Assembly: GCA_025936755.1 (NCBI GenBank)
Contig: JAICSS010000004.1
Span: 62,001 to 126,000, forward strand
Source of the DNA: Solirubrobacterales bacterium
GTDB lineage: Bacteria > Actinomycetota > Thermoleophilia > Solirubrobacterales > 70-9
Direction: 5' to 3'
DNA: 64,000 nucleotides
The notes beneath the pieces were generated by a model. It did no database searches, was not told where the DNA came from, and saw nothing but the letters and a program-made list of their open reading frames with translations. This document shows positions 1 to 64,000 of this stretch, piece by piece (the stretch's first letter is position 1; every line of letters starts with the position of its first letter). The translations under genes were made by a program, and so were the position numbers.

Positions 1-211
1 GATCGGCTTGCCGCCGGATCGCTATCGCCTGGGTGATGCCGTACAGGTCGCGGTGGTACTGCCAAAAAACAGAGTCCGGCAGGTTGCCATTCTCTTTGAT
101 GATGTCGCCGATCTCCCGCCAAATCTGGCGGTGGTGATGCAACGTGATGACTCCATTCTTAATCGGCTTGTCCAGCCAGCGCTGCCACTTCTCGATCCGT
201 TGATCGGCCAC
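1..211 (-). CDS. Hypothetical protein, 3' part beyond the window edge
   Basis: An open minus-strand frame begins with GTG at 211 and runs off the left edge. It encodes about 70 residues beginning MADQRIEKWQRWLDKPIKNG, followed by a helical stretch rich in His, Trp and Ile (HHHRQIWREIGDII) and then LPDSVFWQYHRDLYGITQA. An in-frame TAG lies three codons upstream, so GTG is the only reasonable start. Codon use is less GC-biased than in the housekeeping genes, which fits an accessory locus. I recall similar short hypothetical proteins in actinobacteria but can assign no function. The composition reads as protein-coding, not as a shadow frame, although a long plus-strand frame overlaps it. Confidence 0.6.
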   Translation of the reverse strand, partial: MADQRIEKWQRWLDKPIKNGVITLHHHRQIWREIGDIIKENGNLPDSVFWQYHRDLYGITQAIAIRRQAD

Positions 212-493
212 GCTAGGAGACTAAGGAAAGCAACGCGACTGGAGAACCAAGTAGGCCCGCCTAGCTTTGGACGCCGGGCGGGCCTCGTCAACGATCTTGG
301 GAGAAACCTGCGAATCGATTCTGTTTGGGCGGCCCAGAGCGCGTCTGGACCAAAGCTCACGGCTGTATCGGGTCTCTCGTCGGCCTCGGCCGTAACGGTG
401 GTTCGGGGGCCGCTTCGGCTTGTCCCGAGTCCGCCCTGCCACTTAAGCAGGAGGATCGGCGGCGAACCGCCACTGCTTTGCTTGCCCGTCTAT
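212..493. other. Non-coding gap with one hairpin
   Basis: No convincing gene is visible here. The only clear structure is a perfect 9-bp inverted repeat, AGGCCCGCC at 253-261 and GGCGGGCCT at 277-285, with a 15-nt loop. It lacks a T tract. It could terminate the hicAB transcript, which is read leftward and ends at 494. Confidence 0.4.
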
Positions 494-691
494 TCAGGCA
501 GCGACGTGCTCGCCAGCCGGAACGAAGTGCTCCAGCTTGGCTTCGTGCTCAAGCGCGAAGGGGATGCCCTCTTCGGCCAGCTTCACAACCTCCGCGTAGT
601 TGTCGCCGGCGGCGGACCAGCCCTCGACGTCGGGGGACTCGGCCCACCAGCCGTCGCTTTCGTGGTGATAGATGACGCGGACGATCTCCAT
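494..691 (-). CDS. hicB: HicB-family antitoxin (short)
   Basis: This 65-residue protein has the HicB partial RNase H-like pattern: a beta strand MEIVRVIYHHESDGWWAESP, then DVEGWSAAGDNYAEVVKLAEEGIPFALEH. HicB proteins neutralise the HicA mRNA interferase and usually autoregulate the operon. It lies 12 bp downstream of hicA on the same strand, giving the order toxin first, antitoxin second. It is at the short end of the family and has no added DNA-binding domain (no HTH or ribbon-helix-helix after the core), so repression may rely on the core fold or the HicA-HicB complex. Family assignment is by motif and neighbourhood. Confidence 0.8.
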   Translation of the reverse strand: MEIVRVIYHHESDGWWAESPDVEGWSAAGDNYAEVVKLAEEGIPFALEHEAKLEHFVPAGEHVAA

Positions 692-703
692 GGTTCCTCC
701 GAT

Positions 704-937
704 TCAGAGTAGCTTCCGGGCCTCGTCTTCGGCAAGCCCCACGTCACGGACAAGGATCTTGCGAACGAGGCCGGCCGGGATCGTCGCCTTGTCGTGAAAG
801 GCGAAGGTCAAGGGCGGGTAGGCCGGCGACTCCATCCGGCGATGCGAGCCGGACTGGCGGGCCACGCGGTAGCCGAGCGGCTTCCGTTCTAGGATCGCCA
901 GCAGCTGCTTGGCCTTCATCGACGGGAAGGGGCTCAC
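704..937 (-). CDS. hicA: HicA-family mRNA interferase toxin
   Basis: A 77-residue protein with the HicA double-stranded-RNA-binding-like fold: an N-terminal helix MKAKQLLAILERKPLGY, then the hallmark RQSGSHRRM containing the catalytic-type His, then a strand and the motif KATIPAGLVRKILVRDVGL. HicA cleaves mRNA and is held inactive by HicB, encoded immediately downstream. I keep the GTG start at 937 because many homologues begin M-x-P-x-P-S before the first helix. An internal ATG at 919 is the alternative. Neither start has a Shine-Dalgarno sequence. Upstream tandem repeats may serve as the operator. Confidence 0.85.
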   Translation of the reverse strand: MSPFPSMKAKQLLAILERKPLGYRVARQSGSHRRMESPAYPPLTFAFHDKATIPAGLVRKILVRDVGLAEDEARKLL

Positions 938-970
938 GGCAGCGCACCCTAGATCCGCCTTCGGACTCCT

Positions 971-1037
971 TGCCTCGTGCGCCAGTGGTGCGCCAGTGAG
1001 GCACCGAAATCACCGGAAACAGCCGGAGACAACCGGG
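971..1037. repeat. Tandem and helically phased repeats upstream of hicA
   Basis: Two perfect, abutting copies of GTGCGCCAGTG lie at 977-987 and 988-998, framed by the inverted repeat TGCCTC (971-976) and GAGGCA (998-1003). Just beyond, CCGG(A/G) recurs every 10 bp at 1013, 1023 and 1033. A repeat of 10-11 bp matches one helical turn, as expected for stacked protein-binding sites. The position 40-100 bp upstream of hicA suggests an operator region. No -10 or -35 is clear. Confidence 0.45.
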
Positions 1038-1098
1038 TTAGATAGAGAGGGCTACGCTCTCTTCCCGTGAGCCAGCTGACGATTGCCTGTGCTTAGGC

Positions 1099-2064
1099 AT
1101 GCGCAAGAGGATCGAGGTTTGGATGTGGGCGATCCCGGTGTTGCTCGCCAGCCTAGTCTTCTGGCCCATCTGGCTCGTTGTGATCGCGGGCGGCGCGGTC
1201 AGGTTTCTCGCCGGTGACTTCGTTGCCGGGCCCAGGCGGGCGAGGGATCCGAGCGGAGCAGGCACGGTGAACCTCCGCGCGTTGCCCCGCAGGGGAGGCG
1301 AAGCGCTCGTCGCGCGGATCGCGATCCGGAAATACGACCTCCTCGCCTACGCGGCGCTGGCGGCCGGCGTGCTGGCGGTGACCGCCCTCGCCTTCGTGAT
1401 CGATGGCAAGGGCCACGACCTCACCTCGATCGCGGGCGATGTGGAGGGCTTCGTCGCGATCGCCGGCCTCGTCCTCGGGCTACCGGCCCTCGCCTACGCG
1501 ATGGTCACCGACAGCACCGTCGAGCGCATCGAGGGCCAGCTGGGCAGAGACAGGAGCAAGGAGGTCGAAACCAGAATCGGGGCCCGACTCCACGATTTCG
1601 AGCAGGGTCTGCCTGGCCACACCGTCCAGGTCTTCCTGCCCGACCTCCAACAGACCCGCCTGCTCCCGGTCTACGATCCCGGCGACGACGGGCCGGACGA
1701 AGGCTGGGCGATCGACCGCAAGACGCCTCAGGCCCTGACCGGCTCGGCCTGGGTGGGACGGAACTATCTCTGGGGCGTCGCCGCCGACCTGAAGCAGGCG
1801 AAGCTTCGGCTCACCCCGGATCAGCTCGAGGAATACGAAGACCTGAAAGCGGTCGCCGCGGCGCCGGTGTTCGGCAAGGGCCACCTCGACCCTCTGGGCG
1901 TTCTCACGGTCTACAGCAAGAGCGACGACGGGACGATCGGAACCGAGGCATTCATCCAGAAGCACAAGGAGGCGGCGAAGTCGCTGTCCCGGATCATCGA
2001 CGACTACGTACCCGAAAGCGGACCCCTGAGCCAGCACGACCTCTCTTCACGACCTCGGCCCTAG
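1099..2064 (+). CDS. Membrane protein with C-terminal GAF-like domain
   Basis: 321 residues. Three hydrophobic segments are visible: about 9-35 (WAIPVLLASLVFWPIWLVV), about 80-101 and about 112-136. The soluble C-terminal half (about 160-300) has the look of a GAF sensory fold: VQVFLPDLQQTRLLPVYDP, then LTGSAWVGRNYLWGVAADL and a late strand DPLGVLTVYSKSDDGTI. GAF domains bind small ligands or mediate signalling, but no ligand residues can be read here. There is no output domain, so it may act through a partner. An AGAGAG/CTCTCT hairpin (1044-1062) lies upstream. The gene converges with, and overlaps by 18 bp, the next gene. Calling GAF is inference. Confidence 0.7.
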   Translation: MRKRIEVWMWAIPVLLASLVFWPIWLVVIAGGAVRFLAGDFVAGPRRARDPSGAGTVNLRALPRRGGEALVARIAIRKYDLLAYAALAAGVLAVTALAFVIDGKGHDLTSIAGDVEGFVAIAGLVLGLPALAYAMVTDSTVERIEGQLGRDRSKEVETRIGARLHDFEQGLPGHTVQVFLPDLQQTRLLPVYDPGDDGPDEGWAIDRKTPQALTGSAWVGRNYLWGVAADLKQAKLRLTPDQLEEYEDLKAVAAAPVFGKGHLDPLGVLTVYSKSDDGTIGTEAFIQKHKEAAKSLSRIIDDYVPESGPLSQHDLSSRPRP

Positions 2065-2664
2065 CTCTTCCTCCATCTCGGCCGCCAGCGCCGGATGCCG
2101 GTACGGCCCCTCCTCCCGCAGCGCCGCGATCACGTTCCGCCGCGTCTCCTCGTCCTTGTTCTGACTCAGCTTGCGCTTGAGCTCGAAGCGGTCGATCGGG
2201 ATGCGGAGGCCGACGGTGCCCTTGGCGATCGGGGCGGCGTACTCGGGCTCGAGGTGGGCGGGGTCGGCGAGGCGGCGCTCGAAGTGGTCGACCAGGCGGG
2301 TGAGGACGGCGAGGTTCTCGTCCTCCCCGAGGATCTGGGGGGTGCCGTGGAGGTGGGCGACCGTGAAGTTCCAGGTCGGGACCTTGCGCTCCTGCGGCGA
2401 GTACCAGCTCGGGGAGACGTAGCCGTGGTGGCCCTGGACGATGACCAGGACCCGGCCGCGGTCGATCTCGAGGACCTCGTCGTCGGGACGGCCGAGGTGG
2501 GTGAGCAGGGTGAGGCCGTCGGCCTCCTCGTCGAGCAGCAGCGGATAGTGGGAGGCGGCGAGCCCGGCGCCGGTCGTCGCCACCAGCGTCCCCCAGGGAT
2601 GCTCACGGACGAGCTGCCGCACCAGGTCCGGGTCGTCGGAGGCGAACAGCGGGTTGGGGCGCAT
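2047..2664 (-). CDS. PaiB-like FMN-binding protein
   Basis: 205 residues matching the PaiB family (FMN-binding negative transcriptional regulator, split-barrel flavin fold). Recognisable features are the N-terminal MRPNPLFASDDPDLVRQLV, the ASHYPLLLD strand, the block VQGHHGYVSPSWY typical of the family, VPTWNFTVAHLHGTP, and the C-terminal GTVGLRIPIDRFELKRKLSQ. Bacillus PaiB is linked to repression of sporulation and protease genes, but most homologues are of unknown role and are likely flavin or heme-type small-molecule enzymes. Length is typical. Its 3' end overlaps the convergent GAF-like gene by 18 bp. Confidence 0.85.
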   Translation of the reverse strand: MRPNPLFASDDPDLVRQLVREHPWGTLVATTGAGLAASHYPLLLDEEADGLTLLTHLGRPDDEVLEIDRGRVLVIVQGHHGYVSPSWYSPQERKVPTWNFTVAHLHGTPQILGEDENLAVLTRLVDHFERRLADPAHLEPEYAAPIAKGTVGLRIPIDRFELKRKLSQNKDEETRRNVIAALREEGPYRHPALAAEMEEELGPRS

Positions 2665-2728
2665 GGGGCATCTTCCCAGCCTCAGCGAGAGGCCGCGCAG
2701 GATGCACGCGGCCTCTCTTCGCGCACCT

Positions 2729-3103
2729 TCAACGCGGGTAGAGCCGGTTGACGACCGCCGGGTCGCCGAGCTGGTCGAAGGCGATCAGCTTGCCCTCGCC
2801 GTCGAAGGTGAGGACGTCGGCGGCCTCGGCGGCTTCGCCGTCGAGGGTTACCGTGGTCAGGACCACGACTTTGTCGCCCTCGGCGACGAAGTCGTGGGGG
2901 TCGGTTTTGAGCCCTTTCTCGGCCAGCTTGGCCCAGAGGGACACAATCTCTTCCTTGCCTCTGTAGGTACCGCTGAGGGAGCTGTCGCCACGGGCCGTCC
3001 AGACGACGCCGTCGTCCATGTTCTCCATCGCGCCGGCGGCGTCGCCGGCGGCGAAGGCACGGTAGGCGGCTTCAGCCGATTCCTTGTTTGCCTGCGCGCT
3101 CAT
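2729..3103 (-). CDS. SnoaL-like / NTF2-fold protein
   Basis: 124 residues with the cone-shaped NTF2/SnoaL fold: an N-terminal helix ANKESAEAAYRAFAAGDA, then MDDGVVWTARGDSSLSGTY, KEEIVSLWAKLAEKG and a curved sheet DPHDFVAEGDKVVVLTTVTL. SnoaL-like proteins include cyclases, isomerases and many uncharacterised ketosteroid-isomerase-like proteins. No catalytic Asp/His set is clear enough to name a reaction. The ATG at 3103 is chosen because it follows AAAGGAGG with 5-nt spacing. The frame extends 62 codons upstream but that part has no coding character. Confidence 0.8.
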   Translation of the reverse strand: MSAQANKESAEAAYRAFAAGDAAGAMENMDDGVVWTARGDSSLSGTYRGKEEIVSLWAKLAEKGLKTDPHDFVAEGDKVVVLTTVTLDGEAAEAADVLTFDGEGKLIAFDQLGDPAVVNRLYPR

Positions 3104-3131
3104 GTGAACCTCCTTTGCGCTTGCACCGACG

Positions 3132-4649
3132 CTAAACCCGCGTGCTCGCAAAAGGCAAAGGCCACCGCGGCCCAAACAGCCGGGTTCCTTTGTGCAGATG
3201 GGGATTGGCCGCTCTGGCGTTGATGCAGGGCTCGCCGGGCGCGGCGTTAGCGCAAGAGGGAGCGGGCGAGCGCTCGGTCCGAGCCCCAACCCGGAAGTGA
3301 AAGGTGGCAGGCGGCCCCTTGACTCCGCCCGCGCCGATCGCCCGCACCCGGAAAAAGGTCTTGCCCCTGCGGACCCGGTAGCGCCTCGGCGAGGTGCAGG
3401 CTCGGTAGCGATGGCCCTGCAGCTTGCACTGGAAGCGAACGACCTTGCCGATCCCGCGGAAGCGAAAGGTGACCTTGGACCCGCCCTTCTTCACGTCGAC
3501 CCGTTTCGCCGGGTGGCGGGTGATCACGACGCGCGGGCGCTTGCCGTCGCCGCCCGGCGACTGTGGCTTCTCGACGGCGAAGGGATCGGTCGAGGTCATC
3601 ACCTGGTAACGCTGGCCGGCGGCGGCGCAGAAGGAGGCGGTCGGGCAGGAGATCCCGAACATCGCGTTGCCGTCGTCGCCCCCGAACGGGATCACGTTCT
3701 GGAACGACCACGACCCTTCTCCCCCGTCGGGATCGGTGGAGGCGAGGACGTCGCCGTTGTCGTCGACCGCGACGCAGGCGGATATCGCAGGGCAGGAGAC
3801 GCCGGTGACCGGCAGGCCGGTGCCGGCATCGAAGGCCTTCCAGCCGCCCGCGCTGCCCGGGGCCGAGGCGGTGAGGATCCTGCCGGCGTTGCCGGTTACG
3901 CAGAGGCCGGCCCCGGGGCAGGAGATTCCGTTGAGTGAGCTTTCGCCGCCCGGCGCACCCAGCGAGCGCCAGGCGTCCGCGCCCCCGGAGGGGTCGTCGC
4001 TGGCGACGATCTGGCCTTCGTTGCCGACCGCGACGCAGAAGCTCGGCGACGGGCACGAGACGCCGCGCAGGTCGACCGGCTGCGCCAGCTGGGTGACCGC
4101 CCAGGCCGAGCTGTCGCCGGTCGGGTTCGAGGAGGTGAGCACCTTGCCGCCATAGCCGACGACGACGCAAAAGGAGACCGCCGGGCAGGAGACCCCGAGC
4201 ATGTGGATGTTCGGGCCGCTTTCGGCCTCCTTGACGACCTTGAAGGTGGAGGGCCCGCCGGCGGGGTCGGTACTGGTGTAGAAGCGGCCGTCGAGGCTGG
4301 CGGCGACGCAGAGGCCGGCGGTGGGACAGGCGATGCCGCGGATCTGGCCGCCGCCGTAGGTCGCTTCGCCTTCGACCCCGGGAAGATCGACCCCTCCCCC
4401 GGGCTTGCCGATCTTCCAGGCCGAGGCGCCGCCGGTCGGGTCGGTGGAGACGGCAATCGCGCTGTTGCCGCCGACCGCGACGCAAAGGGAGGAGCTGGGG
4501 CAGGACATCCCGTAGAAGGAGGCGTTCACTCCCCCGGCGGGCAGCTGCACCACGGACCACTCCGAGGCGTTCGCCGCGCCCGGAGCCAACCCGGCAAGAA
4601 CCAGCGCGAGCAGGCCCGCCGCCGCAAGTCGTCTTCCCCCCAGCCTCAT
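3132..4649 (-). CDS. Secreted seven-repeat (propeller-like) protein
   Basis: About 505 residues with a signal peptide (MRLGGRRLAAAGLLALVLAG, cleavage near ANA-SEW). It contains seven copies of a roughly 46-residue repeat, each starting with (S/A)CP followed by four residues and a second Cys, then a short strand and (T/A)S(T/D)DPxGG, e.g. SCPSSSLCVAVGG. Seven repeats suggest a seven-bladed beta-propeller with one disulfide per blade. A basic linker (about 365-395) leads to an Ig-like domain (VTFRFRGIGKVVRFQCKLQG). The last roughly 45 residues are low-complexity and may be spurious. The ATG at 4649 follows GAGGTGG and is preferred over an in-frame TTG at 4661. Function is unknown; a surface binding role is inferred. 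Confidence 0.8.
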   Translation of the reverse strand: MRLGGRRLAAAGLLALVLAGLAPGAANASEWSVVQLPAGGVNASFYGMSCPSSSLCVAVGGNSAIAVSTDPTGGASAWKIGKPGGGVDLPGVEGEATYGGGQIRGIACPTAGLCVAASLDGRFYTSTDPAGGPSTFKVVKEAESGPNIHMLGVSCPAVSFCVVVGYGGKVLTSSNPTGDSSAWAVTQLAQPVDLRGVSCPSPSFCVAVGNEGQIVASDDPSGGADAWRSLGAPGGESSLNGISCPGAGLCVTGNAGRILTASAPGSAGGWKAFDAGTGLPVTGVSCPAISACVAVDDNGDVLASTDPDGGEGSWSFQNVIPFGGDDGNAMFGISCPTASFCAAAGQRYQVMTSTDPFAVEKPQSPGGDGKRPRVVITRHPAKRVDVKKGGSKVTFRFRGIGKVVRFQCKLQGHRYRACTSPRRYRVRRGKTFFRVRAIGAGGVKGPPATFHFRVGARTERSPAPSCANAAPGEPCINARAANPHLHKGTRLFGPRWPLPFASTRV

Positions 4650-4667
4650 CGACAACGACAACCCACC

Positions 4668-5222
4668 TCAGCCGAGCTGGTTGCGGTCCTGCCCCCACTC
4701 CGTCTCCAGCAGCCCGTAGACGACGCTGTCGAGGTAGCGGCCGCCGACCAGCTCGGCCTCGCGCAGGAGCGCTTCCTCGCGGAAGCCGAGGCGCTCGGGG
4801 ATCGCCCGGCTGCGGGCGTTCTCCCGCGCGCACTGGATCTCGAGCCGGTGCAGCTCCCACTCGTAGAAGACGTGGTCGAGCAGGGCGTTGACGGTCGTGG
4901 TCATCGTCCCCCGCCCCTGCGCGTCGGCGGCCAGCCAGTAGCCGAGGCTGGTGTTGCGGTTGACCCAGTCGATCGCGTGGAAGCCGACGACGCCGACGAT
5001 CTCGCCGTCGGGTTCGACCGCCGCCTGGAAGCCGTCGTCGCGGATGATCTGCTCCTCGGCCTCGGCGAGGAAGCGCTCGGTCCCCTCGCGGTCCTGACCC
5101 GCCGCCCAGGGCATCCACCGCGCCAGGTGCTCGCGGTTGCGCTCGACCAGCGCCTGCAGCTCGTCCGCGTCCTCGATCTCCAGCGGCCGCACGCCGAGCG
5201 AGTCGAGCCGCGGCGAGAGCAT
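4668..5222 (-). CDS. GNAT acetyltransferase, RimJ/RimL-like
   Basis: 184 residues with a complete GNAT fold: LGVRPLEIEDADELQALVER at the N-terminus, GEIVGVVGFHAID, the acetyl-CoA-binding motif A region AADAQGRGTMTTTVNALLDH, and LHRLEIQCARENARSRAIPERLGF, which resembles ribosomal-protein N-acetyltransferases and related small-molecule acetylases. The substrate cannot be read from sequence. Its ATG overlaps the TGA of the upstream TetR-family gene (TGATG), so the two are almost certainly translated together. It may therefore belong to the transcription unit that starts at alkB. Confidence 0.85.
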   Translation of the reverse strand: MLSPRLDSLGVRPLEIEDADELQALVERNREHLARWMPWAAGQDREGTERFLAEAEEQIIRDDGFQAAVEPDGEIVGVVGFHAIDWVNRNTSLGYWLAADAQGRGTMTTTVNALLDHVFYEWELHRLEIQCARENARSRAIPERLGFREEALLREAELVGGRYLDSVVYGLLETEWGQDRNQLG

Positions 5223-5833
5223 CACGGCGCGCTGGACCCGAGGGCCTTGTCGATGAACGGCCCCATCAGCTCGGAAACCGCGCGCGCCGCCGCCTCCGCC
5301 GACTCGCCCGGCGTCGTCACGTAGCTGATCGAGATCCGCACCAGCGTCTCGGCCAGCAGCCCTACGTCCGGCTCCGGCGCCTCCGGCCAAACATCTTCGA
5401 TCACCGCGGTCAGCCGCGCGGCCGCCCACTGGACCACCGGCAGCCCCTGGGTGGTGACGAAGGGGAGCATGCCGCCGGTGCCGTCGTCGCTGAGGAGGAT
5501 GCTGATCAGCGGGTCCTCGCCGGCGGTGCGAAGGAAGTGCTCGAGCGCCGCCAGGATCGCCGCGCGGGGATCGTCGGTGTGCTCGAGAACCGCCTTTTCG
5601 ACGTCGTCCATGAAGCGTTCGGCCTCGTGGATGACGAAGGCGAAGCCGAACTCGTTGCGGTTGCCGAACTCGTTGTAGAGGGTCTGGCGGCTGACGCCGG
5701 CGCCGCTGGCGATGTCGGCCATCGTGATCTCCGACCACGGCTGGCTGGCCAGCTGCTCCCGGGCGGCGTCGAAGACGGTTTGGCGCAGCAGCTCCCGCGC
5801 CGCCTCCTGATAAGGGGTCCTCCCGTTCGACAT
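5222..5833 (-). CDS. TetR-family regulator of the alkane operon
   Basis: 203 residues. The N-terminal HTH is clear: SEITMADIASGAGVSRQTLY, followed by NEFGNRNEFGFAFVIHEAER, as in TetR/AcrR regulators. The C-terminal all-helical domain would bind an inducer. The gene lies downstream of alkB and rubredoxin on the same strand, the arrangement known for TetR regulators (AlkU/AlkX type) of actinobacterial alkB operons. Repression of alkB and relief by fatty acid or alkane metabolites is inferred from that context. A perfect palindrome in the alkB promoter is the obvious operator candidate. Confidence 0.85.
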   Translation of the reverse strand: MSNGRTPYQEAARELLRQTVFDAAREQLASQPWSEITMADIASGAGVSRQTLYNEFGNRNEFGFAFVIHEAERFMDDVEKAVLEHTDDPRAAILAALEHFLRTAGEDPLISILLSDDGTGGMLPFVTTQGLPVVQWAAARLTAVIEDVWPEAPEPDVGLLAETLVRISISYVTTPGESAEAAARAVSELMGPFIDKALGSSAP

Positions 5834-5859
5834 CCCCCCTATCGTGCCAGCGGCGGCAG

Positions 5860-6033
5860 TCAGGCGTCGCCCGAGACCGGTTCGAAATCGATCTTGTCGC
5901 GAACGCCGCAGTCGGGACAGGCCCAGTCGTCCGGCACCTCGCTGAACGGCGTCCCCGGCGGGAAGCCCTCGCGCGGGTGGCCGGCCTCCTCGTCGAAGAC
6001 GTAGCCGCAGCTGGGGCAGCGCCAGGCGCTCAC
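5860..6033 (-). CDS. rubA: Rubredoxin
   Basis: 57 residues with both iron-binding pairs, [15 protein letters not shown] and WACPDCGV, plus the [13 protein letters not shown] signature. Rubredoxins carry one Fe in a Cys4 site and, in this context, pass electrons from a reductase to the AlkB diiron centre. The GTG start overlaps the alkB stop codon (GTGA), so the two proteins are translationally coupled. Some actinobacteria fuse AlkB and rubredoxin; here they remain separate but touching. No rubredoxin reductase is encoded nearby, so one must come from elsewhere in the genome. Confidence 0.95.
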
Positions 6034-7232
6034 GCCGCCGGCCGCCCGTAGCGGTCCAGCACCCGGCCGAGCCGCCGCGGCTGGATGTTGCATCTGGTCA
6101 CGTCGCCGCCGTAGTGGTCGAGCAGCCGCGGGTCCATCACCCGGCGCCAGAGCGGCGGGAACCAGGCGAGGACGATCATCCCCGCGTAGCCGGTCGGCAG
6201 CTGCGGAGCCTCGTCGACGTGGCGCAGGGCCTGGTAGCGGCGGGTCGGGTTGGCGTGATGGTCGGAGTGGCGCTGCAGGTGGTAGAGGAGCACGTTGGAG
6301 GCGACGTTGTTGCTGTTCCAGCTGTGCTCGGGCCGGCAGCGCTCGTAGCGCCCGTCCTCGCGCTTCTGCCGCAGCAGGCCGTAGTGCTCGAGGTAGTTGA
6401 CGACCTCCAGCAGCGAGAACCCGATCAGCGCCTGGACCAGCAAATAGGGCAGGACGACCGCGCCGAAGACGATTCCGAGGCCGGCGAAGAGGACGATCGT
6501 CATCGCCCAGGCGCCGAGGATGTCGTTGCGAAAGCCCCAGTGGGATTGGCCGAGGCGGTCGAGGCGGGCGGTCTCGATCTCCCAGGCCGAGCGGACGCTG
6601 CCGCTGACGGTGCGCGGGAGGAAGGCCCAGAAGCCCTCCCCCAGACGCGAGCTGGCGGGGTCCTCGGGGGTCGCGACCTTGACGTGGTGGCCGCGGTTGT
6701 GCTCGATGAAGAAGTGGCCGTAGCCGGTCTGGGCGAGGGCGACCCGGCTCAACCACTTCTCCGAGCTGGCGCGCTTGTGGCCGAGCTCGTGGGCGGTGTT
6801 GATCGCGATCCCCCCGACCACGCCCATCGTCAGCGCCAGCCCGATCGATTCGACCAGGCCCAGGTCGCCGTTCGACCACATCCAGCAGGCGAAGGCGAGC
6901 CCGGCGTACTGGATCGGGATGAAGAGGTAGGTGCACCAGCGGTAGTAGCGGTCCTGCTCGAGGAACTTGAGGACGCTGTCGGGCGGGTTGACCGAGTCCC
7001 TGCCGATCACCATGTCGAGCAGCGGGAAGGCGACGAAGACGAGGACCGGGCCGAGGAACCACATGCCGCCGAAGCCGGTCAGCCAGACCCAGAAGGCGGC
7101 GAGGAACGGCGAGAGCGGGACGATGATCCCGAGCAGCCAGGCGTAGCGCTTCCCGTCGGTCCATTCCGCCGGGTTGACCTCGACGTGGTCGTGGTGGTGA
7201 TGGTGATGAACGTGCTCCGCGTGCGCCTCCAC
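6030..7232 (-). CDS. alkB: Alkane 1-monooxygenase (AlkB)
   Basis: 400-residue integral-membrane non-heme diiron hydroxylase that converts medium-chain n-alkanes to 1-alkanols. All His-rich boxes of the AlkB branch of membrane desaturases/hydroxylases are present: HELGHK, EHNRGHH, the AlkB-specific NYLEHYGL and LQRHSDHH. At least six hydrophobic segments flank them. The N-terminus is unusual, with six consecutive His inside [16 protein letters not shown] before the first membrane segment. It heads an operon with rubredoxin and a TetR regulator and is preceded by a promoter with an embedded palindrome. Alkane chain length cannot be predicted from sequence by eye. Confidence 0.96.
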
Positions 7233-7267
7233 AGCCCCTCCTTGTCAATAGCCCCCGGGTCGTCGCG

Positions 7268-7296
7268 TATCTTTACATAGATCCCGGATCTGTCAA
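7268..7296 (-). promoter_or_regulatory. alkB promoter with embedded TetR-type palindrome
   Basis: Reading leftward, TTGACA (7296-7291) is followed by an AT-rich -10 region (TAAAGATA, about 7275-7268). Between them, and touching the -35, lies the perfect 6-1-6 palindrome AGATCC-C-GGATCT at 7279-7291. A repressor bound there would block RNA polymerase. The alkB gene has a Shine-Dalgarno-like AAGGAGG before its ATG. The site is seen directly; its use by the TetR protein encoded in the operon is inferred. Confidence 0.6.
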
Positions 7297-7363
7297 GTGC
7301 GGCTACAGGGCAGCGCAAATTGTCCGCGGCCGCAGCCGCAGAACTCGCAGGGAGGAAGCCGCT

Positions 7364-7591
7364 CTAGATCTTCAGCAGCAGGATCGTGTTCAGCACGAAG
7401 AGGACGCTGAAGAAGACCGTGGCGCGGTCGAGGTTGCGCTCCACCATCGAGCCGCCGCCGAGGCCGCTGCCGCCGGCGCCGCCGATGCCGAAGGCGCCCG
7501 AGAGGCCCGCGTCTTTCCCCGAGTGCAGGAGCACGAGGAAGATCACGACGATGGCGATGATCACCTGGATGGCGGCGAAGAACACGTACAT
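7364..7591 (-). CDS. secG: Protein translocase subunit SecG
   Basis: 75 residues with the SecG layout: a first membrane helix (about 3-23, FFAAIQVIIAIVVIFLVLL), the conserved HSGKDAGLSGAFG loop, a Gly-rich linker and a second helix (about 56-74). SecG associates with SecY and SecE and assists protein export. In many actinobacteria secG follows tpiA; here it sits beside ccmF, away from the glycolytic cluster at 31-36 kb. Length and motif order are normal. Confidence 0.93.
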   Translation of the reverse strand: MYVFFAAIQVIIAIVVIFLVLLHSGKDAGLSGAFGIGGAGGSGLGGGSMVERNLDRATVFFSVLFVLNTILLLKI

Positions 7592-7603
7592 GGTGGAGAA
7601 AGT

Positions 7604-10031
<2,428 letters not shown>

Positions 10032-10039
<8 letters not shown>

Positions 10040-10439
10040 CAGACTTGGTCGTGAACTTCGACGGGCACTTCGTGATCAGGGTTTCCGGTTCGCCGACGAA
10101 GCCGGCGCCCTCGACGGTGCCGGTGAGGACGATCTCGCGGCCGCCGCGGAAGGGGTCGGGGACGGTGCCCTCGTAGGTGACCGGCAGGCTCTTCCCCTTG
10201 CCGTCGCGGTCGACGACGCGGAAGGCGATGCCGTTGCCGTCGCGCTTGATCGAGCCGTTGACGACCGTGCCGGTCAGCTCGGCGCTGGTCCCGGGCGCGG
10301 CGTTGAGCAATTCCGAGGGCTCCTTCGCCTCGGTCGAGGCCGAGAACGAGGTGTAGATGAGCGCCACCGCGAGCAGCACGGCGACGCCGAGCGCGACGAC
10401 GAGCCGGATCTTCCGCTTCCGCTGAGGGTCCACAGGCAT
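10032..10439 (-). CDS. ccmE: Heme chaperone CcmE, cysteine-type variant
   Basis: 135 residues: a membrane anchor (about 12-30, VVALGVAVLLAVALIYTSF), then the OB-fold barrel (GTVVNGSIKRDGNGIAFRV, EIVLTGTVEGAGF). Classical CcmE binds heme covalently through the His of HxxxY. Here the equivalent position reads LITKCPSKF, so Cys replaces His, as in the known CxxxY class of CcmE', and the conserved Tyr is Phe. The protein would hold heme for CcmF, encoded immediately downstream. The gene seems leaderless: GATAAT lies 5 nt before the ATG, inside a perfect inverted repeat. Confidence 0.9.
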
Positions 10440-10460
10440 CCGGGATTATCGCAATCCCGG
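10440..10460. promoter_or_regulatory. Perfect inverted repeat over the ccmE promoter
   Basis: CCGGGATT-ATCGC-AATCCCGG spans 10440-10460 and abuts the ccmE start codon (10439). Read leftward it contains GATAAT (10450-10445), a good -10 element. The repeat could be an operator for a repressor or an RNA hairpin at the 5' end. The proximity to the start codon favours DNA binding. Confidence 0.45.
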
Positions 10461-10518
10461 CCCTCTGCCCTCGTCCCCGCCTACCGGGGGGACCTCGCCG
10501 GGCTGCCAGAATGCGGCC

Positions 10519-11220
10519 ATGGCCGACCCCGTTCTGCTGATCACCGGCGCCAGCAGCGGCATCGGCGCCGCCACCGCGCGGGCCGCCGCCCCCGGCTACC
10601 GCCTGGTGCTGGCGGCGCGGCGCGAGGAGGAGCTGCGGGAGCTGGCCGCCGAGCTCGGCGGCGAGGAGCGGGCGATCGCCGTCCGCTGCGACGTCACCGA
10701 GTGGGACCAGGTCGAGGCGATGACCGCGACGGCGCTGGAGCGCTTCGGCCGCATCGACGCCGTCTTCGCCAACGCCGGCTTCGGCGCCGCCCGCGGCTTT
10801 CTCGAGGAGTCTCCCGAACACTGGCGCTCGATGGTCCTCACCAACGTCTACGGGGTGGCGCTGACGATCCGCGCCACCCTTCCCCACCTGCTCGAGCGCG
10901 GCGACGGGCACTTCCTCGTCACCAGCTCGATCGCCGGGCGGCGGGTGCTGCCGGGCTCGCTGTACTCGGCGACGAAGTGGGCGGCGACGGCGATCGGCGA
11001 GGCGCTGCGGCAGGAGCTGCGGCAGATGCGCGACAACCACGGCATCCGCGTCACCCTGATCGAGCCCGGCATGGTCGACACCCCCTTCTTCGAGAACCGC
11101 CCCGGCGACAGCGCCCTCAGCGACGACGACGTCGCCCGCGCGGTGATGTTCGCCCTCGAGCAGCCCGATGGCGTCGACGTCAACGAGATCCTGATCCGCC
11201 CGATCGCCCAGTCGAACTAA
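10519..11220 (+). CDS. Short-chain dehydrogenase/reductase (SDR)
   Basis: 233 residues, classical SDR. The cofactor-binding TGASSGIG (about residues 9-16) is followed by LAARREEEL, whose Arg after the second strand suggests NADP(H). Downstream are DVTEWDQV, NAGFGAARGF, the catalytic Ser in TSSIAGRRV and the YSATKWA Tyr/Lys pair. The C-terminus has IEPGMVDTPFF. These enzymes oxidise or reduce alcohol/carbonyl groups; the substrate is unknown. It is transcribed divergently from ccmE. CAGAAT lies 6 nt before the ATG, consistent with a leaderless message. Confidence 0.92.
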   Translation: MADPVLLITGASSGIGAATARAAAPGYRLVLAARREEELRELAAELGGEERAIAVRCDVTEWDQVEAMTATALERFGRIDAVFANAGFGAARGFLEESPEHWRSMVLTNVYGVALTIRATLPHLLERGDGHFLVTSSIAGRRVLPGSLYSATKWAATAIGEALRQELRQMRDNHGIRVTLIEPGMVDTPFFENRPGDSALSDDDVARAVMFALEQPDGVDVNEILIRPIAQSN

Positions 11221-11262
11221 CCGCATCCGATTCTCGACCCAGCCGGGTGTGTCGAAAGTCGG

Positions 11263-12285
11263 TTACGGCAGCAGCAGGCGCACGAGGCGCCAGTAGGCGC
11301 GGAGGGCGAGGCGGGCCGGCCAGCTGCGGGCCAGCGGCGAGATCAGCTCGGAGTCGAGGTCCGGCGTCAGCGCCGCGGCGAACTCGCCGGCACCGATCTC
11401 GCGCCGGCGCTGGACGGCGCGGCGCTCGCGCAGCAGCCGCGGCAGCCAGCGGAGGAAGGCGAGGTCGGCGCGGAGCTTCTCCCTGCCCCAGCCGCCGGCG
11501 GCGGCGACCGGCAGCAGCGCCAGCTCGGTCGCCAGCAGCGCCGGCGCGAGCAGGGCCAGCAGGGCGCCGGGATAGGTGCGGACGAGGAAGGCGAGGCGGT
11601 TGCGCTCGAGCCAGAACCACTTCTCGGCGTTGGCGCCGAACTCGTAGTCGTGGGCGACCACCGCGGCGGGCTCGATGCCGACCGCGTGGCCCGCCATGCG
11701 GATCCGCACCGAGAGGTCGACGTCCTCGTGGTAGAGGAAGAACTCGGGAGGAAAGCCGCCGATCTCCCTCCAGGTTCGCAGCGGCACCGCCAGGCAGGCG
11801 CCGGAGGCGACAGGCACCTCGCCCGCCGGCGGCGCCTGCTCGAGCGGCAGGCCGTGGCCCCCGGCCCAGGTGATCCCGGTGAAGTGCAGCGGGTTGCCGC
11901 CCGAGTTGACGCGCTTCCCCTCGCCGTCCGCGACCAGCGCCTGCCAGGCGCCCCAGCCGCGACCCTCGACCCAGGGCCGGCGGATCGCCTCGCCGAACCC
12001 GGGCGTCGGCGCCGCGTCGGGGTTGAGGATCACCAGCAGGTCGCCGCGCGCCGTCTCGGCGCCGGCGTTGACGCCGCCGGTGAAGCCGGCGTTCCGCCCC
12101 ATCGTCACGAGCCGCGCCCGCGGCGCCAGCTCGCGCACCGCCTCGGCGTCGCCGTCGCCGGGGTTGTTGTCGACGACGATCAGCTCGTCGCCATCGCCCA
12201 GCTCCGGGAGCAGGGCGGGAAGGGTCCTCTGGAGATCGCCGCGGTTCTCGTAGGCGACGATCAGGACTGAGAGCGTCGGGCGCAC
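11263..12285 (-). CDS. Family 2 glycosyltransferase (rhamnosyltransferase-like)
   Basis: 340 residues with a GT-A fold: LSVLIVAYENRGDLQRTLPA, then IVVDNNPGDGD, NAGFTGGVNAGAETARGDLL and the metal-binding ILNPDAAPTP (DxA variant of DXD). Later GACLAVPLRTWREIGGFPP and FFLYHEDVDLSVRIRMAGH mark the acceptor/catalytic region. The C-terminal 100 residues include a hydrophobic patch (about 230-262) that may associate with the membrane. Enzymes of this group add rhamnose or similar sugars to surface polysaccharides; the sugar cannot be told here. The GTG start has AGGCTA/TAGCCT 8 nt upstream and no Shine-Dalgarno sequence. Confidence 0.88.
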   Translation of the reverse strand: MRPTLSVLIVAYENRGDLQRTLPALLPELGDGDELIVVDNNPGDGDAEAVRELAPRARLVTMGRNAGFTGGVNAGAETARGDLLVILNPDAAPTPGFGEAIRRPWVEGRGWGAWQALVADGEGKRVNSGGNPLHFTGITWAGGHGLPLEQAPPAGEVPVASGACLAVPLRTWREIGGFPPEFFLYHEDVDLSVRIRMAGHAVGIEPAAVVAHDYEFGANAEKWFWLERNRLAFLVRTYPGALLALLAPALLATELALLPVAAAGGWGREKLRADLAFLRWLPRLLRERRAVQRRREIGAGEFAAALTPDLDSELISPLARSWPARLALRAYWRLVRLLLP

Positions 12286-12346
12286 CGACGCGGAGGCTAT
12301 TCGGCCTTCCGCGCCGGTGCGACTGACTCGCTTGCTGGAACTGCTC

Positions 12347-15325
12347 CTACTTCTTGTCCTTCTTCTTTCCGCAGGAGACGACGTTCAGCTTGAACTTGTT
12401 GTTCTTCACCTTCTTGCCGTTCTGGCCCTTGATGTTCAGCACCGCACGCTGCGGCCTCTTGCAGGTGTTGACCGAGTTGACCAGGAGGCCTTTCCTGCCG
12501 CCCTTCATGTTGAGGACGAACTTGCTCACCGGCACGTCCGGCGTCGAGCGGAAGACCGTCTTCAGTCCTCCGGTGCTGCCGCTGCCGATCACGCCGCGCA
12601 GGTGGATGTCCACCTGGCCGCGCAGGTCGACCAGCAGGTCCGGCAGTTCGTTGTCGGACGAGACGAGGTAGACCTTGCCCTGCAGCTTGTCTTCCAGCAG
12701 CGGCGTCCTCGCGAACGCGTTGCCGTAGACGGATGCCTTCGGGCAGTTGTGCTCGGCCAGCTGCGGCCGCGTGCAGACGGTGCCGATGTGGCCCTGTTCG
12801 AGGAACAGCGAGCGCGGCATGGTCAGGGCCGTGCGGGCGATGTTGGCGTCGCCGCCGCGGGCCTTCAGTTCCGCCTTCAGGCGCGGGAACTTGTTCCGCG
12901 TCGTCGGGCCGAACAGCCTCACCCGCAGCTTCGGCTTGAAGCCGAGCTTGCCGCACCCGATCACCTGGAACGGGTCGTTGACGGCGTAGGAGCTGAACGC
13001 GGCCGGGTTGGTCGGGTCAGCGCCGCCGCCCTCGATCGACCCCGTCGTCGCCTGCGGATCGCAGTTCGTCGGGTTGAGCATGAACCGCTCCTTGTCGATG
13101 TTGAGGTCGATCGAGCGCAGGTCCAGCTTCACCCCGCCGAAGACGTCGGGAATGACGTCGGAGACGGCGTGGATCTGGGCGGTTTCCGGATCGACGTTGA
13201 GCGCGATCCGGACGACCACGGTGCCGAGGTCGAACGGACCGGCCACCGCCGGCGTCACCGTGACCAGCGAGACCGGTGCCCCCTTGTAGGGGCCGGCCAG
13301 GTAGGCCCAACCGCCGAGCTGCAGCGGGTTGGAGCCGGTGCCGGACACCGTCGACACTGTTCCGAGCAGGCTGGCCAGCGAGCAGCTCGGATTGCTCCGC
13401 TCTTCCTGGCCGCTCTTCGCGGCCGCGGCCGCGATCGCCGACTCCGGGCAGTAAGGGATCCCGGCGAGCCTGCCGGTCAGCCCCTTCGGCAGCGTCACGT
13501 CGACCACCTTCAGCTCCTGCTCCCCGTCCCGGCGGCCGATGTGGACGTGGAAGGGCGAGAAGGCCGCGGCCTCGTCGCTGTTGGTTTTCGCCTTGTAGGC
13601 CGGAGCGAACTTCCGCTCCGCCATCGTCTTCGGACAGGCCCCGCCGGTCGGGTCGGTGCTGAGGGTGACGGTCGAGTCGACCGGCTTCAGTTCCCCGGGC
13701 CGCGCCCACGGTTCGAAGCGGCTGGTGCCCGTGGCCGAGCAGACCGGCGGGCTCGTCAGCACGTTTTTCCCACCGTCGAAGCGGACCCTGATCTCTTCGA
13801 ACGGCACCTGCGGCAGCCCCGACGGCAGCTGACCGAAGAACTCGTTGCTCAACCGGTCGTCGATCACCGCGGTCAGCTCGCCGGTGGCCTTGTCGGCCTT
13901 GACGTGGCCGACCAGGCGGGCGTCGATCCCCTCCTGTTCGCTCTTGGCTTCGAGCAGGATCCGGAACTGTTCGCCGGATTCAGGGTCGCGGCTCTTCTGC
14001 TCGCCGACGTAGACGTCGCCGACCAGCGGCTCCGCCAGCGGCGCCGATTCGACTTCGACCGTGCCGATGTCGGACTCCGCCGGGCATTCGTTGTCCATCA
14101 CCCGGACGCCCTTCTTGAATTGGGCGTCCGAGCAGGCGGCGAGGCCGTTGGCCCCGGAGGGGTTGATGCCCATCCCCTTCGGCAGCACGACTTCCGCTTT
14201 GCGGACGTGCGATTGCGACTGGTTTTCGTTGCCTTCGGTCGCCGGGTCGAAGGGCAGTTTCGCCGTCACCGACGCCGGAGCGGGCGAGTCGACCGCGTCG
14301 GTGCCCGGGTTGACGTCGAGCGCCGGGTCGAAGGGGACCGTGTCGCAACCGGTCTGCTGGACCCGCACCCCGCCGACCTTCGGCGGCTTCGCCTCGACCG
14401 GGGTCGAGCCGTGCGGGAATTCGGGGTCCGGATCGCCGTAGGACTCGGCCCGGAACCAGGTCGAGTAGAGGTGTTCGAACTGCGGGTCGTTCGGGTCGAA
14501 GCAGGTGGTCGGGTTCGTGAGGTACGTCCCGTCACCGCTGCGGCCGAAGCTGACCAGGCGGCTGATCAGGGTCGAGAGACCGGTGATTTCCGCCGTGTTC
14601 GGCAGTCTGATCGTGAAGCTCTCGTGGAAGTCGCTCTCCCAGGCGACTTCGGTTTCGAGGAAGACCGGCACTTTTTTGCCGATCACGAATCCGAGTTTCG
14701 CCGGTTCGCCCGGAGCCGGGACCAGGTTGTACACCTGCACCTGGGTGTTGCCGGGGGTCGGTGGGATCACGAACCCTTTGGGCGGTTTGAACCCAGGGGC
14801 GATTTCGACTTCTTCTTTGTTGGTCACGAGGGTGACCTTCTCTTCGCCGGTCTGGGTCTCCGGTTTGCACTGCGGTTCGTAGATCTGCGGCGAGGGCGAG
14901 AAGAGGAATTCGGAGAGCGCGCACCGCGAAGGCGTCGCCTCCGGGTTCACGGTCAGGCCCGGCGGCAGGTCGCTGCGCAGGGTCTTGATCGTCCGTTCGC
15001 TGATCGGTTCTTCGATTTCCGCCAGCAGGCTCCCCGGGGGGAACGGCGGCGAGGGCAGCGGCGCAAAGGGTTTGTGCTTGATGATGTACTGCGTGAAGCC
15101 GATCGGCGGGTGCCCGGCTGCCGTCGTGTAGTAGATGGTCGGCGTTTCCACCGAGCAGTTTTTCCCGGCTTCCTGTTCCTGGGTGCAGGTACCTGCCTGG
15201 AAGCCCTGGTCAGCCGTTTCGTTCTGCGGCTGGATGATGTCCGGGGTGTCCGCATGTGCCATGACCGGCATTGCGAACAGAGCCCCTAAACACAGTAAAA
15301 GCAGCGCAAGCGAGCGCTTTCCCAT
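12347..15325 (-). CDS. Large secreted four-module paralog A
   Basis: 992 residues, function unknown. A signal peptide (cleavage near AHA-DTP) follows a start with AGGAGG spaced by 5 nt. After an N-terminal domain (QGFQAGTC, TTAAGHPPIGFTQYIIKHK), four related modules each open with (L/M)Px(G/S)(L/M), then Cys, then CPxxS, then LxGxVY, and close with a phenylalanine strand and Cys: about C135-C275, C398-C529, C626-C755 and C851-C955. Module ends read LTNPTTC, LTSPPVC, LNPTNC and LVNSVNTC. The C-terminal tail is basic (CGKKKDKK). It is the last of three tandem same-strand paralogs. No catalytic motif or membrane anchor is seen. An extracellular or wall-associated, disulfide-rich structural or binding role is inferred. 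Confidence 0.85.
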   Translation of the reverse strand: MGKRSLALLLLCLGALFAMPVMAHADTPDIIQPQNETADQGFQAGTCTQEQEAGKNCSVETPTIYYTTAAGHPPIGFTQYIIKHKPFAPLPSPPFPPGSLLAEIEEPISERTIKTLRSDLPPGLTVNPEATPSRCALSEFLFSPSPQIYEPQCKPETQTGEEKVTLVTNKEEVEIAPGFKPPKGFVIPPTPGNTQVQVYNLVPAPGEPAKLGFVIGKKVPVFLETEVAWESDFHESFTIRLPNTAEITGLSTLISRLVSFGRSGDGTYLTNPTTCFDPNDPQFEHLYSTWFRAESYGDPDPEFPHGSTPVEAKPPKVGGVRVQQTGCDTVPFDPALDVNPGTDAVDSPAPASVTAKLPFDPATEGNENQSQSHVRKAEVVLPKGMGINPSGANGLAACSDAQFKKGVRVMDNECPAESDIGTVEVESAPLAEPLVGDVYVGEQKSRDPESGEQFRILLEAKSEQEGIDARLVGHVKADKATGELTAVIDDRLSNEFFGQLPSGLPQVPFEEIRVRFDGGKNVLTSPPVCSATGTSRFEPWARPGELKPVDSTVTLSTDPTGGACPKTMAERKFAPAYKAKTNSDEAAAFSPFHVHIGRRDGEQELKVVDVTLPKGLTGRLAGIPYCPESAIAAAAAKSGQEERSNPSCSLASLLGTVSTVSGTGSNPLQLGGWAYLAGPYKGAPVSLVTVTPAVAGPFDLGTVVVRIALNVDPETAQIHAVSDVIPDVFGGVKLDLRSIDLNIDKERFMLNPTNCDPQATTGSIEGGGADPTNPAAFSSYAVNDPFQVIGCGKLGFKPKLRVRLFGPTTRNKFPRLKAELKARGGDANIARTALTMPRSLFLEQGHIGTVCTRPQLAEHNCPKASVYGNAFARTPLLEDKLQGKVYLVSSDNELPDLLVDLRGQVDIHLRGVIGSGSTGGLKTVFRSTPDVPVSKFVLNMKGGRKGLLVNSVNTCKRPQRAVLNIKGQNGKKVKNNKFKLNVVSCGKKKDKK

Positions 15326-15396
15326 TCATTCCTCCTCGTTTGTCCCTCAACGAGGACGCCCCCTGTAGCGCCCTGGGTACTTCCCTCCCGCGAAGG

Positions 15397-15424
15397 ACAT
15401 TACACGGTACTAGGGGCGTTTCAA
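15397..15424 (-). promoter_or_regulatory. Candidate promoter of paralog A
   Basis: Read leftward, TTGAAA (15424-15419) and TAATGT (15402-15397) are separated by 16 bp, about 70 bp upstream of the ATG. This leaves room for a 5' leader that contains the strong AGGAGG site. Confidence 0.4.
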
Positions 15425-15435
15425 GTGACTCGGTG

Positions 15436-15491
15436 GGTTACTACCTTGGTAACCGTGACACTGATCTGTGACATGACACTTAACGGTGTCA
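15436..15491. promoter_or_regulatory. Two palindromes upstream of paralog A
   Basis: GGTTAC-N7-GTAACC occupies 15436-15454. TGACAC-N6-GTGTCA occupies 15474-15491. Between them GTGACA is repeated directly at 15455 and 15468. They lie just upstream of the candidate -35 of paralog A, a usual place for activator binding. The 222-bp gap 15326-15547 holds no gene. Confidence 0.45.
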
Positions 15492-15547
15492 TTGTCGTCG
15501 TCGCCAGCAGTGAAAAGATGCGGCTTCGGTACTTCCGAAATACCGGA

Positions 15548-18430
15548 CTAGCGCTTCTTCTTTTTCCCCTGCTTACCGTGGCAGGGAGTGCGCAGCTTCG
15601 GCTTGCTGTTGGCTTTCTTCCCGTTCTGGCCTTTGATGCGGATGATCGCCCGCACCGGTTTCGCGCAGAGGTTGGTCGAGTTGACCAGGAGGCCCTTCTT
15701 CCCGCCCGGCAGCGTCATCACGAACTTCGTCACGGGCACGTCCGGCACCCGGCCGAAGGTGGTGCGGATGCCGCCGTGGAAGCTGTCGATGCGGCCGACG
15801 AGGTCGATGTCCACCTGCCCCTCGAGGTGGGCGACCAGGTCCGGCAGCGTGTTGTTGGAGGAGCGCAGGTAGACGGGCCCTTCCACCGGTTTCCCGAGCA
15901 GCGGCGTGAACGCGCGCGCCCTGCCGTAGATCGACTTCTTCGGGCACTTTTCTTCGGCGAACTGGACCCGCGTGCAGACCTTGGCCAGGCTCGCCTGGTC
16001 GAGGAAGAGCGCGTGCGGCAGCGCCACCGAGGCCTTGCGGATGTTCGCGTCCTTGCCTCGGGCCTTGAGGACCGCTCGCAGCCTCGGGTTCTTCGCACGC
16101 TGCGTCTTCCCGAACAGCCTCAGCTTCAGCTTCGGGTGGAACTTGAGCTTGCGGCAGCCGCCGTTCCTGTAAGCGACGGCGACCTTGAAGGCGGAATAGG
16201 AGGACGGGTTCAGCGGATCGGCACCGCCGCCCTTGATCTCCCCCGCCGTCGCCCCCTTGCGGCAGTTGGTGCCGTTGAGGGTGAAGTCGTCGCGGTTGAT
16301 GTTGAGGAAGACCGAGCGGATGTCGAGCTTGGTGCCGCCGTAGACGTCGGGAATGTCGTTCGTCTTCGGGTGGATCTGGGCCGTTTCCGGATCGAGGAAG
16401 AAGGGGACGCGGACGACCACGTTGCCGAGGTCGAACGGACCCGCCAGCGCCGGCGTCACGACGAGCAGCGAGAGCGGCGCGCCCTGGTAGCGCCCGGCGA
16501 GGTAGGCGTCGCCATCGATCTTCAGCGGGTCCGGCCCGGTGCCCGCCTGCACGACGGCCGACCCGACCCGGCTCTCCTTCGGGCAGGCGGCGTTCTTCTT
16601 CTCCGCCGCCCCGGACCGGCTCTCGGTCTTCGCGATCGCGTCGGGCGGGCAGTAGGGAACGCCTTTCAGCTTCGCGGTCGCCCCTTCCGGCAGGGTGATG
16701 TCGAGGCCTTTCAGCTCCTGCTCCCCCGGCGGGCGGGTGATGTGGGTGGAGAACGGGGTGAAGGTTTTCGCCCGGTCGCTCTTCGGCGTCGCCTCGAAGC
16801 CGGGCGAGAAGGGCCGGCCCGCCATCGTCTTCGGGCAGGGGCCGCCGCCGGGCGCGTTGGGGAGGTCGAATTTGCTCGACGGCGTCGCCGGGGCATTGCC
16901 CGACCAGGGCTCGAGCTGGCTGGCGGTCGTGTTCGGACCGCAGGTCGGCGGGCTGCTCAAAGCGGCCTTGGGCCCCCCGTCGATGCTGAGGCGGAAGGTG
17001 GTGAAGGGAACCTGCGGCAGCCCGTGGGGCAGGTTGTCGGCGTTGCCGCCGCGGGTCACCGCCTTCGCCGGTTCGTCGAAGACCGCGGTCAGCTGGCCGG
17101 TCTTCGCGTTGGCGACGGCGTTGCCCACCAGCCGTACCGAGATCCCGTAGCGGGCGGACTCGGCGTCGACGAAGATGCGGAACTCTTCGCCCGACTCGGG
17201 GTCGCGGCTCTTCTGCTCGCCGACGTAGACGTTCCCGGCCAGAGGACCTTCCGGCAGCGGCGGCGACTCCACCGTAACCGTGCCGACCTTCGAAGCCGCC
17301 GGGCAGGCGACCGGGTTGCGCGTCCCCTTGCCGAACTGAGCGTCGCTGCAGGCGGCGAGGCCGTTGGCCGCAGAGGGGTTCAGGCCCATGCCGGCCGGCA
17401 GGGTCACCCGTGCCGTCCTCATCGTCGAGGTTTCCTGGCCCGTCGCGCTCGGTTCGATCGGCAGCTTCACCTCGGTCGTCATTCCGGCCGGGGAGTCGAC
17501 CTGGTTGGTGCCGGGGTCGGTCCCGAGCGACGGTTTGAAGGGAATCGAGCCGCAGCCTTTCGGGCTCGTCCCCGGCGGCAGCTTCGCCTCGACGAAGGGC
17601 GAGCCGTTCGGGAAGCTCGGGTCGGGGTTCTGCAGCGAGTCGGCGCGGGCGTAGGTCGAGTAGGTGTGCTCGAAGGCCCCGGCCGGCTGGAAGCAGGTGC
17701 TGGGGTTGGTGAGGAAGTAGCCGGTGGCGGCCGAGCCGGCGCGACCGTTGAAGACGAGCCGGTTTTTCAGCAGCTTCACGTTCGAGACCTTGGGAACGTG
17801 GATCGTGAAGCCCTCGTGGTAGTCGGAGTCGTAGGCGACGTCCGCTTCGAGGTAGATGTCGCTGGGCGGCTCGGTGAGGACCGGGTTGATGACGCTGAAC
17901 CCGAAGCGCGCCGGCTCGCCGTTCTTCGGTTTGACGTTGTAGACGAGCGCCGCGACCGTGATCGGCGCCGCGAGCAGTTCGGGGGTGACGGTGACCAGGC
18001 TTTTCCCGACCTGACTGGCGGCCGGGCAGGTGGCGGCATCGGGGTGCTGGCCAGGCCCGACGTCGCAGCGGGGGATGGCGCCGGGGTTGACGCTGAGGCC
18101 GACGGGCAGGTCGACCCGCAGGGTCTTCATGTCCACTTCCGGCGCTTCGGTGCCGATCCCCGTCAGCGGGATTTCAACCGTTTTGTGCCGGACGATGAAC
18201 TGGGTGATCCCGAATGGGGGATGGCCCGCGGCGGTTTCGTAGAACTCCGCTTTCGGGCTGTCGGGAGCGCAGGTTTCGGTGTTGCAGGTTCCCGCCTGCC
18301 AGCCGTCGTCCGCGCTGGGCGGGTTGTTCTGCGGCGAGAAGACGACTTCGCCGGCCTGCGCCGCCGCGGGCGCGAGAAGGACCCCGAGAAAGACGGCAAC
18401 CGACAGCATCTGTGCGACCCATTTCCTCAC
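15548..18430 (-). CDS. Large secreted four-module paralog B
   Basis: 960 residues, paralogous to its two neighbours over the full length. It starts at GTG 18430 (MRKWVAQMLSVAVFLGVLLA signal peptide, cleavage near AQA-GEV). An internal ATG at 18409 would still keep a signal sequence. Shared blocks include DGWQAGTCNTETC, FYETAAGHPPFGITQFIVRH, LPAGMGLNPSAANGLAACSD, GNVYVGEQKSRDPESGEEF, YLAGRYQGAPLSLLVVTPA and RVPDVPVTKFVMTLPGGKK, ending in a lysine-rich tail (GKQGKKKKR). The four-module, Cys-bracketed plan is as in paralog A. Only 54 bp separate it from paralog C, so co-transcription is likely. The role is unknown. Confidence 0.85.
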   Translation of the reverse strand: MRKWVAQMLSVAVFLGVLLAPAAAQAGEVVFSPQNNPPSADDGWQAGTCNTETCAPDSPKAEFYETAAGHPPFGITQFIVRHKTVEIPLTGIGTEAPEVDMKTLRVDLPVGLSVNPGAIPRCDVGPGQHPDAATCPAASQVGKSLVTVTPELLAAPITVAALVYNVKPKNGEPARFGFSVINPVLTEPPSDIYLEADVAYDSDYHEGFTIHVPKVSNVKLLKNRLVFNGRAGSAATGYFLTNPSTCFQPAGAFEHTYSTYARADSLQNPDPSFPNGSPFVEAKLPPGTSPKGCGSIPFKPSLGTDPGTNQVDSPAGMTTEVKLPIEPSATGQETSTMRTARVTLPAGMGLNPSAANGLAACSDAQFGKGTRNPVACPAASKVGTVTVESPPLPEGPLAGNVYVGEQKSRDPESGEEFRIFVDAESARYGISVRLVGNAVANAKTGQLTAVFDEPAKAVTRGGNADNLPHGLPQVPFTTFRLSIDGGPKAALSSPPTCGPNTTASQLEPWSGNAPATPSSKFDLPNAPGGGPCPKTMAGRPFSPGFEATPKSDRAKTFTPFSTHITRPPGEQELKGLDITLPEGATAKLKGVPYCPPDAIAKTESRSGAAEKKNAACPKESRVGSAVVQAGTGPDPLKIDGDAYLAGRYQGAPLSLLVVTPALAGPFDLGNVVVRVPFFLDPETAQIHPKTNDIPDVYGGTKLDIRSVFLNINRDDFTLNGTNCRKGATAGEIKGGGADPLNPSSYSAFKVAVAYRNGGCRKLKFHPKLKLRLFGKTQRAKNPRLRAVLKARGKDANIRKASVALPHALFLDQASLAKVCTRVQFAEEKCPKKSIYGRARAFTPLLGKPVEGPVYLRSSNNTLPDLVAHLEGQVDIDLVGRIDSFHGGIRTTFGRVPDVPVTKFVMTLPGGKKGLLVNSTNLCAKPVRAIIRIKGQNGKKANSKPKLRTPCHGKQGKKKKR

Positions 18431-18484
18431 CTGGACAGGGGAGTACCCGGGTGTTCGGCCGGTTAATCCGCCAGCGGCCGCCCA

Positions 18485-21424
18485 CTAGCGCTTGTGCTTG
18501 CGCGACTTGCGGCAGCTCGGCGTCTGCAGCGGCAGCTTCTTCACCTTCAGGACCTTGCCGTTCTGGCCTTCGAAGTTGAGGAAGGAGCGGTTGCGGCGGC
18601 CGCAGAGGTTATGCGAGTTGACCAGGAGGCCTTTCCTGCCGCCCTTCATCTTCAGCACGAACTTGCTCACGGGGACGTCGGGGACGCCGGCGAAGACGGT
18701 CCTCATCCTCTGCTTGGAGGAGCTGATGACGCCGCGCAGCCGCACGTTGACCTGACCGTGCAGGTCCGCCAGCAGGTCGGGCAGTTCGTGGTCGGAGGAG
18801 ACCAGGTAGACGGGGCCTTCCACCTTCTCGTCCAGCAGCGGGCTTTCCGCCCAGGCGTATCCGTATACGGAGCGCGCCGGGCAGGCCGCGGCGGCGAGCT
18901 GCACCCGGGTGCAGACGGTGCCGATGTGGCTCTGGTCGAGGAACTGCGAGTGCGGGAGCGTCAGCGCCGTGCGCCGGATGTTGGCGTCGCCGGGCCGGGC
19001 GACGAGGGTCGCCTGGAAGGCCGGGTGCCCGTTGCGACGCATTTTCTTGCGGCTGCCGATCAGCTTCGTGAACAGCTTCGGCTTGAAGCCGAGCGCTTCG
19101 CAGTCACTGGCCTGGAAGGGGGCGCTGACGCCGAAGGCGCTGAAGGCCGACGGGTTGGTCGGGTCCCCGCCGCCTCCGTTGAGGACGCCGGTGATGGCGA
19201 AGGGTTCGCAGCTGGTCGGGTTGAGGGTGAAGTCGGGCCGGTCCATCTTCAGGTCGACCGAGCGGACGTCGAGCAGGGTGCCGCCGAAGACGTGGGGAAT
19301 CGGGTCGGCGACGGCGTGGATCTGCGCCGTTTCCGGATCGACGAACAGGGCCACCCGCACCACGACCGTGCCGAGGTCATACGGGCCGGCCGTGGCGGGG
19401 GTGACCACTGCGAGGGAGAGAGGAGCCCCGTGGTAGGGGCCCGAGAGGAAGACCTTGCCCTCGATCTCGAGGGGCGAGGGCCCGGTGCCGGCGGCGACCG
19501 CGGCGGTCCCGACCTGGCTCGCGGCGGGACAGCTCGAGGCCGCCTTCTCCTCGGCGCCGGACCTGGCGGCGGCAGCGGCGAGCGCTCCCTCCGGGCAGTA
19601 GGGAATGCCGCGGAGCTTGCCGGTCATCCCGGGCGGGAGGACGACGTCGGCGCCCTTCAGCTCCTGCTGGCCATCCGGGCGCTCAATCCGCACCGAGACC
19701 GGGCTGAAGGCGCCGGCCTTCGAGCTCGCCGGCCCCGCCGCGAAGGCAGGGGCAAACGGTCGCTCGGCCAGCGATTTTGCGCATTTGCCGCCTCCGGGCG
19801 CATCGGTAAGGGTGAAGCTGCTGCTCGGGGTCGCCGGCGGGTTCCCGGACCAGGGGGTCATCACCGCGTGGCCTTTGTTCGGTCCACAGGTGGGAGGGCT
19901 GCTCAGGACCGCGCGGGCGCCGCCGTTAAAGGCGAGGTCGAAGGAGGTGAACGGCACCTGCGGGGTTTCGGCGATCGTCGTCTCGAGCTGGCCCGTGACC
20001 GGGTCGGCGTGCACGTTGCCGACCAGCCGCACCGAGATCCCGTAGCGATCGGATTTGGCCTCGATGAAGATCCGGTACTCCTCGCCGGAGGCCGGGTCCC
20101 GGCTCAACTGCTTGCCGGCGTAGACATTGCCTTCCAGCGCTTCTTCGGGCTGTGGGTTCAATTGGTCGACCAGCGGAGGAGATTCGATCTTCACCTGACC
20201 GATGATCGACTGCGGCGGACAGGCAACCGGGTTCCGGGTGCCCTTGCCGAACTGGGCATCGGTGCAAGTCTGCAGCCCGTTGGCGGCGGAGGGGTTGAGG
20301 CCCATGCCCTGCGGCAGGGTCACCGTCGTGTTCCGGGTGTGGGAGCTGTCCTGCCCGCCGGCTTCTTTCAGGTGGGGGACGGCTACGTCGACTTCGGCCG
20401 CCGCCGGCGAGTTCACGTTCGCGGTGCCGGGCTCGACGTCGATCGTCGGGTGGTAGGGGATCGTGTCGCAGTCCTTGGGTTCGGTCCCCGGCCCGCTGGT
20501 TTCGCTCAGAGGCGGGATCGGCGACTCGAAGTAGGAGGAGTCGTTGGGGAAGTTCGGATCGGGGTCGCCGACCGAGTCGGCGCGGAGGAAGGTCGAGTAG
20601 ATCGACCCGGAGGGTCCGCCGGGTTCCTCCCCCGGCGTCCAGTCATCGGCGTAGGCGGGGCCGAAGCAGGTGGTCGGCGTGGTCAGGAAGGTCCCGTCGC
20701 CGGAGCGACCGTTGAAGACCAGGCGGTTTTTCAGGATCAGCCCTTTTTCGCCGCCGAGCAGTCCGAGGATGCCGCCGAGGCCTTCCGGCAGGGCGGCGGG
20801 CACGTGGATCGTGAAACCCTCGTGGTAGTCATCGGACCAGTCGACGTCACCTTCGAGGAAGACTTCGTTGCCGGCGAGTTCGAGCCCGAACCGAGCCGCC
20901 TCGCCGGCTTTAGGTTCGACGTTGTAGACGGGGACTTCGGTCAGTGGCGCCGTTGGCGGCGAGGGGGTTCCCAGCGGCGGCATCGAGACCGTCACCTGGC
21001 TTTTGCCCACTTCCGTGAGCGGCGAGCAGCCCGAAGCGCCGGCTTCGAAGGTCACGAGTTTGCAGCGGGGGGTCGCGCCGGGATTGACGCTGAGTCCGAC
21101 GGGTAGGTCGACCCGGACGGTCTTCAGTTCGTCGACCGGGGTTTCGCCGGGCGGTTCGTTCTTGATGATGAACTGGGTGAAGCCCCAGTTGGGGTGGGCG
21201 CCGGCGGTTTCGAAGAACTGGTCCGGGGTCGCGATCGAGCACAGTCCGGCGCCGGGTTCGGGCGGTTCGGCGTTGCAGGTCCCGGCCTGCCAGCCGGAGT
21301 CGGCTTCCGGGTGGGCCGGATCGCTCGGGGCGATGATGTCGCCGGTATCGGCCACGGCCACGGGGGCCGTCACCAGCGGCAGGAAGAAGCACAGGCAGAG
21401 CAACAGCGCGCGCGCGTCCAGCAT
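18485..21424 (-). CDS. Large secreted four-module paralog C
   Basis: 979 residues, first of the three tandem paralogs in the direction of transcription. ATG 21424 is chosen because GGAGG precedes it by 9 nt. Earlier in-frame starts (21448, 21541) run into the divergent regulator's promoter. The signal peptide is MLDARALLLCLCFFLPLVTA with cleavage near AVA-DTG. The family blocks are present: SGWQAGTCNAEPPE, DYHEGFTIHVP, FNGRSGDGTFLTTPTTC, LPQGMGLNPSAANGLQTCTD, LPPGMTGKLRGIPYCPEG and VPDVPVSKFVLKMKGGRKG, with a basic tail (CRKSRKHKR). It shares its upstream region with a divergent winged-helix gene. Unknown function; export is well supported. Confidence 0.86.
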   Translation of the reverse strand: MLDARALLLCLCFFLPLVTAPVAVADTGDIIAPSDPAHPEADSGWQAGTCNAEPPEPGAGLCSIATPDQFFETAGAHPNWGFTQFIIKNEPPGETPVDELKTVRVDLPVGLSVNPGATPRCKLVTFEAGASGCSPLTEVGKSQVTVSMPPLGTPSPPTAPLTEVPVYNVEPKAGEAARFGLELAGNEVFLEGDVDWSDDYHEGFTIHVPAALPEGLGGILGLLGGEKGLILKNRLVFNGRSGDGTFLTTPTTCFGPAYADDWTPGEEPGGPSGSIYSTFLRADSVGDPDPNFPNDSSYFESPIPPLSETSGPGTEPKDCDTIPYHPTIDVEPGTANVNSPAAAEVDVAVPHLKEAGGQDSSHTRNTTVTLPQGMGLNPSAANGLQTCTDAQFGKGTRNPVACPPQSIIGQVKIESPPLVDQLNPQPEEALEGNVYAGKQLSRDPASGEEYRIFIEAKSDRYGISVRLVGNVHADPVTGQLETTIAETPQVPFTSFDLAFNGGARAVLSSPPTCGPNKGHAVMTPWSGNPPATPSSSFTLTDAPGGGKCAKSLAERPFAPAFAAGPASSKAGAFSPVSVRIERPDGQQELKGADVVLPPGMTGKLRGIPYCPEGALAAAAARSGAEEKAASSCPAASQVGTAAVAAGTGPSPLEIEGKVFLSGPYHGAPLSLAVVTPATAGPYDLGTVVVRVALFVDPETAQIHAVADPIPHVFGGTLLDVRSVDLKMDRPDFTLNPTSCEPFAITGVLNGGGGDPTNPSAFSAFGVSAPFQASDCEALGFKPKLFTKLIGSRKKMRRNGHPAFQATLVARPGDANIRRTALTLPHSQFLDQSHIGTVCTRVQLAAAACPARSVYGYAWAESPLLDEKVEGPVYLVSSDHELPDLLADLHGQVNVRLRGVISSSKQRMRTVFAGVPDVPVSKFVLKMKGGRKGLLVNSHNLCGRRNRSFLNFEGQNGKVLKVKKLPLQTPSCRKSRKHKR

Positions 21425-21463
21425 CGGAATTTTCCTCCCAAGAAGCATCCTCGACGAAAAGAC

Positions 21464-21505
21464 TACCCGAAAATAATGACTTGAATCAGTAATTTTGGGT
21501 AATAT
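21464..21505. promoter_or_regulatory. Operator-like inverted repeat and leaderless promoter
   Basis: TACCCGAAAATAA (21464-21476) and TAATTTTGGGTA (21490-21501) form a near-perfect inverted repeat in the 87-bp divergent gap. The rightward promoter overlaps it: ATGACT (21476-21481), 18-bp spacer, TAATAT (21500-21505), then 6 nt to the ATG at 21512. A protein bound here would affect both the regulator and paralog C. The segment is strikingly AT-rich for this genome. Confidence 0.55.
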
Positions 21506-21511
21506 CGGCTC

Positions 21512-21958
21512 ATGCCAACCCATAATGGACATTCCCCCCACTCCATCCCCGTAAACGACGATTCCTCTGCCGCCTCACCGCAGAATGGGCTAAACGGCAA
21601 TGGCCACTCCGCCCTTCCCGTCAACTGGGAGCGACTGGCCCGGGCGACCGCCCATCCCCTGCGCGTCTCGATCCTCGAAATCCTCGGGATCGACGGCGGC
21701 CGGGTCCTCTCTCCCAGCGATCTCAGCCGCGAGCTGCAGATTCCCCTCAGCAACACCAACTACCACGTCACCGAGCTGGCGAAAGCGGGCTTGATCGAAC
21801 TGGTGCGGGAGCGCCAGGTGCGCGGCGCGACCGAGCACTTCTACCGCCTGCCCGACGCCGCGCTTGCCGCCGAAGCCGAGGACACCGAAGAGGGCGCCGA
21901 GGACGAGGGCAGCGAGGAGCCTGCCGAAGGAACGAGGCGCGCCTGGGCTATGGCCTAG
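21512..21958 (+). CDS. Winged-helix (ArsR-like) regulator
   Basis: 148 residues. A disordered Asn/Ser/His-rich start (about 1-35) precedes a clear winged helix: WERLARATAHPLRVSILEIL, LSPSDLSRELQIPLSNTNYH, VTELAKAGLIELVRERQVRG. The tail (about 115-148) is strongly acidic (EAEDTEEGAEDEGSEEPAEG). It has no Cys pair of the metal-sensing ArsR type, so the signal is unknown. Its divergent position and shared operator make it the likely regulator of the secreted paralogs, which is inference. It has no Shine-Dalgarno sequence; a -10 hexamer lies 6 nt before the ATG. Confidence 0.82.
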   Translation: MPTHNGHSPHSIPVNDDSSAASPQNGLNGNGHSALPVNWERLARATAHPLRVSILEILGIDGGRVLSPSDLSRELQIPLSNTNYHVTELAKAGLIELVRERQVRGATEHFYRLPDAALAAEAEDTEEGAEDEGSEEPAEGTRRAWAMA

Positions 21959-21979
21959 CCACGCCCAGGCGATCCGTCG

Positions 21980-22273
21980 CTACGCCTCCAGCTCGATCGC
22001 GAGCTCGTATTTGTCGACGCCTACGCGCTGGCCCATGCCCTCACCGGGCGGAGTCATCGAGTTCAGCGTCGCGTCCCCCTGCCGGTAGTCCTCCTCGGTC
22101 TCGAAGAGGGTGATCGCCATCGCCCTGCCGCCCTCGAGGTCGTGCAGGATCCAGAGCTTCTTCGCCGGCACTCCCTCCGGCGGCCCTGACCCGGCGTCGG
22201 CGCGGATCCTCTCCACGCTGTCCTTCATCGCCTCGGCGTCGGCCCCCTCCCAACGCACAACCCTTGCGTACAT
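21980..22273 (-). CDS. Small dimeric alpha/beta-barrel-like protein
   Basis: 97 residues: MYARVVRWEGADAEAMKDSV, then a helix, KLWILHDLEGGRAMAITLFE, TEEDYRQGDATLNSM and a last strand RVGVDKYELAIELEA. This strand-helix-strand pattern is that of ferredoxin-like, antibiotic-biosynthesis-monooxygenase-type (ABM) proteins, which usually form dimers. No catalytic residues can be named. It has a strong AGGAGG site 5 nt before the ATG and an inverted repeat CCTGTC/GACAGG (22282-22304) just upstream. Confidence 0.78.
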   Translation of the reverse strand: MYARVVRWEGADAEAMKDSVERIRADAGSGPPEGVPAKKLWILHDLEGGRAMAITLFETEEDYRQGDATLNSMTPPGEGMGQRVGVDKYELAIELEA

Positions 22274-22363
22274 GACTTCCTCCTGTCCTGGTTGGGGTGA
22301 CAGGGCAAGCGGACCACGTTCCCGGGGCTAAATCAAGGGCTTCTGCGTCGGCGACCGAGCCGC

Positions 22364-23605
22364 CTACGGCCGAAACCACTCCGCACGCCCCTGGGCAGCC
22401 TTCGCAATCGTCTCCACGGCTGCATCCGCGTACTCGTCCTCACCCGCCAGGCGTGGGGCCGCCGCGACGGTCTCTTCCACGAACGGGACCATTCGCCGAT
22501 CCAGGAAGCGGGGAGCGAATCCGACCTGGTCGGCGAGCCTCTCCCAGGCCCGCCTGTCCACTTCACCCAGGTGGGTCGCTCCGTCGATCGACATCGCCAG
22601 CCGCGTGGTCAGCCCCGAATAGGCCGCGGTAGAGAGGAGGTCGTAGAAAGGCGCCAGGCTGGGGGCAGGCGAGTCGTAGAGCAGGGAGTAGTTCTTCCCA
22701 TGGGCATCGCAGTTGCCGATCAGGACGTTGAAGACGAGGGCCAGCCAAAGCTGCTGCCGATCGCGAGCCGGCGCCGTCGACTTCTCGTCGATCAGGTGCA
22801 TGCTCTCGCGAACTCCGGGACCGCCTTCGTGCTGGTACTTCTCCACGTATAGCCTGCCCAGCGCTTGGCAGAAGTCCTCTTGGTGAAGGCGGCGGATCGG
22901 CTCCTGCGTGAGGTCCCGGTCGTAACGGGTGACGATCAGGAAAGGCAGGCCGGAGATCGTCTCGGCTCGTCGGACCTGGGCCACGTTGAGACCGACCTGC
23001 TCCGCCAAGCGCATGCAGAAGAACTCGTTCGCCACGAGGCCGGGGAAGCGCTCCGGCTCCGGCTTGAGGATGTGGGTGGTGGCCCGGCGGGAGCCGTGCG
23101 GCAGGGCGAAGCCATCCCCGACCTCGACGACCGGCAGCTTGCTCTGCGCCCCGGCCAGGGACATCCGCACCTCGCCCTTGTCGTCTACCGCGAAGGGGCG
23201 CTGCGGCAGCTGCCTCAAGATCTCGTCGAGCTCCGCCGGGGAGAGAACCTGTAGCCCATCCGGTTCGACCCCTCCGTCCTCACGGTCAGCGGGCACGAGA
23301 GTCACGGCGCCAGCGACATCGCCGCCAAAGCGCTCGAGCAGCTTGTAGTCGTTGGCCGCCGAAATCCCGGTCGCGAGGGCGACCTGCGCACGCACGTCCT
23401 CCTCGGGCAACAGGTTCCCGAAGAAGGCGAGGCAATCGCGATGTGGATAGGCCTTTGCCCTGACCGGCAGGTTCACCGAGAGAGGCGGCCCGCCGATATC
23501 GACGTAGGACTGGTCGTAGCGAAATTGCAGGTTGCCGTTGTCCTTGCGCAGCAAAGACCCGGCGAGCCTGTCGTTCAGGCGAACGTCAAGAGCCGGCTTC
23601 GCCAC
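22364..23605 (-). CDS. hipA: HipA-family Ser/Thr kinase toxin
   Basis: 413 residues, full-length HipA. The N-terminal subdomain ends near 100 (FFGNLLPEEDVRAQVA). The activation loop MSLAGAQSKLPV matches the loop carrying the autophosphorylated Ser in E. coli HipA. The catalytic LIGNCDAHGKNYSLL and the metal-binding APFYDLLST are intact, so an active kinase is expected. E. coli HipA phosphorylates GltX and causes persistence; the target here is not known. It overlaps hipB by 20 bp. Confidence 0.92.
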   Translation of the reverse strand: MAKPALDVRLNDRLAGSLLRKDNGNLQFRYDQSYVDIGGPPLSVNLPVRAKAYPHRDCLAFFGNLLPEEDVRAQVALATGISAANDYKLLERFGGDVAGAVTLVPADREDGGVEPDGLQVLSPAELDEILRQLPQRPFAVDDKGEVRMSLAGAQSKLPVVEVGDGFALPHGSRRATTHILKPEPERFPGLVANEFFCMRLAEQVGLNVAQVRRAETISGLPFLIVTRYDRDLTQEPIRRLHQEDFCQALGRLYVEKYQHEGGPGVRESMHLIDEKSTAPARDRQQLWLALVFNVLIGNCDAHGKNYSLLYDSPAPSLAPFYDLLSTAAYSGLTTRLAMSIDGATHLGEVDRRAWERLADQVGFAPRFLDRRMVPFVEETVAAAPRLAGEDEYADAAVETIAKAAQGRAEWFRP

Positions 23606-23813
23606 GCGTCTCCACCCCGACGTTTAGGCCGAGCGCCCGCGCTGCGTTCAACACGATCTCGAGTTGGACGGTCTCCTTACCGCCCTCGAGCTGACCGATG
23701 ACCCTGCGGTTGACCCCGATCGAGAGCGCAAGATCGTCCTGCGTCAGCTTCAGCTCGCGACGACGACGCCGGATGGCGGAACCCAGCGCGGAGGGTGAAT
23801 TCGTCTCCCGCAT
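23586..23813 (-). CDS. hipB: HipB-family XRE antitoxin/repressor
   Basis: 75 residues with a Cro/C1-type HTH: LGSAIRRRRRELKLTQDDLA, LSIGVNRRVIGQLEGGKETV, then VLNAARALGLNVGVET. HipB dimers bind HipA and repress the hipBA operon. The gene precedes and overlaps hipA, the standard order. A long inverted repeat upstream (23831-23899) is the likely operator pair. Confidence 0.9.
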   Translation of the reverse strand: MRETNSPSALGSAIRRRRRELKLTQDDLALSIGVNRRVIGQLEGGKETVQLEIVLNAARALGLNVGVETRGEAGS

Positions 23814-23830
23814 GAGCGAACTCTAGCATC

Positions 23831-23899
23831 ATGAGATCGATCGGTAACATTTCCTCCGCCGGACGCTGGATTCGCCATAAAGCGATCGATCGGTCTCAT
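23831..23899. promoter_or_regulatory. Inverted operator-like repeats upstream of hipB
   Basis: ATGAGATCGATCG (23831-23843) and CGATCGGTCTCAT (23887-23899) match as an inverted repeat at 12 of 13 positions, separated by 43 bp. Each arm contains its own CGATCG palindrome. The spacing would let two HipB dimers bind and loop or bend DNA, as known for hipBA control. Confidence 0.55.
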
Positions 23900-23933
23900 C
23901 GGCGGGGAGCGCCGGGGGCGCGCCTCGAAGAGA

Positions 23934-24006
23934 AGCGGACGACGGGGGTCGAACCCGCGACCTCAAGCTTGGGAAGCTTGCGCTCTACCAACTGAGCTAC
24001 GTCCGC
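23934..24006 (-). tRNA. tRNA-Gly (anticodon CCC)
   Basis: Minus-strand cloverleaf of 73 nt including the discriminator T. The acceptor stem GCGGACG pairs with CGTCCGC, the D arm is GCTC...GAGC, and the anticodon stem CAAGC/GCTTG encloses the loop TTCCCAA. The T arm carries GGTTCGACC. Anticodon CCC reads the glycine codon GGG. CCA is not encoded. The gene sits between hipBA and ccmG, and no attachment-site duplication is seen nearby. Confidence 0.96.
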
Positions 24007-24069
24007 GTGGGGGTGATTCTAGGGATGGGCGAGCTGCCGGGAGGCGCTGGGATCTAGTCTTCGGCGTCC

Positions 24070-24594
24070 GTGAGCTTTCGCTCTGTCATCGCGGTCCTGG
24101 GCGTGCTGGCCGTCGTCGGCCTGCTCGTCTTCGGGCTGGTCGTGAAGGGGTCCTCGGGGCTGGCGATCGGGGATCCGGTGCCGACCTCGGCGCTGCCGCG
24201 GCTGGAAGGGAGCGGAGACGAATCGCTCGCCCGCTATCGCGGCCGCTGGGTGCTGGTCAACTTCTGGGCCTCCTGGTGCGAACCCTGCCGCGCCGAGGCG
24301 CCGGCGCTGGAGAAGTTCCAGCGGCAGCACGGCGGCCCGCGGTTCGAGGTGCTCGGGATCGACACCCGCGACCTCAGCGGCGACGGGCGCGACTTCGTCC
24401 ACGAATTCGGCCTCTCCTATCCCCAGCTGCGGGACGGGGACGGGGGCGCCGCCCACGACTACGGGACCAGCGGCGTGCCCGAGACCTTCCTCGTCGACCC
24501 GAGGGGCAAGCTGCGCCTGCACGTTCCGGGGCCGGTCGACGCTGAAATCCTGGAAGGCTCGGTGGCGCCGCTGCTGCCCGGGGGGAAGTCGTGA
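24070..24594 (+). CDS. ccmG: Thiol-disulfide oxidoreductase CcmG/DsbE
   Basis: 174 residues: an N-terminal membrane anchor (about 5-27), then a thioredoxin fold with the active site FWASWCEPCRAEAP, cis-Pro region TSGVPETFLVDP and the CcmG-like GRWVLVNFW. CcmG keeps the CxxCH cysteines of apocytochrome c reduced for heme attachment on the outer membrane face. The GTG start follows TAGTCT by 9 nt. Its stop overlaps the start of ccmH (GTGA). Confidence 0.9.
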   Translation: MSFRSVIAVLGVLAVVGLLVFGLVVKGSSGLAIGDPVPTSALPRLEGSGDESLARYRGRWVLVNFWASWCEPCRAEAPALEKFQRQHGGPRFEVLGIDTRDLSGDGRDFVHEFGLSYPQLRDGDGGAAHDYGTSGVPETFLVDPRGKLRLHVPGPVDAEILEGSVAPLLPGGKS

Positions 24595-25046
24595 GGGCTC
24601 GGGCAATCGTCTTCGCCGCGCTGGCCCTGGCGCTGCTGGCGCCGGCCGCCGCGGCCGCCGAGCGGGCCTCGCTGACCGAAATCGAAAAGCAGGTGATGTG
24701 CCCCGTCTGCGGCACCCTGCTGCAGCTGGCCGAATCGCCGCAGGCCCAGCGCGAGCGCGTCTTCATCAGCCACCTGATCGACGAAGGCAAGACCGAAGCG
24801 GAAATCAAGGACGCGCTGGTCGTCGAGTACGGCGACGAGGTCCTCGCCCTGCCGCCCGACTCCGGCTTCAGCCTCTCCGCCTACCTCGTTCCGATCCTCG
24901 CCCTGCTGGCCGCGGCGGCGGCGCTGGCGATCGGGGTGCTGCGCTGGCGTCGTGCCGGCGGCGGGCCCTCGGAGGACGAGCCCGCGGCGCCGAGCGAGCG
25001 GGACTCGGAGCGGCTCGACGCCGACCTCGCCCGCTATGACCTCTGA
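24591..25046 (+). CDS. ccmH: Cytochrome c maturation protein CcmH
   Basis: 151 residues: signal peptide (cleavage near AAA-ERA), the redox motif VMCPVCGTLLQLAESPQAQ, helices with INxLIDEGKTEAEIKDALV-like pattern, then a membrane helix (about 96-118) and an acidic tail. CcmH works with CcmG and CcmF to present reduced apocytochrome. Other System I genes (ccmA, B, C) are not in this window. It is coupled to ccmG and converges with the next minus-strand gene, overlapping it by 13 bp. Confidence 0.9.
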   Translation: MRARAIVFAALALALLAPAAAAAERASLTEIEKQVMCPVCGTLLQLAESPQAQRERVFISHLIDEGKTEAEIKDALVVEYGDEVLALPPDSGFSLSAYLVPILALLAAAAALAIGVLRWRRAGGGPSEDEPAAPSERDSERLDADLARYDL

Positions 25047-25729
25047 ACCCAGGCCGTCCCTGTAACCGCGACCGAGCCGAGCGTCGCCGGCGGGAGGCGA
25101 CGGATCGCCGCCCGAATCTCCCGGCCCTCGCGGCCCCTGGCCTCGTCCCCGCCCAGGCCGGCGACCGCCGCCTCCGCCTGCGAAGCCACCGCCAGGCATG
25201 AGCCGGGTTCGCCGAGCACCGGCGGGGCGAGCAGGAGGACGAGCTCGTAGGCCTGGCGCAGCTTGCCGACCATGTGGGAGAAGCTCTGCAGGCCGAGCAG
25301 CGTTTCCGCCTTCGGCGCCGGCCGGCCGGCGCCGATGCAGACGAGCGGGTCGACGAGGCCCCCCGCCGCCGGACCGGCGAGGACGATCGGCTGCAGGACG
25401 TCCGCCGGCTCGGCCTCCCAGCGGAGGTACTCGTGCAGGCCGGGGGCGGCGGCGAGGCCGATCTGGGCCGCGAGCCGCGGCTGGGCGAGGGCGCAGTCGA
25501 CGAGGACCGTGCGGCGACCGGAGGCGCTCGCGGCCACGGCCAGCCCGACCGCCGTCACCGTCGGCTCGCCGCCCTCGCCGGCTACCAGCACCACCCGGTG
25601 CGGCGCCAGCGCCCCCAGCGCCTCGCCCAGCCGCTCGAAGTCGCCGCGCCGCAGCGACCACGCCCCCGAGCCCGGCGCGGGGCCGGCGATCTCCGCCAGG
25701 AGCGGGAGCCTGGCGCGGCCCCGCAGCAT
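25034..25729 (-). CDS. Degenerate MinD/CpsD-like protein
   Basis: 231 residues. The layout RVVLVAGEGGEPTVTAVGLA, then ASGRRTVLVDCALAQPRLAA, is that of CpsD/MinD-type ATPases (Walker A then the LLIDxDxRxP strand). The Walker A Gly-Lys-Thr/Ser is missing (GEGGEPT instead of a GEGKTT-like loop), and the second Asp of the deviant motif is absent. Later YELVLLLAPPVLGEP aligns with the family's third strand. It probably does not hydrolyse ATP. Its ATG overlaps the argS stop (TGATG), so it is translated with argS. Role unknown; an adaptor or septum/polysaccharide regulator is speculation. Confidence 0.7.
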   Translation of the reverse strand: MLRGRARLPLLAEIAGPAPGSGAWSLRRGDFERLGEALGALAPHRVVLVAGEGGEPTVTAVGLAVAASASGRRTVLVDCALAQPRLAAQIGLAAAPGLHEYLRWEAEPADVLQPIVLAGPAAGGLVDPLVCIGAGRPAPKAETLLGLQSFSHMVGKLRQAYELVLLLAPPVLGEPGSCLAVASQAEAAVAGLGGDEARGREGREIRAAIRRLPPATLGSVAVTGTAWVQRS

Positions 25730-27369
25730 CACATCCGCTCGGGCGCCGAGATCCCCAGTAGCCCCAGCGCCGCCGCGATCGTCCGCTTCGTCGCCAGGCA
25801 GAGCGCCAGCCGCGAGCCTTCGACCCCCTCGCCGTCGGCCCCGACCACCTGGCAGTCGCGGTAGAAGGCGTGGAAGTCGGCGGCGACCGCGGTCGAGTAG
25901 GCGCAGATCCGGTGCGGGGCGCGGCGGGCGGCCGCCGCCCGCACCTCCTCGGGGAACTCGAGCAGGCGCTTGACCAGCGCCTTCTCGCTCTCCTCCAGCG
26001 GGACCCGTCCGCTCACGACGGCGGCCTCGGCGGAACCGGGCCCCTCCTCCGCCTTGCGGAGGATGCTGGCGATGCGGGCGTGCGCGTACTGCACGTAATA
26101 GACGGGGTTCTCGTTCGACTGGCTGCGGGCCAGCTCGAGGTCGAGGTCGACGGTCGTCTCGTGACTGCGCCAGAGCATGAACCAGCGGGTGGCGTCGACG
26201 CCGATGTCGTCCATCAATTCGTCGAGGGTGACGAAGTCGCCGGTCCGCTTCGACATCTGCACCCGCTCGCCGCCTTCGACGATGTGGACGAGGCTCATGG
26301 TCAGCGCCTCGAAGCGCTCGGGATCGGCCCCCAGCGCCTCGATCGCCGCCCGCACCCGCGCCACGTAACCGTGGTGGTCGGCGCCGAGGACGTCGACCAG
26401 CCGCTCGAAGCCGCGCTGGAGCTTGTCCCAGTGGTAGGCGATGTCCGGGGTCAGGTAGGTGGCCTCGCCGTTGGAGCGGATCAGGACCCGGTCCTTGTCG
26501 TCGCCGAAGTCGGTCGTCCGCAGCCATAGCGCGTCCTCGTGGCGGTAGGTGTGACCGCGCTTCTCCAGCTCGGCGAGCGCTTCGTCGACCTCGCCTTTGG
26601 CGTAGAGGCTGCGCTCGGAGAACCAGTTGTCGAAATGGACGCCGAAGCGCTCCAGCGTGCTCCCGACTTCCTTCAGCACCTCCTCGATCCCCCGCTCCTC
26701 CAGAGCCTCCCGCTCGGAGGGGTCGACCCCCTCGGCCCGCAGCCGGGCGGCGATCTCGCCCACGTACTCGCCGGCGTACCCGTCCTCGGGCGGCTCGGCG
26801 CCGCGCATCCGCGCCGCGAGCGAGTCGGCGAAGCGGCCGATCTGGCTGCCGGCGTCGTTGACGTAGTACTCGCGCTCGACCTCGTGGCCGGCGGCCTGCA
26901 GCAGCCGCGCCAGCGAGTCGCCGTAGGCGGCGTTGCGGCCGGTGCCGACGTGGATCGGCCCGGTCGGGTTGGCGGAGACGAACTCGACCAGGACCTTCTC
27001 GGGGCTCTCCGCCGGGCTCGGTCCCACGCCCTCGCCGGCGGCGAGCAGGTCGCCCAGCGCCCGCAGGTACCAGGAGTCGGCGAGGAAGAAGTTGACGAAG
27101 CCGGGGCCGGCCACCTCGAGCCGCTCCAGCTCGGGAGCGAGACCGGAGTCGCCCTCCAGCTCGTCCCGCAGCCGCTCGGCCACCGCTCGCGGGTTGTCGC
27201 CGAGCGAGCCGGCGAGCAGCATCGCCGCGTTGGAGCTGTAGTCGCCCAGCTCGGGCTTCGGCGGGCGCTCCAGGGTCGGGCGCGAACCGGTCGGCTCGCC
27301 GTCGCGCAGGGCCCGCGCGGCGGCCTCGACCGCACCCCGCAGCGCTGCGACTGGATCGGTGGGGGTCAC
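25729..27369 (-). CDS. argS: Arginyl-tRNA synthetase
   Basis: 546 residues, class Ia. The N-terminal Add-1 domain (about 1-90) includes KPELGDYSSNAAMLLAGSLG. The HIGH-type motif is PIHVGTGRNAAYGDSLARLL preceded by FVSANPTGP, and the KMSKS-type motif is VQMSKRTGDFVTL. The anticodon-binding DALR domain (NPVYYVQYAHARIASILRKA) closes the protein. It attaches arginine to tRNA-Arg. GTG 27369 is the start: TACGAT lies 6 nt upstream and there is no Shine-Dalgarno sequence. The frame stays open far upstream but overlaps the divergent phosphoesterase gene. Confidence 0.96.
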   Translation of the reverse strand: MTPTDPVAALRGAVEAAARALRDGEPTGSRPTLERPPKPELGDYSSNAAMLLAGSLGDNPRAVAERLRDELEGDSGLAPELERLEVAGPGFVNFFLADSWYLRALGDLLAAGEGVGPSPAESPEKVLVEFVSANPTGPIHVGTGRNAAYGDSLARLLQAAGHEVEREYYVNDAGSQIGRFADSLAARMRGAEPPEDGYAGEYVGEIAARLRAEGVDPSEREALEERGIEEVLKEVGSTLERFGVHFDNWFSERSLYAKGEVDEALAELEKRGHTYRHEDALWLRTTDFGDDKDRVLIRSNGEATYLTPDIAYHWDKLQRGFERLVDVLGADHHGYVARVRAAIEALGADPERFEALTMSLVHIVEGGERVQMSKRTGDFVTLDELMDDIGVDATRWFMLWRSHETTVDLDLELARSQSNENPVYYVQYAHARIASILRKAEEGPGSAEAAVVSGRVPLEESEKALVKRLLEFPEEVRAAAARRAPHRICAYSTAVAADFHAFYRDCQVVGADGEGVEGSRLALCLATKRTIAAALGLLGISAPERM

Positions 27370-27414
27370 CGGGCAATCGTATGGACCGAGGCTGCGGCGG
27401 GGTACGCTGCCCGC
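27370..27414. promoter_or_regulatory. Divergent leaderless promoters argS / phosphoesterase
   Basis: The 45-bp gap carries TACGAT leftward (27381-27376, 6 nt before the argS GTG) and TACGCT rightward (27403-27408, 6 nt before the TTG at 27415). Both would place transcription starts on or next to the start codons. Confidence 0.5.
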
Positions 27415-28155
27415 TTGCGCGCAGCCGTCCTCAGCGACATCCACGCCAACCGGCAGGCCCTCGAGGCGGTCCTCGGGGCGGTGGACGAGGCCGGGGTCGA
27501 CCAGGTCTGGTGCCTGGGCGACCTGGTCGGCTACGGCGCCGACCCCGACCGCTGCACGGCGCTCGTCCGCGAGCGCGCCAGCCTCTGCCTGGTCGGCAAC
27601 CACGACCTCGCCCTGCTGGGGGCGCTCGACGTCTCGACCTTCTCCGAAGCCGCGGCCGCGGCGGTCGCCTGGACCCGCGAGCAGGTGAGCGAGGAGACCG
27701 TCGAGTTCCTGGCGACGCTGGAGCCGACCGCCTCGCAGAACGGCGTCGGCCTCTCCCACGCCTCCCCCCGCGACCCCGTCTGGGAGTACGTGCTCTCGAC
27801 CGATCAGGCCGAAGCCGGCCTCGACGCCCTCGAGGAGCGGGTGGGCCTGATCGGCCACTCCCACATCGCCCTCTACTTCACGCGGGCGCCGGGCGGGCGC
27901 CGGGGCTACGCCCAGGGGGCGCAGGCCAGCGAGGGAGCCGTGCTCGAGATCTCCGAGGGCGAATGGCTGCTCAACCCCGGCAGCGTCGGCCAGCCGCGCG
28001 ACGGCGACCCCCGGGCCGCCTGGCTCGAGCTCGACACCGAGGGCTGGGAGGCGCGCTACCACCGCGTTCCCTACGACATCGGGGGGGCCGCGGCGGCGAT
28101 CCGCGCCGCCGGATTGCCGGACGTTCTCGCCGAGCGGCTGGAGGTCGGCCGTTGA
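27415..28155 (+). CDS. Calcineurin-like metallophosphoesterase (YfcE/DUF2437-type)
   Basis: 246 residues. All phosphoesterase motifs occur in order: LSDIHANRQALEAVL (DxH), WCLGDLVGYGADPD (GDxxGYG), LVGNHD (GNHD), LSHASPRDP and LIGHSHIAL (GHxH). The final LLNPGSVGQPRDGDPRAAW is typical of the YfcE-like branch. It is a two-metal hydrolase of unknown substrate. The TTG start is inferred because no ATG or GTG lies in frame near the first strand. It is transcribed divergently from argS. Confidence 0.88.
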   Translation: MRAAVLSDIHANRQALEAVLGAVDEAGVDQVWCLGDLVGYGADPDRCTALVRERASLCLVGNHDLALLGALDVSTFSEAAAAAVAWTREQVSEETVEFLATLEPTASQNGVGLSHASPRDPVWEYVLSTDQAEAGLDALEERVGLIGHSHIALYFTRAPGGRRGYAQGAQASEGAVLEISEGEWLLNPGSVGQPRDGDPRAAWLELDTEGWEARYHRVPYDIGGAAAAIRAAGLPDVLAERLEVGR

Positions 28156-28207
28156 TCGCGAAATGCAGGGCAAATATCGCTCCCCGGCCTTTGTCTAGAC
28201 TCGGATC

Positions 28208-28798
28208 ATGGCCCGGTTGAGCGCACTTTTCCTCACCTTCCTCCTCGGCGCCGCCAGCGCCGTGGGCCTGGTCTCCTGCGGTGGCGGCGGCGAAGCCGAG
28301 CTGCTGCCGGGGACGACCGCCGACCAGATCGAATCCAACCTCGACCAGGTCGCCGAACTGGCCGGCGAAGACGACTGCATCGGCGCCGAAGACGCCGTCG
28401 CCGAGGTGGCGGCGGAGGTCGAAGGCCTGCAGGGCGTCGACCTGAAGCTGAAGGCGGCGTTGCAGGAAGGGACGGCGAAGTTGAGCGAAGTGGTCGGCCG
28501 CTGCGAAGAAGAATCCGGCGAGGAAACGGAACCGGCGCTGGAAACGACTGTCGAAGCCGACGAACCGGAAGCAGAAGAGAAGCCGAAAAAGGACAAAGAG
28601 GCCGAAAAGAAGGAAGAGGAAGCGGCGGAACAGCAGGAAGAACCCGCGGAAGACGAAGGGCCGAACCTGCCGCCGCAGTCGAACGGCAAAGGCGGGGAAA
28701 AAGGCAACGGGGGCAGCGAAGAAGCGTTCGAACCCGAAGGCGAAGAAACCCCTCCCTCCGGCGGGGTAGGTCCCAGCGTGGGAGTCGAAGGAGAATGA
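28208..28798 (+). CDS. Acidic lipoprotein coupled to a Ser/Thr kinase
   Basis: 196 residues. The signal sequence ends in a lipobox-like GLVSCGGGG, so lipid anchoring on the cell surface is likely. A helical region (about 35-100, TTADQIESNLDQVAELAGED) is followed by a long Glu/Lys-rich, probably extended segment (about 100-170) and a Gly/Pro tail. Its stop overlaps the kinase start by 4 bp (ATGA). Leaderless start: TAGACT lies 6 nt before the ATG. It could be a kinase-associated sensor or a spacer, but nothing in the sequence proves either. Confidence 0.8.
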   Translation: MARLSALFLTFLLGAASAVGLVSCGGGGEAELLPGTTADQIESNLDQVAELAGEDDCIGAEDAVAEVAAEVEGLQGVDLKLKAALQEGTAKLSEVVGRCEEESGEETEPALETTVEADEPEAEEKPKKDKEAEKKEEEAAEQQEEPAEDEGPNLPPQSNGKGGEKGNGGSEEAFEPEGEETPPSGGVGPSVGVEGE

Positions 28799-30039
28799 CG
28801 GAGGCAGGCGCGGGCACCCTTTCGGGGCGCTACGAGACCGGCGAGAGGCTCGGCTCCGGCGGGATGTCGAACGTCTACAAGGCGACCGACCGCATCCTCG
28901 AGCGCACCGTCGCGGTGAAGATCCTCGCCGAGCACCTCTCCGACGACGAGCGCTTCGTCGCCCGCTTCCGGCGCGAGGCGCTGGCGGTGGCGAAACTGAT
29001 CCACCCCAACATCGTCCAGGTCTACGACACCGGGGTCGACGAGGGCCGCCACTACATCGTCATGGAGTACGTCGAGGGCCGCTCCGGAGCGCAGATCCTG
29101 CAGCGGCAGGGGCCGGTCGAGCCGGAGATCGCGGCGGAGATCGGGATCCAGGCCTGCGCCGGCCTCGACTACGCGCACCGGCGCGGGATCATCCACCGCG
29201 ACGTCAAGCCGGGGAACCTGATGGTCGTCGGCGGCCCGGTCGGCGGCGGCGAGATGATCGTCAAGCTGACCGACTTCGGTATCGCCAGGGCGATCGAGCA
29301 GACGCGGATCACCCAGGTCGGATCGGTCGTCGGCACCGCCGCCTACCTGGCGCCCGAGCAGGTGCGCGGCGAGGAGGCGACCCCCGCGACCGACGTCTAC
29401 GCGCTCGGGGTCGTCCTCTACCAGTTCCTCACCGGCCGCCTCCCCTACGAGGGCTCCTCGCTGGCCGAGCTGGCGGTCCGCCAGCAGAACGAGACGCCGC
29501 TGCCGCCCGACACCTACAACGGCGAGGTGCCGGAGACCCTCGGCGGCGCCGTGCTGCGGGCGCTGGAGGGAGATCCGGCCCGGCGCTACGGCAGCGCCGG
29601 CGAGCTGGCGGCGGGGCTGCGGCTGGGGATGGAAGGCGGCGACGTGACGCTGCCGCTGGAAGAGGGGACCTCGGCGACGCGGGTGCTCGGCGGCGACACC
29701 GCCGCCACCCGCCACATGGGCCGCGATCCCGCCCAGACCGAGTACCGCCCGGCGCAGTCGCAGACCCGGCGGCCACAGCCGCGGGTCGCCCCGGCGCCCG
29801 TGCCGGCTCCGGTGGCTGCGCCCCGCGCGGCGCCGCCGCGCAGGCGCGGCGCCTTCTCCCGCTTCGCCCGCTTCGTCCTCGCCGCGGTGGCGCTGGTCCT
29901 GGTCGCCGCCGCCGTCGCCACCGCCGTCATCGTCAGCACCGACAAGGCGGCCGGCGTCAAGGTGAGCCGCGTCGCCGGCGACACGATCGAAAAGGTGGTC
30001 GAAGAAGTGAAGGAACTGGTCCGCAACAACACCGAATAG
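28795..30039 (+). CDS. Membrane Ser/Thr protein kinase (PknB-like, no PASTA)
   Basis: 414 residues. The kinase domain (about 12-275) has the glycine loop LGSGGMSNVYKA, Lys in TVAVKIL, the catalytic IIHRDVKPGNLM, DFGIARA, an activation loop with Thr/Ser (TRITQVGSVVGTAAYLAPEQ) and DVYALGVVLYQFLTGRLPY. After a Pro/Ala/Arg-rich juxtamembrane stretch, one membrane helix (about 360-382) leads to a short outside tail (about 30 residues). PASTA repeats, typical of PknB, are absent, so sensing may depend on a partner such as the co-encoded lipoprotein. Confidence 0.93.
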   Translation: MTEAGAGTLSGRYETGERLGSGGMSNVYKATDRILERTVAVKILAEHLSDDERFVARFRREALAVAKLIHPNIVQVYDTGVDEGRHYIVMEYVEGRSGAQILQRQGPVEPEIAAEIGIQACAGLDYAHRRGIIHRDVKPGNLMVVGGPVGGGEMIVKLTDFGIARAIEQTRITQVGSVVGTAAYLAPEQVRGEEATPATDVYALGVVLYQFLTGRLPYEGSSLAELAVRQQNETPLPPDTYNGEVPETLGGAVLRALEGDPARRYGSAGELAAGLRLGMEGGDVTLPLEEGTSATRVLGGDTAATRHMGRDPAQTEYRPAQSQTRRPQPRVAPAPVPAPVAAPRAAPPRRRGAFSRFARFVLAAVALVLVAAAVATAVIVSTDKAAGVKVSRVAGDTIEKVVEEVKELVRNNTE

Positions 30040-30054
30040 GCGCGGCGTCCTGGC

Positions 30055-31254
30055 TCAAGCGGCCCAGGGCGCGGCGCCGGCCAACACAGCGGCGCGGTAG
30101 GCGTCGAAGCGGCCTTCCCCGATTGCCCTGCGGGCGTGGGCGGTCAGCTCGCGCATGTAGGTGAGGTTGTGGACGACGATGAGGCGGACGGCGGTCAGCT
30201 CCTCGGCCCGGGAGAGGTAGCTGACGTAGTCGCGATCGTGGCGCCGGCAGGTCGAACAGGGGCAGCCGTCGACCAGCGGCTCGCGGTTGCCGACCCACCT
30301 GCCCTTGCGCATGTCGAGGCGCCAGCGGGTCTCCGGCGAGGGCGCGAGGGCGACGCCGTGGCGGGAGAGGCGGGTGGGCACGGCGCAGTCGAAGACGTCG
30401 AGCCCGAGGGCGATGCCGCCGAGCAGGTCGTCGACCTCGCCGATCCCGAGCAGGTGCTTCGGCGCCTCCGCCGGCAGCAGCGGCGCGGTCATCGCCAGCA
30501 CCGCCGCCATCTCCTCCTTGTCGCGGCCGAGGGTGCCGCCGATCGCGAGACCGTCGACGCCGGCCTCGGAGACCGCCTGGGCCGATTCGCGGCGCAGATC
30601 CTCGTGGGTGCCGCCCTGGACGATCCCGAAGACCGCCTGCCGCTCCGGCCCGTGCTCCCCGTGCCAGGCGAGGCAGCGGCCGAGCCAGCGGTGGGTGCGC
30701 TCGGTCGAGCGGGCGGTGTACTCGCGATCGGCGTGGAAGGGCGTGCACTCGTCGAAGACGAGGGCGATGTCGGAGCCGAGCGCCGCCTGCACGCTCATCG
30801 AGACCTCGGGCGAGATGAACAGCTCGGCGCCGTCGCGCGGCGAGCGGAAGCGGGCGCCCTCCTCGCCGATCTCGACCTGCGAGCCGTGGTCGCCGGAGCG
30901 GCCGCTGCCCTTGACCTCGTTGGCGACGCCGCCGTGGGCGAGCGAGAAGACCTGGAAGCCGCCGGAGTCGGTGATCAGCGCCCGCTCCCAGCTCATGAAG
31001 CCGTGGAGGCCGCCGGCGGCGGCGATCCGCTCCGGGCCGGGTGAGACAAACAGGTGGTAGGTGTTGCCGAGGATCAGCTCGTAGCCGAGCTCGGCGACCT
31101 CGGCCGATTCCAGCCCCCGCACCGACCCCTTCGTCGCCAGCGGGATGAAGGCCGGCGTCTCGATCGGCCCGTGGGCGGTATGGACGACGCCCGCGCGGGC
31201 ACGGCCGTCGCGGGCGTCGATCTCGAACCTCAGGCGCTGCGGGTCGTTACGCAC
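30055..31254 (-). CDS. tgt: tRNA-guanine (queuine) transglycosylase
   Basis: 399 residues with the Tgt barrel: ATKGSVRGLESAEVAELGYE, LILGNTYHLFVSPGPERI, active-site LITDSGGFQVFSL, FGIVQGGTHEDLR, GLAIGGTLGRDKEEM, FDCAVPTRLSRHGVAL (nucleophile Asp region) and the zinc site CPCSTCRRH...H. It exchanges guanine-34 for preQ1 in tRNAs with GUN anticodons. The GTG start has TACGCT 6 nt upstream. It converges with the kinase gene. Other queuosine genes are not in the window. Confidence 0.95.
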   Translation of the reverse strand: MRNDPQRLRFEIDARDGRARAGVVHTAHGPIETPAFIPLATKGSVRGLESAEVAELGYELILGNTYHLFVSPGPERIAAAGGLHGFMSWERALITDSGGFQVFSLAHGGVANEVKGSGRSGDHGSQVEIGEEGARFRSPRDGAELFISPEVSMSVQAALGSDIALVFDECTPFHADREYTARSTERTHRWLGRCLAWHGEHGPERQAVFGIVQGGTHEDLRRESAQAVSEAGVDGLAIGGTLGRDKEEMAAVLAMTAPLLPAEAPKHLLGIGEVDDLLGGIALGLDVFDCAVPTRLSRHGVALAPSPETRWRLDMRKGRWVGNREPLVDGCPCSTCRRHDRDYVSYLSRAEELTAVRLIVVHNLTYMRELTAHARRAIGEGRFDAYRAAVLAGAAPWAA

Positions 31255-31434
31255 GCCCGCAGCGTATGGAAGGCCGCTATTCGACGAATTCGCGGACCTG
31301 TTCGTAGACGGTCCGTCGTCAAAGCGGATAGAAGGCAGGCGCCCCCTGTGCGCGCCTGCCTCGTGACCAAGACAGACGAGTAAAGCAGAACGCTTTATCG
31401 GTTTAAAGCGGTCGCGGGTGACTGCTTCGGCGCG
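31255..31434. terminator. Gap with two hairpins between gpmI and tgt
   Basis: No gene here. AGGCAGGCGC (31333-31342) and GCGCCTGCCT (31352-31361) form a perfect 10-bp stem with a 9-nt loop. CGCTTTA (31391-31397) and TAAAGCG (31404-31410) form a second, AT-rich one, directly downstream of the gpmI stop. Either may end the leftward glycolytic transcript. The tgt -10 (TACGCT, 31266-31261) is at the other end. Confidence 0.5.
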
Positions 31435-32952
31435 TCAGGCGAGGAGAGAGCGCCCGGTCATCGCCTCCGGCTGCGGGATGCCGAGAAGGTCGAGGACCGT
31501 CGGGGCGACGTCGGCGAGGATGCCGCCGTCGCGGAGACCGACGCCCTTCGCGGTGACGACGAGCGGGACCGGGTTGAGGGAGTGGGCGGTGTTGGGGGAG
31601 CCGTCGGACTCGAGCATGTGGTCGCAGTTGCCGTGGTCGGCGGTGACGATGCAGGCGCCGCCTTTGGCGGTGACCGCCTCGACGACCCTGCCGAGCTGGG
31701 CGTCGACGGTCTCGACCGCCTTGACGGCGGCGGGGATCACGCCCGTATGGCCGACCATGTCGGGGTTGGCGAAGTTGATGATCCCGAAGCGGTAGCTGCC
31801 CTCGCTCCAGTGGGTGACGAAGGCCTCGGTCGCGCCCTCGGCGCTCATCTCCGGCCTGTGGTCGTAGGTGGGGACGTCGCGGGGGGATTCCACCAGCGCC
31901 CGCTCTTCCCCCTCCACCTCCTGCTCCCTGCCGCCGTTGAAGAAGTAGGTGACGTGCGCGTACTTCTCGGTCTCGGCGACGTGGAGCTGGTTGCCGCCGG
32001 CGGCGGCGATCGTCTCCGCCAGGGTCGTCGCCGGCCGCCGCTCGGGAAAGGCGACCGGGTAGGGCCAGCCCTTGCGGTACTCGGTCATCGTCGTCAGGTC
32101 GAGCGGCGCGGCGCCGGCGCGGGAGAACTCGTCGAAGCCGGGCTCGGCGAGGGCGCGGCTCATCTGCCGGGCGCGGTCGGGGCGGAAGTTGACGAAGAGG
32201 GCGACGTCGCCCTCGGCGGCGCCGTCGTAGTCGCCGATCACCGTCGGCACGACGAACTCATCGGTGTCCTCGCGCTCGTAGGACTCGGCGATCGCCGCGG
32301 CGGCGCTCGGCGCATGCAGGCCCTGGGCGTGGACGATCGCGTCGTAGGCGAGCTTGGTCCGCTCCCAGCGGGTGTCGCGGTCCATCGCGTAGTAGCGGCC
32401 GCTGACGGTGGCGACGCGGCCGGCGGCGCGCAGCCAGCGCTCCAGCTCCTCCAGGTAGCCCCTGCCGCCGTGCGGGAGGGTGTCGCGGCCGTCGGTGAAG
32501 GCGTGGAAGACGACGTCGGGGACGCCCTCCTGCGAGGCCAGCTCGATCGCCCCCTCGATGTGCTCCCAGCCGGAGTGGACGCCGCCGTCGGAGACGAGGC
32601 CGAGCAGGTGGAGGCGGCCGCGGGGGCTGGTGCGGGCGCGCTCGCAGGCCGCGAGCAGGACCTCGTTGTCGAAGAAGCTGCCGTCGGCGACGGCGTCGTC
32701 GATCCGGGCCAGGTCCTGCTTGACGATCGCCCCGGCGCCGAGGTTCAAGTGGCCGACCTCGGAGTTGCCCATCTGCCCCGCCGGCAGGCCGACGTCGCGG
32801 CCCTGGGCGGAGAGCCGGGTGTGGGGGAACCCGTCCCAGAGGCGGTCGAAGACCGGCGTCTCGGCGAGCGAGATCGCGTTGCCCGGCCCCGGCTCGGCCA
32901 GCCCCCAGCCGTCGAGGATGATCAGGGCAAGGGAAGGGACGAGCGGGCTCAT
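31435..32952 (-). CDS. gpmI: 2,3-bisphosphoglycerate-independent phosphoglycerate mutase
   Basis: 505 residues, alkaline-phosphatase superfamily. Metal and active-site motifs are ALIILDGWG, MGNSEVGHLNLGAG (nucleophilic Ser), HAFTDGRD, VSGRYYAMDRD, NFRPDRARQM, NFANPDMVGHTG and VTADHGNCD. It interconverts 3- and 2-phosphoglycerate using Mn. It is the last gene of the gapA-pgk-tpiA-gpmI run, 5 bp after tpiA, and has no Shine-Dalgarno sequence of its own, so it likely depends on coupling. Confidence 0.96.
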   Translation of the reverse strand: MSPLVPSLALIILDGWGLAEPGPGNAISLAETPVFDRLWDGFPHTRLSAQGRDVGLPAGQMGNSEVGHLNLGAGAIVKQDLARIDDAVADGSFFDNEVLLAACERARTSPRGRLHLLGLVSDGGVHSGWEHIEGAIELASQEGVPDVVFHAFTDGRDTLPHGGRGYLEELERWLRAAGRVATVSGRYYAMDRDTRWERTKLAYDAIVHAQGLHAPSAAAAIAESYEREDTDEFVVPTVIGDYDGAAEGDVALFVNFRPDRARQMSRALAEPGFDEFSRAGAAPLDLTTMTEYRKGWPYPVAFPERRPATTLAETIAAAGGNQLHVAETEKYAHVTYFFNGGREQEVEGEERALVESPRDVPTYDHRPEMSAEGATEAFVTHWSEGSYRFGIINFANPDMVGHTGVIPAAVKAVETVDAQLGRVVEAVTAKGGACIVTADHGNCDHMLESDGSPNTAHSLNPVPLVVTAKGVGLRDGGILADVAPTVLDLLGIPQPEAMTGRSLLA

Positions 32953-32957
32953 TGCTT

Positions 32958-33710
32958 TCAGCCCGCCGCGTCGACAATCGCGGCGAAATCCTCGGCGTCG
33001 AGGCTGGCGCCACCGACGAGGGCGCCGTCGACGTCGGGCAGCGAGAGCAGCTCGGCGGCGTTGCCGGGCTTGACCGAGCCGCCGTAGAGGATCCGCACCT
33101 CCTCGGCCGCCGCTCCGCGCGCTCGCAGCACGTCGCGGATGAAGGCGCAGGCTTCCTGCGCCTGCTCGGGGGTGGCGGTGCGGCCGGTGCCGATCGCCCA
33201 GATCGGCTCGTAGGCGACGACGACGTTCGCGACCTGACCCGGCTCGATGCCCCCGAGGTCGGCCTGCAACTGGCGCTCCAGCACCTCCTCGGTCTCGCCG
33301 GCGTCGCGCGCCGCCTCGCTCTCCCCGACGCAGAGGATCGGCTCGAGGTCGGCGGCGAGCGCCGCGGCGACCTTGCGCGCCAGCGCCTCGTCGGTCTCGG
33401 CGAAGTGCCGGCGGCGCTCGGAGTGGCCGAGGACGACCGCCTCGACGTCGAGCTCGACCAGCATCGGCGCCGAGACCTCGCCGGTGAAGGCGCCCGAGTC
33501 CTCCTCGTGCATGTTCTGGGCGGCGACCTTGACCGCGGTCCCGTAGCGGCGCTCGACCACCGCCGTCAGCGCCGTGAACGGCGCGCAGATGACGACGTCG
33601 GACTGGGTCGCGGCGATCCGCGGCAGCAGCGCGTCGACGAACTCGGCCGCCTCGGCGACGGTCTTGTGCATCTTCCAGTTGGCGGCGATGTACGGGGTGC
33701 GCTCAGGCAT
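32958..33710 (-). CDS. tpiA: Triosephosphate isomerase
   Basis: 250 residues with the TIM signatures: AANWKMHKT (Asn, Lys), VVLGHSERRRHF (catalytic His), VVAYEPIWAIGTG (catalytic Glu) and RILYGGSVKPGN (phosphate grip). It interconverts dihydroxyacetone phosphate and glyceraldehyde 3-phosphate. ATG 33710 gives the normal length and overlaps the pgk stop by 8 bp; the upstream in-frame ATG at 33746 lies inside pgk. Confidence 0.96.
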   Translation of the reverse strand: MPERTPYIAANWKMHKTVAEAAEFVDALLPRIAATQSDVVICAPFTALTAVVERRYGTAVKVAAQNMHEEDSGAFTGEVSAPMLVELDVEAVVLGHSERRRHFAETDEALARKVAAALAADLEPILCVGESEAARDAGETEEVLERQLQADLGGIEPGQVANVVVAYEPIWAIGTGRTATPEQAQEACAFIRDVLRARGAAAEEVRILYGGSVKPGNAAELLSLPDVDGALVGGASLDAEDFAAIVDAAG

Positions 33711-34905
33711 CCGCGGTCTCCTCTCCAGCGTCGAGCAGGGCCTCAACGCCTGGCAGCTTCTTTCCCTCCAAGAGCTCCAAAGATGCTCCCCCTCCGGTCG
33801 AGACCCAGTCGACCTGGTCCTCGAGGCCGAACCGGTTCAGCGCGGCGACGCTGTCGCCGCCGCCGACCACGGTCGTCCCCGGTGCCGCCGCGACCGCCTG
33901 GGCGACCTGGCGGGTCCCGGCTGAGAACGGCTCCAGCTCGAAGGCTCCCATCGGGCCGTTCCAGAGGACGGTGCCCGCTTCGCCGATCGCCTCGGCGTAC
34001 GCGTTCGCGGTACGAGGGCCGATGTCGAGCCCCATCCAGCCCTCCGGCACCTCCACCCCGTCGCTCTCTTTGCGCTCGGTCTCGGCGGAGAACTCGCGCC
34101 CGAGGACGAGGTCGGTCGGCAGCACGAGCTCACAGTCGGACTGCTTCGCACGCTCCAGCGCCTCCCCCGCCAGCTCGACCCCCTCGACCAGCGAGTTGCC
34201 GGTCTCGATCCCCTGCGCCTTGAAGAACCCGAAGCACATCGCGCCGCCGATCAGGACCTTGTCGGCGACTTCGAGGAAGCGGTCGATCACCCCGACCTTG
34301 TCGGAGACCTTGGCGCCGCCGAGGACGACGGCCAGCGGCCGCTGCGGCGAGGAGACGACCCTTTCGAGCTCGGTCACCTCGCGCTCCAGCAGCAGGCCCG
34401 CGTAGGCCGGCAGGTAGTCGGCGACGCCGGCGGTGCTGGCGTGGGCGCGGTGGGCGGCGCCGAAGGCGTCGTTGACGTAGACGCTCGCCAGCTGGGCCAG
34501 GTTTTCGGCCAGCTTTCGGTCGTTCTTCGTCTCCCCCGGCTCGAACCGCACGTTCTCCAGCAGCAGCACGTCGCCGGGCCCGAGGGCGCCGCAGGTGAGG
34601 TCGACGTCGCCCTCGATCACCCCCGGCGCCAGCTTCACCTCGGTCCCCAGCAGCTCGCCCAGCCGCTTCGCCACCGGCGCCATCGACAGCGCCGGGTCGG
34701 GCTCGCCCTTGGGCCGGCCCAAATGCGAGACCAGGACCAGCGCCGCGCCGCGTTCGCGCAGCAGCTCGATCGTCGGCAGGGCGGCGCGGATGCGGGTGTC
34801 GTCGGTGACCTCGCCATCGGTCAGGGGGACGTTGAAGTCCACCCGGACGAGGACGCGGCGGCCCTTGACCTCGGCGTCGCGGACGCTTGCCTTGTCGAAT
34901 GCCAT
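33703..34905 (-). CDS. pgk: Phosphoglycerate kinase
   Basis: 400 residues. Substrate and hinge motifs are VLVRVDFNVPL, VSHLGRPKGEPD, LLENVRFEPGE, VLGGAKVSDKVGVID, GPMGAFE and VGGGDSVAAL. The enzyme transfers phosphate from 1,3-bisphosphoglycerate to ADP. The start at 34905 gives the typical length. It sits between gapA (29-bp gap) and tpiA (8-bp overlap). The frame stays open upstream through gapA, but that part is a shadow. Confidence 0.97.
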   Translation of the reverse strand: MAFDKASVRDAEVKGRRVLVRVDFNVPLTDGEVTDDTRIRAALPTIELLRERGAALVLVSHLGRPKGEPDPALSMAPVAKRLGELLGTEVKLAPGVIEGDVDLTCGALGPGDVLLLENVRFEPGETKNDRKLAENLAQLASVYVNDAFGAAHRAHASTAGVADYLPAYAGLLLEREVTELERVVSSPQRPLAVVLGGAKVSDKVGVIDRFLEVADKVLIGGAMCFGFFKAQGIETGNSLVEGVELAGEALERAKQSDCELVLPTDLVLGREFSAETERKESDGVEVPEGWMGLDIGPRTANAYAEAIGEAGTVLWNGPMGAFELEPFSAGTRQVAQAVAAAPGTTVVGGGDSVAALNRFGLEDQVDWVSTGGGASLELLEGKKLPGVEALLDAGEETADA

Positions 34906-34934
34906 CGGCTGCCGAAGATGTGCCGTGGGCGCCC

Positions 34935-36011
<1,077 letters not shown>

Positions 36012-36374
36012 TTAGTCGGAGCCGATCGTGATCTCGATCTCGTACCCGTCGGGGTCCTTGAGAAAAGCGGAGTAGGAGCCCGACCCGTGCGAGCGCTGCT
36101 CACCCGGATCCGAGACGCTGACGCCGCCGGATCTCACCCCGTTCTCCCAGGCCGCCTTGACCGCGACGATCCCCAGCGCCGAGAAGCTCAAGAGGCCGAA
36201 GCCGGGCGCCGGATCGTGCTTGGAGGAGACGAAGAAGACGGGTTTGGCGATGCCCCAGCCGATCGTCTGGTCCTGCTCGAAATGCCGTCGCCAGCCCAGC
36301 GGGGCCAGCATCGAGTCGTAGAAGGCGGCGCTGCGGTCGAGGTCGCCGACCTCCAGGAGGACGTGGTGGAGCAT
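36012..36374 (-). CDS. VOC-superfamily (glyoxalase-like) protein
   Basis: 120 residues with one vicinal-oxygen-chelate unit: MLHHVLLEVGDLDRSAAFYD, LAPLGWRRHF, a middle section ending PGFGLLSFSALG and SAFLKDPDGYEIEI. The first His and the final Glu are plausible metal ligands. Members range from dioxygenases to antibiotic-resistance proteins, and the substrate is not readable. Its place between an ABC exporter and gapA is unusual for the conserved uvrC-gapA cluster. Confidence 0.85.
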   Translation of the reverse strand: MLHHVLLEVGDLDRSAAFYDSMLAPLGWRRHFEQDQTIGWGIAKPVFFVSSKHDPAPGFGLLSFSALGIVAVKAAWENGVRSGGVSVSDPGEQRSHGSGSYSAFLKDPDGYEIEITIGSD

Positions 36375-36395
36375 TGAGCGAGGGAGGCTATAGAT

Positions 36396-37163
36396 CTAGC
36401 CGGACCTGGGAGTCCATCTGAAGAACCTGACCGCCAGCAGCAGGCCGGCGATGCCCCAGAGGGCGACGATCGCGAGGTTGTCCCAGGAGACGGCGGAGCC
36501 GCCGGCGGGGACGTAGGCGTCGAAGAAGGCGTCGAAGAAGTGGCGGACCGGAAAGAGGTCGGCGAAGGCGATCACGCCATTCGGCAACTGGTCTTCGGGG
36601 ATGAAGACGCCGGAGAGGAAGTAGAGCGGCAGCAGCAGGAAGTTGACGATCGGGGCGGCGGCGTCCTGGGAGGGGATCAGCGCGGTGAGGGCGATGCCGA
36701 GGCAGCAGAAGCTGGCGGCGCCGACGACGAGGCTGAGGAGAATCGCCGGCAGGCGGTCCCAGGGGACGTCGGCGCCGAAGAGGGCGCCGATCGCCGCCAG
36801 CAGGACCAGCATCATCAGGGCGACGAGGATCGAGCTGCCGACGCGGCCGGCGATGAAGACCCAGGGCGGCATCGGGGTGCCGCGGCCGCGCTTGAGGCGG
36901 CCGTCTTCGCGGGCTATCACCAGGGTCATCGCCAGCGTCTGCATCGTCGCCGAGATGATCGCCAGCGACATGATCGCCGGCACGTAATAGGTGGTGGCGT
37001 CGATCCCGCCGCGGACGTTGACGTCTTCGCCGCTGAAGACGAGGGCGAGGATGAGGAAGAGGATCACGGGGAACATCACCGTGAAGAAGACCGAGGCGGG
37101 GTTGCGCCAGAAGGCCTTCTGGTCGTAGCGGAACTGGTGGCCGACGAGGGCGAGACCGTTCAT
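36396..37163 (-). CDS. ABC-2 type exporter permease
   Basis: 255 residues with six predicted membrane helices (first about 26-44, PASVFFTVMFPVILFLILAL; last about 232-248). The amphipathic start FRYDQKAFWRNPASVFF is typical of ABC-2 (DrrB-like) permeases, as is the LPLYFLSGVFIPEDQLP segment before the last helices. It forms an exporter with the ATPase whose stop codon overlaps its start (ATGA). Substrate unknown; drug, lipid or polymer export is possible. Confidence 0.9.
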   Translation of the reverse strand: MNGLALVGHQFRYDQKAFWRNPASVFFTVMFPVILFLILALVFSGEDVNVRGGIDATTYYVPAIMSLAIISATMQTLAMTLVIAREDGRLKRGRGTPMPPWVFIAGRVGSSILVALMMLVLLAAIGALFGADVPWDRLPAILLSLVVGAASFCCLGIALTALIPSQDAAAPIVNFLLLPLYFLSGVFIPEDQLPNGVIAFADLFPVRHFFDAFFDAYVPAGGSAVSWDNLAIVALWGIAGLLLAVRFFRWTPRSG

Positions 37164-38053
37164 CCGTCGGCCTCCGAGGCGGCGGTCAGCTCCAGGTAGA
37201 CGTCCTCGAGCGAGGGACGGGTGACTTCGAGGCCCGCCAGCTCTTCGCCGCGGGCGAGCGCGGCGGCGGTCAGCTCCTGCAGGGTCTGGGTCGGCGTCGT
37301 CGTCTGCAGGGCGACCTCGCGACCGTCGGCGCGGTAGCGGATCGTCGTCTCGCCCTCCTCGCGGCGACCGAGGTCCGCGGGCGTGCCGCGGGCGACGATC
37401 TGGCCGGCGGCGATGATCGTCACCCGGTCGGCGAGGCGCTGCGCCTCGTCCATGTAGTGGGTGGTGAGGAAGACGGTCTTGCCGAGGTCGCGGAGGCCGG
37501 CGATCACGTCCCAGGCCTGGCGCCGGGCGGAGGGGTCGAAGCCGGTCGTCGGCTCGTCGAGGAAGAGCAGCTCCGGGTCGCCGACCAGGGCCATGCCGAC
37601 GTCGAGCCGGCGCTGCTGGCCGCCGGAGAGCCGGCCGGTCCTCTCGCCGGCTTTGCTCTCCAACCCCACCAGCGAGATCACCTCCTCGGTCGGCCGCGAG
37701 GCGCGGAAGTAACCGGCATAGAGATCGAGCGACTCGCGCACGGTCAGGTATGGATCGAGGCGGCCGCTCTGGAGGACGATCCCGATCCGCTCCCGCCACT
37801 CGCGACCGGCCCGCCCCGGGTCCTGGCCCAGCACCGTCACCTCTCCCCCGCTGCGCTTGCGGTACCCCTCGAGGATCTCGACCGTCGTCGTCTTCCCCGC
37901 CCCGTTCGGCCCGAGGAAGGCGAAGACCTCCCCGCGGTTGACCTCGAGGTCGATGCCGCGGACCGCCTCGGTCTCGCCGTAGCTCTTCCGCAGGCCCTTT
38001 ATGGAGATGACGGGATCAGGCAAGGAGGGCGATTCAACCAAGCTCGGCGTCAC
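37160..38053 (-). CDS. ABC-2 type exporter ATPase
   Basis: 297 residues. Walker A is FLGPNGAGKTTTVEIL, the Q-loop IVLQSGRLDPYLTV, the signature LSGGQQRRLDVGMALVG, Walker B LLFLDEPTTGFDP and the switch His LTTHYMDEAQ. A C-terminal extension (about 230-297) ending RPSLEDVYLELT is typical of DrrA/NatA-type ATPases. It pairs with the overlapping permease. GTG 38053 overlaps the end of rapZ by 20 bp; TTG at 38020 is an alternative start without overlap. Confidence 0.92.
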   Translation of the reverse strand: MTPSLVESPSLPDPVISIKGLRKSYGETEAVRGIDLEVNRGEVFAFLGPNGAGKTTTVEILEGYRKRSGGEVTVLGQDPGRAGREWRERIGIVLQSGRLDPYLTVRESLDLYAGYFRASRPTEEVISLVGLESKAGERTGRLSGGQQRRLDVGMALVGDPELLFLDEPTTGFDPSARRQAWDVIAGLRDLGKTVFLTTHYMDEAQRLADRVTIIAAGQIVARGTPADLGRREEGETTIRYRADGREVALQTTTPTQTLQELTAAALARGEELAGLEVTRPSLEDVYLELTAASEADG

Positions 38054-38939
38054 GGTGCTTGACGCGGACGATCACGTCCTCGCGCGAGGCGAGGTCGCGG
38101 CGGATGCGGTCGGCGACGGTGATCGAGCGGTGGCGGCCGCCGGTGCAGCCGACGGCGATCGTCAGGTGGCTCTTGCCCTCGGCCACGTAGGCGGGGACGA
38201 GGAACTCGAGCAGCGGCAGCAGGCGGCCGTAGAACTCGCCCGCCTGGGTCCCCTGCTCGACGTACTCGCGCACCTCCGCGTCCATCCCGGTCTTCGGGCG
38301 CAGGTCGTCGACGTAGTGGGGGTTGGGCAGGAAGCGGACGTCGAGGGTGAGGTCGGCGTCGCGGGGCGGCCCGTTCTTGAAGCCGAAGGTGAGCAGGGTG
38401 AGGGCGAGCTTGCCGGTCTCCTCCTGGCCGAGCAGCTCTTCGGTGATCTGGCGGCGCAGCTCGGCGCCGGTCAGGTCGCTGGTGTTCATCACCTTGTCGG
38501 CGCGCGCCCGCAGCGGCGCCAGCAGCTCGCGCTCGGCCCGGATCCCCTCGACGATCCGCCCTTCCGGCGCCAGCGGGTGACGGCGGCGGGTCTCCTTGTA
38601 GCGGTCGAGCAGCACCTCCTCGTCGGCCTCGAGGAAGAGGACCATCGGCCGCAGCCCTTCGCTCTCGAGGTCGTCGAGCACCTGCAGCAGGCCGGCGAAG
38701 TATTCGCCGCCGCGCACGTCGGAGACGACCGCGGCGCGCTCGACGCCGCTGCCCTCGTGGCGGAAGAGCTCGCCGAGGCCGGCGATCATCCGCGGCGGCA
38801 GGTTGTCGACGCAGAAGTAGCCGCCGTCCTCGAAGGCGGCGATCGCCTCCGACTTCCCCGCCCCGGAGTGGCCGGTGATCACCACCAGCGTCACCTGCTT
38901 GGCGATCGCCACCTCAGTTGGTTCGGTTGAGCTGCTCAT
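38034..38939 (-). CDS. rapZ: RapZ / YvcJ-type nucleotide-binding protein
   Basis: 301 residues: N-terminal P-loop VVITGHSGAGKSEAIAAFED, then FCVDNLPPRM, and the C-terminal domain with LTFGFKNGPPRDADLTLDV, RFLPNPHY and VGCTGGRHRSITVAD. E. coli RapZ guides RNase E to GlmZ; in Gram-positives the YvcJ homologue binds nucleotides and its role is less clear. It overlaps uvrC by 26 bp, the conserved order. In most actinobacteria yvcK and whiA follow it, but here an ABC exporter does. Confidence 0.95.
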   Translation of the reverse strand: MSSSTEPTEVAIAKQVTLVVITGHSGAGKSEAIAAFEDGGYFCVDNLPPRMIAGLGELFRHEGSGVERAAVVSDVRGGEYFAGLLQVLDDLESEGLRPMVLFLEADEEVLLDRYKETRRRHPLAPEGRIVEGIRAERELLAPLRARADKVMNTSDLTGAELRRQITEELLGQEETGKLALTLLTFGFKNGPPRDADLTLDVRFLPNPHYVDDLRPKTGMDAEVREYVEQGTQAGEFYGRLLPLLEFLVPAYVAEGKSHLTIAVGCTGGRHRSITVADRIRRDLASREDVIVRVKHRDAELG

Positions 38940-40830
38940 GTATCTCGCGGCCTACTTTGCCAGGCAGGCCGGGCACCGCCTCGAGCTCCTCGCGGGTGGC
39001 GGCGAGGAACCGCTCCGGCGTGCCGAAGTGTTGCAGCAGCGCCCGCTTGCGGGCGGGGCCGATGCCGGGCAGCTCGTCGAGCACCGAGCCTTCGAGCATG
39101 CCGCGGTCGCGGCGGCCGCGGTGGTGGTCGATCGCGAACCGGTGCGCCTCGTCCCGCACTCGCTGCAGCAGGCGCGAGGCCTCCGAGTCGGCGGCGAGGT
39201 CGAGCGGCTCGGAGCGGCCGGGGACGTAGACCTCCTCCAGCCGCTTGGCGAGGCTGACGACGGTAACGCCGCGCTCGGTGAACGGCTGCAGCGCCCGCAC
39301 CCCCGCCGCAAGCTGGCCTTTGCCGCCGTCGATCAGGATCAGCGAGGGCAGCGAGGCGAAGCTGGCGTCGCGCTTGCGGTCGTGCGGGGAGAGGTCGGCC
39401 TGGTCGAGATAGCGGGCCATCCGCCGCGAGAGCACCTCCTCCATCGAGGCGAAGTCGTCGGGGCCGCCGTTGCCGGTCCCCCCCTCGCGCAGGTCGCCGC
39501 GGACCTTGAAGCGGCGGTAGTCGGACTTCTTCGTCGCGCCGCCCTCGAAGACGACCATCGAGGCGACGGTGTGCTCGCCGCCGATCGTCGAGATGTCGAA
39601 GCCCTCGATCCGCACCGGCAGCTCCTCCATCCCCAGCGCCCGGGCCAGCGCCGCCAGGCTCTCGACCCGGCGCGAGCGCCGGTGCTCGCGCCGCAGACGG
39701 TCCTGGTCGAGGGCGAGCTGGGCGTTGCGCTCGGCCAGCTCCCGCAGCCGCCGTTTGTCGCCGCGCTCGGCGGCGCGAACCTCCACCGGCGCCCCGCGGC
39801 GCTCGCTCAACGCCTCGGCCAGCAGCCCGGCGCGGTCGCGCAGGTAGGGGCCGACGACGATCTGCCGCGGCATCGAGGGCGAGGCCGCGTAGTACTGGGA
39901 GATGAACTCCTCGGCGACCTCGGCCGGCTCGCGTTCGCCCTCGTTTTCGAGGTAGAAGCTCTGGCGCTCGGCGAGGATGCCGTCGCGGACCTGGAAGACC
40001 TGGGCGTTGGCGTCGGCGCCCTCGACCGCGACCCCGATCAGGTCGGCGGTCCCGATCGAGGCGCCGGCGACCCGCTGGCGCTCGAACAGCGAGCGGATCG
40101 CCTTCAGGCGGTCGCGGTGCAGAGCCGCGCGCTCGAACTCCTGCGCACGGGCCGCCGCCTTCATCTTCTCCTCCTCCTCGCGCTCGACCTGGCGGTAGCG
40201 GCCGGAGAGGAAGTCGACGATCGCCTCGACGTTGCGGCGGTACTCCTCCTGGCTGATGTACCCGACGCAGGGCGCCCCGCAGCGCTTGATGTAGTAGTCG
40301 AGGCAGGGGCTGCCGGAGCGGCGGCCCGGCTCCCTGCCCTCGCAGGTGCGGAACTGGAACAGCTTTCCGAGCAGGTCGAGCGTCTCCCGCACCCGCTTGG
40401 CGCTGGAGAAAGGGCCGAAGTAGGCGCGGCCCGAGCGGTGCTTCTCGCGGGTGAAGTAGACGCGCGGGTAGTCCTCGTCGAGGCTGACGGCGACGTAGGG
40501 GTAGGACTTGTCGTCGCGGAGGCGGATGTTGAAGCGCGGCCGGTGGCGCTTGACGAAGCTCTGCTCGGTCAGCAGCGCCTCCGCCTCGTTGACGGTGACG
40601 AGGCTCTCGATGCGGTCGATGCGGGAGGTGAGGCGGGTGTTGCCGCCGGAGAAGTGGGAGGAGATGCGCTTGCGGATCGAGCGCGCCTTGCCGACGTAGA
40701 GGAGCTCGCCGTCGCGGTCGTAGAAGAGGTAGACGCCGGGCTGGTCCGGCAGCGACTTGCGCTGCTGGGCGATCCGCTCTGCCCGCGAGAGGGCCCCCTC
40801 CCCCCTCGCCTTCTCCTTGCCTTTAGACAT
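38914..40830 (-). CDS. uvrC: Excinuclease ABC subunit C
   Basis: 638 residues. The GIY-YIG nuclease (PGVYLFYDRDGELLYVGKAR) makes the 3' incision. A Cys cluster (CLDYYIKRCGAPCVGY) and the UVR domain (about 205-240, KMKAAARAQEFERAALHRDR) for UvrB contact follow. The RNase H-like part (IEGFDISTIGGEHTVASMV, SLILIDGGKGQL) makes the 5' incision, and helix-hairpin-helix motifs (LDELPGIGPARKRALLQHFG) end the protein. It acts in nucleotide excision repair. Leaderless start: TACCCT lies 7 nt upstream. Confidence 0.97.
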   Translation of the reverse strand: MSKGKEKARGEGALSRAERIAQQRKSLPDQPGVYLFYDRDGELLYVGKARSIRKRISSHFSGGNTRLTSRIDRIESLVTVNEAEALLTEQSFVKRHRPRFNIRLRDDKSYPYVAVSLDEDYPRVYFTREKHRSGRAYFGPFSSAKRVRETLDLLGKLFQFRTCEGREPGRRSGSPCLDYYIKRCGAPCVGYISQEEYRRNVEAIVDFLSGRYRQVEREEEEKMKAAARAQEFERAALHRDRLKAIRSLFERQRVAGASIGTADLIGVAVEGADANAQVFQVRDGILAERQSFYLENEGEREPAEVAEEFISQYYAASPSMPRQIVVGPYLRDRAGLLAEALSERRGAPVEVRAAERGDKRRLRELAERNAQLALDQDRLRREHRRSRRVESLAALARALGMEELPVRIEGFDISTIGGEHTVASMVVFEGGATKKSDYRRFKVRGDLREGGTGNGGPDDFASMEEVLSRRMARYLDQADLSPHDRKRDASFASLPSLILIDGGKGQLAAGVRALQPFTERGVTVVSLAKRLEEVYVPGRSEPLDLAADSEASRLLQRVRDEAHRFAIDHHRGRRDRGMLEGSVLDELPGIGPARKRALLQHFGTPERFLAATREELEAVPGLPGKVGREIHEQLNRTN

Positions 40831-40886
40831 CGCTGTAAGGGTAGGCTGCTGGCCACTCGGCCAACCACCGCCACGAGGAGAGCTAC

Positions 40887-41708
40887 TTGAGCGCGACCAT
40901 CGACCCGCCGCAGCTGAACACGATCCGGATCGAGATCGACGGGGAGATCGGGACCCTCACCCTCGACCGGCCGGACGCCTTCAACGCGATGAGCCCGGAG
41001 CTGATCGGCGAGATGACCGTCGCCTTCGCCTGGCTGGCCGACCGGGCGCCGCTGCGGGGCCTGATCGTCACCGGCGCCGGCAAGGCCTTCTGCGCCGGCG
41101 GCGACGTCACCTGGTTCCGCAAAGGGGTCGAGTCGGGGGAGGTCGACCTGCCCTCCGAGGTGCGGCGCGGGGCCGAGGTCCTGCACCAGGCGATCGTCGA
41201 CCTGCGGCGAATTCCCTACCCGGTGATCGGCGCGATCAACGGGCCCGCGGCGGGAGCCGGGTTCTCGCTGGCGCTCGCCTGCGATGTCCGCATCGCCGCC
41301 AACACCGCCTTCTTCGCCCCCGCCTACGGACGGATCGGCGCCTCCCCCGACGGCGGCATGACCTACTTCCTGCCGCGCGTGGTCGGGCCGAGCAAGGCGC
41401 TGGAACTGCTGCTCGACGACCCCAACTTGAGCGCCGAAGACGCGCTGGGGCTGGGGCTGGTCAGCGAGGTGGTCGGCGCCGAGGAGCTGCTGCAGCGGGC
41501 GCGGGTGCGGGCCGGTGAGCTGGCGACGAAGGCGCCGCACTACGTGCGGATGGCGAAGAAGCTGGTCGGGGTCAGCATCGAGAACAGCATCAACGACCAC
41601 CTGCAGCTCGAGCGCCACGGAATCGCCGACTCGATGGCGACCGAGGACCTGCGCAACGGCGTCGAGACCTTCTTCAGCGGCGGTACCCCGGAGTTCCACG
41701 GCCGTTGA
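40887..41708 (+). CDS. Enoyl-CoA hydratase/isomerase (crotonase family)
   Basis: 273 residues. The oxyanion-hole segments are TGAGKAFCAGGDVTWF and INGPAAGAGFSLALACDVRI, and GRIGASPDGGMTYFLPRVVG contains the region where hydratases carry a catalytic Glu. Asp takes that place here, as in some isomerases. It would act on an acyl-CoA in fatty-acid breakdown, perhaps of the acids produced from alkanes by AlkB (a loose inference). The start codon is TTG with GAGGAGAG upstream. It is divergent from uvrC. Confidence 0.9.
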   Translation: MSATIDPPQLNTIRIEIDGEIGTLTLDRPDAFNAMSPELIGEMTVAFAWLADRAPLRGLIVTGAGKAFCAGGDVTWFRKGVESGEVDLPSEVRRGAEVLHQAIVDLRRIPYPVIGAINGPAAGAGFSLALACDVRIAANTAFFAPAYGRIGASPDGGMTYFLPRVVGPSKALELLLDDPNLSAEDALGLGLVSEVVGAEELLQRARVRAGELATKAPHYVRMAKKLVGVSIENSINDHLQLERHGIADSMATEDLRNGVETFFSGGTPEFHGR

Positions 41709-41774
41709 ACCGGGTAACCGGCGGAGGCGTATGACGAAAAACGGCCGAAACATGCACCGCGAGAAAGGATCCAG

Positions 41775-42269
41775 ATGAAGAAGCTGATCACCCTGTTCGC
41801 CCTGCTGCTCGCTGCGCTGGCGCTGGTCGCCTGTGGCTCCGGCAGCTCGACGAGCGGCGAAACCTCGCCGGCCGCAGGGGCCGTCGAAGAAGCCGAAGAA
41901 GGAGCGGAAGAAGCCGGCGGAGAAGCCGAAGAAAAGGCCGGTGAAGCCAAGAACGAAGCCGAAGGCGGCTCCGAAGGCTCGGGCGCCGCGCTCGACATCG
42001 AAGCCGACCCCACCGGTCAGCTCGCCTTCACCACCAAAGAAGCCACCGCCAAGGCGGGCAAGGTGACGGTCGACTTCACCAACTCCTCGCCGGTTCCGCA
42101 CGACGTCGCGATCGAAGACTCCAGCGGCAAAACCATCGCCGAAACCGAAGTCCTCGCCGAAGGCTCCGACTCCACCACCGCCAACCTCAAACCCGGCACC
42201 TACACCTTCTACTGCTCCGTCCCGGGCCACCGGGAAGCCGGCATGGAAGGCACTCTGACGGTCAAGTAG
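41775..42269 (+). CDS. Cupredoxin (plastocyanin-like) lipoprotein
   Basis: 164 residues. The lipobox is ALALVACGSG. A Glu/Ala-rich linker (about 35-75) precedes a blue-copper domain: ITFTTKEATAKAGKVTVDF-type strands, FTNSSPVPHDVAIED (first His ligand), TYTFYCSVPGHREAGMEGTL (Cys, His, Met ligands). All four type-1 copper ligands are present. It would act as an outside, membrane-tethered electron carrier, possibly for cytochrome oxidase or c-type cytochromes matured by the Ccm proteins. AAAGGA precedes the ATG. Confidence 0.92.
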   Translation: MKKLITLFALLLAALALVACGSGSSTSGETSPAAGAVEEAEEGAEEAGGEAEEKAGEAKNEAEGGSEGSGAALDIEADPTGQLAFTTKEATAKAGKVTVDFTNSSPVPHDVAIEDSSGKTIAETEVLAEGSDSTTANLKPGTYTFYCSVPGHREAGMEGTLTVK

Positions 42270-42286
42270 CTGCGAGCAGCGGTCTT

Positions 42287-42320
42287 GAACGCCTGGCGCC
42301 CATCCGGGCGCCAGGCGTTC
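42287..42320. terminator. Bidirectional terminator, perfect 15-bp hairpin
   Basis: GAACGCCTGGCGCCC (42287-42301) and GGGCGCCAGGCGTTC (42306-42320) form a perfect stem with the 4-nt loop ATCC. It sits exactly between two converging genes (stops at 42269 and 42325), so it can serve both strands. Confidence 0.85.
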
Positions 42321-42324
42321 ACGG

Positions 42325-43809
42325 CTATCTCGCTTCTACCGGAGTGCCGCTGCTCGTAACGACGAATTTTCCGGTGACGGACTCTGCGCCGGGGCAATAA
42401 CCTTCAGTCATTTTTATGACGCTGGTTTTACCCGACAGCGTCGGTTCCAACGCGACGCCAGTTTTGAACGTCCCGGTCAACCAGAGGCTGTATTCGCATT
42501 CGGCCGCTTTGGTGCCGGCGAAGTAGGTCGTCTGCACGATGTTGAAGGTGCTCGTATAGACGAACCCTTCACCGGATTCGTTCCTGGAATATTCGATAGC
42601 CATCCCTTTGGTGGGGAACGTGTAGGCGATATCCCATCCGGATTTCCATGAGCATCTGAAGCCGCTGGTCTGGAATCTGGTCGTGGAGAGAGCCTGGATC
42701 GCGCCGGGGTTTTCCTGAACCGCGCCGCTGAATTCAGCTTCGCTGCACGAGTGGGCGCCGCTTTCGCCGCTGAAGGACAGACTGGTGCTGAACGCTTTCA
42801 GGTTCGCACCGACTTTGAGTTCCGGTCCCCCTTTGATCGCCAACGTCGCAGAGGTCGCCGTGGTGAAGGTCTGGTCGAAGCTCGCGTGCGTCCCAGCCCC
42901 GTTTTCGGTGACCAGGCGATAGTGGTAGAGGGTGTTCGATTTCAGGAATGCAATCCGTTCGCTGATCGATACTTCGCTCCCGCCTGGACTTTTCACGGCG
43001 GTTTTCAGACCGTATGAGGTGGTCGTCCCGTATTCGAACCAATATGTCGAGGTGTTCTTGACCGTTGCATTCAAAGTCACTGCGGTCCGAGTCATTTCCG
43101 ATACGGGGTTGATCTGAAAGCTCGGGTGGAAAGAGCTCAGGAAGGAGCTCTGACTGCTGGATACTTTCCCGCTGGCATTGGTCGCGCTGACCCGCCAGTA
43201 GTAGGTCGTACCCTGTGTCAGGCCGGTGATGTTGACGTTGAACAACACCGGTTCGTATCCGCTTCCTGCCGATCCGGCCGGAACCGGGACCACGTTGGGA
43301 TAGGTGCCGGATACGGTCCCGTATTCGAATTGGTAGGTGGTGCTCTGGCCGTTTGGATCCACCAAGGCTCCCAATTTGGCCGATTCGCCGGAGATGTATT
43401 CCGGGGTCGCGTTCAACCCGCTTATCGCGGGTGCTCCGACCGTGGTGAAACTGCGATCGATCCCCTGGCTGGACCCCGAGGCATTGCTTGCCACGATCCG
43501 GTAGTGGTAGACGGTGTTCGCGCTCAGGCCACTGATTGCTTGGCTCTGTTCCAGGGTCGTCGAGCCGGATCCGACGTTTACTTCAGCCGTTTTCGATCCA
43601 TAGCTCGTCGAGGTGCCGTATTCGAAATAGGTTTTGGTTTCACCGCCGTTGGGGTTGACGGACCCCTTGAGGGTCGCCCCTTTTTCGCCGATCGGCGAGG
43701 CAGGCAGGGTTTCGACCGCAGGCGATAGTGCCAGTGCCGCCGAGGCATAGATGCCGGCGGCGCAGGTGCTGACGGCGAGCAGCGCCGCCAAGAGCGCGAA
43801 GCGTCTCAT
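42325..43809 (-). CDS. Secreted Fn3-like repeat protein
   Basis: 494 residues with a signal peptide (MRRFALLAALLAVSTCAAG, cleavage near ALA-LSP). Fibronectin-type-III-like repeats follow, each with VNPNG(G)xTTYxFEYGT and (L)SxNTVYHYRIVASNASG, e.g. around 40-125, 130-230 and 235-320. The C-terminal part (about 325-494) has four Cys and is of unknown type (GESGAHSCSEAEFSGAVQEN). Codon choice is less GC-rich than in neighbours, with many Thr/Ser/Tyr residues. ATG 43809 follows AAGGGAG. A surface adhesion or binding role is inferred. Confidence 0.85.
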   Translation of the reverse strand: MRRFALLAALLAVSTCAAGIYASAALALSPAVETLPASPIGEKGATLKGSVNPNGGETKTYFEYGTSTSYGSKTAEVNVGSGSTTLEQSQAISGLSANTVYHYRIVASNASGSSQGIDRSFTTVGAPAISGLNATPEYISGESAKLGALVDPNGQSTTYQFEYGTVSGTYPNVVPVPAGSAGSGYEPVLFNVNITGLTQGTTYYWRVSATNASGKVSSSQSSFLSSFHPSFQINPVSEMTRTAVTLNATVKNTSTYWFEYGTTTSYGLKTAVKSPGGSEVSISERIAFLKSNTLYHYRLVTENGAGTHASFDQTFTTATSATLAIKGGPELKVGANLKAFSTSLSFSGESGAHSCSEAEFSGAVQENPGAIQALSTTRFQTSGFRCSWKSGWDIAYTFPTKGMAIEYSRNESGEGFVYTSTFNIVQTTYFAGTKAAECEYSLWLTGTFKTGVALEPTLSGKTSVIKMTEGYCPGAESVTGKFVVTSSGTPVEAR

Positions 43810-43823
43810 TGGATTCTCCCTTC

Positions 43824-43888
43824 GCAAGTTTTCCCGCAAACTTGCTGATTGATAGAGAAACCTAGGCAGAGGAAAACTCGCGTGTCAA
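43824..43888 (-). promoter_or_regulatory. Promoter and 5' hairpin of the Fn3-like gene
   Basis: Leftward TTGACA (43888-43883), 18-bp spacer, TAGGTT (43864-43859): the best sigma-70-like promoter in the window. In the leader, GCAAGTTT (43824-43831) and AAACTTGC (43838-43845) form a perfect 8-bp hairpin about 15 nt before the ATG, where it could influence translation or RNA stability. Confidence 0.6.
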
Positions 43889-43920
43889 CGGTCTGGCCCT
43901 ACTCGCCAGATAATCGAGTG

Positions 43921-44361
43921 CTACGCAGGCGTCGCCATCACCCGCGTCACCGAGTCGCCGACGAAGCAGGGCTTGTCGGCGCCCTCGACTTCGAGGGTGA
44001 AGCGGGTGATCACCTCATACCAGCCGGCGCCCTTCTCCTCGACCGAGACGACCTCGGCCTTGGCGCGGATCCTGGAGTCGACGGGGACGGGGCTCGGGAA
44101 GCGGATCTTGTTCCAGCCGTAGTTGACGCCGAGGGCGAAGCCGGTGGAGCTGATCAGCTCGGCGCGGAAGCCGTCGACGGTGGCGAGGGTGAGGTTGCCG
44201 TGGGCGATGGTGGCGCCGTAGGGGCTCTCGGTCTTCGCCCGCTCGGGATCGACGTGGATCCACTGGTGGTCGCCGGAGAGCTCGGCGAAGGCGTCGATGT
44301 CCGCCTGGGCGATCGTCCGCCACGCGCTGGGGCCGACCTCCTGGCCGACCAGGGCCTTCAT
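43921..44361 (-). CDS. MaoC-like (R)-enoyl-CoA hydratase
   Basis: 146 residues, single hot-dog domain. The hydratase motif is FAELSGDHQWIHVDPERAKT (Asp and His of the catalytic pair), followed by SPYGATIAHGNLTLA and GVNYGWNKIRFPSPVPVDSR. Enzymes of this type hydrate trans-2-enoyl-CoA to the (R)-3-hydroxy form. ATG 44361 follows a purine-rich GAGGAGTGGAGGGG stretch. An upstream ATG at 44394 would add 11 residues. It is followed by a disrupted cupin gene on the same strand upstream. Confidence 0.88.
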   Translation of the reverse strand: MKALVGQEVGPSAWRTIAQADIDAFAELSGDHQWIHVDPERAKTESPYGATIAHGNLTLATVDGFRAELISSTGFALGVNYGWNKIRFPSPVPVDSRIRAKAEVVSVEEKGAGWYEVITRFTLEVEGADKPCFVGDSVTRVMATPA

Positions 44362-44415
44362 CCCCTCCACTCCTCGTACCTCCGCGGCTGGCATCGGGCG
44401 GCAGTCTATCCGCGT

Positions 44416-44806
44416 TCAGTCGGTCCAGAACTCCGGGTGGAGGGAGCCATCGCCGTCCTTGCGGGGGCCGAAGACGAGCACCTCGAGGCCCTCGTCGCCG
44501 GCTTCGAAGGCGCGGGTGACCTCGGGTGAGACCCGGATCGCGTCGAGCCTTTCGACCTCGATGATCTCGTCGTCGAGCTTGAAGAGGCCGTCGCCGCGGA
44601 CGATCACGTAGACCTCCTCGGCGTCCTCGTGCCGGTGGCCGAACGGCTGCCGCTTGTTCGGCTTCAGGCGGTGGAAGCTGAAGCCCGGTCTCCTCCGTCT
44701 CCAGGTCGCCCTTGGCAAAGCGAGCCTCCATCTTGTCGGCGTGGCCGAAGTCGGCCGCCGAGTCCTTGACCTCCTCCAGCTTCTTGTGGGTGAAGGGGTT
44801 GCGCAT
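44416..44806 (-). pseudogene. Cupin-domain protein, frameshifted
   Basis: The coding sequence starts at ATG 44806 (MRNPFTHKKLEEVKDSAADF) and reads to ...DLETEETG. The cupin core then continues in another frame: FSFHRLKPNKRQPFGHRHED, AEEVYVIVRGDGLFKLDDEI, VTRAFEAGDEGLEVLVFGP, ending at 44416. The span of 391 nt is three times 130 plus one. One extra G in the CCC run at 44684-44686 (plus strand) explains it: removing one base gives ...TGFSFHR. Metal-binding GHRHED is intact. It is either a real recent frameshift or a sequencing error. A small metal-binding sugar or oxidative-enzyme cupin is expected if functional. Confidence 0.8.
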
Positions 44807-44865
44807 CGGAGTCCTTTCGGTCGCTGGGTCAGGGTCAGCCTACCCGCGCGCAGTAGCCTTGACGC

Positions 44866-46449
44866 GTGGCCGGTCCAGTCAGTCGCGTCCTCTCCAGCAG
44901 CCAGCTCGCGACCCTGGCCCGGCACGGGGAAGAGCGGCGCGCGGAGGTCGGCGAGAAGCTGTTCGAGATCGGCGACGAGACCTACCCCTTCATCGCGATC
45001 CTCGAGGGCGAGGCGGCGGTGCTGGACGCGGCCGGGAACGAGATCGTCCGCCACGGGCCGTCGGGGTTCCTCGGCGAGATGAACCTGCTCTCCGGCCAGA
45101 CCGTCTTCCTCACCGCGGAGGCGACGAAGCCGATGCGCTACGTCGCGGTCGAGCGCGAAGAGCTGCGCAAGCTGCTGCTCGAGGACGCGCTGCTCTCCGA
45201 CGTCCTCCTCTCCGCCTTCGTCCAGCGGCGCGAACTGCTGCAACAGCGGCAGGGAATCGGGATCGGGATCGTCGGCCCGCGCGACTCGGCGCCGACGCGG
45301 CAGCTCGTCGACTTCGCGAAACGGCAGCGGCTGCCGTTCAGCTGGACCGACTCCGCCGACGACGCGGAGGCGGCGAGGGCGCTGGAGGGGCTGGAGCCGG
45401 GCGAGGTCCCCCTGGTGCGGCTGCCGGGCGGGGCCGAGCTGCACGCGCCGAGCGACGGCGAGCTTTCGCGGGCGCTGGGCATCGGCCTGGAGCTGGGAGC
45501 GCGCGAGGAGGTCGACCTGCTGGTGATCGGCGGCGGGCCGGCCGGTCTCGGCGCCGCCGTCTACGGCGCCTCCGAGGGGCTGGAGACGCTGGTCGTCGAG
45601 AGCACCGTGCTGGGAGGGCAGGCGGGAGCCTCGCGGCGGATCGAGAACTACCTCGGGTTCCCGGCCGGGATCACCGGCAGCGAGCTGACCAGCCGCGCCG
45701 TCACCCAGGCGCGCAAGTTCAATGCCCGCACGGCGACGCCCTACCGGGCGCGGGAGCTCGAGCCCGGCGACGGCCACCACCTCGTCCGGCTCGAGGAGGG
45801 CAACGAGATCGCCGCCCGCGCGGTGGTGATCGCGACCGGCGCCGAATACCGGAAGCTCCCGGTCGCGGACCTCGAACAGTACGAGGGCCTGAGCGTCTTC
45901 TACGCCGCCGGCCCGCCGGAGGCCCAGATCTGCGGCGGCCAGCGGGTCGCCGTCGTCGGCGGCGGCAACTCCGCCGCTCAGGCGGCGGTCTGGCTCGCCC
46001 GCGGCGGCGCCCTGGTCACGCTCCTGCACCGGCGCGCCGACCTGGCGGAGACGATGTCGAGCTACCTGCTCGACGAGCTCGACCGCTACGGGGTCAGCGT
46101 CCGCGACCGCAGCGAAATAACCGAGCTGCACGGCAGCGACGGCAGGCTCGAAGCGGTCACCCTCACCGACGGCGCCCGCCTTCCCTACTCGTTCCTCTTC
46201 CTCTTCCTCGGCGCCTCCCCCTGCACCGACTGGCTCGGCGACGCGGTCGACCGCGACGAGAAGGGCTTCATCCGCACCGGTCCCGAGATCGGCGCCGAGG
46301 GCCTGCTGGAGACCAGCGTCCCCCGTGTCTACGCCGCCGGCGACGTCCGCGCCAACTCGATCAAGCGCTGCGCCACGGCCGTCGGCGAGGGCGCCGCGGT
46401 GGTGCGATTCGTCCACGAGCAGCTGGCGCCGGCGACGCCGGCCCGCTGA
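44866..46449 (+). CDS. Cyclic-nucleotide-binding / thioredoxin-reductase-like fusion
   Basis: 527 residues in three parts. Residues about 8-125 are a cNMP-binding domain (FEIGDETYPFIAILEGEAAV, GPSGFLGEMNLLSGQTVFLT). Residues about 130-205 resemble a thioredoxin-like or response-like insert (GIGIVGPRDSAPTRQLVDFA). Residues about 212-520 are a two-dinucleotide-domain flavoenzyme: LLVIGGGPAGLGAAVYGASE (FAD), VAVVGGGNSAAQAAVWLARG (NADPH), VYAAGDVRANSIKRCATAVG. The redox CxxC of thioredoxin reductase is missing: its place reads YAAGPPEAQICGG with one Cys. Leaderless: TAGCCT lies 6 nt before GTG. A CpdA-like phosphodiesterase gene converges on it. Confidence 0.88.
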   Translation: MAGPVSRVLSSSQLATLARHGEERRAEVGEKLFEIGDETYPFIAILEGEAAVLDAAGNEIVRHGPSGFLGEMNLLSGQTVFLTAEATKPMRYVAVEREELRKLLLEDALLSDVLLSAFVQRRELLQQRQGIGIGIVGPRDSAPTRQLVDFAKRQRLPFSWTDSADDAEAARALEGLEPGEVPLVRLPGGAELHAPSDGELSRALGIGLELGAREEVDLLVIGGGPAGLGAAVYGASEGLETLVVESTVLGGQAGASRRIENYLGFPAGITGSELTSRAVTQARKFNARTATPYRARELEPGDGHHLVRLEEGNEIAARAVVIATGAEYRKLPVADLEQYEGLSVFYAAGPPEAQICGGQRVAVVGGGNSAAQAAVWLARGGALVTLLHRRADLAETMSSYLLDELDRYGVSVRDRSEITELHGSDGRLEAVTLTDGARLPYSFLFLFLGASPCTDWLGDAVDRDEKGFIRTGPEIGAEGLLETSVPRVYAAGDVRANSIKRCATAVGEGAAVVRFVHEQLAPATPAR

Positions 46450-46453
46450 GGAC

Positions 46454-47233
46454 TCAAGCGAGAAGCGGCACCGCCTGGATCTGCGAGGCCAGCTCGCCGC
46501 CGGCCCAGACGTGGATGGCAAAACCCGGCGGGTCGACCCAATCGATCTCGTCGCGGCGGTAGTTGGGACGGACCTGGAGGTAGGTGCTGGGGGCGGCGAG
46601 GACGGGGCAGCCGCTCAGGGTCGAGGCGGCGATGCGGTGCAGATGGCCGCCGACGATCGCCCTCAGTTGCGGGTGCCGCGCGACCACCTCGCCGAGCGCC
46701 TCGCGGTCGCCGCGCTCGAGGTTGATCGCGTCCCACTCGGCGATCCCCGTGGCCAGGGGCGGATGGTGCAGCGCCAGGATCGCCGGTTGGGAGGGCTGGG
46801 CCGACAGCTCCCGGTCCAGCCAGGCGAGCCGCTCCGCGTCATAGCTCCCGGGGTCGCGGCCGGGGACGTTCGAGTCGAAGATGACCAGCCGCAGCTCGCC
46901 GACGCCGACGGAGTAGTCGACCGGCTCATCCCGCTCGCCCGGCAGGTCGAAGGCCGCCCGGATCCGCCCCCGGTCGTCGTGATTGCCCGGCAGCACGTGG
47001 AGCGGCGCCCCGAGGCGCGCCAGCATCTCCCGCGCGACCCGGTAATTCGCCTCGGCGCCGTCGTCGGTCAGGTCCCCGGAGACGAGCACGGCGTCGGGCC
47101 GGTTCGGCAACGCCCGCACCGCCTCGATCACCGCTTCGAGCCGCGGGACCGGGTCGACCCCGTTCTCGTTACCGCCGATGTGGAGGTCGCTGAGTTGGAC
47201 CAGGAGGACGGGACCGGTCATCGCTCGCGACAT
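46454..47233 (-). CDS. CpdA-like cyclic nucleotide phosphodiesterase
   Basis: 259 residues, class III metallophosphoesterase: VQLSDLHIGG (DxH), VLVSGDLTDDG (GD), VLPGNHDDRGRIR (GNHD), ALHHPPLATGI and IVGGHLHRIAA (GHLH). The order and spacing resemble CpdA/Rv0805, which hydrolyse 3',5'-cAMP, though many relatives have other substrates. A second ATG at 47221 is an alternative start. The 5' end overlaps the upstream antitoxin gene by about 65 bp, and the 3' end faces the cNMP-binding flavoenzyme with a 4-bp gap. Confidence 0.87.
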   Translation of the reverse strand: MSRAMTGPVLLVQLSDLHIGGNENGVDPVPRLEAVIEAVRALPNRPDAVLVSGDLTDDGAEANYRVAREMLARLGAPLHVLPGNHDDRGRIRAAFDLPGERDEPVDYSVGVGELRLVIFDSNVPGRDPGSYDAERLAWLDRELSAQPSQPAILALHHPPLATGIAEWDAINLERGDREALGEVVARHPQLRAIVGGHLHRIAASTLSGCPVLAAPSTYLQVRPNYRRDEIDWVDPPGFAIHVWAGGELASQIQAVPLLA

Positions 47234-47393
47234 CCTGCCCTAGAGGAGGAATCGCCACAGCCTTGCCCTGCCGGATGAGCTCCTCGACATCCCATCCTTC
47301 CTCCGCCTCCCGAACGAGCTCTTCGATCAACTCGTCGGTGATCGGCTCGCCTTCGATGGTTTCTCCGTAACTCCGCTTCGGCTCCATGCTCAT
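47169..47393 (-). CDS. Putative antitoxin (ribbon-helix-helix-like)
   Basis: 74 residues beginning MSMEPKRSYGETIEGEPITD, then ELIEELVREAEEGWDVEELI. The pattern G(x)PITDELIEEL...AEEG(Y/W)DVEE resembles short proteins that I recall paired with small toxins in actinobacteria. Its ATG overlaps the stop of the gene upstream (ATGA), and its last 20 residues lie over the start of the phosphodiesterase gene. Antitoxin function is inferred from the pairing. Confidence 0.65.
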   Translation of the reverse strand: MSMEPKRSYGETIEGEPITDELIEELVREAEEGWDVEELIRQGKAVAIPPLGQDVASDDRSRPPGPTQRPPHRR

Positions 47394-47650
47394 TCCCTTG
47401 GCAGCAGGTTGGCATATCCGGGCCGCATCTTCATTCCGTGAATCGCTAGCTCAGATTCATCCGGTTGAAGAACCGTGAGCACCTCTAACAAGGCGGCGTT
47501 CCGCGCAGGCCCGAGGTAGAGGCGAGCCCCATCCTCTCGCGAGATGACGCGGACCGGATATCTCATTGCGTGTTCGATATCGGGAGCGGGGACCCCGTGT
47601 TTCAAAGCTGCTCGATGAACCCGCCGCAACTTCACGACGCGGAAAGTCAC
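47390..47650 (-). CDS. Putative toxin of a type II toxin-antitoxin pair
   Basis: 86 residues: RVHRAALKHGVPAPDIEHAM, then RLYLGPARNAALLEVLTVLQ and SELAIHGMKMRPGYANLLP. The Arg/His-rich, RelE/BrnT-like small-protein look with a terminal H-x-M-x-MR motif matches toxins next to the G-x-PITDELIEEL antitoxins. The GTG start overlaps the stop of the TadG-like gene (GTGA), so the pair is tied to the upstream operon. RNase activity is a guess. Confidence 0.65.
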   Translation of the reverse strand: MTFRVVKLRRVHRAALKHGVPAPDIEHAMRYPVRVISREDGARLYLGPARNAALLEVLTVLQPDESELAIHGMKMRPGYANLLPRE

Positions 47651-48990
47651 GCCACCAACCGCACTTCGAAGCTCGGCATCGAGATTGCGCCGGCGCCGCC
47701 GATCAGGGCGAGGATGCGGGTGACGTAGGCCTGGGTCTCGGGGTAGGGCGGGATGCAGCGGCAGGCTTCGACCGGGGCGGGGCCGGCGTTGTAGGCGGCG
47801 AGGGCCAGTTCGGGGGAGCCGAAGTGGCGCAGGAGGTCTGACATCAGGTGGGCCTCGGCGTCGATGGCGGCGACTGGGTCGTAGGGGTTGGCGAGGCCGT
47901 AGGCGGCCGCGGTCGAGGGCATGAACTGGGCGATGCCCTGGGCGCCGGCGGGCGACCCGGCGTCGGGATCGAAACCGGACTCGGCCATCAGCTGCCCCGC
48001 CATCAGCGCCGGCGGCACCTGCCAGCGAGCGGCCGAGCGGAGGATCGGACCGCGGTACCGGGCGGGGACGAAGGAGGGAAGGCCGGTGGAGGTGGCGGCG
48101 ACGGTGGCCCCTCCCCCGCCCGTGCCCGCGGACACGGCTTCTCCGGCCGGCGAACAAGGCGCCGGGCCGTTCGCCAGACCCCAGTGCCACGGCTCCCACT
48201 CGTACCGCTGGGCGAAGCCGAAGCGGCTGGCGTTGCCCGCGAGCCAGCCATAGGCGGAGGCCGGGCCGAGGTCGAGCTCGGTCGCGCAGCGGTGCAGCGA
48301 GTGGCCGGGCGGGGCTACCCAGGTCGGGTCGGGATGGGCGGCGAAGAGTTCTGCCTGTTCGGCGTCGGAACGGAAGCCGGAGACGACCATGAGCACGACG
48401 CCGTCGGCGCGAGCCGCCGCGGCCATCCGGTCGTAGGCGGCCGCCACGTCGGGGCGCATCCCCTCGCCGTCGCGAAATACGAGCGGTCCGCTGTAGCCGC
48501 CACCGGTCGCGATCCCGGTGGCGCCCGAGCCGGCGGCTCCGTACGGCGCGGCGGCTTCGGCCAGGGCGGAGGCCTCGACCCGGTGTCCGTCGCTCTCCCT
48601 CAACCGGGCGACGATCGTCGCCTTGGCACGCAGCGGAGCGAACGAACCGGCGTCGGGAAAGCGGAGGGCGACCCGCGCCGGGTCCACGCCGTTCTCTCGT
48701 GCCACGTCGAGCGCCGCCGCCCGCGCCCGCGCCAGGTAGAGGGACTTGTCGACGTGCCCGGGGTTCGGGCTGCCATCGGCCAGCCGCGGCGGCGACAGCA
48801 GGCGCGGCAGGTCGTCGCGCATCGAGCGCACCGCCGAGATCGCGACCAGGTCGGCGGCGCGCTGCGCCCGGCCCTTGCCGGTGACCGCCCCGGCGATCGC
48901 CACCAGCGCCAGCGCCGCCGCAATCAGGGCCAAGGATCCGCCGAGGGCGAGGATCAGGGCCTGCCCGGACTCGCCGCGGGCCCGCTTCAT
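47647..48990 (-). CDS. TadG-like / VanY peptidase / lytic transglycosylase fusion
   Basis: 447 residues in three parts. Residues about 1-150 are TadG-like: MKRARGESGQALILALGGSL with one membrane helix, then RAQRAADLVAISAVRSM. Residues about 170-265 are a VanY-type D,D-carboxypeptidase (RPDVAAAYDRMAAAARADGV, SGFRSDAEQAELF, PGHSLHRCATELDLGP, WEPWHWGL with zinc-binding His/Asp/His). Residues about 305-430 are an SLT transglycosylase (PPALMAGQLMAESGFDPDA, catalytic Glu; GAQGIAQFMPSTAAAYG; ALAAYNAGP). Such a protein would be exported and cut both peptide and glycan of the wall. It is the last gene of the Tad-like operon. Confidence 0.88.
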   Translation of the reverse strand: MKRARGESGQALILALGGSLALIAAALALVAIAGAVTGKGRAQRAADLVAISAVRSMRDDLPRLLSPPRLADGSPNPGHVDKSLYLARARAAALDVARENGVDPARVALRFPDAGSFAPLRAKATIVARLRESDGHRVEASALAEAAAPYGAAGSGATGIATGGGYSGPLVFRDGEGMRPDVAAAYDRMAAAARADGVVLMVVSGFRSDAEQAELFAAHPDPTWVAPPGHSLHRCATELDLGPASAYGWLAGNASRFGFAQRYEWEPWHWGLANGPAPCSPAGEAVSAGTGGGGATVAATSTGLPSFVPARYRGPILRSAARWQVPPALMAGQLMAESGFDPDAGSPAGAQGIAQFMPSTAAAYGLANPYDPVAAIDAEAHLMSDLLRHFGSPELALAAYNAGPAPVEACRCIPPYPETQAYVTRILALIGGAGAISMPSFEVRLVA

Positions 48991-49652
48991 CGCGGCGGCC
49001 CGCAGAGGCGCCGCACCAGCCGCTCGGGCAGACCCCCGGACCCACCCGCCGGCAGGACCCCGAACAGCGCCCGGCGCTCGGCGACCCAGTTGAGGCGGCG
49101 CTTGAGGACCCCGACCGCGAGCCCGCTGTCGATCAGGTCCCGCGCCAGCAGGGCCACCAAGGGGCGGTCGTCGCGCAGATTCGCCCGCAGGAGGACGCCC
49201 GACGGCCGCGGGTCCGGGACGGCGAGCGCCGACTGCAGCAGCCGTGGCGGAACGTGCAGCACCGTCAGCCCGTCGCGCGCGACCGTCGCCGCCGCCGCGA
49301 CGACCTCCAAGCCCTCGACCTCCGGCGGGACCGCCAGCTGGCACACCTGACCGCGAGCGGCAACACGGTGCTCGGGCAGGTGGGCCGCCAGGCGCTCCTC
49401 CAGCTTCTGAGCGGCCGCCGAGGCGACCAGCGTCGGACGCGGCGTCCTGCCGCCGACGTCGACCAGCAGCGTCGCCACCTCGACTTCGGCGCGAGCGCAG
49501 GCGAGCGCCGCCGCAGCCCCACGGGAGCCGTCCGCTTCGCCGACCGCGCTGACGACGAGGACCCTCCCCTTCGCCAGCGGGTTGACGAAGCTCGACTTCT
49601 GCTCCGGTGGAGAGCGATCGAAACGCGTGCCTGGCGAACTGAGGACGCTCAT
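48987..49652 (-). CDS. Unknown protein in Tad-like operon
   Basis: 221 residues, unrecognised. RVLVVSAVGEADGSRGAAAA, then EVATLLVDVGGRTPRP, resembles the first strands of a MinD/CpaE-type fold, but no Walker A lysine is seen. It has no signal peptide or membrane helix, so it is probably cytoplasmic. It overlaps its neighbours by 4 bp on each side, which argues for a role with the TadE/TadG-like proteins. CpaE-like positioning of the machinery is speculation. Confidence 0.7.
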   Translation of the reverse strand: MSVLSSPGTRFDRSPPEQKSSFVNPLAKGRVLVVSAVGEADGSRGAAAALACARAEVEVATLLVDVGGRTPRPTLVASAAAQKLEERLAAHLPEHRVAARGQVCQLAVPPEVEGLEVVAAAATVARDGLTVLHVPPRLLQSALAVPDPRPSGVLLRANLRDDRPLVALLARDLIDSGLAVGVLKRRLNWVAERRALFGVLPAGGSGGLPERLVRRLCGPPR

Positions 49653-49978
49653 CGGGCCGGCCTCGCCGCGGCGCTGCTGCTGACGGTGAGGCGCTCGGCG
49701 ATCGCGTCGATCGGCGACGGCGGCCGCAGGCGCACCTCGACCTCGTCGCCCTCGACCGCCACCGACACGTCGTCTCCGGCCCAGCCCGGCAACGCCTCGC
49801 GAGCGGCCTCCGCCGCCGACCCGCCCGAGGCAAGCGCCAGCGCCCCGGCCTCGGCCGCCCCGTCGGCGAGCGTCATCGCGTATCCCGCCGCCAGCAGCTG
49901 CAGCGCCACCAGGGCCGCCAGCAGCAGGGCCGGCAGCGCCGCGACCAGCTCCACCGTCGCCTGCCCGCGCTCACCCAT
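49649..49978 (-). CDS. TadE-like pilus-assembly protein 1
   Basis: 109 residues: MGERGQATVELVAALPALLL opens the typical TadE segment (E near residue 10, hydrophobic helix about 11-32), followed by an Ala-rich domain and WAGDDVSVAVEGDEVEVRLR. TadE-like proteins are minor pseudopilin-like components of Flp/Tad pili and related secretion systems. ATG 49978 is used because the family block starts there. It overlaps the second TadE-like gene by 8 bp. Confidence 0.82.
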   Translation of the reverse strand: MGERGQATVELVAALPALLLAALVALQLLAAGYAMTLADGAAEAGALALASGGSAAEAAREALPGWAGDDVSVAVEGDEVEVRLRPPSPIDAIAERLTVSSSAAARPAR

Positions 49979-50324
49979 CGCCCGGCTCCAGCGCGCTCTT
50001 CGCCTCCACCCGCAGCGGCGGCAGCGAGGGAAGCAGGCGCGGCACCTCGACCCGCACCCCCACCCCATCCTCCTCCACCACCTTCGCCCCGGCGCGCATC
50101 GCAGGCGGGAGCGCCGAGCGGGCCGCGTCGGAGGCGTCCCCGCCGACCAGCGCCGCCCGCGCTCCCGCCCGCGCGGCCACGCCCGCCGACCAGAAGGCCT
50201 GGCCGGCTAGCGCGATCTGCGCCGCCGCCAGGACCGCGAGCAGCAGGAACGGGACCGCCGCGACCAGCTCGACCGACGCGGTCCCCTCCTCCCCGTGCGC
50301 TGCTTCCCCGGCTCCTGACGGCAT
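49971..50324 (-). CDS. TadE-like pilus-assembly protein 2
   Basis: 117 residues: HGEEGTASVELVAAVPFLLL, helix about 20-40, then AFWSAGVAARAGARAALVGG and a strand-rich end (VVEEDGVGVRVEVPRLLPSL). It is the first gene of the four-gene operon. The ATG 50324 is preferred to 50399 because the family motif follows closely. The ATPase and inner-membrane proteins of a Tad system (CpaF, TadB, TadC) are not in the window. Confidence 0.8.
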   Translation of the reverse strand: MPSGAGEAAHGEEGTASVELVAAVPFLLLAVLAAAQIALAGQAFWSAGVAARAGARAALVGGDASDAARSALPPAMRAGAKVVEEDGVGVRVEVPRLLPSLPPLRVEAKSALEPGDG

Positions 50325-50414
50325 GCGCCAACCGTGCCGAGGCAAAGCGCACGCGTGGTGCGCAGATCGCAAATTCTTCGACTCGACTTGCGGGCGCACT
50401 CGTAAACTGAGGGC

Positions 50415-50768
50415 ATGCGAGCCGCTCGCAACGTCGCGATCATCATGGTGCTGGCCCTGATCGTCGCCTTCCTCCCCCGTGGCGACAACTTCGCTGAAGC
50501 GCTGATGACCGCGCTGACGCTGGGCCTGCTCGCCGGGATCGCCTGGATGCTCTACACCTTCAGCCGCGAAAACCAGCTGACCCTGGCGACCCTCACCGAC
50601 GGCCGCCGCGCGATCCTCTACGGCGCCTTCGGCCTGATCGCCCTGCTGATCGCCGGCAGCGACAAGATGACCTCGACCGGCGGCGGCACCCTGCTCTGGA
50701 TCGTCCTCCTCGCCATTGCGGTAGCGGGAATCTGGCGAGTCTGGATGGACGCCAACACTCTCAGCTGA
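50415..50768 (+). CDS. Small membrane protein, three helices
   Basis: 117 residues with membrane helices at about 7-25, 30-48 and 66-107 (two close helices, AILYGAFGLIALLIAGSDKM and GTLLWIVLLAIAVAGIWRVW). No family is recognised. It is divergent from the TadE-like operon. Leaderless: TAAACT (50403-50408) lies 6 nt before the ATG. Confidence 0.75.
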   Translation: MRAARNVAIIMVLALIVAFLPRGDNFAEALMTALTLGLLAGIAWMLYTFSRENQLTLATLTDGRRAILYGAFGLIALLIAGSDKMTSTGGGTLLWIVLLAIAVAGIWRVWMDANTLS

Positions 50769-50784
50769 TCAAGAGGACGACCCC

Positions 50785-51024
50785 CTACTTGTGGGTCATC
50801 ACGACGATGCCGGTGACGACCGCGGCGGCCACGCAGAGCAGCGCCGCCGCGCCGACCAGGGCCGCGGCGGTCGCGGCCACCGGCCGTTCGCTGCGACTCA
50901 GCTCGGCGAACTGACCCGCGCCCCAGATCCCCAGCGAGAAGAGGAAGGTGACCCCGATGCCGGCGATCACCGAGGCGGCGATCGTCTGCAGCAGTTCGTC
51001 GGTGTGGACGATCGTCGCGATCAT
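50785..51024 (-). CDS. Small membrane protein coupled to pit
   Basis: 79 residues with two membrane helices (about 17-37, SVIAGIGVTFLFSLGIWGAG, and about 51-75). Its start overlaps the stop of the phosphate transporter gene (ATGA), so the two are translated together. It may be a small accessory of the transporter. No family is recognised. Confidence 0.75.
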   Translation of the reverse strand: MIATIVHTDELLQTIAASVIAGIGVTFLFSLGIWGAGQFAELSRSERPVAATAAALVGAAALLCVAAAVVTGIVVMTHK

Positions 51025-52124
51025 CCGCCGGCCGCCGTGACCGGGGCGCCGCGCTGGGCCCGCCGCGCAAAGGCGGCGGCGACGAGCGAGAGCGCCATCA
51101 GCGTGACCAGGACCGGCCCCAGGGCGCCGGTCCCGAAGATCCGCGTGAAGCCGTAGGTGAGGCCGCCGATCGCGGCCGCCGCCGGCAGCGTCAGCAGCCA
51201 GGCGACGAAGATGTTGCCGGCGACGCCCCAGCGCACCGCCGAGAGCCGCTTGCCCGCCCCCGCGCCCATGACGCCGCCGTTGATCACGTGGGTGGTCGAG
51301 AGCGGAAAGCCGAAGTGGGTCGAGGCGAGGATCACCGCCGCGCCGGCGCCCTGGGCCGAGAACCCCTGCGCCGGGTCCATCTTGATGATCCGGGTGCCCG
51401 TCGTCTTGATGATCCGCCAGCCGCCGCTGTAGGTGCCGAGGGCGATCGCGGTCGCCGAGGAGGCGATCACCCAGAACGGCGGGTCGGCTTCGGCGCCGAG
51501 GGTGCCGTTGGCGATCAGCGCGAGGGTGATGATGCCCATCGTCTTCTGGGCGTCGTTGGTGCCGTGGGCCAGCGCCAGCAGCCCGCCGGAGACGATCTGC
51601 CCGTAGCGGTAGCCGCGGCTGACGATCCCGGGTCGCTGCCTCCCCACCACCCGGTAGGAGATCCCGATCGCGGCGCCGGCGACGAGGAAGGCGAGGATCG
51701 GGGCGACGACGGCGGGGATCAGGACCTTGCCGACCAGGCCTTCGGCGAGCACCGCTTCGAAGCCGGCCGCCGCGACGGCGGAGCCGACGACGCCGCCGAT
51801 CAGCGCGTGCGAGGAGCTCGACGGGAGGCCGAAGTACCAGGTGATCAGGTTCCAGGCGATCGCCCCGATCAGCCCGGCGAAGACGATCGTCGGCGTGATC
51901 ACGTCGGCGTCGACGACGTCCTTGGCGACGGTGGCGGCGACGCTGATCGAGATGAAGGCGCCGACGAAGTTGAGCAGCGAGGCGAACCCGATCGCCACCG
52001 AGGGCCGCGCCGCCCCGGTCGAGATCGAGGTGGCGACGACGTTGGCGGTGTCGTGGAAGCCGTTGGTGAAGTCGAACGCCAGCGCCGTGCCGACGACGAT
52101 GACGAGGATTACGTCGGAGGACAC
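51021..52124 (-). CDS. pit: Low-affinity phosphate transporter, Pit family
   Basis: 367 residues, about ten membrane helices. The two family repeats are visible: FDFTNGFHDTANVVATSIST near the N-terminus and LALAHGTNDAQKTMGIITLA in the centre, plus GLPSSSSHALIGGVVGS and FGFPLSTTHVINGGVMGAGA. Pit proteins import metal-phosphate complexes with protons. The DUF47 protein encoded 3 bp upstream is its usual partner. It belongs to the phosphate gene block that runs to 62 kb. Confidence 0.94.
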   Translation of the reverse strand: MSSDVILVIVVGTALAFDFTNGFHDTANVVATSISTGAARPSVAIGFASLLNFVGAFISISVAATVAKDVVDADVITPTIVFAGLIGAIAWNLITWYFGLPSSSSHALIGGVVGSAVAAAGFEAVLAEGLVGKVLIPAVVAPILAFLVAGAAIGISYRVVGRQRPGIVSRGYRYGQIVSGGLLALAHGTNDAQKTMGIITLALIANGTLGAEADPPFWVIASSATAIALGTYSGGWRIIKTTGTRIIKMDPAQGFSAQGAGAAVILASTHFGFPLSTTHVINGGVMGAGAGKRLSAVRWGVAGNIFVAWLLTLPAAAAIGGLTYGFTRIFGTGALGPVLVTLMALSLVAAAFARRAQRGAPVTAAGG

Positions 52125-52127
52125 GGC

Positions 52128-52748
52128 CTAGCTGTTCTTGATCACGATGCCCTCGATGATCTGGGCGGCGGTCTCGGTCGCGTCGATCGCCTCCTCGAGC
52201 ACCGCGAACATGTCCTTCCAGCGGATCACGACCATCGGGTCGATGCCGTTGGAGAAGAGCGAGGCGACGGCGTCGCGGGAGATCCGGTCGCCGTCGTTCT
52301 CGAGCCGGTGGATCTCGATCCAGTACTTGTCGAGGTCCTTGAACGAGGGCAGGTTCTCCAGCCCCATCGCCAGCTGCTCGCAGGAGGCGACGAGGACTTT
52401 GGTCAGCGCCTGCGCCTGCTCCATCGGCGCCTCGATCTTGTAGAGGCCGAGGAAGTCGGCGGCCTCCTCGGTGAAGTCGACGATGTCGTCCATCTGGGTC
52501 GCCAGCGCATAGATGTCCTCGCGGTCGATCGGGGTGACGAAGGTCGAGTTGAGGCGTTTGACGATCTCGTGGGTGATCCGGTCGCCCTCCTGCTCGGCGA
52601 TCACGATCTCCCGCGAGAGGCCCTCGCTCTCGGGCCAGGTGTGCATCATCTCGTCGAGCAGCTTCGCCGCCCGCACGGAGTTCTGACCCGCCTGGATGAA
52701 GAGGTCGAAGAAGGTCCTATCGCGAGGGAGGAGCGAGAAGCGCGCCAC
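52128..52748 (-). CDS. DUF47 (PhoU-like) Pit accessory protein
   Basis: 206 residues, all-helical: PRDRTFFDLFIQAGQNSVRA, then ADEQEGDRITHEIVKRLNST-like E-x3-D-x3 metal clusters (EQEGDRITHEI, LENDGDRISRDAV) and DREDIYALATQMDDIVDFTE. DUF47 proteins resemble PhoU, bind metals and are thought to regulate Pit transporters. It lies directly before pit. Confidence 0.92.
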   Translation of the reverse strand: MARFSLLPRDRTFFDLFIQAGQNSVRAAKLLDEMMHTWPESEGLSREIVIAEQEGDRITHEIVKRLNSTFVTPIDREDIYALATQMDDIVDFTEEAADFLGLYKIEAPMEQAQALTKVLVASCEQLAMGLENLPSFKDLDKYWIEIHRLENDGDRISRDAVASLFSNGIDPMVVIRWKDMFAVLEEAIDATETAAQIIEGIVIKNS

Positions 52749-52763
52749 TTCCCCGCATCCTAG

Positions 52764-54806
52764 TCACGTGACAGGCGTCTGCGGCTGCTCGGAAGGGGGC
52801 GCGGCCAGGTGCTCCGCGGCACGTGCGGAATGCCTCGCCATCAGCTCCTCCTGCACGGCGCGGGTTTCGCCGTCCGCGTGGCGCCGCGACCACTCCCCCT
52901 CCGCGTCCAGCTCCCAGGCGCCGGCGTTGTCGGCGAAGCAGCGCTCGAGCACGTCCATCAGCTCCGCCTTGAGGGCGGCGTCCTCGACCGGCGCCACCAG
53001 CTCGACGCGGCTGTCGAGGTTGCGGGGCATCAGGTCGGCCGACCCCATCAGCACCCGCGTCTCCTCGCCGCGGCGGAAGGCGTAGATCCGCGAGTGCTCG
53101 AGGAAGCGACCGACGATCGAGCGCACGCTGATGTTCTCGGAGACGCCCTCGACCCCCGGCCGCAGGCAGCAGATCCCGCGCACGTTGACGTCGATCCGCA
53201 CCCCCGCCTGCGAGGCCTCGTACAGCGCCCGGATGCAGCGGGCGTCGACCAGCGCGTTCATCTTCAGCGCGATCCGCGCCTCTTCCCCGGCCCGGTGGGC
53301 GGCGGCGGTGCGCTCGATCTCGGCGACGATCTGGTCGCGCATCGTCGTCGGCGAGACCAGCACCTTGCGATACTCGGCCGGGCGGCCGTAGCCGGTGAGG
53401 AAGTTGAACATCTCGGCGACGTCGGCGCCGAGGTCGGGATCGGCGGTGAAGAGGCCGAGGTCGGTGTAGAGGCGGGCCGTTTTCGGGTTGTAGTTGCCGG
53501 TGCCGACGTGGACGTACTCGCGCACCTGCTCGCCCTCGCGGCGGGCGACGAGGATCGCCTTCACGTGCGTCTTCAGCCCGGGAATGCCGTAGACGACGTG
53601 AACGCCCGCCTCCTCCAGCGACTTCGCCCAGTGGATGTTCGCCTCCTCGTCGAAGCGCGCTTTCAGCTCGACCATGCAGACCGCCTGCTTGCCCCGTTCG
53701 GAGGCGCGGATCAGGGCCGGGACCAGGGCCGAGTCGTCGCTGGTCCGGTACACGGTCTGCTTGATCGCCAGCACGTCGGGGTCGGCGACCGCCTGGGCGA
53801 CGAAGCGCTCGACCGAGGTGGCGAAGGAGTCGTAGGGATGGTGGACGAGCAGGTCGCGCTGGCGGATCTCGGCGAACATGTCGACGGGCTCGTCGTCCTC
53901 CCCCTGCAGCCGCGGCTGGGTGACCGGCGTCCAGGGCGGCCAGCGCAGCTCGGCGTGGCCGGGCACGTCGGCGATCGCCTCGAGATCGGCGAGGTCGAGG
54001 AGGCCCTCGATGTCGTAGACCTCGCGGTCTTCCAGCCGCAGCGCCTCGACCAGCTGCGCGCGCAGCTTCGGGTTCATCCCGGCGGCTACCTCGAGCCGCA
54101 CAACCTCGCCGAAGCGGCGGCGCCGGATCTCGTCCTGGACCGCCTGCAGGAGGTCGTCGGCCTCGTCGGAGACCGTGAAGTCGGCGTCGCGGGTGACGCG
54201 GAAGTAGCCGTGGTCGATCACTTCGATCCCCGGGAAGAGGGCGTCGAGGTTGGCGGCGATCACCTCCTCCAGCGGGACGAAGGCGAGGCCGCTGTCGCCG
54301 AGCGGGAGGAAGCGCCCGAGCAGCTCCTTCGGAACCTTGACCCGGGCGATGATCTCGTTGCCGCTCTCGGCATCGCGCAGCAGGACCCCGAGGCTGAGCG
54401 AGAGGCTGGAGATGTAGGGGAAGGGCCGGCCGAGGCCGATCACCAGCGGCGTCAGCGCCGGGAAGACCTGCTGGTTGAAGCGGTCGTCGATCTCCCGCCG
54501 CTCCTCCTCGTCTGCCGTCTGCAGGGTGACGATCCGGATCCCGTGCTCCTCCAGCGCCGGCTGCAGGTTGCCGCCGAAGCATTCGCAGAGGCGGTCGTCG
54601 AGCTCCAGCACCCGCCGCTGGATCGCGTCGATCTGCTCGCGCGGCGTCAGTCCGTCGGGGCCGCGGGCTTCGATTCCGGCGTCGAGCTGGTCGAAGAGGC
54701 CGGCGACCCGGACCATGAAGAACTCGTCGAGGTTGCTGGCATAGATGGCGCAGAAGCGAGCCCGCTCCAGCAGCGGCACCTCCGGGTCCTCCGCGAGTTC
54801 GAGCAC
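52764..54806 (-). CDS. ppk1: Polyphosphate kinase, 5' end anomalous
   Basis: 680 residues from the first standard start (GTG 54806). Ppk1 features are present: NLDEFFMVRVAGLFDQLDAG, YVHVGTGNYNPKTARLYTDL (phospho-His region), FNFLTGYGRP, ALKMNALVDARCIRALYEAS and LMGSADLMPRNLDSRVELV. However, conserved coding continues upstream in the same frame (DDPALYFNRELSWLDFNQR) to about 54911, where a TGA stops it, and no ATG, GTG or TTG occurs there. The natural N-terminus therefore appears to be lost or to lie across a junction. Function may be impaired or a start may be non-standard. Confidence 0.88.
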   Translation of the reverse strand: MLELAEDPEVPLLERARFCAIYASNLDEFFMVRVAGLFDQLDAGIEARGPDGLTPREQIDAIQRRVLELDDRLCECFGGNLQPALEEHGIRIVTLQTADEEERREIDDRFNQQVFPALTPLVIGLGRPFPYISSLSLSLGVLLRDAESGNEIIARVKVPKELLGRFLPLGDSGLAFVPLEEVIAANLDALFPGIEVIDHGYFRVTRDADFTVSDEADDLLQAVQDEIRRRRFGEVVRLEVAAGMNPKLRAQLVEALRLEDREVYDIEGLLDLADLEAIADVPGHAELRWPPWTPVTQPRLQGEDDEPVDMFAEIRQRDLLVHHPYDSFATSVERFVAQAVADPDVLAIKQTVYRTSDDSALVPALIRASERGKQAVCMVELKARFDEEANIHWAKSLEEAGVHVVYGIPGLKTHVKAILVARREGEQVREYVHVGTGNYNPKTARLYTDLGLFTADPDLGADVAEMFNFLTGYGRPAEYRKVLVSPTTMRDQIVAEIERTAAAHRAGEEARIALKMNALVDARCIRALYEASQAGVRIDVNVRGICCLRPGVEGVSENISVRSIVGRFLEHSRIYAFRRGEETRVLMGSADLMPRNLDSRVELVAPVEDAALKAELMDVLERCFADNAGAWELDAEGEWSRRHADGETRAVQEELMARHSARAAEHLAAPPSEQPQTPVT

Positions 54807-54897
54807 CCGCTGGTTGAAGTCGAGCCAGGAGAGCTCGCGGTTGAAGTAGAGAGCGGGATCGTCGATCGACTCATCGTACTGAGCACCTTCCGGCTGA

Positions 54898-54990
54898 TCG
54901 CCGGGAACTCCTCAGCTCGAAAAGATCGGCTACGCCGCCGAAACGGCGATCACCGGCTTCGACGAATCGATCTTCATCGCCGCGGGTTAA
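54898..54990 (+). pseudogene. 3' remnant of an unidentified gene
   Basis: A plus-strand frame with coding-like composition reads ...PQLEKIGYAAETAITGFDES, then IFIAAG and TAA at 54988-54990. Upstream it hits a stop at 54895-54897 and runs into the ppk 5' end on the other strand, so only the last 30 or so codons exist. A terminator-like hairpin follows. It looks like the tail of a gene cut by a rearrangement. I cannot name the family. Confidence 0.5.
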
Positions 54991-55008
54991 CCAGCTCCGT
55001 TCCAGCTC

Positions 55009-55032
55009 AAGAGCCCGAGATTGCGGGTTCTT
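55009..55032 (+). terminator. Terminator-like hairpin after the gene remnant
   Basis: AAGAGCCCG (55009-55017) and CGGGTTCTT (55024-55032) form a 9-bp stem with one G-T pair and a 6-nt loop, 19 bp past the remnant's stop. This supports the remnant having been the end of a real gene. The region 54991-55090 holds nothing else. Confidence 0.5.
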
Positions 55033-55090
55033 CCCTCGTCAACTCCTGTCGAAGGGGGAGAAAGCAGTGGACCCGCGAGCTTGACGAGAC

Positions 55091-55513
55091 ATGTCAGGGC
55101 ACCACACCCGCCATCTGATTCGAGCTCTCACTGGGGCTGCCCTATGCATGGCACTGATGGTTTGCGCCGTGGCGTCTGTCCCCGAAGACCTACCGGCCGT
55201 AGCGGTAGGGCAGCCGAGCATCTACCGGCTAGAGGTGGGACTCATGTTCTTTTATGGGTGGCTTCTCCTTGCAACCCCAGCTTTCTCAGGTCTGATCAGA
55301 GGACGTCTGCCGATCGAGATCTCGACGCGAGGAGCGAGATTTGCTGAAGAAACCAAGCAGTCGGCGACGCTGAACGAGGAGAAGATCGAGGAACTGGAGC
55401 GACTTACCGTGGCCCTCACCGAGAGGTTGCGAGTCGCCGATTTCGAGATCAGACGACTACAGAGAGCATCGCCACGTGACAACGCACAACCAGGGGTAGG
55501 GTCAAAGCGATGA
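55091..55513 (+). CDS. Membrane protein with coiled-coil tail
   Basis: 140 residues: two membrane helices (about 10-30, ALTGAALCMALMVCAVASVP, and about 47-67, GLMFFYGWLLLATPAFSGLI), then a charged helix likely to coil (about 85-125, ETKQSATLNEEKIEELERLT). No family is recognised. Base composition is lower in GC than that of the flanking phosphate genes. It overlaps the next gene by 4 bp. Confidence 0.65.
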   Translation: MSGHHTRHLIRALTGAALCMALMVCAVASVPEDLPAVAVGQPSIYRLEVGLMFFYGWLLLATPAFSGLIRGRLPIEISTRGARFAEETKQSATLNEEKIEELERLTVALTERLRVADFEIRRLQRASPRDNAQPGVGSKR

Positions 55514-55719
55514 CCGAACGAGAAGAAAGGGACTTGGCCCGGCGGCTGGCCGACGGATCAACAGTCTTCGACTTCGAGAAGGCGCTCGAATTTGTCAAGG
55601 ACAGACCAGCGGAGGCCGAAGAGCTGATTCGCAACCGGGAGAAAACGAAAAGGACCAGCGAAGAATTCGCCCTCCAACGGGAGCGTCGCCGCCGAGCCTT
55701 TATCGAAGACTTCGGCTAG
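55510..55719 (+). CDS. Small charged protein, unknown
   Basis: 69 residues, highly charged and helical (MTEREERDLARRLADGSTVF, then KDRPAEAEELIRNREKTKRT). The ATG overlaps the stop of the membrane protein upstream, so they form a pair. Its stop overlaps the convergent ppx stop within CTAG. A role as partner of the membrane protein's coiled tail is possible but not shown. Confidence 0.6.
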   Translation: MTEREERDLARRLADGSTVFDFEKALEFVKDRPAEAEELIRNREKTKRTSEEFALQRERRRRAFIEDFG

Positions 55720-56624
55720 ACCGCGACGCGCTCGGCGGAGCCCTCGAGGCTGCCGTTGAGGAGGTCGAGGATGACGCCCTCGCGGAGGCCGCCCTTGCCG
55801 ATCTGGAGGGGCTGGCCGAGGAGGTCGGAGAGCTTCTCCAGCAGGAGGACGCCGGTCGGGAGGATGCGGACGCGGGTGGGGTCGAGCTCGAAGCGGCGGC
55901 CGACGTCGGCGGCGGGGTCGCCGCAGAGGACGCGGATGCCGCGCTCCAGGGTCTCGTATTCGAGCATGGCGCCGACCAGGCGGCGCAGCGAGGTGGCGGA
56001 GCCGCCGACGGCGACGGCCTGGGCCGGGCGCTCGAACTCCACACCCTCGAAGATGTCGTCGATGCGGTCGCGGGTGCGGCGGATTTCGGCCGCCGAGGGC
56101 GGGTCGGAGGAGATCAGCTCGTCGGCGAGGTTGCCCGACCCGACCGGCCAGGAGCGGACGCTCTGGACGCCCTCGGCGACGCTGCCGAGGATCACCTCGG
56201 TCGAGCCGCCGCCGATGTCGACGACGCCGATCAGGCCCTCGGCCGGGTGGCCCAGCGTCTTCGTCGCGCCGAGGAAGGAGAGCCGGCCCTCCTCCTCCTC
56301 GGGCAGGACCTCGATCGGGACGCCGGCGGCGGCGCCGACCGCCTCGGCGACCTCCTCGCAGTTGCGCGCCTCGCGCACGGCGGCGGTGGCGACGGCGCGG
56401 ATCTCGGTTGCTCCCATCTCCCGCGCCAGTCGCACCTGGGTCGCGACGACCGCGCCGACTTCACCGACTTTCTCGTCCGCGATCTGGCCCTTGCCGTCGA
56501 TCGCTTTGCCGATCCGCGTGTAGGCCCGCTGCTCCATCGCCTTCTTCAACTGCCCATCCACCGGCTCGGCGACCAGCAGTCGCGTCGTGTTGGACCCGAT
56601 ATCTATGGCGGCGCAAAGAGTCAC
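55716..56624 (-). CDS. ppx: Exopolyphosphatase / Ppx-GppA phosphatase
   Basis: 302 residues, acetate/sugar-kinase/Hsp70 fold. Phosphate-1 loop AAIDIGSNTTRLLVAEP, EIRAVATAAVREA, LPEEEEGRLSFLGA, phosphate-2 loop GLIGVVDIGGGSTEVILG, and VAVGGSATSLRRLVGAM. It removes terminal phosphates from polyphosphate or pppGpp; the short single-domain length matches actinobacterial Ppx1/2. GTG 56624 follows GGGGGA. It is in the phosphate block and would work against ppk. Confidence 0.94.
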   Translation of the reverse strand: MTLCAAIDIGSNTTRLLVAEPVDGQLKKAMEQRAYTRIGKAIDGKGQIADEKVGEVGAVVATQVRLAREMGATEIRAVATAAVREARNCEEVAEAVGAAAGVPIEVLPEEEEGRLSFLGATKTLGHPAEGLIGVVDIGGGSTEVILGSVAEGVQSVRSWPVGSGNLADELISSDPPSAAEIRRTRDRIDDIFEGVEFERPAQAVAVGGSATSLRRLVGAMLEYETLERGIRVLCGDPAADVGRRFELDPTRVRILPTGVLLLEKLSDLLGQPLQIGKGGLREGVILDLLNGSLEGSAERVAV

Positions 56625-56665
56625 GGTATCCCCCGCATGTTCCCAGGGGTATCGGATCTCAAGCG

Positions 56666-57349
56666 CTACGAAGGGTGCGAAGCGTCCTCGAACTCCCGGA
56701 ACAAGCCGGTGACGACGAAGGCCACCTGCTCGCCGATGTCGACCGCGTTGTCCGCGACCCGCTCGATCGCCCGCGCCGCCAGCAGCATCGTCATCGCCCA
56801 CTCGCGCTTGTCGGCGTCGTCGCCGAGCTCGATCGCCAGGTTGAAGCACTCGCGGTTGAGGTTGTCGACGGCGTCGTCGCGGCGGACCAGGTCCCGCGCC
56901 ATCTCCACGTCGCGCTCCTCGAAGGCGCGCTTGGACTGGGCGATCAGCGTCTGCGTGTGCGTCCCCATCGTCAGGATCAGCTTCACCATCTCCGCGTCGG
57001 CCGGCGGGTGGCTGCCGGTCAGCGGGATCAGCTTGCAGACGTTGACGCACTGGTCCCCCATCCGCTCGATGCTCTTCAGCACGTGCAGCAGCGAGGAGAT
57101 CAGCCGCAGATCGGTCGCCACCGGCGACTGCGTCGCCAGCATGGTGATCAGGCTCTGGTGCACCTCGAGGTAGCGGCCGTCGATGCGGTCGTCGTCGGCG
57201 ATCACGACCTGGGCCATCTCGACGTCCTGGCTCTCGACCGCTTCCATCGTCCGCGCCAGGGCGGTGTTGACCATGTCGAGGCCGCCGAGGGCGCTGGCCT
57301 CCAGGTTGGCCAGTTCCTCCAGGTACTCGGCTCGTGCTGTTTCCGGCAC
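56666..57349 (-). CDS. phoU: Phosphate-signalling protein PhoU
   Basis: 227 residues with two PhoU repeats of three helices. Metal clusters are present: ADDDRIDGRYLEVHQSLITM in the first and RRDDAVDNLNRECFNLAIEL in the second, plus LLHVLKSIERMGDQCVNVCK and LLAARAIERVADNAVDIGEQ. PhoU links PstB to the sensor kinase and restrains phosphate uptake. It sits directly after pstB, the usual order. Confidence 0.95.
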   Translation of the reverse strand: MPETARAEYLEELANLEASALGGLDMVNTALARTMEAVESQDVEMAQVVIADDDRIDGRYLEVHQSLITMLATQSPVATDLRLISSLLHVLKSIERMGDQCVNVCKLIPLTGSHPPADAEMVKLILTMGTHTQTLIAQSKRAFEERDVEMARDLVRRDDAVDNLNRECFNLAIELGDDADKREWAMTMLLAARAIERVADNAVDIGEQVAFVVTGLFREFEDASHPS

Positions 57350-57363
57350 CGTCGTCTCCTCTC

Positions 57364-58203
57364 TCAGCCGAAGCGGCCGCTGACGTAGTCCTCGGTCTCC
57401 TGCTGCGAGGGGTTGGTGAAGATCTCGTTGGTCGCCCCGACCTCGACCAGGCGCCCGGGCCTGCCGGTCGCGTCGAGGTTGAAGAAGGCGGTGACGTCGC
57501 TGGCGCGGGCCGCCTGCTGCATGTTGTGAGTGACGATCACGATCGTGTAGCGGCTCTTCAGCTCGGCAATCAGGTCCTCGATCGCCAGCGTGGCCAGCGG
57601 GTCGAGCGCCGAGCAGGGCTCGTCCATCAGCAGGACCTCGGGCTCGACGGCGATCGCGCGGGCGATGCAGAGGCGCTGCTGCTGGCCGCCGGAGAGGCTC
57701 GAGCCCGGCTTGTCGAGGCGGTCCTTCACCTCCTCCCAGAGGTGGGCCCCGCGCAGCGAGCGCTCGACGACCTCGTCCTTGCGGGACTTCGGGATCCGGC
57801 CGCCGTTGAGGTTGAGCCCGGCGGCGACGTTGTCGTGGATCGACATCGTCGGGAACGGGTTCGGCTGCTGGAAGACCATCCCGACCAGCCGCCGCACCGC
57901 GACCGGGTCGACGCCCTTCGCGTAGACGTCCTCGCCGTCGAGGGTGACCTCGCCCGTGACCCGCGCCCCCGGCGTCAGCTCGTGCATGCGGTTGAGCGAG
58001 CGCAGGAAGGTCGTCTTGCCGCAGCCGGAGGAGCCGATCAGCGCCGTCACCCTGTTCGGCGCGATCGTCATCGTCACGTCCTGCACGGCGTGGAAGTCGC
58101 CGTAGAAGAGGTCGACTCCGCGGGTCTCGATCGTCTTCGCGCCACGCCCGACCGCCCGCTGTCCCTTCGGCTCGGCGACGACGTCCTCGGAGGGTTTGAA
58201 CAT
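57364..58203 (-). CDS. pstB: Phosphate ABC transporter ATPase PstB
   Basis: 279 residues. Walker [22 protein letters not shown]-loop [14 protein letters not shown], signature [19 protein letters not shown], Walker [14 protein letters not shown] and switch [13 protein letters not shown] are all PstB-typical. The ATG 58203 follows AAGGAG by 10 nt and is preferred to GTG 58227. It energises PstC/PstA. Confidence 0.96.
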
Positions 58204-58231
58204 CGGCTTTTTGCTCCTTGCCTCCACTGGG

Positions 58232-59095
58232 TCAGCGGATCTCGGTTTTGCAGCGCCGGTAGACGAGCCGGGCGAGGATGTTGAGCAGCATCACGATCGC
58301 GATCAGGGTCAGCGCCGCCGCCCAGGCCTTGTCGTAGGCGGCCTGTTTGAAGACCCCCGGCGACCGGTACTCGTTGTAGGCGTAGACGGCGAGGTTCTGC
58401 ATCCGCCCGTTGAAGGGGTCGCTGTTGATCGAGTCGACGACGCCGGTCGTCACCAGCAGCGGCGCGGTCTCGCCGACGATCCGGGCGATCGCGATCATCA
58501 CCCCGGTGAGGAGGCCGGCGAAGGCGGTCGGAAGGACGACCTTGACGATCGTCTTCCACTTCGGCGTCCCCAGCGCGTAGGCGGCCTCGCGCAGGTGGTT
58601 GGGGACGATCTTCAGCACCTCCTCGGCGGAGCGGATGACGATCGGGGTCATCAGCACCGAGAGCGCGACCGAGCCCATCACCCCGAGCCGGATCCCGGGA
58701 CCGAGGAAGAGCTCGAAGAGCGCGTAGGCGAAGAGGCCGGCGACGATCGAGGGGATGCCGGTCATCACGTCGACGAAGAAGGTGAGGGCGCGGCGCAGCC
58801 GTCCCGTCCCGTACTCGTTGAGGTAGATCGCGCCCATGATCCCGATCGGGACCGAGATCAGGGAGGCGACGGCGGTGATCACCAGGGTGCCGACGATCGC
58901 GTGGGCGGCGCCGCCGCCTTCGCCGACCACCCCGCGCGCGTCCGCGGTGAAGAATTCGAGGCTGAGGCCGGGGATGCCGCGCTTGGTCACCTCGTAGACG
59001 AGCGAGACCAGCGGGATCATCGCCAGCACGAAGGCGCCGGCGATGAGGCCGGTCATCAACCGGTTCTTGGCGTGCCGGCGCCAGTCGGTCTCCAT
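58232..59095 (-). CDS. pstA: Phosphate ABC transporter permease PstA
   Basis: 287 residues, six membrane helices (first about 15-37). The binding-protein-dependent permease loop is [20 protein letters not shown], preceded by [20 protein letters not shown]. It forms the membrane channel with PstC. The start at 59095 gives the normal length, 8 bp after the pstC stop. A longer open frame upstream is a shadow inside pstC. Confidence 0.95.
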
Positions 59096-59103
59096 CCCCG
59101 CCC

Positions 59104-60057
59104 CTATTCGTGGTTCTGGCGGGCGATGATCGCCCGCGCGCCCATGTTGGTGACGAGGGTGATCGCGAAGAGCACCAGCCCGGTGGCGATCAGCGCGTTG
59201 ATCGCCAGGCCCGAGGACTCGGGGAAGTCGAGGGCGATGTTGGCGGCGATCGTCGAGGGGTTCGCCTGGCCGATTAGGTTGAAGGTGACGGCGCCGGAGA
59301 CGGAGAGGATGATCGTCACCGCCATCGTCTCGCCGAGGGCGCGGCCGAGCCCGAGCATGGCGCCGCTGATCACCGAGGACCTGCCGAAGGGGAGGACGGT
59401 CATCCGGATCGTCTCCCAGCGGGTGGCGCCGAGGGCCTGGGCGCCTTCGGTCAGCTTGCGCGGCGTCTGCCCGAAGGCCTCGCGGGCGATCGCGGAGACG
59501 ATCGGCATGATCATCACCGCGAGGACGAGGCCGGCGACCAGCATCGTCCGCCCGGTCACCGAGGCGGGGCCTTCGAAGAGCGGGATCCAGCCGAGCTTCT
59601 CTTCCAGCCATTTCAGCACCGGAACGGCGGCGGGGCCGAGGACGAAGATGCCCCAGAGCCCGTAGACGATGCTCGGGATCGCCGCCAGCAGGTCGACCAT
59701 GTAGCCGAGGGTCGAGGCGATCCGCGGCGGCGCGACGTGGGTGATGAAGAGGGCGACGCCGACCGCGAGCGGAACCGCGACGACCGCCGCGATCAGCGCC
59801 GCGAGGGCGGTGCCGAAGGCGAGCGGGGCGACGTAGTCGAGGAAGGTCTTGCCCTCCGGAAGTTCGGAGGCGCCGGCGGTGAGCGCCGGCAGGCCCTCGG
59901 AGACGAGGAAGACGGCGACCCCCGCCAGCAGGAGGAGGATCGTCACCGCGGCGACGACGGCGGTGCGGGAGAAGACGCGGTCACCGAGGCGGCGGCGCCC
60001 TCCGGACGCCGCCGCCAGCAGTTGACCTGCGTTGGTCGTGGTGTCGACCTGCGCCAC
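59104..60057 (-). CDS. pstC: Phosphate ABC transporter permease PstC
   Basis: 317 residues with six membrane helices (first about 32-52) and the EAA-type loop EGAQALGATRWETIRMTVLP, plus YMVDLLAAIPSIVYGLWGIF. It is the partner of PstA. It lies 7 bp after pstS, consistent with one transcript pstS-C-A-B-phoU-ppx. Confidence 0.96.
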   Translation of the reverse strand: MAQVDTTTNAGQLLAAASGGRRRLGDRVFSRTAVVAAVTILLLLAGVAVFLVSEGLPALTAGASELPEGKTFLDYVAPLAFGTALAALIAAVVAVPLAVGVALFITHVAPPRIASTLGYMVDLLAAIPSIVYGLWGIFVLGPAAVPVLKWLEEKLGWIPLFEGPASVTGRTMLVAGLVLAVMIMPIVSAIAREAFGQTPRKLTEGAQALGATRWETIRMTVLPFGRSSVISGAMLGLGRALGETMAVTIILSVSGAVTFNLIGQANPSTIAANIALDFPESSGLAINALIATGLVLFAITLVTNMGARAIIARQNHE

Positions 60058-60064
60058 GCTCCCC

Positions 60065-61171
60065 CTAACCGGCTTCGATCGCCGCGATCGCCGGGGTCAC
60101 CTTCGAGGTCAGGGACGAGGAGAGCGGAGCCGAGCCGGCCTGTTTGGCGGCCAGTTCCTGCCCTTCGGGGCTGACGACGTATTCGAGGTACGCCTTGACC
60201 GCGCTCGCTTCGTCGGCCGAGTCGTACCTGGTGCAGGCGATCAGGTAGGAGGTGAGCACGATCGGGTAGGTGCCCTGCGATTCGGTCTTGCGGTCGAGCT
60301 CGTAGGCGATCGTGTACTTCCCCGGGCTCAGTTCCTTGTCGAGGGGGGACTCCTCGAGCACTTTGGCCGCCGCCTCCGCGGTCGGTTCGGCGTATTCGGA
60401 GCCGACCTTGATCCTGGCGACGCCGAGCTCGCCGGCCTGGCTGGCGTCGGCGTAGCCGATCGCGCCTTCGCCGGCGGCGACGGCTTCGACCACGCCGGAG
60501 GTGCCGGAGGCGGCTTCGCCGCCCTTGACCGGCCAGTCGCCGCTGACTTCGTAGCTCCAGACGCTCGGCACGACCTCGGAGAGGTATTCGGAGAAGTTCT
60601 CCGTCGTCCCCGACTCGTCGGAGCGGTTGACCGGGGTGATGCGGGTTTCGGGCAGTTCGGTGCCCGGGTTGTCGGCGGCGATCGCCTTGTCGTTCCAGCT
60701 GGTGATTTCCTGGCTGAAGATCTTCGCCAGCGTTTCCGGGTCGAGCTGGAGGCCTTCGACGCCGGGGAGGTTGTAGATGATCGCGATCGGCGAGATGTAG
60801 TTCGGAACCTCGATCAGCTCGCCGGTCTTGCAGCGCGCCTCGGCCTTTTCGAGTTCGCCATCTTCGGTCGAGAGCGCGGCGTCGCTGCCTGCGTAGGCGG
60901 TGCCGCCGGCGATGAACTGTTCGCGACCGCCGCCCGACCCGACCGGGTCGTAGGAGATGGTCACGCCCGAGTTTTCGTTCTCGAATTCGGCGATCCAGGC
61001 TTCCTGCGCTGCCTGCTGCGCGGTCGAGCCGGCGCCGGCGATTTCACCGGAGACGCTGCCGCCGCTGCCGCTTGCCGTTTCGTCGCTGCCGCTGCCGCAG
61101 GCCGCGAGGGCGAGGGCGAGGGCGAGGATCACCGCGGCGCTCGACACCACGAACCACTTAGAGCTGGTCAA
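60065..61171 (-). CDS. pstS: Phosphate-binding lipoprotein PstS
   Basis: 368 residues. Signal sequence with lipobox ALALAACGSG. The phosphate-binding core shows GAGSTAQQAAQEAWIAEFEN, SYDPVGSGGGREQFIAGG, GSDAALS, PVNRSDESGTTENFSEYL and VEAVAAGEGAIGYADAS. It captures phosphate outside the cell for PstCAB. The TTG start follows GAAGGAG. Two TTCACA repeats lie just upstream. Confidence 0.95.
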   Translation of the reverse strand: MTSSKWFVVSSAAVILALALALAACGSGSDETASGSGGSVSGEIAGAGSTAQQAAQEAWIAEFENENSGVTISYDPVGSGGGREQFIAGGTAYAGSDAALSTEDGELEKAEARCKTGELIEVPNYISPIAIIYNLPGVEGLQLDPETLAKIFSQEITSWNDKAIAADNPGTELPETRITPVNRSDESGTTENFSEYLSEVVPSVWSYEVSGDWPVKGGEAASGTSGVVEAVAAGEGAIGYADASQAGELGVARIKVGSEYAEPTAEAAAKVLEESPLDKELSPGKYTIAYELDRKTESQGTYPIVLTSYLIACTRYDSADEASAVKAYLEYVVSPEGQELAAKQAGSAPLSSSLTSKVTPAIAAIEAG

Positions 61172-61182
61172 CTCTTCTCTCC

Positions 61183-61204
61183 TTCACACGTTCGTTCACA
61201 AGTT
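61183..61204. promoter_or_regulatory. TTCACA repeats before pstS
   Basis: TTCACA occurs at 61183-61188 and 61195-61200, 12 bp apart, followed by GTT/AGTT. They resemble PHO-box units but the spacing is 12, not 11, and they overlap the leader next to the Shine-Dalgarno site. Possibly a repression or accessory site. Confidence 0.35.
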
Positions 61205-61238
61205 GCCCGGACCCTCGCAGCGGGCCGGTCGCAGCTTG

Positions 61239-62069
61239 TTACCTGGATGTGTCGGAGGTGTGAAGAAGCTGTGAATGCGGTTCGGGGGCCGGTAGCGGTT
61301 CCGGCTCCGCCGGACGCAGCTCCTCCTCGACGATGCCCGCCGGTTCGGGGTCGAAGCGGTAGCCGATGCCGAAGTGGGTGTGGATGTAGGTCCAGCTCGG
61401 CGAGAGCGCCTCCAGCTTCTTGCGCAGCTTGCGGACGAAGACGTCGACCGAGCGGTCGCCGTGGGCCATCGCGTAGCCCCAGACCCGCTGGTAGATCTGC
61501 TCGCGCTCGAGCACCTGGCCGCGCTCCTCCGCCAGCAGGTAGAGCAGCTCGAACTCGCGCCGGGTGAGGTCGAGGGCCTCGTCGCCGACGAAGGCCTGGA
61601 AGCGGTCGGGGCGGATCTCCATCTCACCGGCCGCCAGCGGCGGCGCCTCGTGCTCCTGGCGGCCACGGCGGCGGCGGCGCGAGACCGCTTCGAGGCGGGC
61701 GATCGCCTCCTCGGGATGGCAGGGCTTGGTCATCCAGTCGTCGACGCCGAGCCGCAGGCCCTTGACCCGCTGGGCGACGGTGGAGCGACCGGTGCAGACG
61801 ACCAGACCGAGGTCGGGCAGCATCTCGCTGACCCGCTCGAGGTAGGCCCAGGCTTCGTCGCCGAGGACGGCGGGATCGACCAGGAGGGCGTTCAGCTTCA
61901 TCGCCACCAGGTCTCGCGGCGGCACCGGGCCGGTCTTCCGGCTGAGGTGCCAGCCGGCCGCCTCGGCGCGGCGGGCGAGAACGGTGACGAAACCGCTGTC
62001 GGTGTCGAGGACGGCGATTCGGATGGACGGAGTGTATGCACCCGCGGGGGCGTCACCCCCTGCGTTCAC
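61239..62069 (-). CDS. PhoB/OmpR-family response regulator
   Basis: 276 residues. The receiver (about 15-125) has the acidic pair LDTDSG, the phosphorylation Asp in ALLVDPAVLG, VVCTGRS and the Lys of MTKPCHPEEAIARLE. The winged helix (about 150-245) has LTRREFELLYLLAEERGQVL, YQRVWGYAMAHGDRSVDVFV, RKLRKKLEALSPSWTYIHTH and FGIGYRFDPEP. It lies 67 bp upstream of pstS and carries PHO-box-like repeats over its own start, so it is the likely phosphate regulator. No kinase gene is nearby. GTG 62069 is uncertain; a GC-rich hairpin covers codons 3-9. Confidence 0.88.
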   Translation of the reverse strand: MNAGGDAPAGAYTPSIRIAVLDTDSGFVTVLARRAEAAGWHLSRKTGPVPPRDLVAMKLNALLVDPAVLGDEAWAYLERVSEMLPDLGLVVCTGRSTVAQRVKGLRLGVDDWMTKPCHPEEAIARLEAVSRRRRRGRQEHEAPPLAAGEMEIRPDRFQAFVGDEALDLTRREFELLYLLAEERGQVLEREQIYQRVWGYAMAHGDRSVDVFVRKLRKKLEALSPSWTYIHTHFGIGYRFDPEPAGIVEEELRPAEPEPLPAPEPHSQLLHTSDTSR

Positions 62070-62085
62070 AGGATTTTCACGAGTG
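62064..62085. promoter_or_regulatory. PHO-box-like direct repeats
   Basis: GTTCACAGGAT (62064-62074) and TTTCACGAGTG (62075-62085) are adjacent 11-bp units fitting the actinobacterial PHO-box pattern of GTTCA(C) repeats. They cover the start region of the response regulator gene, suggesting autoregulation. Confidence 0.5.
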
Positions 62086-62141
62086 GTCGCCGGTGGCCCC
62101 GAATTTGCGCGGAGACCTGTTCGTCTGAGCGAACTTCGGAG

Positions 62142-62984
62142 CTAGAACGTCGCCGGCCGCAGGCCGGTGGCGATGATCAGCAGGATCGCGGCGCCGGCCG
62201 CGTAGCGGTAGAGGACGAAGGGGCGGTAGCTGGTCGTCCGCAGCAGGCGCAGGAGGAAGGAGATCGCGAAGTAGCCGGAGACGGCGGCGGCGGTCGTCCC
62301 CACCGCCATCGGCCCCCCCACCCCCGGCGGCAGCCCTTCTTTGGCCGCCTCCAGCGCCTTGTAAGCGGTGGCCCCGGCGACGGCCGGGATCAGCAGCAGG
62401 AAGGAGAAGCGGGCGGCGGCGTCGCGGTCGAGGCCGAGCCAGCGGGCGGCGGTGATCGTGATCCCCGAGCGCGAGGTCCCCGGGGCCAGCGCCAGCACCT
62501 GGGCGAGCCCGACGTACCAGCCGTCGCGCAGCTTCGCGTCGCCGAGATCGCGGCGCTGCGGCATGCGGTCGGCGTACCCGAGCAGGGCGCCGAAGACGAT
62601 CAGCTGGATCGCGATCATCCAGGGCTCGCCGAGGTGTTCGTCGATGAAGCTCGAGCCGAGGCCGCCGGCGATCACCGCCGGCACGGTGCCGATCGCGATC
62701 GTCACCGCCAGCCGCTGCTCATGGGCGCGGATCGCCCGCTGCCGGACTGCTTGGACGAAGCCGCGAATGAGGACGAGGGCCTCGACCCGGAAGTAGGCGA
62801 TCGCGGCGATCAGGGTGCCGGCGTGGAGGGCGACGTCGAAGGTCTTGTTGAAGGTCTCGTGGTCCTGCAGGAAGGTGTAGTCCTGCAGCCAGGGGACGAT
62901 GATGAGGTGGCCGGAGGAGGAGATCGGCAGGAACTCGGTCAGTCCCTGGACCACCCCCAGCAGCAGGGCCTCGAGGTTCGACAT
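62142..62984 (-). CDS. uppP: Undecaprenyl-diphosphatase UppP (BacA)
   Basis: 280 residues, about eight membrane helices. The two signature loops are intact: GLTEFLPISSSGHLIIVPWL and VLALAPGTSRSGITITAARW, with the Glu and Arg/Ser residues used in catalysis. It recycles the lipid carrier of wall synthesis and gives bacitracin tolerance. TAGGAT lies 8 nt before its ATG. It is divergent from the next gene. Confidence 0.96.
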   Translation of the reverse strand: MSNLEALLLGVVQGLTEFLPISSSGHLIIVPWLQDYTFLQDHETFNKTFDVALHAGTLIAAIAYFRVEALVLIRGFVQAVRQRAIRAHEQRLAVTIAIGTVPAVIAGGLGSSFIDEHLGEPWMIAIQLIVFGALLGYADRMPQRRDLGDAKLRDGWYVGLAQVLALAPGTSRSGITITAARWLGLDRDAAARFSFLLLIPAVAGATAYKALEAAKEGLPPGVGGPMAVGTTAAAVSGYFAISFLLRLLRTTSYRPFVLYRYAAGAAILLIIATGLRPATF

Positions 62985-63035
62985 GGCGGCGCATCCTACG
63001 CGTCGCGACCCCGGCTTGCGCTAGATTTCCGCCCC

Positions 63036-63275
63036 GTGAAGCGCACCGCCGCAGCCCTGCTCTCGATCTGGGCCCTGATGCTGCTCGTCGCCCCGGCCGC
63101 CCTTGCCGACGAGGGCGTCGGCCTCGCCGGGCCGACCACCGACAAGACGGTGACCTTCTTCTGCTTCGGCGTGATCTTCTTCTTCGCCGCCCTGGTGATC
63201 GTCCTCTCGCTGCTCCAGAACAAGCTGGAGAAGCGCAAGGAACAGCGCCGCAGCGACCTCGCGCGCTTCAACTAG
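63036..63275 (+). CDS. Small membrane protein with signal peptide
   Basis: 79 residues: a signal-like start (MKRTAAALLSIWALMLLVAP, cleavage near ALA-DEG), a short outside loop and one membrane helix (about 43-63, FFCFGVIFFFAALVIVLSLL) followed by a strongly basic tail (NKLEKRKEQRRSDLARF). No family is recognised. GTG start with TAGATT 8 nt upstream. It ends 3 bp before the phosphatase-like gene. Confidence 0.75.
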   Translation: MKRTAAALLSIWALMLLVAPAALADEGVGLAGPTTDKTVTFFCFGVIFFFAALVIVLSLLQNKLEKRKEQRRSDLARFN

Positions 63276-63278
63276 TCG

Positions 63279-63680
63279 TTGGCCCGCGCCCTCTTCGTCT
63301 GCCTCCACAACGCCGGCCGCTCGCAGATCAGCGAGGCGCTGTTCAGCCGCGAGGCCGAAGGGCGGCACGAGGCGCGCTCGGCGGGGACGACCCCGGCGGA
63401 GGCGGTTCATCCCGAGGTGGTCGAGGCGATGGACGAGCTCGGGATCGACCTCAGCGAGCGCCGGCCGCGGAAGCTCTCCCGGGAGGACGCCGAGTGGGCC
63501 GACGTGGTGGTGACGATGGGCTGCGGCGACGAGTGCCCCTACATCCCCGGCAAGCGCTACCTCGACTGGGACCTGACCGACCCGAAGGGCCAGCCGGTCG
63601 AGGCCGTGCGGGCGACGCGCGAGGAGATCGAGCGCCGGGTGCGGGCGCTGGTCGCCGAGCTGGACGTCGGCGGCGGGTAA
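63279..63680 (+). CDS. Arsenate reductase / LMW phosphotyrosine phosphatase family protein
   Basis: 133 residues with the P-loop VCLHNAGRSQISEALF (C-x5-R-S) at the N-terminus, SAGTTPAEAVHPEVVEAMDE, LSERRPRKLSRED and TMGCGDECPYIPGKRYLDWD, which is typical of ArsC-type members. It is either a thiol-linked arsenate reductase or a phosphatase. Cys in GCGDECP may relay disulfides. The TTG start is inferred, since the fold begins there. No arsenite exporter is in the window. Confidence 0.85.
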   Translation: MARALFVCLHNAGRSQISEALFSREAEGRHEARSAGTTPAEAVHPEVVEAMDELGIDLSERRPRKLSREDAEWADVVVTMGCGDECPYIPGKRYLDWDLTDPKGQPVEAVRATREEIERRVRALVAELDVGGG

Positions 63681-63688
63681 CCGCCTAT

Positions 63689-64000
63689 TCAGGAGAGGCG
63701 GAAGCCGGAGAGGAGGCGTTTCTCCGTCTCGCCCTCGACCTTGGCGATCACTTCGAGCCGGCCCTCCAGCGGGGTGTCGCGGATCTTCGTCGCCAGCAGG
63801 TCGTCGACCTGGAAGATCCCGGCCGAGTTGTTGAGCTGGATCTCGATCCGCACCGGGCGCTCCTCCCCGGCGCCGATCCGGACCTCGTCGACGGCCGCGG
63901 CGGAGATCGAGTGGATGCCCTCGTGGCCCAGCTCGATCGGGGTGCGGATGCGGCCCTGGGCCATGTCGAGCGCGTCGGCGACGCGGACGACGCCGGCCTC
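63689..64000 (-). CDS. HD-domain phosphohydrolase, 3' part
   Basis: An open frame enters from the right edge and ends at 63689. The visible 103 residues begin EAGVVRVADALDMAQGR, the last helix of an HD domain, and continue with IHSISAAAVDEVRIGAGEER and LNNSAGIFQVDDLLATKIRD. An ATG at 63964 is probably internal, since the frame and family motif extend beyond it. HD proteins are metal-dependent phosphohydrolases. The substrate and 5' end cannot be seen. Confidence 0.75.
   Translation of the reverse strand, partial: EAGVVRVADALDMAQGRIRTPIELGHEGIHSISAAAVDEVRIGAGEERPVRIEIQLNNSAGIFQVDDLLATKIRDTPLEGRLEVIAKVEGETEKRLLSGFRLS

Follow-up and report, generated by a model that had tools for sequence, protein, structure and literature searches.

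Long beta-sandwich arrays on exported proteins are an already known kind of architecture. Giant Ig-repeat adhesins of the SiiE/LapA type carry very long tandem beta-sandwich arrays on an exported protein, and MSCRAMM proteins and pilins are exported chains of Ig-like domains (DEv-IgG/CNA-type). BslA, which together with YweA represents the bacterial hydrophobins, has an Ig-like domain and coats biofilms. A strand ending in LP-x-G-L is common to DUF11/isopeptide Ig-like repeats and to the unit described here. The window analysed in this study, a 64,000-nucleotide stretch of DNA from a bacterium of the order Solirubrobacterales, encodes three large exported proteins (A, B and C) composed of such units. 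New here are the four-cysteine unit, its alternating doublet, its restriction to one order and its absence from family libraries. With MSCRAMM proteins and pilins the three proteins share the principle of an exported chain of beta-sandwich domains (here predicted), from which they differ by the lack of LPXTG, by conserved cysteines and by alternating doublets of two domain types. Moreover, the invariant Lys of a CNA/pilin isopeptide bond appears neither among the 50 columns that do not vary in 20 homologues nor among the unit-invariant columns. Compared to SiiE/LapA-type adhesins, as generally known rather than by direct comparison, they are distinguished by a pair of predicted disulfides in each domain, by the alternation of two domain types, by confinement to one actinobacterial order and by many four-domain paralogues. 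BslA and YweA are likewise secreted beta sandwiches, as predicted for the unit, but they are single domains of ~120 residues and their score is weak; to our knowledge, neither carries a four-cysteine pattern like that of the unit.

The locus comprises the following features (window coordinates):

11263..12285, minus strand: GT2 glycosyltransferase, directly downstream of gene A, linkage conserved
12347..15325, minus strand: gene A, 992 aa, with signal peptide, N-terminal Cys pair, units R1-R4 and basic tail GKKKDKK
15548..18430, minus strand: gene B, 960 aa, four-unit paralogue
18485..21424, minus strand: gene C, 979 aa, four-unit paralogue; an in-frame ATG at 21448 is a possible alternative start
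21464..21501, minus strand: 38-bp palindrome with -35/-10-like sequences between gene C and the HTH gene, probable operator/promoter
21512..21958, plus strand: divergent winged-helix regulator (HTH_20/MarR_2), 148 aa, linked to gene C in ten assemblies

The original prediction had described three consecutive same-strand paralogues of 992, 960 and 979 residues that align over their full length, and the coordinates, the common minus strand and a full-length identity of 51-55% (A vs B 51%, A vs C 54%) agree with this. All three N-termini are signal-peptide-like. The Lys/Arg-rich tails that had also been claimed are seen in A, B and C, where the last Cys lies 7-10 residues before the C-terminal end; in the wider family, 46 of the 62 proteins ending with the last unit carry a net charge of at least +3 after their last Cys. 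Neither an LPXTG sorting signal nor a membrane segment was found at the C-termini of A, B and C, which show no recognisable wall anchor. The short basic tail could serve to bind acidic wall polymers.

To examine the internal repeat, an alignment of 20 homologues was split into the four proposed repeats, whose profiles were then compared by HHalign. All six repeat pairs align (E values of 6e-14, 3e-12, 3e-7, 1e-17, 1e-25 and 2e-9), with E at least 0.12 among the column-shuffled controls listed, and a unit HMM finds exactly four units each in A, B and C. The claim of four internal repeats per protein is thus borne out. The unit is ~200-270 aa long and extends beyond the bracket first proposed, as far as its fourth cysteine (C4). 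Across 34 repeat segments from three triplets the columns Cys, Cys, Gly, Pro and Cys are invariant, while Leu-Pro and Tyr are nearly so. The units, which in gene A can be assigned to two types, a and b (see below), lie as follows, all on the minus strand:

14339..15154: gene A unit R1 (a-type), from profile comparison, unit HMM and unit-identity analysis
13628..14344: gene A unit R2 (b-type), from the same three analyses
12947..13633: gene A unit R3 (a-type), AlphaFold2 model with pLDDT 89.5 and pTM 0.86
12362..12952: gene A unit R4 (b-type), from profile comparison, unit HMM and unit-identity analysis
17546..18268: gene B unit R1, from the unit HMM
16829..17551: gene B unit R2, from the unit HMM
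16148..16834: gene B unit R3, from the unit HMM
15569..16153: gene B unit R4, from the unit HMM
20462..21238: gene C unit R1, from the unit HMM
19775..20467: gene C unit R2, from the unit HMM
19094..19780: gene C unit R3, from the unit HMM
18503..19099: gene C unit R4, from the unit HMM

At E <=1, A, B and C are without a match in Pfam and NCBIfam, and for the unit nothing rises above the cut-off in Pfam, NCBIfam, PHROGs or PDB sequences, profiles included. DUF11 (PF01345) matches none of the three window proteins and one of 20 unit-family members (E 0.005). The unit profile matches 28 of 199 genomes of the class and 5 of 396 genomes sampled phylum-wide, all of them within the window bacterium's own order; with 8 or 16 candidates scored per genome, weak cases may be missed in these searches. 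Within the taxonomic family the R4 profile matches 24 of 50 genomes, 11 of the 12 from the window's genus among them, and the window's genome itself holds ten full-length copies. A literature search covering mostly papers outside subscription returned no description of the unit family and nothing on the cell surface of this order. Since the unit is confined to one order in the sampled genomes and has no match in family libraries, it is lineage-specific and appears to be undescribed, in line with the earlier suggestion of a new system of this lineage.

The mature parts of the nine proteins of three triplets contain 18 cysteines each, one N-terminal pair plus four in every unit. All are conserved, the last one aligning within ~1 residue. 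Two two-unit relatives likewise have eight cysteines outside the signal peptide, four per unit. In the alignment of 357 units, drawn from 88 proteins, C1 and C2 are almost never lost. Nine rows have no C3, and eight of these have no C4 either (Fisher p 9e-13, a value that treats rows as independent, while the losses are confined to a few lineages, G528/G573, L053 and L038, and thus represent few independent events). In the ninth row the cysteine is present but shifted by the alignment, and rows without C4 alone have a longer C3-C4 spacing or are cut-off sequences. This co-loss pattern supports a pairing of C3 with C4, while a C1-C2 pairing is proposed purely by elimination; in gene A, C135-C153 and C275-C327 are therefore the likelier disulfides. 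Because the loss of C3 goes along with that of C4 and leaves C1 and C2 in place, brackets of the C135-C275 type are probably not disulfides, and a C1-C3 bond was discarded as unlikely. Hence, of the disulfide-stapled, modular, exported proteins originally envisaged, modularity, export and the presence of predicted disulfides hold, whereas the two bracketing cysteines per repeat give way to four per unit and to a different predicted pairing.

The fold of the unit was modelled by AlphaFold2 for residues 565-793 of A, with 36 aligned units as input. The single-unit model (pLDDT 89.5, pTM 0.86) is a compact beta domain of about eleven strands with a helical insert between C1 and C2. A model of full-length A from only six sequences reached a pLDDT of 39 and was left out of all fold claims. 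The top-ranked structural matches of the unit model are mostly extracellular beta sandwiches. In VIA-align, MSCRAMM domains, pilins, BslA/YweA and cohesins reach Z 5-7.7, with MSCRAMM domains and pilins as best matches (Z up to 7.7 over 138-142 residues, rmsd 3.6-3.7, ~8-9% identity) and cohesins at Z 5.4-6.5; no dockerin was found among the neighbour genes scanned with Pfam. None of these stands out as a relative (Foldseek E >=0.012, VIA Z <8), and a BFVD structure search gave no match at E <=0.001. Since VIA scores below 8 may reflect a common arrangement only, we claim no membership in the matched families; the model points to a beta sandwich that is probably Ig-like.

The unit family ranges from 1 to 32 units per protein. 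Three assemblies of one genus (G528, G531 and G573) encode giant secreted proteins:

G531 C7 (L044/L045), ORF 5704-27372 in joined coordinates, minus strand: 7,223 aa, 32 contiguous units
G528 C7 (L046/L047): open frame of 5,628 aa, 24 contiguous units
G573 C1 (L048): open frame of 4,643 aa, 20 contiguous units

Within these arrays, units an even number of positions apart have an identity of 0.36-0.47, against 0.20-0.23 for odd distances; the alternation is strict and identifies the giant proteins as arrays of an a-b doublet. The four-unit proteins follow the same trend weakly (0.25 for R1-R3 and R2-R4, 0.18-0.23 for other pairs), and the units of two-unit proteins are most like an odd and then an even unit. 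As judged from these identities, the evolutionary block is the doublet, present as (ab)1 in relatives of ~450-600 aa, as (ab)2 in A, B and C and as (ab)10-(ab)16 in the proteins of 4,643-7,223 aa. The giant proteins also carry a basic C-terminal region of ~180 residues.

As far as contigs reach, the gene order HTH(divergent)-C-B-A-GT2-(SDR)-ccmE-ccmF is conserved in the window, in L012/L029, in L030, L031, L032, L033, L034, L035 and L036, and in L027/L028, an IMG/VR contig. At the triplet position of a sister genus there is a single unit-family gene (L039). In a tree B forms a fully supported clade with the sister-genus gene beside it, while A is not resolved as a clade. The kept locus order and the B clade together indicate that the triplication is old and has been maintained. 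On the IMG/VR contig, the only one there with the triplet, a tyrosine-recombinase-like ORF and a tRNA-like sequence (L027 3215-4930) lie just upstream of HTH-C-B-A; the contig thus looks like host DNA beside a provirus, and a viral origin of the triplet was rejected. In the window, the cluster is flanked by ccm genes (7604-10439: ccmF, ccmE; 24070-25046: TlpA/ccmG-like, ccmH), a layout suggestive of an insertion between the two groups; going by their sequences we take these to be cytochrome c maturation genes. In four assemblies B and A are separated by a ~2.5 kb gap, which in the two that were read holds a secreted S15/CocE-type hydrolase (L034 8969-11410, L032 7800-10151). A PepX_C fragment (3900-4979) lies near the L015 paralogue.

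The 38-bp palindrome between gene C and the regulator gene matches only once in the window and not at all in shuffled sequences. It is kept in nine assemblies, with the right half alone in a tenth, and its mean pairwise identity is 0.76 vs 0.38-0.40 for the flanks. It was not found at six other unit-family loci of the genome. Such a pattern agrees with regulation at this locus by the divergent winged-helix protein, whose probable binding site is the palindrome over the shared promoter. The three genes and the glycosyltransferase make up one unit, with transcription running away from the regulator. Together with the HTH-C linkage in ten assemblies, the conserved palindrome lends support to the co-regulation that had been suggested for the triplet. 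The exported proteins may be glycosylated.

Upstream of several other genomic copies lies a gene for a large secreted protein of the NHL, Fn3 or PD40 type, and downstream one for a secreted protein of ~250 aa (companions at L014 9160-9927, L015 7969-8670, L016 3494-4264, L017 7840-8589 and L018 7407-7964). A TetR gene often lies beside these operons, and regulators near several of them combine two TetR_N domains in one chain (L014 16447-17607, L015 15886-17676, L017 10838-12112). One stretch with a paralogue and its propeller partner (L013 7800-15500) has ~60% G+C vs 70-73% in its flanks, which suggests recent acquisition. The companion family is without Pfam or NCBIfam match; it has 15 copies in the window's genome, is strongly expanded in the same genera as the unit and occurs within a few hundred bases downstream of 5 of 10 unit genes. 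An earlier comparison with only six companions gave E values of 0.001-0.2 against the unit. The companion profile (n = 40) aligns with the unit profile (n = 146) at a probability of 93% and E 2.6e-7 (best of 40 shuffles 0.084), with the C1-C2 region in register, which makes it probable that the companion is a remote relative with a single unit.

Export, modular copy number, beta-propeller/Fn3 partners and basic tails taken together argue for a structural or adhesive surface protein. The wall or surface placement suggested at the outset is plausible. On balance we therefore favour, by a modest degree of confidence, the reading of A, B and C as exported structural or adhesive proteins with four stapled beta domains arranged as two a-b doublets. 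A rather unlikely alternative would be extracellular proteins that bind or scavenge glycans, peptides or surfaces together with secreted hydrolase or propeller partners, the domains being cohesin- or carbohydrate-binding-module-like and non-structural. Cohesin modules and adhesin ligand-binding domains among the structural matches would agree with such a role, as would the conserved GT2, the hydrolase in the B-A gap of two assemblies and the many paralogues, which fit ligand diversification. The hydrolase is, however, missing at that position in the window, in L012 and in several other triplets, Gly, Pro and Cys make up nearly all invariant residues, and a conserved aromatic or acidic surface patch was not identified. 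Amphipathic surface-coat proteins acting like BslA are improbable: BslA is the best Foldseek match in the PDB (E 0.012, probability 0.93), YweA is listed as well and both reach VIA Z 6.8-6.9, but TM to query is just 0.26-0.32 (0.26 for BslA) at ~8-10% identity, and BslA comprises one domain of ~120 residues. That the proteins are enzymes of an unrecognised extracellular family we consider very improbable, since, although large secreted proteins adjoin hydrolase genes in some genomes, searches of Pfam, NCBIfam, PHROGs and PDB sequences gave no characterised enzyme family, the number of units ranges between 1 and 32, and of the 50 columns invariant in 20 homologues 41 are Cys, Gly or Pro and none is His, Glu, Lys or Arg.

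In the favoured reading as structural or adhesive proteins, each protein would join four small beta domains, for which Ig-like sandwiches are most likely, into two a-b doublets, with two local disulfides per domain, C1-C2 at the helical insert and C3-C4 near the domain end. Elsewhere in the order the module would be deployed in 1-32 domains, in many copies beside a secreted beta-propeller/Fn3 protein and the single-domain companion, an arrangement that would suit an extracellular surface layer, fibre or adhesin built from several proteins. More tentatively, and with rather less confidence, we suggest an undescribed, order-specific extracellular building system based on one superfamily of disulfide-stapled beta domains. 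In it, single-domain companions, two- and four-domain proteins, of which a genome may have up to dozens, and megaproteins of 20-32 alternating domains might combine with partners of the beta-propeller/Fn3 type to form a fibre or coat at the surface.

In conclusion, the unit brings many secreted but unannotated proteins of an actinobacterial order into one domain family, for which a confident model of a single domain is available. With the doublet and the predicted C1-C2 and C3-C4 disulfides at hand, assembly, regulation and a surface role become directly testable, and array lengths from 1 to 32 domains offer a natural series for studying disulfide-stapled chains.
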